In this document: positions 1 through 37,874 of the stretch, piece by piece | How positions within the stretch are numbered: position 1 is the first letter of the stretch | Layout: every line of letters starts with the position of its first letter | Assembly (NCBI GenBank): GCA_025456205.1 | Contig: JALOLA010000011.1 | Coordinates: 1-37,874, forward strand | DNA length: 37,874 nucleotides | Direction of reading: 5' to 3' | Source of the DNA: Acidobacteriota bacterium | GTDB lineage: Bacteria > Acidobacteriota > Aminicenantia > UBA2199 | Program-made: the position numbers and the translations under genes | The notes under the pieces: model-generated | Databases searched by the model: none | What the model was told of the DNA's origin: nothing | What the model saw: only the letters and a program-made list of their open reading frames with translations

Positions 1-1645
1 CAATGTTGGCACCCGGCTCGAAGCGCGCCAGCACCTGCTCGGCCTTGCTCTTCAGGTCCACGGCGATGACCTTCCCGTTCTGGCCGACCAGCAGCCGGTC
101 CTTCTCGCAGAGCAGGGCATTGGGCCGGTTCAGGTTCTCGAGCCAGGGTTCCATCTCGCCGCCGACCAGGCGATACACGGTGCCGCCCGCCGTGTCGGAA
201 ACGAAGAAATTCCCCGCCCGGTCCATGGCCACATCGTTGGCCATGCGCAATCCGGGCAGGGGGATCGTCTTCGTGACCGCGCCCTTGCGGATGTCGATGA
301 TGTTCAGCCCGGCGCGGTCGATGGCATACAGCGTGCCGCCCTTGACGAACATGCCGGTGGGCATGCGCAAGCCCTTGATCCATTCGCGCTCGATGACCTC
401 GCCGGCCAGGGAGATCCTGGAAATGAATTCCCGCCCCTCATTGAAGTAATTGGAGACGTAACAGGCGTTGTTCGCCGGATCGAAGGCCACGGCCTCGGGA
501 AGGGAAAGGCCGCTCTTCATGCTCCACACTTTTTTCAGCGAGGAGTGCGTGCAAACCTCGTCGCCGCGGCGGCAGCAGAAGCCCCAGCCGCCCCCGGTCT
601 CGCCGACCAGCAGCAGCAGTTCGTTGTCGCCTTTTTTCAGCGGCAGGTACAGCTCATCCTGGAAGCCGACGATGCCCAGGAACGAACGGTCGCGGGACTG
701 GTAGATGGCGTTGCCTGAATAAAGGGGCCGGCCGTTGAGGAAAACGGTGATGATATCGCTATAGCCGAAGCTCAGCCGCAGCGCCGAGTCGCTCTCCGCC
801 GCCAGGGTGGTCCTGGCCAGCACGCAGTCCCCGGCCCTGGATGCCCGCGGGAAGTGCCGGGAAACATCGACGAGGCCGCGCGGATCGGCCGTGGCCGGCT
901 TCCAGGCGGCGGCCGCGACGGCCGCGCCGGGGTATTGAGTGAAATCGATCCCCAGCGCGGGGAAGGGGGCGGAAACTTCCCAGGCGCTGATCGCGCCGCA
1001 CATCGCCTCGCGCGGCGGCGGCGGGGGAAGCAGCAGGCCTTCGATCGCCTCACAGCGCAGCTCGGAAAAAAAGGCCGTGCCGTCCATGGGACCGATCAGG
1101 CCGATGGCGCCGCCGCCTTCGCCGCGGGCCAGGTCATCGATGGCCAGGACCGGCTCGGGGATATCGTTCCAGAAAACCTGGGCTTGTTTCCCGGCCACCA
1201 CGATCTTCAGGCGGTTCCAGCGGTCGGGAAGCACGTCCAGTGACGCCGTCAGCCCCGGGCCGTTGTAGAGCTGCCAGCTGTCCACGCCGTTGAAGGTCGG
1301 ACCGTACTGCAGCACGTCGTCATAGAAGGGGGAGCGGTGCGGACGGATGTAGAAGCGCTCGTAGTTGGCGACGTCCTGTACCCTGAACAGGACTCCCGGG
1401 TAGGAGCGCGTCCGGTTCGTGGTGGCGATATCCACCTCGATGATGCCGTTCTTCAAGTCAACGTCCTTCAGGAAGGCGGTGCCGGCCAGTGCCTGCCGGC
1501 CGAGGTGCTCCTCGACCTTGGCCCGGCTGAGGTCCCAATTCTCCGGCGTGAATTCCACTGCCGTTTTCTGGGCGGAAGCGGAAATAGCGGTCATGAGCGC
1601 CAGCAGCAGGCCGCAAGTGAATTTTCGGGATTTTCTGATCGTCAT
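1..1645 (-). CDS. Exported NHL/SMP-30-like beta-propeller protein with an N-terminal concanavalin-like region (partial)
   Basis: The reading frame runs off the left window edge, so the C terminus is missing (548 codons visible). It starts with a signal peptide (residues 1-26, Lys/Arg-rich start, hydrophobic core, ending ASA-Q). Residues about 30-200 look like a DUF1080 or LamG-type jelly roll (segments YERFYIRPHR and WNRLKIVVAG). Residues from about 370 on carry repeated propeller-like strands (LPEAVAFDPANN, MPTGMFVKGGTLYAIDRAG, RMANDVAMDRAGNFFVSDTAG) typical of NHL or SMP-30/gluconolactonase-like propellers. The start is fixed by AAGGAGA 8 nt upstream. It is the last visible gene of a minus-strand operon with the small protein at 1661-1780, a PD40 protein and a serine hydrolase. 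An extracytoplasmic binding or lactonase-like role is inferred; the substrate is unknown. Confidence 0.75.
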   Translation of the reverse strand, partial: MTIRKSRKFTCGLLLALMTAISASAQKTAVEFTPENWDLSRAKVEEHLGRQALAGTAFLKDVDLKNGIIEVDIATTNRTRSYPGVLFRVQDVANYERFYIRPHRSPFYDDVLQYGPTFNGVDSWQLYNGPGLTASLDVLPDRWNRLKIVVAGKQAQVFWNDIPEPVLAIDDLARGEGGGAIGLIGPMDGTAFFSELRCEAIEGLLLPPPPPREAMCGAISAWEVSAPFPALGIDFTQYPGAAVAAAAWKPATADPRGLVDVSRHFPRASRAGDCVLARTTLAAESDSALRLSFGYSDIITVFLNGRPLYSGNAIYQSRDRSFLGIVGFQDELYLPLKKGDNELLLLVGETGGGWGFCCRRGDEVCTHSSLKKVWSMKSGLSLPEAVAFDPANNACYVSNYFNEGREFISRISLAGEVIEREWIKGLRMPTGMFVKGGTLYAIDRAGLNIIDIRKGAVTKTIPLPGLRMANDVAMDRAGNFFVSDTAGGTVYRLVGGEMEPWLENLNRPNALLCEKDRLLVGQNGKVIAVDLKSKAEQVLARFEPGANI

Positions 1646-1660
1646 TTCAGGGATCTCCTT

Positions 1661-1780
1661 CTATTTTTCTTCTATTTTCGTTGCGGCCGGGGATGCCGCC
1701 GCGGCCGCTCGCGGTGCGGCGCCGAGGATGCCGGAGAAAAGCTGGACCGCCGCGAGCGCGGTTCCGATCATGGTTTTCAT
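1661..1780 (-). CDS. Small exported protein, 39 aa, unknown function
   Basis: This is a 40-codon frame (ATG to TAG) preceded by a strong ribosome-binding site, AAAGGAGG, 4 nt before the ATG. It starts MKTMIGTALAAVQLF, continues through an Ala-rich stretch and ends KIEEK, so it resembles a free signal peptide or a very small secreted or membrane peptide. It lies 24 nt after the stop of the PD40 gene, and its own stop abuts the ribosome-binding site of the next gene, so it fits an operon as a separate cistron. No family is recognised. It could alternatively be a leader peptide coupling translation of the downstream propeller gene. The ribosome-binding site and tight spacing are the main support. 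Confidence 0.6.
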   Translation of the reverse strand: MKTMIGTALAAVQLFSGILGAAPRAAAAASPAATKIEEK

Positions 1781-1804
1781 GGTGCCTCCTTTGTTCATTG
1801 TGCT

Positions 1805-2788
1805 TCAGTTCGCCCCGCCGCTGAATTTCCCCGGGCGCAATTTGTGGATGATGGCGGCATTAAGCCAATAAATGCCATTCAGGCGCTCCCTCTGGCTGAC
1901 AAAAAAGAGGTAGCGGCCGTCGGGGCTGACGTAGGGCGCGAGGTCGTGGCCCGTGGAATTGACCGTCGGCCCCATGTCCTGCGCCCGGGTCCAGCCCCCC
2001 TCCGGCTTGCGGAAGGAAACATACAGGTCGGCCTTCTTGGTCTCGGGCCCGAGGCGGGCGAAGACCAGGTAGCTTTCGTCGGCAGCGATGAAGGGGGCGA
2101 AATCCTTGCCCGCGCCGTTGACGGCGGGGCCGAGTTCCTCGGGCGCGAGGTATTTCCCGCCGGCGAAGCGCGCCACATAAATGTCCTGCCCGCCCCGGGC
2201 GCCTTCGATCTCGGAGGTAAAATACAAGTTGCCGTTCCTGGCCACGGAGAAAGTCCAGTGGGTCGGGTGGGCGCGGACCACCTCGTCGATCGGCGTGGGC
2301 CGGGAAAATCCGCCCGGGGTCCTCTCCGCGCACCAGATCCGTTCCCGCGCGGTTCCGCCGGGGATGTCCGGAGCGAAAGAAAGAAAAAACAGCTTCTTGC
2401 CGTCCGTGGAATAGATCGGGTCCAGGACGCCCGCAGTTAGCCCCAAATCGGTATCCCGGGGAGCGCTCCACTTTCCGTCGGCCATGCGCGCGATCAGCAG
2501 CCGGCTTCCATCCCTGCTCATCGGGCACCATATCGCTTCGCGCAGGTCGGGAGAGAAGACGATGGAACTGTGGTAGCCCTGCTCGCTGGTCATGATGCCC
2601 GGGGCGAACAGGACCGGTTTATCCCCGGGAGGCTGCTGGCCCAGGTACGGGCCGGCAAGGGCGGGGAACTTGTCTGCCGGCGCCAGCGGGACCGCCAGCA
2701 GGATGAGCGCGCAAAGGATCCGGGCGGCGTTCTTCAGCCTTTGCGCCGAGCCGGAAGCCGCCGCGGGAACAGGGATCGATCCTTTCAT
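1805..2788 (-). CDS. Exported PD40 (WD40-like, TolB-type) beta-propeller protein
   Basis: The protein has 327 residues with an N-terminal hydrophobic segment (about residues 21-38). It contains repeated PD40 blades of the form 'hxxSPDGxxLyF': SSIVFSPDLREAIWCP, DPIYSTDGKKLFFLS, FAPFIAADESYLVFA and LAPYVSPDGRYLFFVS. Such exported PD40 proteins act as protein- or ligand-binding scaffolds; no catalytic residues are visible. The start has AAAGGAG 9 nt upstream and lies 6 nt after the stop of the serine hydrolase gene, so the two are cotranscribed and probably work together in the periplasm. The exact ligand is unknown. Confidence 0.8.
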   Translation of the reverse strand: MKGSIPVPAAASGSAQRLKNAARILCALILLAVPLAPADKFPALAGPYLGQQPPGDKPVLFAPGIMTSEQGYHSSIVFSPDLREAIWCPMSRDGSRLLIARMADGKWSAPRDTDLGLTAGVLDPIYSTDGKKLFFLSFAPDIPGGTARERIWCAERTPGGFSRPTPIDEVVRAHPTHWTFSVARNGNLYFTSEIEGARGGQDIYVARFAGGKYLAPEELGPAVNGAGKDFAPFIAADESYLVFARLGPETKKADLYVSFRKPEGGWTRAQDMGPTVNSTGHDLAPYVSPDGRYLFFVSQRERLNGIYWLNAAIIHKLRPGKFSGGAN

Positions 2789-2794
2789 TGCCGC

Positions 2795-4072
2795 TTACTC
2801 CTTTGCCGTCCCCGCGCAGCAGCTCCATGGCGATCGCCCCCGCTCCGCGTCATTTCCTCCGCCAGGCTCGTGCTCCAAGACGATGTGCTTCAGGTCATTG
2901 AACAAGCGCAGCAGTGAATCCTGCCCGCGCAGGTCGTCGCTGTTGACCTGCAGCGCCAGCGCCGATCCGCACCGCGGCAGGTATTGCAGGATGGTCAAAA
3001 AACCGGGGACGAATCCGCTGTGCCCGTAGTAGGCGGTGCCGTCGTTCTCGCCGATGAACGTTCCCAGGCCGTATCCCGCATTCTCGGCGAGGGTGGTCGG
3101 GAAGGGGGCGGGTGTCAGCATGCGTTTTCTTGTCGCCGGCTTGAGGACCGCCCCACCGTAAAGCTGCCGCGCCCAGGAGGTCAGGTCGGATACCGTTGTC
3201 ACCAGGCCGCCTCCCGTCCACTCCAGCTGGGGATTGAAGGCGTAGGCGCCGTTGCCGCTCACCTTGCGCGGCAGCAGCAGGTCTTCCGTGAGCCGGGTGT
3301 AGCCGGCGACCAGGCCGGCGAGGGCGCGGCGGTCGGCGGGCCGGGTGCGGTCGAGGCGGCAAGGCTTTAGGACCATCTCGTAGAGCACGTCATAGTATGA
3401 CCGCCCCGTGACCTTCTCGATGATTCGGCCGAGGATGAGGTAATGCGAATCGGCATACGCCCAACCCTTGCCGGCAGGATGGGGCGGCGGATTGCCGGCA
3501 ATGAAGGAGAGACGCTCCCCGACGCTCCAGGTTCTGTCCGGGTTGCGCCGCAACTCCTGCCAGATCTCTTTTTTATAGACGTATTCGGGGACGCCGGCGG
3601 TATGGTTCAGCAGCATCTCCACGGTGATCTCCCCGGCGTTGGCGATGCGCGGGAACCAGGCCTCATCCCGCAGGTAATCGGCGGCCCGGGCATGGAGGTC
3701 GACCTGGCCCCGCTCGTGGAGCTTCAGGATGATCGCCGCCGCGTATGTCTTGCCCACGCTGCCGGAGAACATGACGGCGTCGGGAAGCATGGGCGCTCCC
3801 TCTTCGAGGTCCGCCAGCCCCGAGGACAGGGAGGTGTTCGTGCCGTCCGCCCGGCGCAGGGAGAACGTGACGCCGGGCACGGCCCGGCTGGCGATGAATG
3901 CGTCCAGCCTGGACTGCAATGCTTTGCTGAGGATCTCCGCGGCGGGGATGCTCATGCCGCCCACGGTCCGGCTTGTCGCGACCATGAGTAGCGCGGCCAG
4001 GAATGGAAGACAAAGGGCTCTTTTTATCATTTGAACGCCTTGTCCTGAGAAGCTGCGTTGCCAGGGACTCAT
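2795..4072 (-). CDS. Class C beta-lactamase-like serine hydrolase, exported
   Basis: The 425-residue protein has the beta-lactamase/penicillin-binding transpeptidase-like fold (Pfam Beta-lactamase family). Motif one is SVGK (Ser105-Lys108), motif two lies in GWAYADSHYLILGRIIEKVTG (Tyr as general base, the usual Asn replaced in YAD), and motif three is HSG in YYGHSGFVPG. Members include esterases, D-aminopeptidases and carboxypeptidases, so antibiotic hydrolysis is not implied. A signal segment runs to about residue 40. I chose the ATG at 4072 because GGGAGG lies 4 nt upstream. The open frame extends to 4252 but would overlap the upstream amidotransferase gene. An alternative start is the ATG at 4030. 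It is the first gene of the operon with the PD40 and propeller proteins. Confidence 0.85.
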   Translation of the reverse strand: MSPWQRSFSGQGVQMIKRALCLPFLAALLMVATSRTVGGMSIPAAEILSKALQSRLDAFIASRAVPGVTFSLRRADGTNTSLSSGLADLEEGAPMLPDAVMFSGSVGKTYAAAIILKLHERGQVDLHARAADYLRDEAWFPRIANAGEITVEMLLNHTAGVPEYVYKKEIWQELRRNPDRTWSVGERLSFIAGNPPPHPAGKGWAYADSHYLILGRIIEKVTGRSYYDVLYEMVLKPCRLDRTRPADRRALAGLVAGYTRLTEDLLLPRKVSGNGAYAFNPQLEWTGGGLVTTVSDLTSWARQLYGGAVLKPATRKRMLTPAPFPTTLAENAGYGLGTFIGENDGTAYYGHSGFVPGFLTILQYLPRCGSALALQVNSDDLRGQDSLLRLFNDLKHIVLEHEPGGGNDAERGRSPWSCCAGTAKE

Positions 4073-4167
4073 TGTTCCTCCCTTTCCTTGTCGTGTTGCT
4101 TCATATACGCAAGCACCTGGCGTCCGGATTCTCCGTGCGCCATTTTCATGACGCGGTGCTCGTCCAG

Positions 4168-4899
4168 TCAGTTCTGACGGTTGGCCCCGGCCAGGAAATT
4201 GTCCAGCAGCCTTCCGGCGAGCTCGGCCATCAGCGGCTGATGCTCGAGGCATTCGCTGGTGACCCGCTCCTTGCTCCGGCCCGTCGCCTGCAGCTCATGC
4301 GCGTAGGCCTCGGCCCAGCGGCCCGCTTCGGGAGCGGTGACCTCGAGATGAAACTGCAGGCCCACCGTGCTCCCCATGCGGAAACCCTGGTTGGGGCAGT
4401 CCCGGCCCGTGGCCAGACGCAGCCCCCAGGGTGGAATGTCGAAGGTATCGTTGTGCCATTGAAAGGCCGGGAACGCCTTGGGAAAGCCCTGGAAAATGGG
4501 ATCGCTCAATCCGGCTGCCGTCAATCGCACCGGGCTGGTGCCGATCTCCGTGACCGGGTTTTTCTTCACCCCCGCTCCCAGCAGCCTGGCCAGCAGTTGA
4601 GCGCCGAAACAAATGCCCAGGACGGGCATGCCGAGGTCAAGGGCTTCTCTCAGCCATCTGGCTTCGGCCGCCAGGAAATCGTGGCGCTCGATCTCGTTCA
4701 CCGAGATCGGCGTGCCGCCGACGATAATGGCGTCATGAAGGTCCGGGGGGGGCAGGCATTCGCCGGCGTAGGCGTGGACGGTGACCCAAGGCAGGTAGAG
4801 CTCCTGCAGGCGCCAGCCGAAGAGGCCGATGCCTTCCTCAGGGCAGTTCTGCAGGAACAGGACACGGGTGGGAAGGCCGGCAGAGGGATTGTTTGTCAT
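4168..4899 (-). CDS. Class I glutamine amidotransferase-like protein (GMP synthase GATase family)
   Basis: The 243-residue cytoplasmic protein has the class I glutamine amidotransferase fold. The nucleophile is Cys97 in PVLGICFGAQLLA, and the His-Glu pair is His184/Glu186 in GLQFHLEVT. The N-terminal segment RVLFLQNCPEEGIG matches stand-alone GATase1 proteins that act on small metabolites, such as gamma-glutamyl hydrolases of polyamine or peptide breakdown. The stand-alone size (about 240 residues) argues against GuaA itself. A weak GAGG ribosome-binding site precedes the ATG. It sits between the Fis1 gene and the serine hydrolase gene in the same direction, with gaps of 127 and 95 nt, so cotranscription is uncertain. 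The substrate cannot be deduced. Confidence 0.8.
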   Translation of the reverse strand: MTNNPSAGLPTRVLFLQNCPEEGIGLFGWRLQELYLPWVTVHAYAGECLPPPDLHDAIIVGGTPISVNEIERHDFLAAEARWLREALDLGMPVLGICFGAQLLARLLGAGVKKNPVTEIGTSPVRLTAAGLSDPIFQGFPKAFPAFQWHNDTFDIPPWGLRLATGRDCPNQGFRMGSTVGLQFHLEVTAPEAGRWAEAYAHELQATGRSKERVTSECLEHQPLMAELAGRLLDNFLAGANRQN

Positions 4900-5026
4900 T
4901 CTTGCCTCGTTCGCTCCATGCGCGGCATTGCGGCCGCTGGGTAAACAATACCCCGGGTATTCCCGATTTCCATGGGGAAATAGTCACATTCCGAAAGAAT
5001 CGGCCGCGGACAAGGGCGGCCGGAAT

Positions 5027-5446
5027 TCATTCAGAGGCCGGGAATTCCGCCCCGCGCAGCTTCGGCGCTAATTTTATTTGCCGGCCGTTGATGCAATGCT
5101 TGCGCATCTTCTCGAACAAGGCGGTGGCCTTGATGCCGAGGATGGCGGCGGCGTTGCGCTGGTGGCCCTGGGTCAGGCGCAGGCAGGCGAGCAGGATCTG
5201 CCTTTCGCAACGGTCCATGAATTCCTTCAGCGGGATGCCCTTGAAGTTCAGGTTGGCATCCAGGTAGGCCGAGACCATTGTTTCCACGGTCTCGTTCAGG
5301 GACTTGACGGCTTGCGGGTCCGTCCAGAGCGATGCCCGGGGCTGGGGCTGGTCCAGCACCCAGGGGTGGTCGAGCACCGGGGCGGTGCTGTTCCAGGGAG
5401 CTTTGGTCTCGTTCCCGGTTTGGCTGACGGTCATTTTTGCGTTCAT
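5027..5446 (-). CDS. Fis-type HTH DNA-binding protein, copy 1 (Fis1)
   Basis: The 139-residue protein has a C-terminal Fis/HTH_8 domain (about residues 70-120: IPLKEFMDRCERQILLACLRLTQGHQ..AAAILGIKATALFEKMRK), the fold that ends NtrC-family activators. There is no AAA+ or receiver domain, so it is a free-standing DNA-binding factor. The N-terminal half is divergent and low in predicted structure. The paralogue at 13753-14160 shares the DNA-binding region at about 50 percent identity by eye. It is divergent from the propeller-LuxR gene at 5667 across a 220-nt AT-rich spacer. GAGGTGAAACGATG provides the ribosome-binding site. A role in controlling its divergent neighbour is inferred from this repeated arrangement. 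Confidence 0.8.
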   Translation of the reverse strand: MNAKMTVSQTGNETKAPWNSTAPVLDHPWVLDQPQPRASLWTDPQAVKSLNETVETMVSAYLDANLNFKGIPLKEFMDRCERQILLACLRLTQGHQRNAAAILGIKATALFEKMRKHCINGRQIKLAPKLRGAEFPASE

Positions 5447-5538
5447 CGTTTCACCTCGCGTTCACAACTACATTACGCATGAAAAACTACTCGCAATATT
5501 ATTCAAAAGATTGATTTTTCAATATATATCTTCAGGTT

Positions 5539-5555
5539 TACTCGCCCGCCGAGTA
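5539..5555. promoter_or_regulatory. Inverted repeat TACTCG-N5-CGAGTA in the Fis1/sensor1 spacer
   Basis: TACTCG and its exact complement CGAGTA are separated by CCCGC. A further single TACTCG occurs at 5488-5493. The dyad lies about 30 nt upstream of the predicted -35 of the sensor gene, a usual place for an activator. It is a candidate binding site for the LuxR-type or Fis-type regulator encoded on either side. No homologous dyad was seen upstream of the second module. Confidence 0.4.
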
Positions 5556-5572
5556 GGATTTAAGTCACATTT
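5553..5572 (+). promoter_or_regulatory. Shared regulatory motif, copy b (upstream of sensor 1)
   Basis: The sequence is GTAGGATTTAAGTCACATTT. It matches the copy upstream of the DUF5916 gene (GTAGGACTTTTGTCACATTT) at 17 of 20 positions, and it points towards the sensor gene whose ATG lies about 95 nt downstream. It abuts the TACTCG dyad. It is probably an operator shared by the two modules, but the binding protein is unknown. Confidence 0.5.
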
Positions 5573-5586
5573 GCCCCAATAATCTA

Positions 5587-5616
5587 TTGATTTTCCAGGA
5601 ATGAAATGGATATAAT
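5587..5616 (+). promoter_or_regulatory. Predicted sigma-70 promoter of sensor gene 1
   Basis: TTGATT (5587-5592), an 18-nt spacer and a consensus TATAAT (5611-5616) lie about 50 nt before the ATG of the propeller-LuxR gene. This is the best sigma-70-like promoter in the spacer, with regulatory motifs immediately upstream. Confidence 0.6.
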
Positions 5617-5666
5617 GATATCCGCGCCGCCCGGATGAGCAGACACGCGGTTAACACGGTTCAGTA

Positions 5667-8420
5667 ATGAGACCCAACAAACTAAGCCTGGCGTTGAACC
5701 TGCTTCTGGCAGGTGCTGTCTGCCTTGGCGCCCAGGCAGATTCCCTGGCGGTCGATCCGCTTCCCGTTGAAGGTTCTCCGGCGCAAAGGAACATCCATGC
5801 CGTTCTGCTGGCCAGGAACGGGTTCCTGTGGATCGGGTCACAGCAAGGGCTGGCCCGCTACGACGGCTATCGTGTCGTTCCCTTTCGCCTGGAAGGGATC
5901 AAGTCCGATCAAGGCTCCGAACTGCCGGTGCGCAGCCTGTTCGAAGACGCGGATGGCTGGCTATGGCTGGCGACGGCTGCCGGCCTGGTGCGCTACGAGC
6001 CGGGCGAGGGAAAAACCGAGGTGTTCCGCCCTGATGCTGGCCGGCCCGATTCCCTCAGCCATGACGATCTCACCTGCCTCCATGCCGTGCCGGCCTATCC
6101 CGGCCGGCTGTGGATCGGTTCGGCCGGCGGCAGCCTGGACGAGATCGACCTGGCCAGCCGTCGCATCACGCGCCGCCTCGCCGCTCGCCCGGCCTCCCCG
6201 CTTTCTCCCATGGGGCGCATTTATGCCATGGCCAGCGACCCGACCGGCGCCCTTTGGATCGGCTCGGCCAATGGGTTGTTCCGCTATCTTCCGACGGACC
6301 ATAGCCTGCGACGGCATGCTTTGCCCATGACCGGGAGCCCGGTTCCCCGGCCGATCGCGATCAAGGCCATCCTGCGCCACGCTGGGGATGATGGAACCCT
6401 GTGGCTGGGTAGCGCCGGCGCCGGGCTCCTGCGCTTCAGGCCCGGGACCGGCACCTGGCAGCATTGCAGGAAAACAGGCGATGATGACGACCCTCCCGGG
6501 GAAGACGTCGACATCAACGCCATCGTCCCTTTCCCGGGCGCTGAAGAGGACCTGCTGATCGGTACCGATGCCGGACTGTACCGCTTCGACCCGGGATCGG
6601 GAGGGTGCCATCGCCTGCCCTTGTTCGTGGACGACAAGGTGATGCAGGTCGGCCGCGGCATCCAGACGATCTGGCGCGACCCCCGGGGCATTGTCTGGAT
6701 CGGTTCCCGCAGCGATGGCCTCTGCAAGTGGAGCCCGCTGAAAAAAAAGTTTTCCCACTACCGGCCTTTCCAGGGATTCAAGCCCAACCCGCTGGCCAAC
6801 TGGGTCACATCGATGGAGGAATTCGGCGACCGCGAGCTCCTGGTCACAACCTATGGTGGAGGGGTGCTGGCATTCGACCGCAGCAGCCGTGCCTTCCGGC
6901 GCCTGGCGCTCGATCCCGGACGTCCCGGGCGCAAGCTCAATTTTTTCATCTCCGACTCCGACACCGGCAGCGACGGCAGCCTTTGGCTGGCGACCGGGGA
7001 AGGGATGGCCCGCTGCTCCGCCGCGGGACGCCTGCAGAAGCTTTATGCCATCAGCGCCGACAGGGATGCGGCGGAGACGATCGTGATCTTCGCCTTCGCC
7101 CGGGACAGCCGCGGGCTCATCTGGATCGGCACGGATCGTGGTCTGGTGCGGCTGGACCCGGGCGACGGCAGTTTGCGCCGCTACCGCCATGATCGCCTGG
7201 ACCCGCGCAGCCTCAGCAATGACCGCGTCAACACCGTCCTTGAGGGGGCTTTTGGCGCCATCTGGGCGGGAACGGACGATGGCTTGAACCTGCTGGATCC
7301 TGGAACCGGCCGTTTCGCCGTGTATAAAAACGACGGCAACGACCCGGCCAGCCTGGTCGGCAATCAGGTCAACAACCTCACGCGGGACAGCCAGGGGAGG
7401 ACCTGGGTGTGCACCGCGAGCGGCCTGGACATGCTGGAGCGGCGGGGGGAGAAGGTCGTTTTCCGCCACTATCGCGTTCCCGGAGGCGATCCCGGACAAA
7501 ACCTGTTCCGCGTGCTGGTGGAGGAACGCCGCAACCGTTTTTGGGCAGGCACCAGCGCCGGCCTGGCGCGCTTCGACAGCGAGAACGGCACATTCACGTT
7601 CTATGACCGCCGGGACGGCGTGGTCGCCGACGGCTTGAGCGAGGCTTTCCTCGCTTTTCGCAGCCGCGACAACGAGATCTTCTTCGGCGGACGCGACGGC
7701 ATCATCGCCTTCCGCCCGGACGAGATCGTCCTCAATCACCACGCGCCGGAAGTGGCGGCCACCGGCTTCCGCGTCTATGACAGCCGCACCGAGGTCGACG
7801 CCGGCGGCCTGCTTTCGATGAAGCCCCAGGGCGGCGGGATGCGCGGGGAAAAAGTCTTGTGCCTGGAATTCGCCGCCCTGGATTTCGTGCGGCCGGAAAA
7901 GAACCAGTACGCCTATCGCCTGGAGGGCCGCGACCCGGACTGGATCTACCAGGGCCAGCAGCGGATGGTCGTCCTGGAAAAGCTCCCCCTCGGCAGGCAT
8001 ACCCTGCATATCAAGGCCGCCAACAACGAGGGTGTCTGGAACGAGAACGGCGAAACGGTGCCGATCCAGGTCCGCCTGCCGTACTGGGAGCAGTGGCGCG
8101 TGCCCATCCTGGGAGCGGTGCTGCTGGCATTGCTGGCGGCCATTATCCTTTGGCGGCGCCGGCGTTCACGCCTGCTGCGCCGGGCCGCCATTCCCGACAA
8201 CCTCGACCGGGTGGTGGAAAAATTCTCCCTGTCCAAGCGCGAGGCCGAGATTCTGTGCCTGCTCCTGGCGGGCAGGAGCAACAAGGAGATCGAGGACGCC
8301 CTGTTCATCGCCATGGCCACGGTCAAGATCCACGTGCACAATATCTTCCGCAAGGTGCAGGTCGGCAGCCGCCTGCAACTCCTGCTGCGCGTGCAGCAGG
8401 AGGCGAAGAAAACGCAGTAA
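5667..8420 (+). CDS. Membrane-bound propeller sensor with Y_Y_Y domain and LuxR-type HTH, copy 1
   Basis: The 917-residue protein has a signal peptide (residues 1-25) followed by about 14 Reg_prop blades with the core 'WIGTxxGLxRxDP' (first FLWIGSQQGLARYDG, last EIFFGGRDGIIAFRP), enough for two seven-bladed propellers. A Y_Y_Y domain follows (NQYAYRLEGRDPDW ... KAANNEGVWNENG), then one membrane helix (about 811-830) with an Arg-rich cytoplasmic flank. A LuxR/GerE HTH ends the protein (about 850-915; LSKREAEILCLLLAGRSNKEIEDALFI...TVKIHVHNIFRKV). There is no histidine kinase, ATPase or receiver domain, so it is a one-component sensor that links an extracytoplasmic ligand directly to DNA. The ATG has only a weak ribosome-binding site. 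It is divergent from Fis1 and paralogous to the protein at 14339-17074. Confidence 0.9.
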   Translation: MRPNKLSLALNLLLAGAVCLGAQADSLAVDPLPVEGSPAQRNIHAVLLARNGFLWIGSQQGLARYDGYRVVPFRLEGIKSDQGSELPVRSLFEDADGWLWLATAAGLVRYEPGEGKTEVFRPDAGRPDSLSHDDLTCLHAVPAYPGRLWIGSAGGSLDEIDLASRRITRRLAARPASPLSPMGRIYAMASDPTGALWIGSANGLFRYLPTDHSLRRHALPMTGSPVPRPIAIKAILRHAGDDGTLWLGSAGAGLLRFRPGTGTWQHCRKTGDDDDPPGEDVDINAIVPFPGAEEDLLIGTDAGLYRFDPGSGGCHRLPLFVDDKVMQVGRGIQTIWRDPRGIVWIGSRSDGLCKWSPLKKKFSHYRPFQGFKPNPLANWVTSMEEFGDRELLVTTYGGGVLAFDRSSRAFRRLALDPGRPGRKLNFFISDSDTGSDGSLWLATGEGMARCSAAGRLQKLYAISADRDAAETIVIFAFARDSRGLIWIGTDRGLVRLDPGDGSLRRYRHDRLDPRSLSNDRVNTVLEGAFGAIWAGTDDGLNLLDPGTGRFAVYKNDGNDPASLVGNQVNNLTRDSQGRTWVCTASGLDMLERRGEKVVFRHYRVPGGDPGQNLFRVLVEERRNRFWAGTSAGLARFDSENGTFTFYDRRDGVVADGLSEAFLAFRSRDNEIFFGGRDGIIAFRPDEIVLNHHAPEVAATGFRVYDSRTEVDAGGLLSMKPQGGGMRGEKVLCLEFAALDFVRPEKNQYAYRLEGRDPDWIYQGQQRMVVLEKLPLGRHTLHIKAANNEGVWNENGETVPIQVRLPYWEQWRVPILGAVLLALLAAIILWRRRRSRLLRRAAIPDNLDRVVEKFSLSKREAEILCLLLAGRSNKEIEDALFIAMATVKIHVHNIFRKVQVGSRLQLLLRVQQEAKKTQ

Positions 8421-8485
8421 ATGGCGCGGACCTGGCCGGCACTGAAACCCGCCGGGCCCTCATCAATGATGACGAATGGCCGGGC

Positions 8486-9172
8486 TCAGGAAGCGACTTT
8501 GCGCAGGATGTTCAGACGGCAGATGGAGCGATAGCGGAAGTCGGCGGCATCCAGGCCGGCGACGGCGCTGAAGCGCTCGGTGATCCTGCGGGCCGCGGCC
8601 AGTATCGGGGCGCGGCGCTCCGCCTCCGCGACAAAAAAGTCCACCAGCTGCTCATAATCCGCGAACGAGCGCTCCAGGTAGAAGGTCTCCTCGTGCTCCT
8701 TTTCCATTTGCCTGCCGGCGAGCGCGGCGATCTCCGCCTGCGCCCGCTCCAGCATGCCGCTCTCGTCTTCCACCAGGCGGGTCAGATCGGAGTACGCCCC
8801 GGCCCGGTAAACCGGTTCCACGAAGACGACCCGGCCGCCCGTTTTGAGCACCCGCCGGCATTCGCTGGCGGCAGCCGGCATGAGGTCAACCGGCACGTGG
8901 TGCAGGCTGGCCAGGAAAAGGATGAGGTCGGCGCCGGCGTCCGCGAAGGGCAGCCACTGCGCTCCGCCCTCGACATACGTTTCCGTGCCCATGGCCGGGT
9001 GGGCCATGGCCCGGGCCAGCATGTCCCTGCCATCCAGGCCGATGGCCCTGGCGCCGCGCGCGGCCAGCCAGCGCACGGTATCGCCGTTGCCGCAGCCGAC
9101 GTCGATCACCGTCGCTCCGGAGAGCGCGAACCGCCCCTCCAGCGCCTGGCAACTATCGGGATATTTCCTCAT
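8486..9172 (-). CDS. Class I SAM-dependent methyltransferase
   Basis: The 228-residue protein has a Rossmann methyltransferase fold with motif I ATVIDVGCGNGDTVRWLA, an acidic residue after strand 2 (IGLDGRD) and the later motifs DLILFLASLHHV and VLKTGGRVVFVEP of the UbiE/Methyltransf_11 group. The C-terminal half is helical and may set substrate choice; the substrate is not evident. The gene lies 24 nt after the secreted metallopeptidase gene in the same direction and is probably cotranscribed with it. Its 3' end faces the sensor gene, with a 65-nt convergent gap. The ribosome-binding site is weak (GGGTGG). Confidence 0.8.
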   Translation of the reverse strand: MRKYPDSCQALEGRFALSGATVIDVGCGNGDTVRWLAARGARAIGLDGRDMLARAMAHPAMGTETYVEGGAQWLPFADAGADLILFLASLHHVPVDLMPAAASECRRVLKTGGRVVFVEPVYRAGAYSDLTRLVEDESGMLERAQAEIAALAGRQMEKEHEETFYLERSFADYEQLVDFFVAEAERRAPILAAARRITERFSAVAGLDAADFRYRSICRLNILRKVAS

Positions 9173-9196
9173 GGCGGACCACCCGGGGCGCGGTCG

Positions 9197-11230
9197 TCAC
9201 TTCGCTTTTTTCAGGGCGCGGTCCACGGCCTGCAGCAGGGGCTTGACCGAGATATCAGAGCCTACGGCATTCTTCATCCACAGTTGCGGCAGGATGTTCC
9301 CGGCGGCGCACATGCGCTCCATTTCCGGCCCCAGCACCTTGTCCTTGAGGTAGTCCTCGAGCTGGAACTGGATGACGTTGCCCAGGGCATAGTGCGGCAG
9401 GTAGAGGGTGTAGTCGATCATGTGCGAATAGACGGCCAGGACCACCTGGTCGCGCACGCCGAACACCGGCGCAAAGTACTGGTTCCACACTCCCTTGGCG
9501 ATGGCGAGCACGGCCTGCTTGAGCTGCGCGGGGGTGGCCTGGGGATGGGCGTACAGCCAGTGCCAGGCCTGCATGTCCACCAGCGAGACGCCCATGATCT
9601 CGTAGGCGCCCCAGAAGGTGTCCAGCACCTTCAGCTCCTTCTGCAGCGGGTCTTTTTGCTGGACGCCCAGCAATTCCAGGTCGCGCTCCTGGAAGATGTA
9701 GGCAAAGGCCTCGGTGAAGGCGCCGTTGGGCACGCCGGCCAGGGAGTAGTGGTCGATGAGGTAGAGGTCGAGGATGTTCTCCACCGCGTGGCCGAACTCG
9801 TGCAGCGCGATGTTGAATCCCTTGTAGTTCATGCCGCCTTCGGCGACGCGCGTGCGCAGCCGCGACTTGAATTTACGCGACTGGGTTTGGGCGTTGTGGC
9901 CCGAGCCGCGGGCCGGGTCCACCTGCACCTTGGGGGCGATATAGGCGGCCCGTTCCGGGGTGAAGCCCAGTTGGACGAGGATGGCGGGCAGGTCCTTTTC
10001 AAAAGCGGCGGCGTCGGGATATTTTGCCCGGACGATCCTGTCCAATTCTTCCTCGACGAGGGTCGAGCCGGAACGCAGGCCCGGGTACCAGATGTCGAAT
10101 GGCTGCAGCGGGCGGCCCAGGCGGCGGCGGACCAGCGCCGCCACTTTTTTGACCTGGGGCGATGCCAGCAGCTCACGGAACATGGCTTCGACCTCTTTTT
10201 CGGGGATCTCGCGGTTGACGTCGAAGCTGCGGCGGATGTGGTCGGGATAGAGGGGGCTGTAGGCGTCCATCATCCTCATGGCCTGGAAGGTGTCGAGGAA
10301 AACCTTGTAGCGCGTGTCGGGCTCGCTCACGGTCTCGATCTTCCGGCCCCGGTCATACACGGCATTGCTGTACGGTTCCCACTGGAAACGGTCGGAATTG
10401 ATCATCACTTCAGGGATCTCCTGCAGGATGATGCGCTCCATGGCCCGGTAGATCGCTTTCTGCTTGGCCAGGCCCTGCCGGTCGGCATAGCGGGCCTTGA
10501 GCTCGTCGCGGATCCCCCAATGGCAGATCAGCTTCATGTCCGCCGGGAAGAGCGGCTTCAGGTCCCGGCCCAGCAGGCTGCCCATGTACAGGTTGTATTC
10601 GGAAATATAGCGCCCGGCGGCGGCCATCCTGGCGCTGACGGCCTGGTTCACGGCCGCGGGCAGGCGGGTGGTATTGCTGCCGGCGGTGCGGGCATGGGCC
10701 CACTGGCGGCGGTCCCATTGCGGCCCCATGGCGGTCTTTTCCGCCAGGGTATAGACGGGGAAATTGAGCAGGGAAACGAAGGCCAACTTGGTCTGGAAAA
10801 GGTCTTCGGAAAGGTGTGCGGCCGGATTGAAGCCGTTCATGGCGTTGTCGAGCGGCGTGACTTCTCCCCAGTCGAGGTCGACCGGCTGGTCTTTTTCCAG
10901 CGCCATCTCGCCGAAATGGCCGCCGAGCGCTTCGCTGTAGAATTCGAGCTTCTTGAACAGGTTTTCCAGCGGCGCGCCGTCGGCGACGAAGTTTTCCCTG
11001 CAGAAAGCAACGAAATCGCCGGCGCTGCCGTCGGCGGGCCGCCACAGGCCGGCCACCTGGCCCACGCCGCGCTCAACGCGGAACGCCGCGCTTTCCCCGT
11101 GGTTCTGCAGCAGCTCGGCTTTCACTTTCTGCACCGTATCCTTATCGATGAACCTGGATGCTTCCTGGGCGTTCAGCGGAGCGAACGCGGCCAGGGCCAG
11201 GATCAGCAACAGGCAGGAATATTTTTTCAT
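9197..11230 (-). CDS. Secreted HEFGH zinc metallopeptidase (gluzincin, M3-like)
   Basis: The 677-residue protein begins with a signal peptide (MKKYSCLLLILALAAFAPLNAQ). The zinc-peptidase motif His477-Glu-Phe-Gly-His481 is followed 30 residues after His477 by Glu507 in AFTEAFAYIFQ, the arrangement of clan MA gluzincins such as M3 and M2. The body is largely helical. It differs clearly from the PepF-like and Dcp-like proteins elsewhere in the window, so it may be a separate subfamily. It probably hydrolyses peptides in the periplasm. GGAGG precedes the ATG by 7 nt, and a good promoter lies upstream. The methyltransferase gene follows in the same direction. Confidence 0.8.
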   Translation of the reverse strand: MKKYSCLLLILALAAFAPLNAQEASRFIDKDTVQKVKAELLQNHGESAAFRVERGVGQVAGLWRPADGSAGDFVAFCRENFVADGAPLENLFKKLEFYSEALGGHFGEMALEKDQPVDLDWGEVTPLDNAMNGFNPAAHLSEDLFQTKLAFVSLLNFPVYTLAEKTAMGPQWDRRQWAHARTAGSNTTRLPAAVNQAVSARMAAAGRYISEYNLYMGSLLGRDLKPLFPADMKLICHWGIRDELKARYADRQGLAKQKAIYRAMERIILQEIPEVMINSDRFQWEPYSNAVYDRGRKIETVSEPDTRYKVFLDTFQAMRMMDAYSPLYPDHIRRSFDVNREIPEKEVEAMFRELLASPQVKKVAALVRRRLGRPLQPFDIWYPGLRSGSTLVEEELDRIVRAKYPDAAAFEKDLPAILVQLGFTPERAAYIAPKVQVDPARGSGHNAQTQSRKFKSRLRTRVAEGGMNYKGFNIALHEFGHAVENILDLYLIDHYSLAGVPNGAFTEAFAYIFQERDLELLGVQQKDPLQKELKVLDTFWGAYEIMGVSLVDMQAWHWLYAHPQATPAQLKQAVLAIAKGVWNQYFAPVFGVRDQVVLAVYSHMIDYTLYLPHYALGNVIQFQLEDYLKDKVLGPEMERMCAAGNILPQLWMKNAVGSDISVKPLLQAVDRALKKAK

Positions 11231-11259
11231 GTAAACCTCCGCAGGATTTTCTTCTTGTG

Positions 11260-11288
11260 AAAGTAGCAGAACGATTTAATTTTGGCAA
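11260..11288 (-). promoter_or_regulatory. Predicted promoter of the HEFGH peptidase gene
   Basis: On the minus strand, TTGCCA, a 17-nt spacer and TACTTT lie about 30 nt before the ATG. The 160-nt gap upstream of the gene (11231-11389) otherwise holds only the hairpin at 11321-11348. Confidence 0.5.
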
Positions 11289-11320
11289 GCGTTGCTGACG
11301 CCGCCGCCGCGAGGAGGAAC

Positions 11321-11348
11321 GCGGGGGCCCCCCAAGAATGGCCCCCGC
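11321..11348. terminator. GC-rich hairpin downstream of the DUF5916 gene
   Basis: A perfect 9-bp stem, GCGGGGGCC/GGCCCCCGC, surrounds a 10-nt loop, 41 nt after the stop of the barrel gene on the minus strand. There is no U-tract, so it may slow transcription or protect the mRNA end rather than act as a classic intrinsic terminator. Confidence 0.45.
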
Positions 11349-11389
11349 GATCTATGGAAATGAAATCTGCCCTTATTTGACGCTCCGCT

Positions 11390-13624
11390 CTAGAACTGGT
11401 AGCGGTAGCTGACCTTGAAGAAAAGGCTCTGGCGCGTCTGGTAGAAGCGATCGCCGGTCACGCCGCGCTGCCAGCCGTCGTTGGTCCAAGTTTGATTCTC
11501 GTTCAGCGATCCGTAGCCCAGATAGAGCACCGTGCCGGGAACGTAGGTGAACGAGGCCAGGAAATCGCCCAGGACGCGCTGATAGAACGTGTCATACTGG
11601 ACCAGGCCGCGCACGAAGAGCTTGGAGTTGAACTGGTAAGTGAGGCGGCCGCGCCAGATGCCCTGGTCGTAGACCTTGGCGCCGGAGTCCGGGCGCCGGA
11701 AGCGGCTGATGGAGTGCTCGGCGAAGAGGTTCAGGTTCTTGGTGGGCTGCAGGGTGAAGTTGGCGTGGAGCTGAGTGCGGCGGCCCAGGAAGGGGTCGAC
11801 CGGGTCGTAGTAGATGGCGTTGCCGAAGCCGTAGCAGGAATGGAGGTTCAGCCATTTGAACGGCTGCAGGTTGACGCTCAGCTGGGCCGTGGAGCGCTGG
11901 AAGGCGCGTCCGGCCCAGCACTCCTGCCCCAGGTAGTAGTAGCCGCCGAGCTGCCCCTTGAGGATGAAGTTGGCGCGGGCTTCGAACATCAGCTCCGTGT
12001 CGTCCATGCCGCTCACCTTGTCGCGGATGACGGCGGCGTACACCGTGGGCGTGAAGCCGAGGAGCCAGGGCAGCTTCCCGTCGTCTGGAACCAAGCGCTG
12101 CTGCAGGTAGAGCTTGGCGGTGGTGATGCCGCTGCGCTGGTAGTAGGCGGTATCCATCTGGAAGCCGGGGGCGATGTCCTCGACCATGGCCAGGACGGCG
12201 GTGTTGCCCTTGGAGAACGCGTACTCGGCGGTCAGGTAGCCGCCGTCAGATTCATCTCCGGCGCCGGGGCGGTTGGAGAACGACTGAATGAAATTTCCCA
12301 TCAGCTGGTGGTTCTTGAGGAAGCGGAAGGAGAAATCGGCGGCCAGTGCGCGGTTGAACTCGGCGCCGAACTCGCGGCCGCTGTAGAGCAGGCCGACGTG
12401 GCTGTCGGTGCCCAGCCCCAGCTTGCCGCGGCCGATCCAGTAGGTCGCCCTGCGTCCCAGGTCTGGGTTCTCCTCGCCATCCCAGGGGTTGCCGGGCGAG
12501 CGGTCGGCCGCGGCCAGCAGGGCGAACGAGCCCCGTCCCTGCTCGCCGGTGAGGCGGACGCCCCATTGCGGGTCGACCACGGAGCGCGTGTGCACGGGCA
12601 TGACCATGTTGCCCAGGCCGTCGCCCACGCCGCCCAGGTCGAAAAGGTTGCCCGCCTCCATGAAGAAGGGGCGCTTCTCCGAGTAGAGCACCGGGTAGCG
12701 CTGGTTGACCGTGACCTGCATGGCGTCGCTTTCCACCTGGCTGAAGTCGGGGTTGAGCGTGGCCTCGGCCACGATCGAGGAGGTGATGCCGTACTTGACG
12801 GCGAAGCCCAGGTCACGGGTCTGGTCGGCGCCAGACCAGGCCACCGGCGAGAGGCGGTCACGGCCTGATGTATACGTGAACGACGGCAGGGCCTCCAGCA
12901 CCAGCGGCCGGGCCAGCTCGGCGATGCGCATCTCGGCCTGCGAGCCGCCCATGCTCTGGCCGGGCACCAGGTGCGGCCAGGAACCGCTCATGCCCAGGCG
13001 GCTGATGCGCCGCCAGAAGATGATGCCCATGCGCACGTCCTTGCCGCTGGCGAAGCGGATGTTCTTCAGCGGCTGGCGGATCTCGACGATGTAGCCGTCG
13101 CTGACCACTTTGCCGGCGCTGTACCACACCCAGTCAGTGGAGGAGTCCTCCATGTCGCCGGTGCGGAAGATGTCGGCCTGGGCGCCGCTGGGATTGACGA
13201 ACAATTCGTAGCCGTACTTTTTCCCGCCCACGGTGTCCAGCGACAATCCGACCCAATCATCCTCGAAGATGCCGTCGCGCTTGGTCAGCGAGGTCTTGAT
13301 CAGTTCGGGGCTGCTGTCCAGGCAATGGAAGGCGAAGTAGAGGTTCTCGTCATCATGGGTCAGGTAGGCGCGGGTGCGCTGCGGCAGTTCGTTGCCGTTC
13401 ACCGGGTTATAGGTGATCCAGGGATCGTCGACGACCGCCGCGTTCCTCCAGGCTTCATCGTCGAGAGAGCCGTCGAGCACGGGCGGCGTCGCGGTCCTGG
13501 GCAGATCGAGGTCGCGGATGGTCTGGCGGGCGCCATTGCTGGCAACGCCGGGGCTCGAGGCCCCGGCCGCCGGGGCCGCCCCGGCCAGCAGCAGGATCAA
13601 TATCCAGAACAATATTTTCTTCAT
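11390..13624 (-). CDS. Outer-membrane DUF5916 protein with N-terminal CBM9-like domain
   Basis: The 744-residue protein starts with a signal peptide (MKKILFWILILLLAGAAPAAG). Residues about 35-240 match the carbohydrate-binding family 9-like domain (PVLDGSLDDEAW, AYLTHDDENLYFAFHCLD). The rest has the DUF5916 signature (ATLNPDFSQVESD..VTVNQRYPVLYSEKRPFFMEAGNLF) and alternating beta-strands ending in a terminal Phe (SYRYQF), typical of an outer-membrane barrel. A surface binding or transport role is inferred. I chose the ATG at 13624 because GGAGG lies 4 nt upstream; the frame is open 21 codons further. The promoter region carries the motif shared with the Fis/sensor modules, so the gene is a likely target of that system. 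Confidence 0.85.
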   Translation of the reverse strand: MKKILFWILILLLAGAAPAAGASSPGVASNGARQTIRDLDLPRTATPPVLDGSLDDEAWRNAAVVDDPWITYNPVNGNELPQRTRAYLTHDDENLYFAFHCLDSSPELIKTSLTKRDGIFEDDWVGLSLDTVGGKKYGYELFVNPSGAQADIFRTGDMEDSSTDWVWYSAGKVVSDGYIVEIRQPLKNIRFASGKDVRMGIIFWRRISRLGMSGSWPHLVPGQSMGGSQAEMRIAELARPLVLEALPSFTYTSGRDRLSPVAWSGADQTRDLGFAVKYGITSSIVAEATLNPDFSQVESDAMQVTVNQRYPVLYSEKRPFFMEAGNLFDLGGVGDGLGNMVMPVHTRSVVDPQWGVRLTGEQGRGSFALLAAADRSPGNPWDGEENPDLGRRATYWIGRGKLGLGTDSHVGLLYSGREFGAEFNRALAADFSFRFLKNHQLMGNFIQSFSNRPGAGDESDGGYLTAEYAFSKGNTAVLAMVEDIAPGFQMDTAYYQRSGITTAKLYLQQRLVPDDGKLPWLLGFTPTVYAAVIRDKVSGMDDTELMFEARANFILKGQLGGYYYLGQECWAGRAFQRSTAQLSVNLQPFKWLNLHSCYGFGNAIYYDPVDPFLGRRTQLHANFTLQPTKNLNLFAEHSISRFRRPDSGAKVYDQGIWRGRLTYQFNSKLFVRGLVQYDTFYQRVLGDFLASFTYVPGTVLYLGYGSLNENQTWTNDGWQRGVTGDRFYQTRQSLFFKVSYRYQF

Positions 13625-13685
13625 TCGTCCTCCATCCGTTGTTGCTTCACCCCTTTGGACGGAATTGCGGGATGGATGGTTCAAC

Positions 13686-13715
13686 AAAATAGACCGGCGT
13701 GAAAAAATGTGACAA
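13686..13715 (-). promoter_or_regulatory. Predicted promoter of the DUF5916 gene
   Basis: On the minus strand, TTGTCA, an 18-nt spacer and TATTTT lie about 60 nt before the ATG. The -35 hexamer falls inside the shared motif (13705-13724), so a protein bound there would touch or replace RNA polymerase contacts at -35. Confidence 0.45.
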
Positions 13716-13724
13716 AAGTCCTAC
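13705..13724 (-). promoter_or_regulatory. Shared regulatory motif, copy d (upstream of the DUF5916 gene)
   Basis: The minus strand reads GTAGGACTTTTGTCACATTT, with an imperfect dyad around GAC-TTTT-GTC. It lies 81 nt before the ATG of the barrel gene and points towards it. It matches copy b at 17 of 20 positions. Confidence 0.5.
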
Positions 13725-13752
13725 GGTCTTTCGTGGCCGGAGGCTCAGGCGT

Positions 13753-14160
13753 TCAGGCGATCTCCTCGGCGCCGGCCGGCCTCAGCGACGCGCCGAGGCT
13801 TCTCTGCCGGGGGTGAATGCCGTACCGGCGCAGCTTCTCGTGGAGGGACGTTGGTTTGATGCTGAGCACGGCGGCGACGTTCTTCTGGTTGCCCTGGGTC
13901 AGGCGCAGGCATGAGGCCAGGATCCTTTTTTCGAAGTCGTCCATGAATTCCTTGAGAGGGATGTTCCGTGAACTCAGGTTGGCGGCCAGGTAGGCGCGGG
14001 CGAGCGCGTCCCCGATCCGCTCCAGGGACAATTCCGCCTGCCTGTCGCTCCCGGGCCACTCCCGCTCCGGGCCCAGGGTGCAGCCCCTGACGAGATCGCT
14101 CTGCGTGGCGACCTCCTCCAGCCATTGCCCGATATGCCTGACGCGTTCTTCTCGGTCCAT
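13753..14160 (-). CDS. Fis-type HTH DNA-binding protein, copy 2 (Fis2)
   Basis: The 135-residue protein is a paralogue of Fis1, with the same C-terminal HTH_8 region (IPLKEFMDDFEKRILASCLR...AAVLSIKPTSLHEKLRRYGI) and a divergent N-terminal half. No other domain is visible. The ATG has AAGGAGA 5 nt upstream. It is divergent from the second propeller-LuxR gene across a 178-nt spacer and lies upstream of the DUF5916 gene in the same direction (gap 128 nt). Two tandem copies of the shared motif lie 65-110 nt upstream of its ATG, which suggests it is part of the circuit it helps control. Confidence 0.8.
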   Translation of the reverse strand: MDREERVRHIGQWLEEVATQSDLVRGCTLGPEREWPGSDRQAELSLERIGDALARAYLAANLSSRNIPLKEFMDDFEKRILASCLRLTQGNQKNVAAVLSIKPTSLHEKLRRYGIHPRQRSLGASLRPAGAEEIA

Positions 14161-14224
14161 GCGTTCTCCTTGCGGCCGCGGTGTTCGCGGCCCGCAACCA
14201 TGATGGCGTGAAATGCGCCGCAGA

Positions 14225-14244
14225 AAATGGCAACAAAGTCATAT
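14225..14244 (-). promoter_or_regulatory. Shared regulatory motif, degenerate copy c2 (upstream of Fis2)
   Basis: The minus strand reads ATATGACTTTGTTGCCATTT, 14 of 20 positions identical to copy d. It lies 26 nt downstream of copy c1 in the same orientation, as a tandem pair. It is weaker than the other copies and could be chance. Confidence 0.3.
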
Positions 14245-14250
14245 TCGCGC

Positions 14251-14270
14251 CTTCGTTACCAAAGTACTAC
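14251..14270 (-). promoter_or_regulatory. Shared regulatory motif, copy c1 (upstream of Fis2)
   Basis: The minus strand reads GTAGTACTTTGGTAACGAAG. The first 16 positions match copy d at 13 of 16. It points towards Fis2, whose ATG lies about 90 nt downstream, a distance like that of the other copies from their genes. Confidence 0.4.
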
Positions 14271-14277
14271 GTCGTGG

Positions 14278-14306
14278 TTTATTTTTTTTTCAAAATGGCA
14301 GATAAT
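14278..14306 (+). promoter_or_regulatory. Possible promoter of sensor gene 2
   Basis: TTTATT, a 17-nt spacer and GATAAT lie 32 nt before the GTG start. The match is modest, so the promoter may depend on an activator. Confidence 0.35.
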
Positions 14307-14338
14307 CCTGGCAAGAACGCCGCAAGGAGTAAACCTGC

Positions 14339-17074
14339 GTGAAAAGCCATGTCATGATGCGCCGACAGCGCCCCGCCTGGGCCGCGGCGCTGCTGCTGCT
14401 GGCCTGCGCCTGGCTGCGCCTGCCGGCCGCTGCCGCCGAGCCCAATTTCGCCAATATCTCCATCGAGGACGGCCTGTCCCAGAACACCGTCACCTGCATC
14501 CTCGCTGACCGGCGCGGCTTCATCTGGTTCGGCACCCTGGGCGGGCTGAACCGCTACGACGGGTACGACTTCAATGTCTACAACCAGTGCGGCCGCCCGG
14601 ACTGCCTGAGCCATGATCGCGTCAACTGCATGGCGCAGGACGAGGACGGCACGTTCTGGATCGGCACCACCGGCGGCGGCCTCGATCATTTTGACCCGCT
14701 GGGCGGGACCTTCAGCCGCTACCGCTCCGTCGCGGGCGACCCTGACAGCCTGAGCGATGACTCGCTGCGCGTCATCCTGCCGGCCGCGAACGGCGTGGTC
14801 TGGATCGGCACCGACAACGGCCTCAACCGCTTCGACCGCCGCAGCGGCAAGTTCACCCGCTTTCTCGGTACGCGGGGATCCTCGGGGCTGAACGCAGCCA
14901 ACGCCATATACAGCCTGTACATGGACCGGAGCGGGACCCTCTGGGCCGGGTCGGGGGACGGCTTGTACCGCTTCAACGGCGGCCGCGGGACCCTGGAGCG
15001 TTTTGCCAGCGACCGCGCCGACCGCAACGCCCAGCGCCACAACCAGGTCAACGCCATATTCGAGGACGACCGCGGCACCTTGTGGCTGGGCACGGAAGGC
15101 GGCCTGGTGCGCTTCGACAGGGAGAGCGGGGCTTTCCGCTGCCGGGCAGAGACCGACGCGCCGCTGGCGCATCTGTATCGCAGCCGCATTTTCGCCATCG
15201 TCCCCGGCAGGCAGGGCCTGGTCTGGGTCGCCACCGAGTCGGGATTGTACCTTTTTCCGCGCCAGGACCTGCTGGCCATTTATTTTCATGCCGGCGCCGT
15301 TCCCCAGCGTTTCCTGATGAACCGCTTCATCATCTCCGTCTTCCATGACCGGGAGGACGTGGTCTGGGCCGGCACCCTGGGCGGCATCTACAAGCTCGAC
15401 CTGCGGACGCGGCAATTCTCCATGCACGGCGCGGAGATCGAGAACCGGGAAAGGGGCTCCGGCACCTTTTCCGTGCTGGCGTCCTGTCGCGACCATCGTG
15501 GCGACCTGTGGATCGGCACCTACAAGCATGGCCTGTACCGCATCGGCGGCGCCCTGGGCGAAACGGTCACGCGGGTGATCTTCCCTGGCGATCCCCGGGC
15601 CGATCGCAACATGGCCGTCTCGGCCCTGCTGCCGGGGCGCGATCGGGTGCTGTGGGTCGGGACCAGCAGGGGACTGTACGAGGTGGATGTCGAGAAGGGT
15701 GCCTTCCGCCGCCATTTCACCCAAGGCCCGGCGCCGGGCAGCTTGAGCCACGACCAGGTCACCGTGCTTTTCGAGGACCGCTCGGGCCGGCTGTGGGCCG
15801 GCACCCCGGACGGCCTGAACCTGCTCGACCGCCAGGAAGGGACATTCACCGTCTTTCGCATCGTTCCGCATCCGGCCGCCTCCGGCGGCAGGAACAGCAT
15901 GGCCGCCATCCACCAGGACCGCCAGGGCTTCCTGTGGGTCGGGACCCAGGGGGGCGGGTTGAACCGCTTCGATGCCGAGCGCGGCGAATTCGATCGCAGC
16001 TACCGTCACCGCGAGGGCGACCCCGCCAGCCTGGGCAGCGACATCGTCCATTGCCTGCTCGAGGACTCCCTGGGCCGGTTCTGGGTCGGCACCAACAATG
16101 GCGGCCTGAATCTTCTGGACCGGGCCAGCGGAAACTTCTCGGTCTACGACAGCGAGGACGGCCTGGCCAACAACGACATCCTGGGCATGCTGGAGGACCG
16201 GCAAGGCAACCTTTGGCTTAGCACCAACCGCGGGCTGTGCCGCTTCGATCCCCGGAAAAAAATCGCCAGGAACTTCACCACCCGCGACGGCCTGCAGGGG
16301 GACGAGTTCATGCCCCAGTCCTTCTACAAGGCCGGCGACGGGGAAATGTTCTTCGGAGGCACCAATGGCCTGACGCGCTTTTTTCCGGAGCATATCAAGG
16401 AGAATCCCCACATGCCGCCGGTGGTCCTCACCGGGGTGGAGATCTTCAACAGCGGCCGGAAACTGGCCGGCGACATCGGCCGCGTGCAGCCGCTGCTCCT
16501 CGGGCCGCAGGACCGCATCGTCTCGTTCACCTTCGCCGCCCTTTCCTACGCCGACCCCAAGCGCAACCGCTATGCCTACAAGATCGAGGGGCTGGATGAC
16601 GACTGGGTCCAGATCGGCGGCCGCCACGAGGTCACCGTCAGCAACCTGCGGCCGGGAAAATACGTGTTCCGCGTCCGGGGCTCGAACAACCATGGCCTCT
16701 GGAACGAGGAGGGCGCGGCCCTGGCCATGACCATGCGCGCGCCCTGGTGGCAGAGCTGGTGGTTCCGCGTGCCGGCATTCCTGCTGCTGCTCGGCCTCTT
16801 CCTGTTCTGGAAGCGCACCCGCACCCGGCGCCTGGCGGCGCGCATCCGCACCCAGGCGGCCATGGACAAATTCTGCGAGAAGCACGAGGTCTCCCCCCGC
16901 GAGCGGGAGATCCTCCTCCTGCTGCTGAAGGGCATGAGCAACAAGGAGATCGAGGACGCGCTGTTCATCTCCATGGGCACGGTCAAGAACCACGTCTACA
17001 GCATCTTCCAGAAGATCGGCGTCAGGAACCGCGCCCAGCTGCTCACCCTCTTCAAGAACCTGCAGGTGAAATGA
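14339..17074 (+). CDS. Membrane-bound propeller sensor with Y_Y_Y domain and LuxR-type HTH, copy 2
   Basis: The 911-residue protein begins at GTG, with AAGGAG 8-9 nt upstream. It has a signal peptide (about 1-33), then 14 Reg_prop blades (first FIWFGTLGGLNRYDGY, last EMFFGGTNGLTRFFP) and a Y_Y_Y domain (NRYAYKIEGLDDDW ... GSNNHGLWNEEG). One membrane helix (about 805-825) and a C-terminal LuxR HTH (about 851-911; VSPREREILLLLLKGMSNKEIEDALFI...TVKNHVYSIFQKIGV) follow. No kinase or receiver domain is present. It has the same layout as copy 1 and the same divergent Fis-type partner. The blade sequences differ more than the HTH, which suggests different ligands but similar DNA sites. Its end converges on the PepF-like gene across two hairpins. 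Confidence 0.9.
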   Translation: MKSHVMMRRQRPAWAAALLLLACAWLRLPAAAAEPNFANISIEDGLSQNTVTCILADRRGFIWFGTLGGLNRYDGYDFNVYNQCGRPDCLSHDRVNCMAQDEDGTFWIGTTGGGLDHFDPLGGTFSRYRSVAGDPDSLSDDSLRVILPAANGVVWIGTDNGLNRFDRRSGKFTRFLGTRGSSGLNAANAIYSLYMDRSGTLWAGSGDGLYRFNGGRGTLERFASDRADRNAQRHNQVNAIFEDDRGTLWLGTEGGLVRFDRESGAFRCRAETDAPLAHLYRSRIFAIVPGRQGLVWVATESGLYLFPRQDLLAIYFHAGAVPQRFLMNRFIISVFHDREDVVWAGTLGGIYKLDLRTRQFSMHGAEIENRERGSGTFSVLASCRDHRGDLWIGTYKHGLYRIGGALGETVTRVIFPGDPRADRNMAVSALLPGRDRVLWVGTSRGLYEVDVEKGAFRRHFTQGPAPGSLSHDQVTVLFEDRSGRLWAGTPDGLNLLDRQEGTFTVFRIVPHPAASGGRNSMAAIHQDRQGFLWVGTQGGGLNRFDAERGEFDRSYRHREGDPASLGSDIVHCLLEDSLGRFWVGTNNGGLNLLDRASGNFSVYDSEDGLANNDILGMLEDRQGNLWLSTNRGLCRFDPRKKIARNFTTRDGLQGDEFMPQSFYKAGDGEMFFGGTNGLTRFFPEHIKENPHMPPVVLTGVEIFNSGRKLAGDIGRVQPLLLGPQDRIVSFTFAALSYADPKRNRYAYKIEGLDDDWVQIGGRHEVTVSNLRPGKYVFRVRGSNNHGLWNEEGAALAMTMRAPWWQSWWFRVPAFLLLLGLFLFWKRTRTRRLAARIRTQAAMDKFCEKHEVSPREREILLLLLKGMSNKEIEDALFISMGTVKNHVYSIFQKIGVRNRAQLLTLFKNLQVK

Positions 17075-17094
17075 GCATGACCGGGCCGGTGAGC

Positions 17095-17110
17095 GCCGGC
17101 CAAGGCCGGC
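17095..17110. terminator. Hairpin in the convergent gap after sensor 2
   Basis: A perfect 7-bp stem, GCCGGCC/GGCCGGC, surrounds a 2-nt loop, 21 nt after the sensor stop. It has no U-tract and probably works together with the next hairpin. Confidence 0.4.
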
Positions 17111-17133
17111 AGCGGGGATTCACCCGGAAGGCT

Positions 17134-17170
17134 CCTCCCCGCCGCCGGTGGGGGAGGGATCAGAGTTTTT
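17134..17170 (+). terminator. Probable terminator of sensor 2 overlapping the 3' end of the PepF-like gene
   Basis: CCTCCCC and GGGGAGG form a 7-bp stem with a 10-nt loop. A run of six T follows after 8 nt, inside the last codons of the convergent peptidase gene. Confidence 0.4.
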
Positions 17171-19088
17171 TCTGCTTCCGCAGCCGGGCGACGATCTTTT
17201 CCATCTCGCCGACCAGGCCGTCGAAGCGTTTCAGGGCGATGATATAGGGCTCAGGCCGGGCCATGTCCACGCCGGCCTTCTTCAGGATGGCGAGCGGGAA
17301 GTCGCTGCCGCCCGCTTTCAGGACCTCGAGATAGCCGGCCTGCGCCCGCGCATCGCCCTTGAGCACCATGTCGCTCAGGGCCAGGGAGGCGATGATGCCG
17401 GTGCTGTACTGGAACACATAGTAGTCGAGGTAGAAATGGGAGATGCGGTTCCACTCGACCTGGATGTAGTCGTCGACCTGGCAGATGCCCTTGTCGTGGC
17501 CGTAGTACTGGCGGGTCAGCTCCAGGTATTTGCGGTTCAGCCAGTCGGCGGTCAGGGACAGGCCCTGCTCGACGCGGTTGTGCATGGCCAGCTCGAACTC
17601 GGCGAACAGCGTCTGGCGGAAGAGGGTGCCGCGGAAACCGTCGAGATAATTGTCCAGGAGATAGAGCTTGAACAGGTCGTCCTTCTCGTTCTTCAGCAGC
17701 TGGTGCAGCAGCAGGTGCTCGTTGAAGGTCGAGGCGATCTCGGCCAGGAAGGTCGTGTAATTGGATGTGGGGAAGGGTTGGGCCTGGTCGGAAAAATACG
17801 AGTGCATGGCGTGGCCGAGCTCGTGGGTCAGGGTGGCCACGGCGTCATAGTCGCCGCTGTAGTTGAGCTTGATATAAGGATGCACGCCGTAGACGCCGCC
17901 GGAGTAGGCGCCGCTCTCCTTGCCCTTGTTGGGATAGAGGTCCAGCCAGCGGTCGTCGAAAGCGTGCCGCAGGGCGGCAAGGTAGTCCTTGCCCAGCGGC
18001 TTGAGCGATGCGGTGACGATCCTCCGGGCCTCGTCGAAGGTGTAGGTCTTGTCGATGGCCGGCACCGCCTGGGCGTAGACGTCCTCGTAGCGGAACCGGG
18101 GCAGGCCGAGCATCCTTTGTTTGAGGGCCAGGTAGCGCTGCAGCGAGGGCAGGAAGGCGTGGACCTGGCGGATCAGCTGCTGGTAGACCTCGGGCGAGAT
18201 GTCCTCGGCGAACAGGCGCGCCGCCAGGCAATCGGGGTGCTTGTGGATCTGGGCGTTGAACCAGTGCATCTTGATGGCGCCGTCCTGGAGCGTGGCCAGG
18301 GTGCTCGCGAATCGTTTCTGGTTGTCCCAGAACGACTTCATGACCCGGGTGCGGTCGGCGGGGTTCTTCGCTGCGCGCAGGCGCGTGTAGGCCGCGTAAT
18401 TGAGGACGACCTTCTGCCCGTCGCTGAGGGTGACCTCCGCCGGCGGGATCTCCACGTCGTTGAAGATGCCGGCGGCGCGCTCGGGGGCGCCGCTGAACAG
18501 GCCGGTGAGCGTGGCGATGCGCTGCTGCTCCCCGGGCAGCACGTGGTCCTTGCCGCGCAGGATGCCTTCGATGCCGAAGCGGTAAACGGCCAGCCGCGGC
18601 TCGGCCTGGAGAAAGGCGGCGAATTTCCCGGCACCCAGGGCCAGGACATCGGGCTGCAGGAAGGAGAGCTTGGAGCCCATCTCCACGAAGAGGCTGCGCA
18701 GTTCGCCGGTCATCGCCTGGAAGCGCGTGTTGCCCATGTCGGTGTTGTACTGGTGGCTGGCGTAGGACATCAGCCGCGACCCCCTCAGCTCGATGCCGCT
18801 GACCAGGTCGAGCAGGGCCAGCATGGCGGCGGGCGACGCGGTCCAGCCCTGGGCGGCGTTGTCGATGCGGGCGATATCCCTGGCGGCGGCAGCCTTCTCG
18901 GCTTGCCAATCGGCCTCGGAGGCGTACAGGTCCTCGATTTTCCAGGTGTGCTCCGCCGGGACCTGGCTGCGCTCCAGCAGGGAATGATCCGGGATCCTCT
19001 TTTCCATTTTATCGTCCTGGCCCGCCAGCAGCGGCGGCAGCAGCAGGATAGCGCACAGCGGCAAAAAAGCCAAGGACATGTTTTTCAT
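17160..19088 (-). CDS. pepF: Secreted oligoendopeptidase F-like M3 metallopeptidase
   Basis: The 642-residue protein belongs to peptidase family M3B (PepF). The zinc motif is His422-Glu-Leu-Gly-His426 in THELGHAMHS, with the third ligand Glu450 in FLAEIASTFNEHLL. The N-terminal helical domain includes WKIEDLYASEADWQAEK, typical of PepF. Unlike cytoplasmic PepF, it starts with a signal peptide (MKNMSLAFLPLCAILLLPPLLAG), so it should act outside the cytoplasm on oligopeptides. I chose the ATG at 19088, with GGAG 8 nt upstream, although the frame is open to 19136. The neighbouring divergent genes belong to polysaccharide synthesis and appear unrelated. Confidence 0.9.
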   Translation of the reverse strand: MKNMSLAFLPLCAILLLPPLLAGQDDKMEKRIPDHSLLERSQVPAEHTWKIEDLYASEADWQAEKAAAARDIARIDNAAQGWTASPAAMLALLDLVSGIELRGSRLMSYASHQYNTDMGNTRFQAMTGELRSLFVEMGSKLSFLQPDVLALGAGKFAAFLQAEPRLAVYRFGIEGILRGKDHVLPGEQQRIATLTGLFSGAPERAAGIFNDVEIPPAEVTLSDGQKVVLNYAAYTRLRAAKNPADRTRVMKSFWDNQKRFASTLATLQDGAIKMHWFNAQIHKHPDCLAARLFAEDISPEVYQQLIRQVHAFLPSLQRYLALKQRMLGLPRFRYEDVYAQAVPAIDKTYTFDEARRIVTASLKPLGKDYLAALRHAFDDRWLDLYPNKGKESGAYSGGVYGVHPYIKLNYSGDYDAVATLTHELGHAMHSYFSDQAQPFPTSNYTTFLAEIASTFNEHLLLHQLLKNEKDDLFKLYLLDNYLDGFRGTLFRQTLFAEFELAMHNRVEQGLSLTADWLNRKYLELTRQYYGHDKGICQVDDYIQVEWNRISHFYLDYYVFQYSTGIIASLALSDMVLKGDARAQAGYLEVLKAGGSDFPLAILKKAGVDMARPEPYIIALKRFDGLVGEMEKIVARLRKQKKL

Positions 19089-19224
19089 GTGGCGGTCTCC
19101 TTCGTTTTCATGAAGAGCATATACGGGGGAAAGCAATGCTTGGTTTTGCCGGCGTGGACCCCGCAGCGGAAGCCGTTCCCCGGCCCGACATGGGTCCCGG
19201 ATGCGGTTTTATCTGGAAAAATGC

Positions 19225-19230
19225 TATAAT
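19225..19230 (+). promoter_or_regulatory. Possible -10 element upstream of the polysaccharide genes
   Basis: A consensus TATAAT lies 84 nt before the GTG of the truncated glycosyltransferase. No convincing -35 hexamer is present at the right distance, so the promoter may need an activator. The rest of 19089-19313 shows no other feature. Confidence 0.3.
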
Positions 19231-19313
19231 TCACCCATTATGCTCCATAATGATCCTTCGCCCGGCGCCGCCATGTCCTTGACCCGGCCGGTCCGGGCCC
19301 GGAGGGAGCACAG

Positions 19314-19541
19314 GTGAATACAGCCATCATCGGCTCCCGGGGTTATCCTTACGTCTATAGCGGCTATGAGACCTTCACAAGGGAGCTCTCGCTGCGCCTG
19401 GTCCGCCAAGGGGTCTGCGTCACGGTCTTCTGCCAGCGCAACCTTTTCCCGGAGCGGGTCCGCGCCAATTATTCCTGGGAAAAGATCACGGCGCAGCATT
19501 GCGGGTTGTTCGCCAGCCTGGCCGGGGGAAAACGATGCTGA
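19314..19541 (+). pseudogene. Truncated DUF1972-type glycosyltransferase (N-terminal fragment, 75 codons)
   Basis: The first 50 residues (IIGSRGYPYVYSGYETFTREL...VTVFCQRNLFP) match the donor-independent N-terminal part of DUF1972/GT4-like glycosyltransferases, which are normally about 370-400 residues. After about residue 55 the similarity stops, and the frame ends LAGGKRC. The GTG has GGAGGG about 6 nt upstream, so it is still translatable. The stop overlaps the start of the next gene (ATGCTGA), which gives translational coupling. I read it as a deletion remnant kept because it drives translation of the downstream transferase. A short functional peptide or an assembly error is possible. Confidence 0.65.
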
Positions 19542-20950
19542 CCCAGAGAAAGAGCCGCCGGCAGCTGAAAAACAGCGGCGATGTCCTGATGGTGTTCCTT
19601 TCGTTCCTGACCGCCGCCTTCCTGGCCAAGCGCCATGCCGGCCAGCCGGCCGCGTTCCTCGGCCTCTCGGGCTGGGAGCTCGCGCTGCTGCTGTTTTTTT
19701 GCCTGGCCTGGAATTACGGCGCCCGCGCCCTTGACCTTTACGACGAGCTCCGCAACCGTTCCTTCCGTTCGGAGGTGATCCTGCTGGGCGAGAACATCCT
19801 TTTGCAGGTACTGATCGCCGTCGTCGTGCTGTTTTTGGCCAAGTCGCGGGTGCATTCCCGCTATTTTCTCTTCGTTTATTATATCCTGCTCCTGGCCTCG
19901 GTTTTCGCCTGGCGGGCCCTGCTGAGCGTTGAGCTCACCCGCAGGCAGAGGCAGGGCCGCAGCTTGAGCCGGGTTTTGGTCGTCGGCGACGGCCCCCTGG
20001 CGCTGAGCTTCGCCGCGACGGTCGAAGCCAACGGCCATCTGGGCTACCGGCTGGCCGGGTTCGTCGCCCCCCAGCCCACTCCGCAGATGGGCGAGCGCTA
20101 CCTGGGGCCGTTGGCGCAGCTGGACGACCTGCTGGGCGCTGGCCGGGCCGACGAGATCATCATCGCCCTGACCCGCGCCAACGGCGCCGAGATCGGCCGC
20201 GTCATCGCCGTCTGCGGCAGCTACCCCGTCCAGGTCCGGGTCGTCCCCGAATATTCCAGCTTCATGGGCGCCCGCTTCCGCGTTTCGCGCTTCGGGCCCT
20301 TCCCGCTTTTTTCCGTCCGCGCCGTGCCCCTCGAACAGGGGCACCTGCGGCTGTTGAAGAGGGCCTTCGACCTGCTGGTCGCCCTGCTGGCGTTCCTGCT
20401 CGTTTTTTCCTGGCTCTGGCCGCTGCTGGCGCTGCTGATCAAGGCCACGTCGCCGGGCCCGGTGTTCTTCAGGCAGGAACGGTGGGGGGAAAAGAACAAG
20501 CGCTTCCTCTGCTACAAGTTCCGCTCCATGGTGGCGGACAGCCGGGACGTGGACGAGAACGGCCGCTACCGCCAGGCCCGCCGCGACGATCCGCGCGTCA
20601 CCCGCCTGGGCGGCTTCCTGCGCCGCAGCAACCTGGACGAGCTGCCGCAGTTCATCAATGTCCTGCGCGGCGACATGTCGCTGGTCGGGCCCCGTCCCCA
20701 TCCCACGCCGATGAACCTGGAAGCCACGGAGCTGATCCGCAACTACCAGTGGCGGCACCTGGTCAAGCCGGGCATCACCGGCTGGGCCCAGGTGAACGGT
20801 TTCCGCGGCGAGACCAGCGACCCGGAAATGCTGCGCCTGCGGGTGCAGGCCGACATCTGGTATATCGAGAACTGGTCGTTCGCTCTGGACCTGAAGATCC
20901 TCTGGCTGTCGGCCTGGGCCATGTTCAAGTGGGACCCCGATGTCTATTGA
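19535..20950 (+). CDS. Polyprenyl glycosylphosphotransferase (exopolysaccharide initiation, WcaJ/WbaP-like)
   Basis: The 471-residue membrane protein has four N-terminal transmembrane helices, a CoA-binding-like domain (about 150-240; [16 protein letters not shown]) and a fifth helix. The C-terminal bacterial sugar transferase domain carries [53 protein letters not shown] and [10 protein letters not shown]. It transfers a sugar-1-phosphate to undecaprenyl phosphate, the first step of exopolysaccharide or O-unit assembly. The ATG overlaps the stop of the truncated glycosyltransferase and lacks a good ribosome-binding site of its own, which favours coupling. The ligase-like gene follows after 38 nt. 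Confidence 0.9.
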
Positions 20951-20988
20951 CCGCGGGCCGCAGCCGGCGGTGCAAGGGGGGCCGGGCG

Positions 20989-22923
20989 ATGAAGCGGCCT
21001 GACCCCTGCGCGACCTGGGCTTTCGCGGCCGCGGCCCTGTTCTTTTTCGTCGTCGTCATCCACCTGCGCTTCGTCGCCCTGCCGGTCTTTTTCCTGGCGC
21101 TGGGCTTCGCCAGCGGCGCCTGGAGCGGCCGCAGGGCCCTGCTGCTGTTCCTGTTCCTGCTGCCCCTGGTGAATTCGGCCCCGGACCTGTTCTTCAACGG
21201 CTATCCCTACAATTACATGGGCCTGCCGCTCTTTCACCTGGCGGGCATCGTCTGCGCCTCGCGCTTGAAAAAGGAGCAGACCGCCAACGACTTCCCCGGC
21301 CGCTCCCCTTACCTGCTGTTCCTCTCCCTGCTGGGCATCTCTGTTCTCTTCGTCTTCCTGCGCTGGTCGAACCTGGGCCTGCCCTCCCTGGCTTTCCTGC
21401 GCGATACGCCGGTCGCCCCCAGCATGGAGCGCGTTTCCTTCGCCTGCATCTTTCCGGTCCTCACCCTGGCGCTGTTCGCCCTGTCGCCGTGGGCGGCATT
21501 CCTCCTGCGCCATTGGCGCCTGCGCGCCGCGGATATCCTCGTCCCGCTCAAGGCCGGCTTTTTCCTCTCCTTCCTGCTGGCCCTGGCGCAGAAATGGATC
21601 GCTCCCGACCTTCTGTCCCAAAGCTGGTGGGGCGTGAAGATGAAGCAGCTGAACGGCGGTTTCTCCGATTTCAACGCCTTCGGCTTCTTCGCCGGCGCCA
21701 TGTTCCTCTATCAAGCGCTGGCGCTGATCGAGCGGCTGCCCTTCAAGGCGGGCGCCGCATCCCCGGGCGGCCGGCCCCTGCCCGCGCCGGACCGCTTCCC
21801 CGTCGCCGGCCCGGCGGCCGACCTCCTCTTCCTTGCCGTCGCCCTGGCCGCCATCCTCGTCTCGGGCTGCCGCACGGCGTTCCTCTTCGTGCTGGCGGCG
21901 CTGCTCCGCCTCTTCCTGTCGCGCCGACCCGGCTGGCGGACCAAGGCCGCGGCCGTGCTGCTGCTGGCGGTCGTGCTGCTCGTCGCCGGGGGCACGCTCG
22001 GCCGGCGCCTGCGGGGCTCCATCCGCCAGACCGCCCGCCTTTCCTCCACCGCCGATCTCTACCGCGCCGCCGACGGGATCAGCAATGGCCGGCTGGAAAT
22101 GCTCCGTGACGGCGGGCGCATGGTCGCCGGCTTTCCGCTCAGCGGCGTCGGCGCCGGCAATTTCCTGTTCCGATTGAAATATCAGCGCTTCAACGAGGAT
22201 GTTTGGATCGACCTGCCGCTGAACCATTACCTGCTCGTGGTCAGCGAGACCGGCCTGCCCGGCGGCCTGGCTTTTCTCCTATTCCTGGCGGCGCTGCTCC
22301 GGCGCCAGCGTGCGGGCAGCGTGCGTTTCGTGCTGGCGACGATGGCTGTCGCCATTTTCTTCAATAATTTTTTCTGGTTCCCCGAGGTGCTGCTGCTGTT
22401 CTGGATCTTTGTCGCCCTCGGCGAATGGGAGACGGCGCCGCAGCGCAAGTCCTGGGCGGCCTGGGCAACGGCGCTGGTCCTGCTTTTTGTCGCCGGCAAC
22501 GTTGGCGCGTCCCTGGCGCTGCATCCCCGCACCTGGGCGCAACAGGCGGGGGTGGCCTTTGACTATGGTTTCTCCTACCCCGAGCGGGAAGGGAGGCGCG
22601 CCTTCCGCTGGAGCGGCGAGAAGGCCGGCGTGTACGTGTACCTGGACGGGGAAGGTCGCGGGCCTGAGTACACGCTGGTTTGCGGCGCGCCGCTGGCGCG
22701 CCTGCCCGGCCGGCGGCAAACCGTCGATGTCTATTGGCGCGGGCGGCTCTACCGCAGCGTGGAATTCAGGCAGAACGGCGACCATCTCCTGCGCATTGAA
22801 GACCAGGGGCATCGCGAGGGCTTCCTGGAATTCCGCGTGCGCCCGGCGTTCAACCTGAGCACGATGGGGCTCGGCGAGGAAACGCGGACACTGGGCGTCC
22901 AGGTCAGCGGGCCGGGGATCTAG
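20989..22923 (+). CDS. O-antigen ligase/Wzy-like polysaccharide membrane protein
   Basis: The 644-residue protein has about 11-12 hydrophobic segments. A Wzy_C-type core includes a periplasmic loop with GRLEMLRDGGRMVAGFPLSGVGAGNF and then PLNHYLLVVSETGLPGGLAFLLFL, the usual ligase/polymerase signature. After the last helix (about residue 510) there is a soluble domain of some 130 residues of unknown role, probably periplasmic. AAGGGGGG lies about 7 nt before the ATG at 20989. The frame is open upstream but would overlap the transferase gene. It probably polymerises or ligates the polysaccharide started by its neighbour. Its stop overlaps the convergent flavodoxin gene stop (CTAG). Confidence 0.8.
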   Translation: MKRPDPCATWAFAAAALFFFVVVIHLRFVALPVFFLALGFASGAWSGRRALLLFLFLLPLVNSAPDLFFNGYPYNYMGLPLFHLAGIVCASRLKKEQTANDFPGRSPYLLFLSLLGISVLFVFLRWSNLGLPSLAFLRDTPVAPSMERVSFACIFPVLTLALFALSPWAAFLLRHWRLRAADILVPLKAGFFLSFLLALAQKWIAPDLLSQSWWGVKMKQLNGGFSDFNAFGFFAGAMFLYQALALIERLPFKAGAASPGGRPLPAPDRFPVAGPAADLLFLAVALAAILVSGCRTAFLFVLAALLRLFLSRRPGWRTKAAAVLLLAVVLLVAGGTLGRRLRGSIRQTARLSSTADLYRAADGISNGRLEMLRDGGRMVAGFPLSGVGAGNFLFRLKYQRFNEDVWIDLPLNHYLLVVSETGLPGGLAFLLFLAALLRRQRAGSVRFVLATMAVAIFFNNFFWFPEVLLLFWIFVALGEWETAPQRKSWAAWATALVLLFVAGNVGASLALHPRTWAQQAGVAFDYGFSYPEREGRRAFRWSGEKAGVYVYLDGEGRGPEYTLVCGAPLARLPGRRQTVDVYWRGRLYRSVEFRQNGDHLLRIEDQGHREGFLEFRVRPAFNLSTMGLGEETRTLGVQVSGPGI

Positions 22924-23609
22924 CTCTGCTGTTCCCCGGCGTAGGGCGCGTCCAGCAGCCGGCCGGAGCTGCCGTGCTTTTTTGCCGCGCTCTTCCAGCC
23001 GCGGTCGGCGACCCAGTTGTAGAACCAGCGCGGCATCATCGGCTTGCCCGCGAGCTCGATGACGGCCACGGGGATCTCCTTGCCTGCGGCCAGGAAGCCG
23101 GCGGCCTGCCCCAGCCCCTTGAGCTGGTGGCGGACGATGAAGCCAGCCTTGGCCAGGGGGCGGTTGCCGATGGCGCCGCCCATGCCCAGGGCCAGGCAGC
23201 CCAGGAAGCGGAATCCCGCCTGGACGGCGAACAGGCGCATGATCTCCCCGGCCGGGCGGCAGTGCCTTGTTTCCGGGAAGCCGCAGTTGACGATGGCGGC
23301 CAGCGATTGCCGTGCTTCGCCCTGGCGGGCCGGACGGCGCTCGGCGACCTGGCGCAGCAGGTCGATGAGCGGCGCCGGCAAGTGGTCGACGTAGAGCGGG
23401 AAGGCGATGACCAGCAGGTGGCAGGCTTCGATGGCGGCCAGCAGCTCCGCCATTTTTTTCTCGTCGGCCAGGGCCGGGTAGAGCAGGAGCTTTTTTATCG
23501 CCATGCCGTTCTCTTCGAGCTTGAGGAGCAGGTGCTCGCCCAGGGAGTTGGAGGTGCTGGCCATGCCGCGCGGGCTGCCGACCAGGAGCAGTACCTTGTC
23601 GCCTTTCAT
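22920..23609 (-). CDS. Flavodoxin-fold NAD(P)H oxidoreductase-like protein
   Basis: The 229-residue protein begins with a flavodoxin-like phosphate loop (VLLLVGSPRGMASTSNSLGEHL) and continues with LLVIAFPLYVDHLPAPLIDLL, a typical FMN-binding flavodoxin_2 or FMN_red segment. No cysteine motif is present. The C-terminal third is helical and may pair with a partner. It begins 4 nt inside the end of the neighbouring FMN reductase gene (ATGA overlap), so the two form an operon and possibly a heteromer. The substrate is unknown. Confidence 0.75.
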   Translation of the reverse strand: MKGDKVLLLVGSPRGMASTSNSLGEHLLLKLEENGMAIKKLLLYPALADEKKMAELLAAIEACHLLVIAFPLYVDHLPAPLIDLLRQVAERRPARQGEARQSLAAIVNCGFPETRHCRPAGEIMRLFAVQAGFRFLGCLALGMGGAIGNRPLAKAGFIVRHQLKGLGQAAGFLAAGKEIPVAVIELAGKPMMPRWFYNWVADRGWKSAAKKHGSSGRLLDAPYAGEQQS

Positions 23610-24187
23610 AGCGCCACCCCGCGGAAGAACGGTTCATCGGCGAGCTGCTTTTCCATCTCGGCCAGGGCGACGTCGCCGCTGAATACCAGCGTATCCACTT
23701 CGACATCGCCCATGTTCAGGGCATTGCGCCCGACCAGGCGGCGGAAGGCGCCCTCGCTCTCGGCATCGTCCTGCCGGAGCGTGCCGATGGCCAGCAGGCG
23801 GCGCGGCCGCGGATAGCGCAGGGGATGGTGCGTCTCGCCGCGCACCCGGGTGAAGAAGGGCAGCAGGATGGGAATGATGCGGTCCAGCGCTTTCTTCAGT
23901 TCGGGTGCGTAGCCGCCGAAAGTGACCGGGGTCAGCCAGATGACCCGGTCGCTGGCGGCGGTGGCGGCGAGGATCTGCTCCTCGTCGTCATGGATGATGC
24001 AGCGCCCGGGGCTCTTCACCCAGCAGGAAAAACAGCCGCGGCAGGGCTGGATGTCCATCGCCGCCAATGGGAACGCCTTCATCTCCCAGTCCAGGGCCTT
24101 GGCCTTGGCCATCACCGCGGCCGCGGCCCGGTTGCTGAGCGGGTCGCGCCCGGCCGGCGGCGAGCCCTTGAAGAAGACTGCTTTCAT
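23606..24187 (-). CDS. NADPH-dependent FMN reductase/iron-sulfur flavoprotein-like protein
   Basis: The 193-residue protein has the flavodoxin-like start KAVFFKGSPPAGRDPLSN and the cysteine-rich insert PCRGCFSCWVKSPGRCIIHDDEEQIL, the C-x2-C-x2-C-x7-C pattern shared with iron-sulfur flavoproteins and many FMN reductases. DRVIWLTPVTFGGYAPELKKALDR follows as the FMN-binding loop. It probably passes electrons from NAD(P)H or ferredoxin to a flavin substrate. It overlaps the downstream flavodoxin-fold gene by 4 nt. Confidence 0.8.
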   Translation of the reverse strand: MKAVFFKGSPPAGRDPLSNRAAAAVMAKAKALDWEMKAFPLAAMDIQPCRGCFSCWVKSPGRCIIHDDEEQILAATAASDRVIWLTPVTFGGYAPELKKALDRIIPILLPFFTRVRGETHHPLRYPRPRRLLAIGTLRQDDAESEGAFRRLVGRNALNMGDVEVDTLVFSGDVALAEMEKQLADEPFFRGVAL

Positions 24188-24290
24188 GATTCCTCCGCTT
24201 GCTTTCTGCGGCTAATTATCCTCTGGGAGAGCCATTTTTGTCAAGACAGGAAAAAATCACGAAAAGTGCCACAAAAAGAAGGTTTGTACG

Positions 24291-24296
24291 TATAAT
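24291..24296 (+). promoter_or_regulatory. Possible -10 element of the Dcp-like gene
   Basis: TATAAT lies 35 nt before the TTG start. No clear -35 is seen 16-18 nt upstream. The 143-nt spacer is AT-rich compared with the flanking genes. Confidence 0.4.
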
Positions 24297-24330
24297 AAGC
24301 TTGGAATTCAATTCAAAGGAGGATTTACCC

Positions 24331-26430
24331 TTGAATAAAAAACATGCATGCTCACGGTTCGCGCCGGTGCTGCTGCTGGCGACCCTGGTCCTGCCCATGC
24401 CCGCGGCCGAGGACAACCCTTTCCTGACCGTCCCCAACACGCCATACCAGACCCCGGCCTTTGACCGCATCCAGGTCGGCCACTACCTGCCGGCGATGCA
24501 GGAAGGGATCCGGCGCCACCAGGCCGAGATCGACGCCATCGTCGCCAACGCCAAGGCGCCGACGTTCGAGAATACCATCGTGGCCCTGGACATGTCCGGT
24601 CAGCTGCTCGGCGAGGTAAGTGCCGTCTTCTACTCCCTGCTGGGCGCGGCCACCAGCCAGCCGATGCAGGACCTGGCCAACGAGCTGGCGCCCCTGCTCT
24701 CCACCCACAACGACAACATCGCCCTCAACGGCAAGCTCTTTGCCCGCGTCAAGGCCGTCTACGACCGCCGGGCGAAGCTGAAGCTCGACGAGGTGCAGCG
24801 CTACCTGCTGGAGAACACCTACCGCGGCTTCGTGCGCAGCGGCGCCCTGCTGGACGAGAAGCAGAAGGACCGCCTGCGCGAGATCAACAAGGAGCACTCG
24901 CTGCTGGCCCTCAAGTTCAGCGACAACGTCCTGGCCGAGACCAACTCTTCGTTCATCGTCATCGAGAACAAGGATGACCTGGCCGGTCTTCCCGACGGCG
25001 TCGTCGCCGAGGCGGCCGCGACGGCCAAGGCCATGAACATGGAAGGCAAGTGGGTGTTCACCGCCCAGAAGACCAGCTGGATCCCCTTCCTGCAGTACTC
25101 GCCGAAGCGCGAACTGCGCGAATCCCTCTATACCCGCTGGTTCATGCGCGGCGACCGCGACAACGACAGGGACAACAAGGCCGTGCTGCAGAAGCTGCTG
25201 GTGCTGCGCGAGGAGCGCTACCGCCTGCTGGGCTACAAGACGCCCGCCGATTTCTACCTCGAGCCGCGCATGGCAAGGACGCCGGCGGCGGTGAACGAGT
25301 TCCTGATGCGCCTTTGGCAGCCGGCCCTGGCGCAGGCCAAGGCCGAGGCCGCCGCGCTGCAGAAGCTCATCGACGGGGAAAAGGGAGGCTTCGCGCTGCG
25401 GTCATGGGACTGGTGGTACTACGCCGAGAAATTGCGCAAGGCCAAGTATGACCTGGACGACTCGGAGCTCCGACCCTATTTCAAGCTGGAGAACGTCCAG
25501 CAGGGAATGTTCACCCTGGCCGAGAAGCTCTGGGGACTCAAATTCGTCGAGCGCAAGGACATCCCGGTCTACGACCCCGAGGTCCGGGTGGCCGAGGTCC
25601 GCGAGGGCGACGGCACCCTGCTGGGCATCCTGTACATGGACTTCTTTCCGCGCGCCAACAAGCAGGGCGGCGCCTGGTCCGGTGGCTTCCGCGGCACCTT
25701 CTACAAGGACGGCAAGCGCGTCATCCCCTTCGCCACCCTGGTCGGCAACTTCACCAAGCCGACAACCGGGACGCCCTCGCTGCTGAGCATCGACGAGGCC
25801 CTGACCTCCTTCCATGAATTCGGCCACGCCCTGAACACCCTCTTCACCGACAGCCGCTACCGCTCCAACTTCGCCCCCCAGGACTCAGTGGAGCTGCCTT
25901 CCCAGATCATGGAGCACTGGGTGCTGGAGCCCGAGATGCTGAAGCTCTACGCCCGCCACTACCAGACCGGCGAGGTCATCCCCACGGCGCTGGTGGAGAA
26001 GCTCAGGAACAGCAGCCTGTTCAACCAGGGCTTCGAAACGGTGGAATTCCTGGCCTCCTGCTTCCTGGACATGGCCTGGCACCAGCTGGAGAGCGCCCTC
26101 AACGTCAATGTCACCCGCTTCGAGAAGAAGCTCATGGACAAGATCGGCCTGATCCCCGAGATCCTGCCCCGCTGGGGCTCCACCTATTTCACCCACATCC
26201 ACGGCGGCTACGAGGCCGGCTATTACAGCTACATGTGGTCCGAGGTCCTGGACTGCGACGCCTTCGAGGCCTTCAAGGAAACCTCCCTGTTCGACAGGAA
26301 GACCGCCGCCTCGTTCCGCAAGCACATCCTGGCCAGGCTGGGCACCGAGGACGCCATGACGCTCTACAAGCGCTTCCGCGGCCGCGAGCCCAAGGTCGAG
26401 CCGCTGCTGAAAAAGAGAGGATTGCTGTAG
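24331..26430 (+). CDS. dcp: Secreted peptidyl-dipeptidase Dcp-like M3 metallopeptidase
   Basis: The 699-residue protein belongs to family M3A (Dcp/oligopeptidase A). The zinc motif is His495-Glu-Phe-Gly-His499 (SFHEFGHALNTLF), with the third ligand Glu521 in SVELPSQIMEHW. The C-terminal substrate segment THIHGGYEAGYYSYMWSEVL is conserved. The N-terminal start (NPFLTVPNTPYQTPAFDRIQ...HYLPAMQEGIRRHQAEIDAI) is typical of Dcp. It would release dipeptides from peptide C termini. A signal peptide (about 1-27, ending PAAED) places it in the periplasm. I chose TTG at 24331 because AAAGGAGG lies 8 nt upstream; an open frame begins earlier at 24199 without such a site. A strong terminator follows. Confidence 0.9.
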   Translation: MNKKHACSRFAPVLLLATLVLPMPAAEDNPFLTVPNTPYQTPAFDRIQVGHYLPAMQEGIRRHQAEIDAIVANAKAPTFENTIVALDMSGQLLGEVSAVFYSLLGAATSQPMQDLANELAPLLSTHNDNIALNGKLFARVKAVYDRRAKLKLDEVQRYLLENTYRGFVRSGALLDEKQKDRLREINKEHSLLALKFSDNVLAETNSSFIVIENKDDLAGLPDGVVAEAAATAKAMNMEGKWVFTAQKTSWIPFLQYSPKRELRESLYTRWFMRGDRDNDRDNKAVLQKLLVLREERYRLLGYKTPADFYLEPRMARTPAAVNEFLMRLWQPALAQAKAEAAALQKLIDGEKGGFALRSWDWWYYAEKLRKAKYDLDDSELRPYFKLENVQQGMFTLAEKLWGLKFVERKDIPVYDPEVRVAEVREGDGTLLGILYMDFFPRANKQGGAWSGGFRGTFYKDGKRVIPFATLVGNFTKPTTGTPSLLSIDEALTSFHEFGHALNTLFTDSRYRSNFAPQDSVELPSQIMEHWVLEPEMLKLYARHYQTGEVIPTALVEKLRNSSLFNQGFETVEFLASCFLDMAWHQLESALNVNVTRFEKKLMDKIGLIPEILPRWGSTYFTHIHGGYEAGYYSYMWSEVLDCDAFEAFKETSLFDRKTAASFRKHILARLGTEDAMTLYKRFRGREPKVEPLLKKRGLL

Positions 26431-26458
26431 ATCGAGGCCCATACGGGATTTTCATGTA

Positions 26459-26489
26459 GGGGCACGGCGTGCCGTGCCCCTGCTTTTTA
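26459..26489 (+). terminator. Palindromic intrinsic terminator after the Dcp-like gene
   Basis: A perfect 10-bp stem, GGGGCACGGC/GCCGTGCCCC, surrounds a 2-nt centre and is followed by TGCTTTTTAT, 29 nt after the stop. The flanking TAGGGGC...GCCCCT form is like dispersed palindromic repeats I recall from other GC-rich genomes, so it may be a REP-like unit used as a terminator. Confidence 0.75.
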
Positions 26490-26547
26490 TCTGGGTACGT
26501 TCCCCACGTGCCTTGCCCTTCCCGCCTTTTTCTGATAAAAATACTCC

Positions 26548-27873
26548 TTGAATAGATATCTGCCGCTTCTCCTGGCCGCCCTGGCCCTGCTGAGCGTCCC
26601 GGCGCTGGCCGGGGAGGATGACGCAGGCCTGAACAACGCCTCCCTGGTGGTGGAATACGGCCTCGACTCCCTGGAGCGGCGCTATTACCGTCCCGTTTTC
26701 CATTTTGATTTCCCCGGGCGCAGGAACAACCTGTTCGCCGAGGTGCAGTACCACTCGCGCATGAACGGCCGCCTGCAAGGGGCCATCGACTACTGGGTCA
26801 TGGCCGGGGCGCAGAAGGCGCTCAACGAGAAGGTGACGGTTGAACTGCGCCTGAACCATTTCTGCCGCCACGAGACCCTGCGCGACACTCCATACGTCTG
26901 GAACCTGAACGAGGTGCTGGGGCGGGTGATCCTGGACCGCGGCGACCTCACGCTGGCTCTCGGCGCCGGCGTCTTCGTCGGCGGCAGCGCCGGCTACCGC
27001 GAGCTGGTGACGGCCAGCGGGGAGTGGCGGGGCCTGTTCATCCCCGAGCTGTCGCTGCAGGCGGAAGTGAAGCTGGTCAATTTCTCGCGGCTCTACCATG
27101 ACGGCGGCTTTGCCCTGGCCTTGAACCGCAACGTCGATCTTTTCTTCCGGAACACCCGCCACTACGAATTCCGCAATGCCTCCTATCTCGGCCTGCGCTT
27201 CAAGTCGCACGGGGAGAGCGGCGCCTTTCTCGACGCCATGAAGGTCCTGGTCGGGGCCTCTCCGTTCGATGACCGCTTCAAGCTGGAGATCGAGGGCGAC
27301 TTCAAGCTGGAGTTCTTCCGCAACGATTCGCGGCGCGTGGTGCTCGGCGTCGAGTTCGAGTCACCCATCCTCAACGGTGACGGTTTTTTCGCCCAGTTCT
27401 GGCCGGGGAAGATGATCTATGACCTGGGACTCGACTACGAGAAGAGGGTCGCTCCGGAACTGTTCGCCGCCTGGGTGGCGCGCTATCGGGCGGACATCCC
27501 CGTCGACGACGACCTGCCTTTCGCGGCCAGCCTGTTCACCGGCCTGGCCTTGCGCAACCAGGAGGAGTTCGACGTGCTGGAGAGCGATGTCCGCTACGAG
27601 GCCGCCGTCGGCTACGATTTCAAGCGCGGCCTGGCGTTCAGCGGCAAGCTGGGCCTGGGGATCTGGGACTGCGCGGCGCTGAAGGTGTTCACCGAGATGC
27701 GCGCCCATGCCGATCCCAGGCGCATCCGCTTCGATATCCGCCTGCTGGCCGGCAGCCGCGGCCGGGTCGAGCTCAGGCCGTATCTCGGCTGGAAAAAAGA
27801 GATCGGCCTTGATCCCGCCCAGGAGACGCCAGGCAAGTTTCTCTTCGGGTTAGGTTTCTTCAAGAAATTCTAG
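26548..27873 (+). CDS. Predicted outer-membrane beta-barrel protein, unknown function
   Basis: The 441-residue protein has a clear signal peptide (MNRYLPLLLAALALLSVPALAGED). The rest is built of alternating hydrophobic and polar residues with aromatic girdles (HYEFRNASYLGLRFK, FKLEIEGDFKLEFFRND), ending GLGFFKKF with a terminal Phe, as in outer-membrane barrels. No known family is recognised. It starts at TTG, with no AGGAGG-like site in the 20 nt upstream, and may be leaderless or poorly translated; the preceding gene ends with a terminator. Its stop codon lies at the edge of a heptamer repeat. The function is unknown; a porin-like role is possible. Confidence 0.65.
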   Translation: MNRYLPLLLAALALLSVPALAGEDDAGLNNASLVVEYGLDSLERRYYRPVFHFDFPGRRNNLFAEVQYHSRMNGRLQGAIDYWVMAGAQKALNEKVTVELRLNHFCRHETLRDTPYVWNLNEVLGRVILDRGDLTLALGAGVFVGGSAGYRELVTASGEWRGLFIPELSLQAEVKLVNFSRLYHDGGFALALNRNVDLFFRNTRHYEFRNASYLGLRFKSHGESGAFLDAMKVLVGASPFDDRFKLEIEGDFKLEFFRNDSRRVVLGVEFESPILNGDGFFAQFWPGKMIYDLGLDYEKRVAPELFAAWVARYRADIPVDDDLPFAASLFTGLALRNQEEFDVLESDVRYEAAVGYDFKRGLAFSGKLGLGIWDCAALKVFTEMRAHADPRRIRFDIRLLAGSRGRVELRPYLGWKKEIGLDPAQETPGKFLFGLGFFKKF

Positions 27874-27968
27874 TGAAAAGTAAAAAGTGTAAAGTGAGAA
27901 GTAACAGCAACAAGACGGACAAAGGTCCGTTATCCTCGCGTTTCACAATTCACTTTTCACTATTCACT
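27872..27968. repeat. Degenerate heptamer repeats in inverted orientation around a short hairpin
   Basis: The left arm (27872-27906) is five heptamers of the type AGTGAAA (AGTGAAA, AGTAAAA, AGTGTAA, AGTGAGA, AGTAACA). The right arm (27941-27968) is four of the complementary type (TTTCACA, ATTCACT, TTTCACT, ATTCACT). Between them ACGGAC-AAAG-GTCCGT can form a hairpin. The element fills the gap between two convergent genes and could act as a bidirectional terminator or be a mobile non-coding element. Confidence 0.7.
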
Positions 27969-27981
27969 GAGCCTGACCTGT

Positions 27982-29646
27982 TTATTCTTTTTTCTCAGGC
28001 GCAGGAACCTTGAACCTGTCGCCCGTTTCCTTGATGATGCGCTGGTACCAATCCCTGGGGTAGGGCGGGTGGGTGACCTTGCCCTGGCTGTCGCGGACGT
28101 TGCCGTCCAGGTATTTCCAGATGAGGTGCTCGCCCAGCCGGCGCCAGCGCTTGACCAGCGCCTCGCCCTCGCCCACGCTGTAGGCGGTGAGGCGGTCGCG
28201 GGCCAGCTCGGGGGAGCGCTTGTGGAGCTCGAGCGCCGCCGCCTCGATCTCCGGCTGCACGGCGAGGTACCTGCCCTCGATCTCGCGCTGGACGGCCTGG
28301 ATGTCCTGGATCATGTCGGCGTAGCGCGAGTAGGCGTAGTTGGAGACGAAATTGAACACCCAGAAGGCCGAGTCCCAGCTGAAGCGGCTGAAGTCGCCGG
28401 TGCCCTTGGCGTAGCTCGGCGGCACCTGGCGGATGCCGCAGTACATGGGTGCGTAGACGGTGCTGAAGGTGTCGTCCATGCCCACCCAGAAGATGCCGCC
28501 GATCGCGGCGGGAAGCCAGGAGCGCGACTGGGCGACGAAGGAGTAGGCCGTCTGCTGGGTGGAGGTGGCGCGCTCGAAGAAATAGCTCTCCTTGGCCTCC
28601 TTGTCGACCTTCCAGGTCATCGGCCGCCAGCGGTAGGGGAGGACGAACGGCCCGGCGCCGATATCGTTGCTCATGTCCATCTCGCTGCCCTCGTAGTGGT
28701 CGCGCATCAGCTCCATGACGTCGCGCAGGGAGAGCTTGGCGTCCGGCTTGACGAACAGCGGCATGGGCTCGGCGTCGGGCTTGATGCCCAGGGCCCAGTC
28801 CCTGTAGGCGTCCATCTGCCTGGAGCCGGGGGTGATGCGGCGGAAGAACTGCCAGACGCGGGCGTCGCAGAAGCGCCGGCCGCCGAAGTCGGGCGGGCAG
28901 TAGGCGGCGGCGAAGCTGAACTCGCTGTCGCTGCCCTTGAAATAGCCCTTTTCGCGGGCGAAGGCGACGACGTCGGGGGAATGGAAGGTCGTCTGCCGGG
29001 CATCGAAGAAGTTGTTGGCCTTCTGCAGGGGGAAGCGGTGGATGCGCGCCTGGTTGGCGTGGCCGCAGACGTAGCCGTCGGGCACCTGCCGCGCCACCCA
29101 GACGGCGCCCTTGCGCTCGGGCCCCTTGGAGATCATCTCCAGGATCCAGACCTCGTCGGGGTCGGAGACGGAGAAGGACTCGCCGCTGGAGGCGTAGCCG
29201 TACTCTTCCACCAGGGAGGTCATGACCTTCAGGGCTTCGCGGGCGGTGCGGGCGCGCTGCAGGGCCAGGGTCATCAGGCTGTTATAGTCGACCACGCCCT
29301 TGGGGTCCATCAGCTCCTCGCGGCCGCCGAAGGTGGTCTCGCCCAGCGCCACCTGGTGCTCGTTGATCAGGCCGACCACCTGCCAGGTGCGGCGCGCCTG
29401 GCGGACCTTGCCCAGGTACTTGCCGCTGTCGCCGTCGAAGACGTCGATCCAGGTGCCGTCGATGTGCTCGCCGGCGGCGATGAAGTTCAGGTCGCCATAG
29501 AGGCTGTGCGAATCGGCCGAGTAGGTGATCATGGTCGAGCGGTCGGCTGAGGCGCCTTTGCTGACCAGGTAGTTGGTGCAGGCATATGCCGCCGGCGCCA
29601 GTGCCAGCAGCACGACGATCGTCGTTATCCAGGTGCGGGTTTTCAT
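27982..29646 (-). CDS. Secreted peptidase C69 dipeptidase
   Basis: The 554-residue protein belongs to the C69 (PepD-like) Ntn-hydrolase family. After the signal peptide, the sequence AYA-C(23)TNYLVSKGAS places a catalytic N-terminal Cys at the cleavage site, so maturation exposes the nucleophile. Family segments GLINEHQVALGETTFGG and SGESFSVSDPDEVWILEMI are present. The length is within the usual 450-560. It should cleave dipeptides in the periplasm, complementing the M3 endo- and dipeptidyl-peptidases in this window. AAGGAGG lies 10 nt before the ATG, and a promoter lies upstream. The 3' end faces the heptamer element. Confidence 0.9.
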   Translation of the reverse strand: MKTRTWITTIVVLLALAPAAYACTNYLVSKGASADRSTMITYSADSHSLYGDLNFIAAGEHIDGTWIDVFDGDSGKYLGKVRQARRTWQVVGLINEHQVALGETTFGGREELMDPKGVVDYNSLMTLALQRARTAREALKVMTSLVEEYGYASSGESFSVSDPDEVWILEMISKGPERKGAVWVARQVPDGYVCGHANQARIHRFPLQKANNFFDARQTTFHSPDVVAFAREKGYFKGSDSEFSFAAAYCPPDFGGRRFCDARVWQFFRRITPGSRQMDAYRDWALGIKPDAEPMPLFVKPDAKLSLRDVMELMRDHYEGSEMDMSNDIGAGPFVLPYRWRPMTWKVDKEAKESYFFERATSTQQTAYSFVAQSRSWLPAAIGGIFWVGMDDTFSTVYAPMYCGIRQVPPSYAKGTGDFSRFSWDSAFWVFNFVSNYAYSRYADMIQDIQAVQREIEGRYLAVQPEIEAAALELHKRSPELARDRLTAYSVGEGEALVKRWRRLGEHLIWKYLDGNVRDSQGKVTHPPYPRDWYQRIIKETGDRFKVPAPEKKE

Positions 29647-29723
29647 GTAATTGCTGTCCTCCTTGAGAGTGAATTGCCGATGCGCGACAACCGGAAAAAG
29701 GAGGGCGCCGCGATCAGTCGCAA

Positions 29724-29752
29724 AGCATACTGGAATTGGCCGGAAAAAGCAA
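29724..29752 (-). promoter_or_regulatory. Predicted promoter of the C69 dipeptidase gene
   Basis: On the minus strand, TTGCTT, a 17-nt spacer and TATGCT lie about 80 nt before the ATG. The gene is therefore probably transcribed apart from the upstream metal-uptake operon. Confidence 0.45.
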
Positions 29753-29773
29753 GCACAGCCAAGCCAGATCCAT

Positions 29774-29794
29774 CGTTACGCGTCACGTGTTACG
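29774..29794. repeat. Three degenerate heptamers overlapping the EcfA stop codon
   Basis: CGTTACG, CGTCACG and TGTTACG follow without a gap. The TGA of the ABC ATPase gene lies inside the second unit. The pattern (G/T)TYAC(G/T)N resembles the TTYACTN heptamers at 27941-27968, which suggests one family of heptamer repeats. Confidence 0.45.
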
Positions 29795-30538
29795 AAGGGT
29801 CATTCCTTTCATGAACATGCTCAACGGCCTCTCCAGGCGATGAGCCCTGAGTAGCTTGTCGTTTCCCAGGATCTCGTCTCTGGGGCCGTCGGCCTCGACG
29901 GCACCGTGGTCCATGACCAGGATGCGTCCGCACAACTCATATGCCAGGTCCATGTCATGGGTGGCAATGACCTTGGTCTGCGGCAGGGCGCGCACCAGCT
30001 CGATGAAGTCACGGCGACCGGCCGGATCGAGCCCCGCCGACGGTTCGTCGAAGGCCAGGAGCTCGGGCTCCATGACCAGCACCGCCGCCAGTGCCGCCCG
30101 CTTCTGCTCGCCCGGGCTGAGGCGCAACGGCGAGGCGGCGCCGATCTCTTCCAGATGCAAGCGCGCCATGATCGTTGCCACGCGCTGCCGCGCCTCCGCT
30201 TCGGGCCAGCAGCCGGCGCTGAGCGGGCCGAAGGCGATGTCCTCCTCGATGCTGGGCAGAAAAAGCTGTTGTCGCGGGTCCTGAAAGAGCAGCCCGACGC
30301 GGCGACGGATCTCCTTCAGGTTGTTCCGGCGCACTTCCAGGCCAAGGATGCGCACCAGGCCCCGGCCGCGCAGCACGCCGTTGAGATGCAGCAGCAGCGT
30401 CGATTTGCCGGCGCCGTTTGGCCCGACCAGGCCGACGCATTCGCCGACGGCGACGGTCATGCCGCTGACGCTCAGAACGGGCTTGCCGGAGCCGTAGGCG
30501 AAATCCAGGTGCTGGATCTCGATGGCCGTGTCGTTCAT
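29783..30538 (-). CDS. ECF-type metal transporter ATP-binding protein (EcfA, CbiO/NikO-like)
   Basis: The 251-residue ABC ATPase has Walker A GPNGAGKST, a Q-loop in LLFQDPRQQLFLPSIEEDIAFGP (a CbiO-type signature), the signature LSPGEQKRAALAA, Walker B ELLAFDEPSAGLDP and the switch His in KVIATHDMDLA. It powers uptake with the EcfT encoded just upstream. The ATG (30538) overlaps the EcfT stop by one base (TGATG), so translation is coupled; two in-frame GTG codons just upstream are unlikely starts. It ends in a heptamer repeat. The NikR operator upstream of the operon implies nickel or a nickel complex as substrate. Confidence 0.9.
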   Translation of the reverse strand: MNDTAIEIQHLDFAYGSGKPVLSVSGMTVAVGECVGLVGPNGAGKSTLLLHLNGVLRGRGLVRILGLEVRRNNLKEIRRRVGLLFQDPRQQLFLPSIEEDIAFGPLSAGCWPEAEARQRVATIMARLHLEEIGAASPLRLSPGEQKRAALAAVLVMEPELLAFDEPSAGLDPAGRRDFIELVRALPQTKVIATHDMDLAYELCGRILVMDHGAVEADGPRDEILGNDKLLRAHRLERPLSMFMKGMTLRNT

Positions 30539-31224
30539 CACCACACCGTGAAGAAAGCGCTGGCCAGGGCGGTGAGCGCCAGAAAAACCGCGTCGCGGCC
30601 GCAGAAAGCCAGATGCCGTCCGCCGGGCAGCTCGCCGTGAAAACCGCGGCTGATCATGGCGTCATGAATGTGGACGCCGCTCTCCAGGAGCCTTTCAAAG
30701 AACAGCGGCAACGCCTTGCCGCTGAGGCTGGCCCGGCGCGACCGCGGCAGGGAAGCGATATTGCGCCCGGTCCAGGCGCGGCGCATTCCTTCCAGCTCCA
30801 GATGCCACTGCCCGGCAAAGCGCAGGCCGACGGTCAGGACGACGACGGCGGAGCGGGGCAGCCCGGCCTGGCGCAGCGCCTGCAGCAGGCGCCCGGGCCG
30901 CTCATCCAGGATGAACAGGGCCAGCGCCAGGAGCGACAGCGCCGCCTTGGCGGCGATCAGCAGGCCGACCCGAGCCGGCGGCGTTCCGCCGGCGCCGGGG
31001 CGGAAAAAGGCGCTGAGGGCCAGGAAGGCCAGCAGCGGGGCCGACAGCGCCAGCAGTCGCAGCCAGAGGCGCCCGGAGCGGCCGGCCAGGGGCAGCAGGG
31101 CAAGGAGGAGGATCGCCAGCAGGACCAGGCGCGGGCCGAGCGGCCGCGTTGAGGGGATGAACAGCAGTGCCTGCACCGCCAGGAAGGCGACCAGCTTGGC
31201 GCGCGGGTCGATGGCGGCCAGCAT
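30538..31224 (-). CDS. ECF transporter transmembrane component (EcfT, CbiQ/NikQ-like)
   Basis: The 228-residue membrane protein has about five hydrophobic segments. The start DPRAKLVAFLAVQALLF is the usual 'DPRxKL' EcfT opening, and the coupling helices include DAMISRGFHGELP with an Arg-Gly coupling motif. It joins the S component to the ATPase. It lies 6 nt after the methyltransferase stop and overlaps the EcfA start. Its context is TonB receptor, S component, methyltransferase, EcfT, EcfA under NikR. Confidence 0.85.
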   Translation of the reverse strand: MLAAIDPRAKLVAFLAVQALLFIPSTRPLGPRLVLLAILLLALLPLAGRSGRLWLRLLALSAPLLAFLALSAFFRPGAGGTPPARVGLLIAAKAALSLLALALFILDERPGRLLQALRQAGLPRSAVVVLTVGLRFAGQWHLELEGMRRAWTGRNIASLPRSRRASLSGKALPLFFERLLESGVHIHDAMISRGFHGELPGGRHLAFCGRDAVFLALTALASAFFTVW

Positions 31225-31230
31225 CGTTCC

Positions 31231-31824
31231 TCAAGCCAGGGCCCAGGCGATGTACTGCCCGGGTTCGTCGACGATCTCGCAGGAGCTGAACCCGGCCGTC
31301 GCCAGCCATCCGGCCAGCACGGCCTTTTCCGGCAGCCGGTCGCGGCGCACGGGCCCGCTGCTCTCGGCATGCAAGCGGTCCAAAGCCTCGCGCCCCAGCT
31401 GGTGGGCAATGACCAGCATCCCTCCCGGCTTGAGAACGCGGCGGAATTCCTTCAGGGCGGCGCAACGGTCGTCGAGATGGGGCAGCAGGGCCAGGGCGAT
31501 CACCTTGTTGAAATCGCTGTCGGGGAAGGGCAGGTCGTGGGCGTCTCCGATTTGAAAGTCCACCCGGGGATCGGCCGTCTTGAGCCGGGCCCGTTCGATC
31601 ATGCCCGGGGCGAAATCGAGTTCGACCAGGCTGCCGCCGGCGCCGACCTCCTCCAGGATCAGGGCAACGAGGCGGCCGCTGCCGCAGCCGGCATCCAGGA
31701 CGCGCTCACCGGGCCCGAGGCGGAAATGGCCGGCGAAGTCGCGCAGGCGCTCCAGCTCCCCGGGCCGCGAATGCTCCCGGTCCCACGAAGCGGAAAGTTC
31801 GGAAAAGAACTCACTCTTGGTCAT
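31231..31824 (-). CDS. SAM-dependent methyltransferase inside the metal uptake operon
   Basis: The 197-residue class I methyltransferase has motif I ERVLDAGCGSGRLVALIL, the post-strand-2 region LVELDFAPGMIERAR, PFPDSDFNKVIALALLPHL and LKPGGMLVIAHQLGREAL. It is close to the UbiE/Methyltransf_11 group, and its substrate is unknown. Its start overlaps the S component gene by 14 nt and EcfT follows after 6 nt, so it belongs to the transport operon. It may modify a metallophore or an imported metal complex, which is inference from context only. Confidence 0.85.
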   Translation of the reverse strand: MTKSEFFSELSASWDREHSRPGELERLRDFAGHFRLGPGERVLDAGCGSGRLVALILEEVGAGGSLVELDFAPGMIERARLKTADPRVDFQIGDAHDLPFPDSDFNKVIALALLPHLDDRCAALKEFRRVLKPGGMLVIAHQLGREALDRLHAESSGPVRRDRLPEKAVLAGWLATAGFSSCEIVDEPGQYIAWALA

Positions 31825-32341
31825 GGCGTCTCAAGATGCGCTCCCTGCGGTCACGCAGCGGGGGGATGATCCAGGGCAGGACGGCGAGCATCAGCGTCAG
31901 CCCGGGCAGACCGCGCACGACCGCTGCCCAGCCCAGGAGTCGCGGCGGCAGCTCCATGAAGCGGGCCATGGCCTGGACCAGCACGAACAGCAGGGCTCGG
32001 TCGAGCAGCAGGACGACCAGCAGCGCCAGCCCATCGCTCAAGTTCAGCAGCCGCTGCAGCGGCCGGGGCAGGGCGGTGAACAGGAGCCCCTCGGCCATCA
32101 TGATGAAGGCGATGGGCGGGTAGAAGGGGGGCATGCCGGTCAGAAGTGCCGAAAGCAGCGGCGCGGAAAAGCCGACGACCATGGCCAGCGGTGGTGACAC
32201 CAGGAAGCCGGCCAGGGCCAGAGGGTAGAACATGGGCATGAAGGCGCTGCCCAGGCCCAGAAGGTGGAAGAAAACGGGCAGCACCAGGGAGGCCGACAAC
32301 AGCAGGCCGGCCAGCACGTAATCGAAACTGGGATGCTTCAT
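31811..32341 (-). CDS. ECF transporter S component-like membrane protein
   Basis: The 176-residue protein has five or six hydrophobic helices. Segments HLLGLGSAFMPMFYPLALAG and LLTGMPPFYPPIAFIMMAEG resemble the 'LGxxxLPMHxPVLLAG' and 'GMPPxxP...ME' patterns of ECF S components. It lacks the MHIPDGFL start of CbiM/NikM, and its N terminus reads Met-Lys-His. I chose the ATG at 32341 because it overlaps the receptor stop (ATGA). A frame open further upstream lies within the receptor gene. It most likely binds the substrate for the EcfT/EcfA pair. Confidence 0.75.
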   Translation of the reverse strand: MKHPSFDYVLAGLLLSASLVLPVFFHLLGLGSAFMPMFYPLALAGFLVSPPLAMVVGFSAPLLSALLTGMPPFYPPIAFIMMAEGLLFTALPRPLQRLLNLSDGLALLVVLLLDRALLFVLVQAMARFMELPPRLLGWAAVVRGLPGLTLMLAVLPWIIPPLRDRRERILRRHDQE

Positions 32342-34200
32342 TGCCGCCAGCGCAGACCGATGGAGACATTGCGGCCGGGCATGACGAAGGTGCCGGCGGA
32401 GATGCCGGGGAATTCCCCGAAGATGACGTATTCCTCGTCGAGGAGGTTGTTCAGGTCGATGATGAGGTCGAGCCGGGAGATGAACTTGGCAACCCAGCGG
32501 GCATTCAGGATCAGGTAGGAAGGGATGGGGTTCCGGGAATTCGCCCCGGCGAAGTAGGTGTTGACCTGCTGGCCCTGCAGCGAGGCGTCGAGCCGGCGCG
32601 AGTGGAAGCGCAGGGCGGCGTCCCACTTGTGTCCGGGCCGGCCGGCGGTCTGGTCGCCGGGATCCAGATAGGCATGGCTGAGCTCGATCTCCAGGGCCGC
32701 CAGCGGCCTGGCGCTCACGCCGATCTCAACGCCGGCGAATGCGAAACTGCCGGTGTTGAGGAAGATGAACTTGTTGCCAGGGCCGGGATTCGGCCGGGTC
32801 TCGATCAGGTTGCTGCCGCGCATGGAGAACGCGCTGGCCTGCAGGGCCCAACGGGATGCGACGCGCCAGTCGATGCCGATCTCGTAGTTCCAGGTGCGCT
32901 CTGGCTCCAGGTCGGGATTGGCGGGGGGGAACATGTACAGCTCGTTCAGCTGCGGTGAGCGGAAGCCCTTGCTGGCCTGCAGCCGCGCCGAAAACGCCGT
33001 CGTGGCGTGCCAGACCAGCCCGGCCTGGGGGCAGAGCTCGCTGCCGTAGAGAGAATCGAACTGCAGGCGCAGCCCGGCGCTGGCGACCAGGGCGGCGGCG
33101 GGCAGCCAGTCGTCATGGAGGAAGAGCGACCCCTCGCTCTTGCGCCATTCCCCCCTGGGGGCGTGGATGCTGCGGCCGCCGAAGCGGCGGTAATCGCCGC
33201 CAGCCAGGAGGACATGGTTCTTCAGGCGGCGCGTGGTCCAGCGGGCCAGGGCGCCGTTGGTGAAATCGGTCGAGTCCCAGCCGTCGGAGAATCGGTGCTT
33301 GCCGAAATTGCGGTAAAGACGCAGGCTCCACTCGTCCCGATCCCCTTTGCCGGTCAGGGAGAGGTCGACAGCGCCGCGGCGGTAGTCATTCCATGAATCG
33401 GCCAGCGGCTGCTCCACCGTGCCGGGTTCGTGCTTCAGGGCATCGAAGTACTTGCCCTGCAGCGTGAGCTCCAGGAAAGGCGCCAGCTCCCAGTCGAGGC
33501 GGGTGGTCAGGGCGTCGCCCCGGTAATCGGAGTTTTCCAGGTGGCCGTCGCTTTGCCTGCGGTCATAGGTGACCAGGTAGCCCAGGCGGCCGCTCTTGCC
33601 GCCCTGCTGCAGGTTGAGCTGGCCGGTCCGGAAGCTGCCGTAGGAGAGCTGCAGCCGGCTTTCCGATTTTTTTTCCGGCCGGCGGGTGATGATGTTCACC
33701 GCGCCGCCCATGGCCTCGCCGCCGTACAGCACCGACGCCGGCCCCTTGATCACTTCAATGCGCTCGACGTTGTCCATCGGGAAGGCGTGGGTCACGGCGC
33801 AGCCGAAGAGTCCCATCTTTTCCGGCCGGCCGTTGACCAGCACGGCGATGCGCCGGCCGTTCTGTCCCAGGCCGCGGATGTCGAGGTCGGAGCGGCCGAA
33901 GTCGCCGCTGCGCTGCACGAACAGGCCGGGGAAACCGTCCAGTGCAGCCAGGGCGCTGCTCGCCGGCAGCATGTCCAGCACCGGCCGGTCGACAAGAAGC
34001 AGGGAGTCGCTGCAGTTCTTCAGCTCCTTGGGGGACATGACGGCGGTCACGACGACGTGTTCATGGAAGAGGATCTTCTTTTCCTGCTTCTGGTCGCCCC
34101 GGGAAGCCGGCTCCGCTTTTTCGGGAAAAAGGCGGACGGCAGGAGAGAGCGCGATGAAAGCCATGAGGGTCGCGGCAACCAAGGCGGATCGGGGGCGCAT
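32338..34200 (-). CDS. TonB-dependent outer-membrane receptor, predicted nickel or nickel-complex uptake
   Basis: The 620-residue protein has a signal peptide (about 1-25), a TonB-box-like HVVVTAV (about residue 50) and a plug domain (LPASSALAALDGFPGLFVQRSGDFGRSDLDIRG, VERIEVIKGPASVLYGGEAMGGAVNIITR). A barrel with SKGFRSPQLNELYMFPPANPDLEPE and a C-terminal RLDLIIDLNNLLDEEY region completes it. The layout is BtuB/CirA-like, but no cobalamin riboswitch fits the short leader. The ATG has AGGAGG 5 nt upstream. The promoter carries the NikR-type operator, so nickel is the likely cargo. It is followed by the S component gene with a 4-nt overlap. Confidence 0.9.
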   Translation of the reverse strand: MRPRSALVAATLMAFIALSPAVRLFPEKAEPASRGDQKQEKKILFHEHVVVTAVMSPKELKNCSDSLLLVDRPVLDMLPASSALAALDGFPGLFVQRSGDFGRSDLDIRGLGQNGRRIAVLVNGRPEKMGLFGCAVTHAFPMDNVERIEVIKGPASVLYGGEAMGGAVNIITRRPEKKSESRLQLSYGSFRTGQLNLQQGGKSGRLGYLVTYDRRQSDGHLENSDYRGDALTTRLDWELAPFLELTLQGKYFDALKHEPGTVEQPLADSWNDYRRGAVDLSLTGKGDRDEWSLRLYRNFGKHRFSDGWDSTDFTNGALARWTTRRLKNHVLLAGGDYRRFGGRSIHAPRGEWRKSEGSLFLHDDWLPAAALVASAGLRLQFDSLYGSELCPQAGLVWHATTAFSARLQASKGFRSPQLNELYMFPPANPDLEPERTWNYEIGIDWRVASRWALQASAFSMRGSNLIETRPNPGPGNKFIFLNTGSFAFAGVEIGVSARPLAALEIELSHAYLDPGDQTAGRPGHKWDAALRFHSRRLDASLQGQQVNTYFAGANSRNPIPSYLILNARWVAKFISRLDLIIDLNNLLDEEYVIFGEFPGISAGTFVMPGRNVSIGLRWRQ

Positions 34201-34215
34201 GCCACCTCCTGTTCG

Positions 34216-34242
34216 GTGTTACCAATTAAAAAAAAGTAACAC
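34216..34242. promoter_or_regulatory. Predicted NikR operator GTGTTAC-N13-GTAACAC
   Basis: The two 7-nt half-sites are perfectly complementary and separated by 13 nt of mostly A (minus strand T). The form matches what I recall for NikR sites outside enterobacteria. It overlaps the -10 element of the receptor promoter and lies just downstream of the nikR gene, so bound NikR should repress the operon. Confidence 0.8.
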
Positions 34243-34262
34243 GAATGGCGGGGCGCTGTCAA
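34234..34262 (-). promoter_or_regulatory. Promoter of the TonB receptor/ECF operon
   Basis: On the minus strand, a consensus TTGACA (34257-34262), a 17-nt spacer and TTACTT (34234-34239) precede the receptor gene. The -10 lies inside the first operator half-site. Confidence 0.65.
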
Positions 34263-34287
34263 GGCCATTCCGGAATTTTCAGGTTCG

Positions 34288-34707
34288 TTACTCCAGATGG
34301 CTGCCGGTGGTCGTGGTGATCAGCTTGCCGTGCTTGACCCCCTTGGCGCTGAGCAGGAAACCGGCCACTTCCTGGATCTTCCTTGCCGATCCTTTCAAAA
34401 TGACGACCTCAAGGCAGTTGTGCTCGTCCATGTGGATGTGGGTGGTGGAGAGGATGATGCCCAGGTGGCGGTGCTGGATGTCGGTCAGCTTCTTGGCGAG
34501 TTCCCGTACTTCGTGGCTGTACACCAGGCTCAGCACGCCCATGGCGGGGGTTGTGCCGGTTTTCCACTCCTCGGCCACCAGCCGTTCGCGGATCAGGTCG
34601 CGGATCGCCTCCGAGCGGCTCGCGTAACCCTGGGTGGCGATGAAAGGGTCGAATTTTTTCAGGAGCGACGCTTCCAATGAAACACCGAAGCGGACCAATT
34701 TGCCCAT
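34288..34707 (-). CDS. nikR: Nickel-responsive repressor NikR
   Basis: The 139-residue protein has an N-terminal ribbon-helix-helix domain (VRFGVSLEASLLKKFD...YASRSEAIRDLIR) and a C-terminal ACT-like nickel-binding domain. All four high-affinity nickel ligands of E. coli NikR are present: His79 (DIQH), His90 and His92 (THIHMDEH) and Cys98 (NCLEV). The length is as usual. I chose the ATG at 34707 (AGGAAGG 6 nt upstream); the frame is open 30 codons further. It is followed by the receptor operon, whose promoter carries the NikR-type inverted repeat. No matching operator was seen upstream of nikR itself. Confidence 0.92.
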   Translation of the reverse strand: MGKLVRFGVSLEASLLKKFDPFIATQGYASRSEAIRDLIRERLVAEEWKTGTTPAMGVLSLVYSHEVRELAKKLTDIQHRHLGIILSTTHIHMDEHNCLEVVILKGSARKIQEVAGFLLSAKGVKHGKLITTTTGSHLE

Positions 34708-34725
34708 GGTTGCCTTCCTGGGGAA

Positions 34726-34755
34726 ATAGTATTCTTTTTTGGATGGACAATGCAA
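34726..34755 (-). promoter_or_regulatory. Possible promoter of nikR
   Basis: On the minus strand, TTGCAT, an 18-nt spacer and TACTAT lie about 20 nt before the nikR start. This would let nikR be transcribed apart from the Mrp operon upstream. Confidence 0.4.
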
Positions 34756-34807
34756 GCCACCTGCCGTTGAAGAGCAGGAAAGTCGGCGCGGCTTCATCGG
34801 GATCCGT

Positions 34808-34828
34808 GCTTGTCCTCCGGAGGCAAGC
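34808..34828. terminator. Hairpin after the Mrp-NifX fusion gene
   Basis: GCTTG/CAAGC plus CCTCC/GGAGG form a stem with one bulge and almost no loop, 4 nt after the stop. No U-tract follows on the minus strand, so termination is only suggested. Confidence 0.35.
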
Positions 34829-34831
34829 GCC

Positions 34832-36136
34832 TCAGTGGTCGCAGACGTTCTCCCCGCTCTGCAGCGTGCCCGCCAGATAGGACGCTACCAGGGTCTCCGG
34901 CGTCTCGGCCGGGGCGCCGATGACCACCTGGATGCCGTGCTCGCAGAACAGGGCCTGGGCGCGCTGGCCCATGCCGCCGGCGATGATCAGGTTCGCTCCG
35001 CGTTCCGCCAGCCACTTGGGCAGCAGTCCCGGCTCATGGGGCGGTGCTTCCAGGTCTTCCCTTTTCACGATTTTTTTCTCAACGGGGTCGGCCTCGACCA
35101 GGGCGAAGCTCCCACAGTGCCCGAAATGCATGGCCAATTTTCCGTCGGCCAGAGGAATGGCGATCTTCATGTTGTTTTTCTCCTTGTTTGTTTTGACATT
35201 CTTGGCGGTGACTTCGGCCGCGCCCGGATCCAGAGCCAGAAGCGGCGTGACGATGCGACGCATGATCTCCGCGGTGGGGGATGAGGCAAAGGCGCTGACA
35301 TAGGGCCGGCCGCTGTCGCCGGAAAGGGTGATCGCCGGGTCGATCGGAATGGATCCCAGGAATGGCGTGTTCATGTCCGTGACGATCCGCTTGCCCCCGC
35401 CGCTGCTGAAGACGGCGGAAACCTCGCCGCACTTGGGGCAGGCGAAGCCGTTCATGTTCTCCACCACGCCGAGCACGGGGACGCCGAGCTGGCGGCAGAA
35501 GGTGATGGACTTGCGCACGTCGACCGCCGCCACCTTCTGCGGCGTGGTGACGATCACCGCGCCGTCGAGCTTGCCGATCAGCTGGCACACCGAGAGCGGC
35601 TCGTCGCCTGTTCCCGGCGGCGAATCGATGACCAGATAGTCCAGATCGCCCCAGTCCACGTCCTTGAGGAACTGCTTGATGGCGCCCATCTTCAAGGGCC
35701 CGCGCCAGATCACGGCCTGGTCGGGGTCGGGGAGGAGGAAGCCCAGGGACATGACCTTCATGCCGTTGGCGTCCGCCGGGAGCAGCCCGCCGGGCCCGCT
35801 CTGCAGGGAAACTCCTTCCAGGCCCAGCATGGTGGGGATGCTCGGCCCATGGATGTCGACGTCGAGCAGTCCGACGCGCTTGCCGACCATCTGCAGGGCC
35901 GCGGCAATGTTTACCGCCACCGTGCTCTTGCCGACCCCGCCCTTGCCCGAGAGCACGACGACCTTGTGCGCGATGCGGCAGAGGCGCGATTCGAGCTCGC
36001 GCCGCTCGGCGAAATCCTGGGCGCTTTCGCCCTGCTTGCGCGCATTGGCGGAACACTCCCTGTCGCGGCAGCCGTCACAGGCGGTCGAGCCCTCTTCTCC
36101 CTTTTCCGGTCCATGTTCCATGTTTTTGCGTTGCAT
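34832..36136 (-). CDS. Mrp/NBP35 P-loop ATPase fused to a NifX/NifB-like domain
   Basis: The 434-residue protein has an N-terminal cysteine cluster (Cys20, Cys23, Cys28). An Mrp/Nbp35 ATPase domain follows, with Walker A KVVVLSGKGGVGKST, IHGPSIPTML, DYLVIDSPPGTGDE and a C-terminal CPKC (residues in GFACPKCGE). Proteins of this family carry iron-sulfur clusters to apoenzymes. After a short linker, the last 112 residues (IAIPLADGKLAMHFGHCGSFALVEAD..., AERGANLIIAGGMGQRAQALF) form a dinitrogenase iron-molybdenum cofactor (NifX/NifB-C) domain. AAGGAG lies 9 nt before an in-frame ATG at 35170, so the second domain may also be made alone. AGGAG precedes the main ATG. Confidence 0.9.
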   Translation of the reverse strand: MQRKNMEHGPEKGEEGSTACDGCRDRECSANARKQGESAQDFAERRELESRLCRIAHKVVVLSGKGGVGKSTVAVNIAAALQMVGKRVGLLDVDIHGPSIPTMLGLEGVSLQSGPGGLLPADANGMKVMSLGFLLPDPDQAVIWRGPLKMGAIKQFLKDVDWGDLDYLVIDSPPGTGDEPLSVCQLIGKLDGAVIVTTPQKVAAVDVRKSITFCRQLGVPVLGVVENMNGFACPKCGEVSAVFSSGGGKRIVTDMNTPFLGSIPIDPAITLSGDSGRPYVSAFASSPTAEIMRRIVTPLLALDPGAAEVTAKNVKTNKEKNNMKIAIPLADGKLAMHFGHCGSFALVEADPVEKKIVKREDLEAPPHEPGLLPKWLAERGANLIIAGGMGQRAQALFCEHGIQVVIGAPAETPETLVASYLAGTLQSGENVCDH

Positions 36137-36146
36137 TGACTATCTC

Positions 36147-37019
36147 CTAAAGTTGCAGATTATCCCATATTCGCCGGATATCTTCCACGCAGGGGGCCGA
36201 GGTCTCCACCACCGCCCGCTCCTGCAGCTGGGCTGCGGTCACGCCGCGATCGTAACGCACGCGGCCGGCGATCTTTGCCCCGCTGGCCTTGGCCCGCTCC
36301 TCGATGCGCTCCGTCATCTCCGGGTTCAGGTCCCACTTGTTGACGCAGACCGCCGCCGGCATGTCAAAATGCCGGGCCAGGGCCAGGACCCTTTCCAGGT
36401 CGTGCTCGCCGGACACGGTCGGTTCGGTCACCACCAGCACCAGCGAAGCGCCGGTGAGCGAGGCGATGACCGGGCAGCCGATGCCGGGAGGGCCATCGAC
36501 GATGACCATGGAGCGATTCTCTTCTTCGGCGATGCGCCGGGCCTCGCGCCGCACCAGGGAAACCAGCTTGCCCGAGTTTTCGGCAGCGATGCCGAGACAG
36601 GCATGGACCATGGGGCCGCAGCGGGTGTCCGAGACCATCCATTCGCCGGAGAGGCTCTCGGGAAAATCAATGGCCCGCTCCGGGCAGAAACGAACGCAAG
36701 CGCCGCAGCCTTCGCAGGCGAACGGGTCGATGGCGAAGGTCACCGTGCCGTCTTCCCGCGTTGCTTTCCGCACGGCCTCGAAGCGGCAGACATCGAGGCA
36801 GGTGCCGCAGCCGTTGCAATCCTGCGGGCGGATGACCGCCTTGCGGCCGCTGTGAAATTCGTGGCGCTCCCGGATCGCTGGTGCCAGCACCAGGTGCAGG
36901 TCGGCGGCATCGACGTCGCAGTCGACGATGACCGGACGCTCGGCCAGCACGGCGAACGACGCGGTCAGGCTGGTCTTGCCTGTCCCGCCCTTGCCGCTGA
37001 TGACGACCAGTTCTCTCAT
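36147..37019 (-). CDS. MinD-superfamily P-loop ATPase with inserted ferredoxin domain
   Basis: The 290-residue protein has a deviant Walker A (SGKGGTGKTS, residues 8-17) and an early switch region (VIVDCDVDAADLHLVL). Two 4Fe-4S motifs (CNGCGTCLDVC and CEGCGACVRFC) are inserted, followed by IVDGPPGIGCPVIASL and LVVTEPTVSGEHDLERVL. Such proteins occur in tandem pairs and are linked to metallocluster assembly. The ATG at 37019 overlaps the stop of the zinc-ribbon gene (ATGA). The Mrp fusion gene follows after 10 nt, so these genes form an operon. Confidence 0.88.
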   Translation of the reverse strand: MRELVVISGKGGTGKTSLTASFAVLAERPVIVDCDVDAADLHLVLAPAIRERHEFHSGRKAVIRPQDCNGCGTCLDVCRFEAVRKATREDGTVTFAIDPFACEGCGACVRFCPERAIDFPESLSGEWMVSDTRCGPMVHACLGIAAENSGKLVSLVRREARRIAEEENRSMVIVDGPPGIGCPVIASLTGASLVLVVTEPTVSGEHDLERVLALARHFDMPAAVCVNKWDLNPEMTERIEERAKASGAKIAGRVRYDRGVTAAQLQERAVVETSAPCVEDIRRIWDNLQL

Positions 37020-37282
37020 TCCCCGTCCCCGCAGGCGGGCTTGCCGCAGCGCTCGTCGCGGCCGCAACAGGTCTTCCCCGTTCGCTGCAGGCCGCAGTCG
37101 CCGCCGCTTTTTTCCGCCGCACCGCGGGCGGCGCCCTTCATGATGAACCCGGCCCCGCCGCTGATGATGCGCTGGACGCGACCCTGGCACTTCGGACATC
37201 GGGTCAACGGCGCGGCGGTGATGGGCTGCATCTTCTCGAATTTATATTTGCATTTCGCGCATTCGTACTCATAGGTGGGCAT
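37016..37282 (-). CDS. FmdB-like zinc ribbon protein
   Basis: The 88-residue protein begins with the FmdB/CxxC_CxxC_SSSS ribbon (MPTYEYECAKCKYKFEK...RCPKCQGRVQRIISGGAGF). It then has a Cys-rich tail (seven Cys in all beyond the ribbon pairs counted loosely, including KTCCGRDERCGKPAC) that may bind extra metal. FmdB-type proteins are small regulators of unknown mechanism. GGAGG lies 6 nt before the ATG, overlapping the end of the upstream ATPase gene. Its stop overlaps the start of the next ATPase gene. Confidence 0.8.
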   Translation of the reverse strand: MPTYEYECAKCKYKFEKMQPITAAPLTRCPKCQGRVQRIISGGAGFIMKGAARGAAEKSGGDCGLQRTGKTCCGRDERCGKPACGDGE

Positions 37283-37285
37283 GGC

Positions 37286-37874
37286 TTATCCTCCTTTGCC
37301 GCCGGGGTCCGCCGACAGCTTCTCCGCCAGCTTGGAAAACAGGTCCCGGTACTCGGGCAGCGCTTCCACGATCAGCTGGCCCCGGGAATAGGCCCTGGCG
37401 ATGCGCCGATCATCGGCGATCTCCGCCAGGATCGGTATGGCCGCTTCGGAACAATAGCGATGCACGCGGTCGTCGCCGCTGCCGGCGCGGTTGACCAGCA
37501 CCCCGAAAGGCAGGCCAAGCTCCTTTACCATGTCCACGGCAAGTCGGAGATCATGGAGGCCGAAGGGAGTAGGCTCGGTGACCAGCAGGACGAAGTCGGC
37601 CCCGCGGATGGCGGCGATGACCGGGCACGAGGTCCCGGGCGGGGCATCCAGGATGGCGGGCATGCCCGGCTGCAGCCGCTGCTTGACGGCGCGGATGAGC
37701 GGCGGCGCCATGGCCTGGCCGACATCGAGGCGCCCCGTGACCAGGGTGATCCGGCCGGCCTGCTTGGTTTCGATCGAACCCATGCGCTTTGGCATCTCAC
37801 GGATCGCCTTTTTCGGGCATACGAGCATGCAGCCGCCGCAGCCGTGGCACATCTCGGCGAAGACCAGCGGCTTG
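37286..37874 (-). CDS. Second MinD-superfamily ATPase with ferredoxin motif (N terminus outside window)
   Basis: The frame continues past the right window edge, so its start is not visible (about 195 residues seen). The visible part has a 4Fe-4S motif CHGCGGCMLVCPKKAI, then LDAPPGTSCPVIAAIRGADFVLLVTEPTPFGLHDLRLAV, the same core as its neighbour at 36147. With that gene it forms the usual tandem pair of ferredoxin-containing ATPases. The Walker A region lies outside the window. It ends 3 nt before the zinc-ribbon gene. Confidence 0.85.
   Translation of the reverse strand, partial: KPLVFAEMCHGCGGCMLVCPKKAIREMPKRMGSIETKQAGRITLVTGRLDVGQAMAPPLIRAVKQRLQPGMPAILDAPPGTSCPVIAAIRGADFVLLVTEPTPFGLHDLRLAVDMVKELGLPFGVLVNRAGSGDDRVHRYCSEAAIPILAEIADDRRIARAYSRGQLIVEALPEYRDLFSKLAEKLSADPGGKGG

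Follow-up and report, generated by a model that had tools for sequence, protein, structure and literature searches.

Cnt-type nickel metallophore systems, exemplified by staphylopine and pseudopaline, work with a chelate, to which Gram-negatives add a TonB receptor; staphylopine-type importers are SBP_bac_5 ABC systems that carry their own synthesis genes. The locus described here shares with them, as we propose, a chelate and a TonB receptor, but its inner-membrane step is of the ECF type and no synthesis gene was seen in its operon. It is like the NikMNQO and CbiMNQO importers in its ECF layout, CbiQ-like T component, ATPase and NikR operator (PMC545781), and seemingly fills the same niche in related genomes. 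It differs from them in adding a TonB receptor and a methyltransferase, and in an S component that, as an earlier note on this DNA had claimed, has no MHIPDG signature, and that has no match to Pfam CbiM (PF01891) either. With the vitamin S components RibU, FolT, BioY and ThiT this protein has the six-helix fold in common (TM-score about 0.55–0.7), but it is set apart from them by nickel control, invariant FH, PM and GMPP motifs and a near-invariant Glu84, and linkage to a vitamin riboswitch was not found at the loci scanned. An ECF S component that imports a metal complex is known in LhaS, which takes up heme (PMC7299338). By its description, LhaSTA of Staphylococcus lugdunensis resembles the system proposed here in being an ECF importer that responds to a metal and takes up a metal complex, but it couples heme to Fur rather than nickel to NikR, has no methyltransferase described and belongs to a Gram-positive organism (PMC7299338).

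The window, meaning the whole stretch of 37,874 nucleotides that was analysed, carries on its minus strand genes in the order nikR, TonB receptor, S, methyltransferase, T and A, with small overlaps or gaps from S onwards:

34288–34797, minus strand: nikR, nickel-responsive regulator, above the NCBIfam cut-off
34216–34242, no strand assigned: NikR box GTGTTAC-N13-GTAACAC, perfect, 16 nt before the TonB receptor start
32338–34200, minus strand: TonB-dependent outer-membrane receptor with plug and barrel; by sequence, the solved proteins closest to it are the colicin I receptor and BtuB
31811–32341, minus strand: ECF S component, vitamin type, 176 aa (Pfam, 61-sequence alignment, AlphaFold, Foldseek)
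31231–31824, minus strand: SAM-dependent methyltransferase of class I, 197 aa, which recurs as the partner of S and overlaps it by 14 nt
30538–31224, minus strand: ECF T component, CbiQ family (44 bits, cut-off 25)
29783–30544, minus strand: ECF A component, ATPase (profile matches)

Since S overlaps the stop of the TonB receptor gene by 4 nt, co-transcription of the two is likely, and the T and A components for S are available in its own operon. No metallophore-synthesis gene was seen in the window's operon, so a ligand would be scavenged or made elsewhere. The gene beside nikR, at 34832–36136 on the minus strand, encodes a P-loop ATPase of the NUBPL type (Mrp-like) whose fusion partner is a dinitrogenase iron-molybdenum cofactor domain (PF10609 and PF02579).

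The NikR box matches perfectly the consensus GTGTTAC-[N13/14]-GTAACAC published for delta-proteobacteria (PMC545781), here in an acidobacterial host. It is the sole match in the window, where 0.14 would be expected at up to three mismatches, and the sole site with two or fewer mismatches in the 2.59 Mb genome. On sequence, the operator before the operon plus the nikR gene places these genes in a predicted NikR regulon. The proposal that S sits under a NikR operator holds at the level of the operon and not directly before S, as the box is upstream of the TonB receptor gene, ~1.9 kb before S.

The reading frame of S is real: it starts with an ATG at 32341 on the minus strand, its stop ends at 31811, and its product begins MKHPSFDYVL, including the Met-Lys-His N terminus noted earlier. 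Its top Pfam match is ECF_trnsprt, at 17.9 bits below the 30.7-bit cut-off; 15 of 16 relatives match the same family at E ≤ 1, the first of the 16 scoring 33.3 bits, above the cut-off, which a further relative, at 72.1 bits, also passes. TIGR04518 reached 10.6 bits against a cut-off of 60, and a profile of S searched by sequence against the PDB matched nothing, even at E = 10. An AlphaFold model built from an alignment of 61 homologues (mean pLDDT 95.6) was then compared with the PDB using Foldseek; RibU, FolT, BioY and ThiT led the matches, with TM-scores mostly 0.55–0.7 and probabilities near 1, although no E-value was lower than 0.008. Every one of the leading matches is a vitamin S component, confirming the resemblance first suggested from the sequence. 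According to this model, S is a six-helix vitamin-type ECF S component, a predicted fold in keeping with a ligand bigger than a bare ion.

The His at position 3 had been proposed to form an ATCUN-type nickel site. This His is confined to the window's genus, and even there one member, G123, has Met-Arg-Tyr in place of Met-Lys-His; in other genera S begins MKY, MSY, MRY, MNH, MKE or LKS. Because the protein has six helices and a basic C-terminal tail, its N terminus should be intracellular. With a His that is genus-specific, replaced by Tyr even within the genus, and an N terminus predicted to be cytoplasmic, the ATCUN proposal is unsupported. A different native start codon had been considered as well; relatives in the genus keep the ATG and the same frame at that point, supporting the annotated start.

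Conservation in S lies elsewhere. Across the 61 sequences, Pro22, Phe25, His26, Pro36, Met37, Pro40, Ser64 and Gly69-Met70-Pro71-Pro72 are among the invariant residues, and Thr68, Met81, Glu84 and Arg115 are near-invariant. Most of the conserved residues are found in or beside the loops between helices 1 and 2 and between helices 3 and 4, which should form the outer, ligand-binding face if the protein shares the topology of known S components.

The gene for S is present in 35 of 142 genomes of the window's class, where the order TonB receptor, S, methyltransferase, T, A is largely kept and nikR is often adjacent. A profile scan of named genomes placed homologues in about twelve phyla, reaching Aminicenantes, other Acidobacteriota, Gemmatimonadota, KSB1, Sumerlaeota and Spirochaetota, together with Armatimonadota, Myxococcota, Ignavibacteriota, Bacteroidota, Dependentiae, one PVC-group genome and Bacillota. 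A methyltransferase gene lies near S in 54 of 81 loci, the window counted, and within 200 bp in 48 of those 54, and pairs of the two genes occur in many phyla; it is missing at about a third of the sampled loci, chiefly in Bacillota. A TonB receptor gene was found at 35 of the 81. In three Spirochaetota loci (L110, L123, L129), a protein of 218–222 aa, perhaps a divergent T component, takes the T position between methyltransferase and ATPase; Pfam did not match the one from L123. At five loci (L122, L128, L135, L139, L144) a gene of the FmdE family adjoins S or sits within the ECF operon at the methyltransferase position, with PF02663 (FmdE) confirmed in L128.

Nickel genes recur around these homologues. 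Both the convergent form of the NikR box and the reversed one that has been published were counted; such boxes stand before S operons in Acidobacteriota, KSB1, Gemmatimonadota, Armatimonadota, Myxococcota and Bacillota, and 29 perfect degenerate sites were found in 1.0 Mb as against none in a reversed-sequence control. In Bacillota and Gemmatimonadota nikR comes immediately before S, in Clostridium simiarum S is preceded by hypA, in L093 a hypB-hypA pair is convergent to S, and in Acetobacterium paludosum nikMN-T-A is followed by S and two methyltransferase genes. In a tree of S with 61 rows, whose labels were assigned by hand (that of L104 as a carrier of the RNA element described below is wrong), most major clades contain rows with NikR evidence, and 17 or 18 rows have no nickel signal in the sequence examined around S. 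The family's link with NikR sites, which the earlier note had named as a check, is therefore borne out by homologues under NikR boxes or beside nikR, hypA/B and nikMN. In C. simiarum, genes for a FAD/4Fe-4S oxidoreductase, HypA, S and the methyltransferase follow in series (L141:3846–8126), an array reminiscent of an operon in Acetobacterium wieringae for a putative isoprene reductase linked to a nickel chaperone (PMC10134865).

Across the class, 29 of 35 genomes with S have NikR, versus 35 of 107 without S (p = 3e-7, with shared ancestry ignored and incomplete MAGs). The 64 NikR-positive genomes divide into 3 with both S and CbiM, 26 with S alone, 19 with CbiM alone and 16 with neither, a tendency of S and CbiM towards mutual exclusion in NikR-positive Aminicenantia with p = 2e-4, again ignoring shared ancestry and counting incomplete MAGs. 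Judged from gene content, S tends to replace the CbiM/NikM importer in NikR-positive genomes. No CbiM match was obtained in the window's genome, and genus g8 offers a contrast, with nikR beside a classical NikM operon (L148). The window's genome has HypA, two genes taken by eye for HypF and HypD, and a fragmentary match to a NiFe hydrogenase large subunit near antiporter-like genes; together, these indicate that the organism probably needs nickel.

This tendency to replace CbiM could mean that S imports the bare nickel ion as an analogue of NikM, with His26, Met37, Met70, Met81 and Glu84 as a metal site and the methyltransferase as a separate function. The invariance of His and Met residues, a T component of the CbiQ family and the Bacillota members that have no TonB receptor and often no methyltransferase all point the same way. 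We nevertheless consider a bare-ion cargo unlikely: the fold of S matches S components for large ligands and not CbiM, the recurrent TonB receptor and methyltransferase are hard to square with an ion, and the Acetobacterium S is encoded beside a complete NikMN-T-A set.

The methyltransferase (METHYLTRANSFERASE) has a generic class I fold, and neither sequence nor fold pointed to a substrate, since only generic class I methyltransferases matched. Outside its SAM-binding motifs, Phe7, Trp14, Pro115, His116, His141 and His152 are invariant. By their fold positions, His116 after strand 4, His141 at the end of strand 5 and His152 in the next helix, the three histidines may line the methyl-acceptor site; His116 is weak evidence for a metal site because its position is common in the methyltransferase superfamily. 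True fusions of S to the methyltransferase occur in L059, L061 and L063, all from one Aminicenantia genus, as proteins of about 380 aa. Apparent fusions in L103 and L137 were rejected as overlapping reading frames in another frame. As the C terminus of S should be cytoplasmic, a fused methyltransferase would face the cytoplasm.

The frequent methyltransferase partner and the vitamin-type fold would also be consistent with import of an organic precursor, a ligand or cofactor building block that the methyltransferase finishes for nickel handling or for a nickel enzyme, and the FmdE swaps at five loci and neighbouring FdhE genes suggest a metalloenzyme context. Such a cargo appears improbable, as operons controlled by NikR mostly take up nickel itself (PMC545781) and S tends to stand in for a known nickel importer.

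We also searched for riboswitches. No Rfam family matched in the window, and none of 22 loci scanned showed riboswitch control of S. The lone cobalamin riboswitch in the 22 loci (L066:3699–3883) lies a few kb away from the operon under NikR control and precedes a second, different TonB receptor gene; the locus naturally contrasts control by B12 with control by nickel. BtuB is among the solved relatives of the TonB receptor by sequence, which could suggest import of a corrinoid or of a cobalt complex, NikR control then being incidental or cross-metal; with a cobalamin riboswitch on none of the 22 scanned S operons, the one in L066 preceding another TonB gene, we regard such import as very improbable. 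It would be more surprising still if S were an ordinary vitamin transporter and a chance member of a nickel operon. Its fold and weak folate-family profile matches are of that kind, but the link with nickel is met again in several phyla and with two kinds of control element, and no vitamin riboswitch controls S in the 22 loci, making this reading extremely unlikely.

Homologues of S thus track nickel genes and NikR boxes rather than lying mostly beside vitamin genes or riboswitches, the pattern that the earlier note had named as refuting its proposal. With NikR boxes, nickel-gene neighbours, the lack of riboswitch control of S in the scanned loci and the tendency of S and CbiM to exclude each other, the nickel linkage of S is well supported by genomic context. 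The suggestion that S is a new S component for nickel or a nickel complex stands as far as nickel-regulon membership, a vitamin-type fold and separation from CbiM/NikM are concerned; the cargo is deduced from context.

In several Bacillota, S genes that have no NikR box carry a hairpin-terminator with a conserved, CCRYGAAGG-like 5′ strand. Loci with this element, before S or before NikA-like, NikM/CbiM, methyltransferase, FmdE or LarE genes, are L158, L161, L169, L173–L176 (Acetobacterium paludosum), L098, L107, L116, L127, L131 and L182–L209, and in L098 the conserved core occurs in three tandem copies before S. Rfam 15 matched no family to this element in the loci scanned; at a relaxed threshold L106 gave no match and L098 a spurious miRNA match only. 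Six of 11 consensus pairs show two-sided changes. Depending on the threshold, A. paludosum has 9 to 14 matches; downstream of them stand the genes for S, methyltransferases, FmdE and NikA-like binding proteins, as well as a CbiM/NikM operon and ABC ATPase clusters. Matches were found in 33 of 61 genomes of its order. In all 23 loci where the downstream gene was readable, it fits the nickel-linked picture: 9 NikA-type binding proteins, 8 methyltransferases, 2 CbiM and one each of FmdE, a NikB-type permease, LarE and S, classed mostly by their similarity to genes of A. paludosum; nine were checked against Pfam and NCBIfam, and the binding-protein and permease matches to nickel families fell below the cut-offs of those families. 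LarE belongs to the nickel-pincer pathway. An Acetobacterium genome with several nickel import systems has been reported to be without NikR (PMC10134865). With NikR boxes before some S operons and this element before others, the S family is under two different nickel-linked controls, and the element is a candidate nickel-responsive attenuator or riboswitch. A literature search for a nickel-uptake RNA, a nickel-linked methyltransferase or a comparable S component returned nothing relevant; subscription literature lay outside its scope and may hold an earlier mention.

The sequences themselves show the operon and its operator, the predicted fold, the conserved residues and the company that S keeps with nickel genes; from the TonB receptor, the methyltransferase and the fold we infer a cargo that is a complex and not a bare ion, while the ligand residues and the part played by the methyltransferase are proposals. 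We thus favour, as the probable arrangement, S as the substrate-binding component of a dedicated, NikR-repressed ECF importer for a nickel complex; once inside, the ligand or complex would be acted on by the methyltransferase. When nickel is sufficient, NikR would repress the operon; when it is short, receptor, importer and methyltransferase would be derepressed together. The TonB receptor would take the nickel complex (a chelate, or 'nickelophore') across the outer membrane, S would bind it at the outer face, with the conserved His26, Met37, Met70, Met81 and Glu84 as candidate ligands, and S with T and A would move it into the cytoplasm. There, a methyltransferase on the cytoplasmic side would methylate the ligand or complex, thereby releasing or trapping nickel.

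More tentatively, the family may represent a separate nickel acquisition class in about a dozen phyla, in which S imports nickel chelates and a SAM methyltransferase at the inner face methylates the chelator to release or trap nickel, part of the Bacillota using a new nickel-linked transcription-attenuation RNA instead of NikR; we hold this broader generalisation to be possible and somewhat short of an even chance.

Some genomes have NikR and nickel-enzyme genes with no recognised CbiM-type nickel importer, and the S family would fill this gap in Aminicenantia and other lineages. It would also be a case of the vitamin-type S fold recruited for nickel, and methylation-coupled release of a metal would become testable. 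In Bacillota, the RNA element before NikA-, NikM- and LarE-type genes is a concrete candidate nickel-responsive attenuator, also for organisms that have no NikR.
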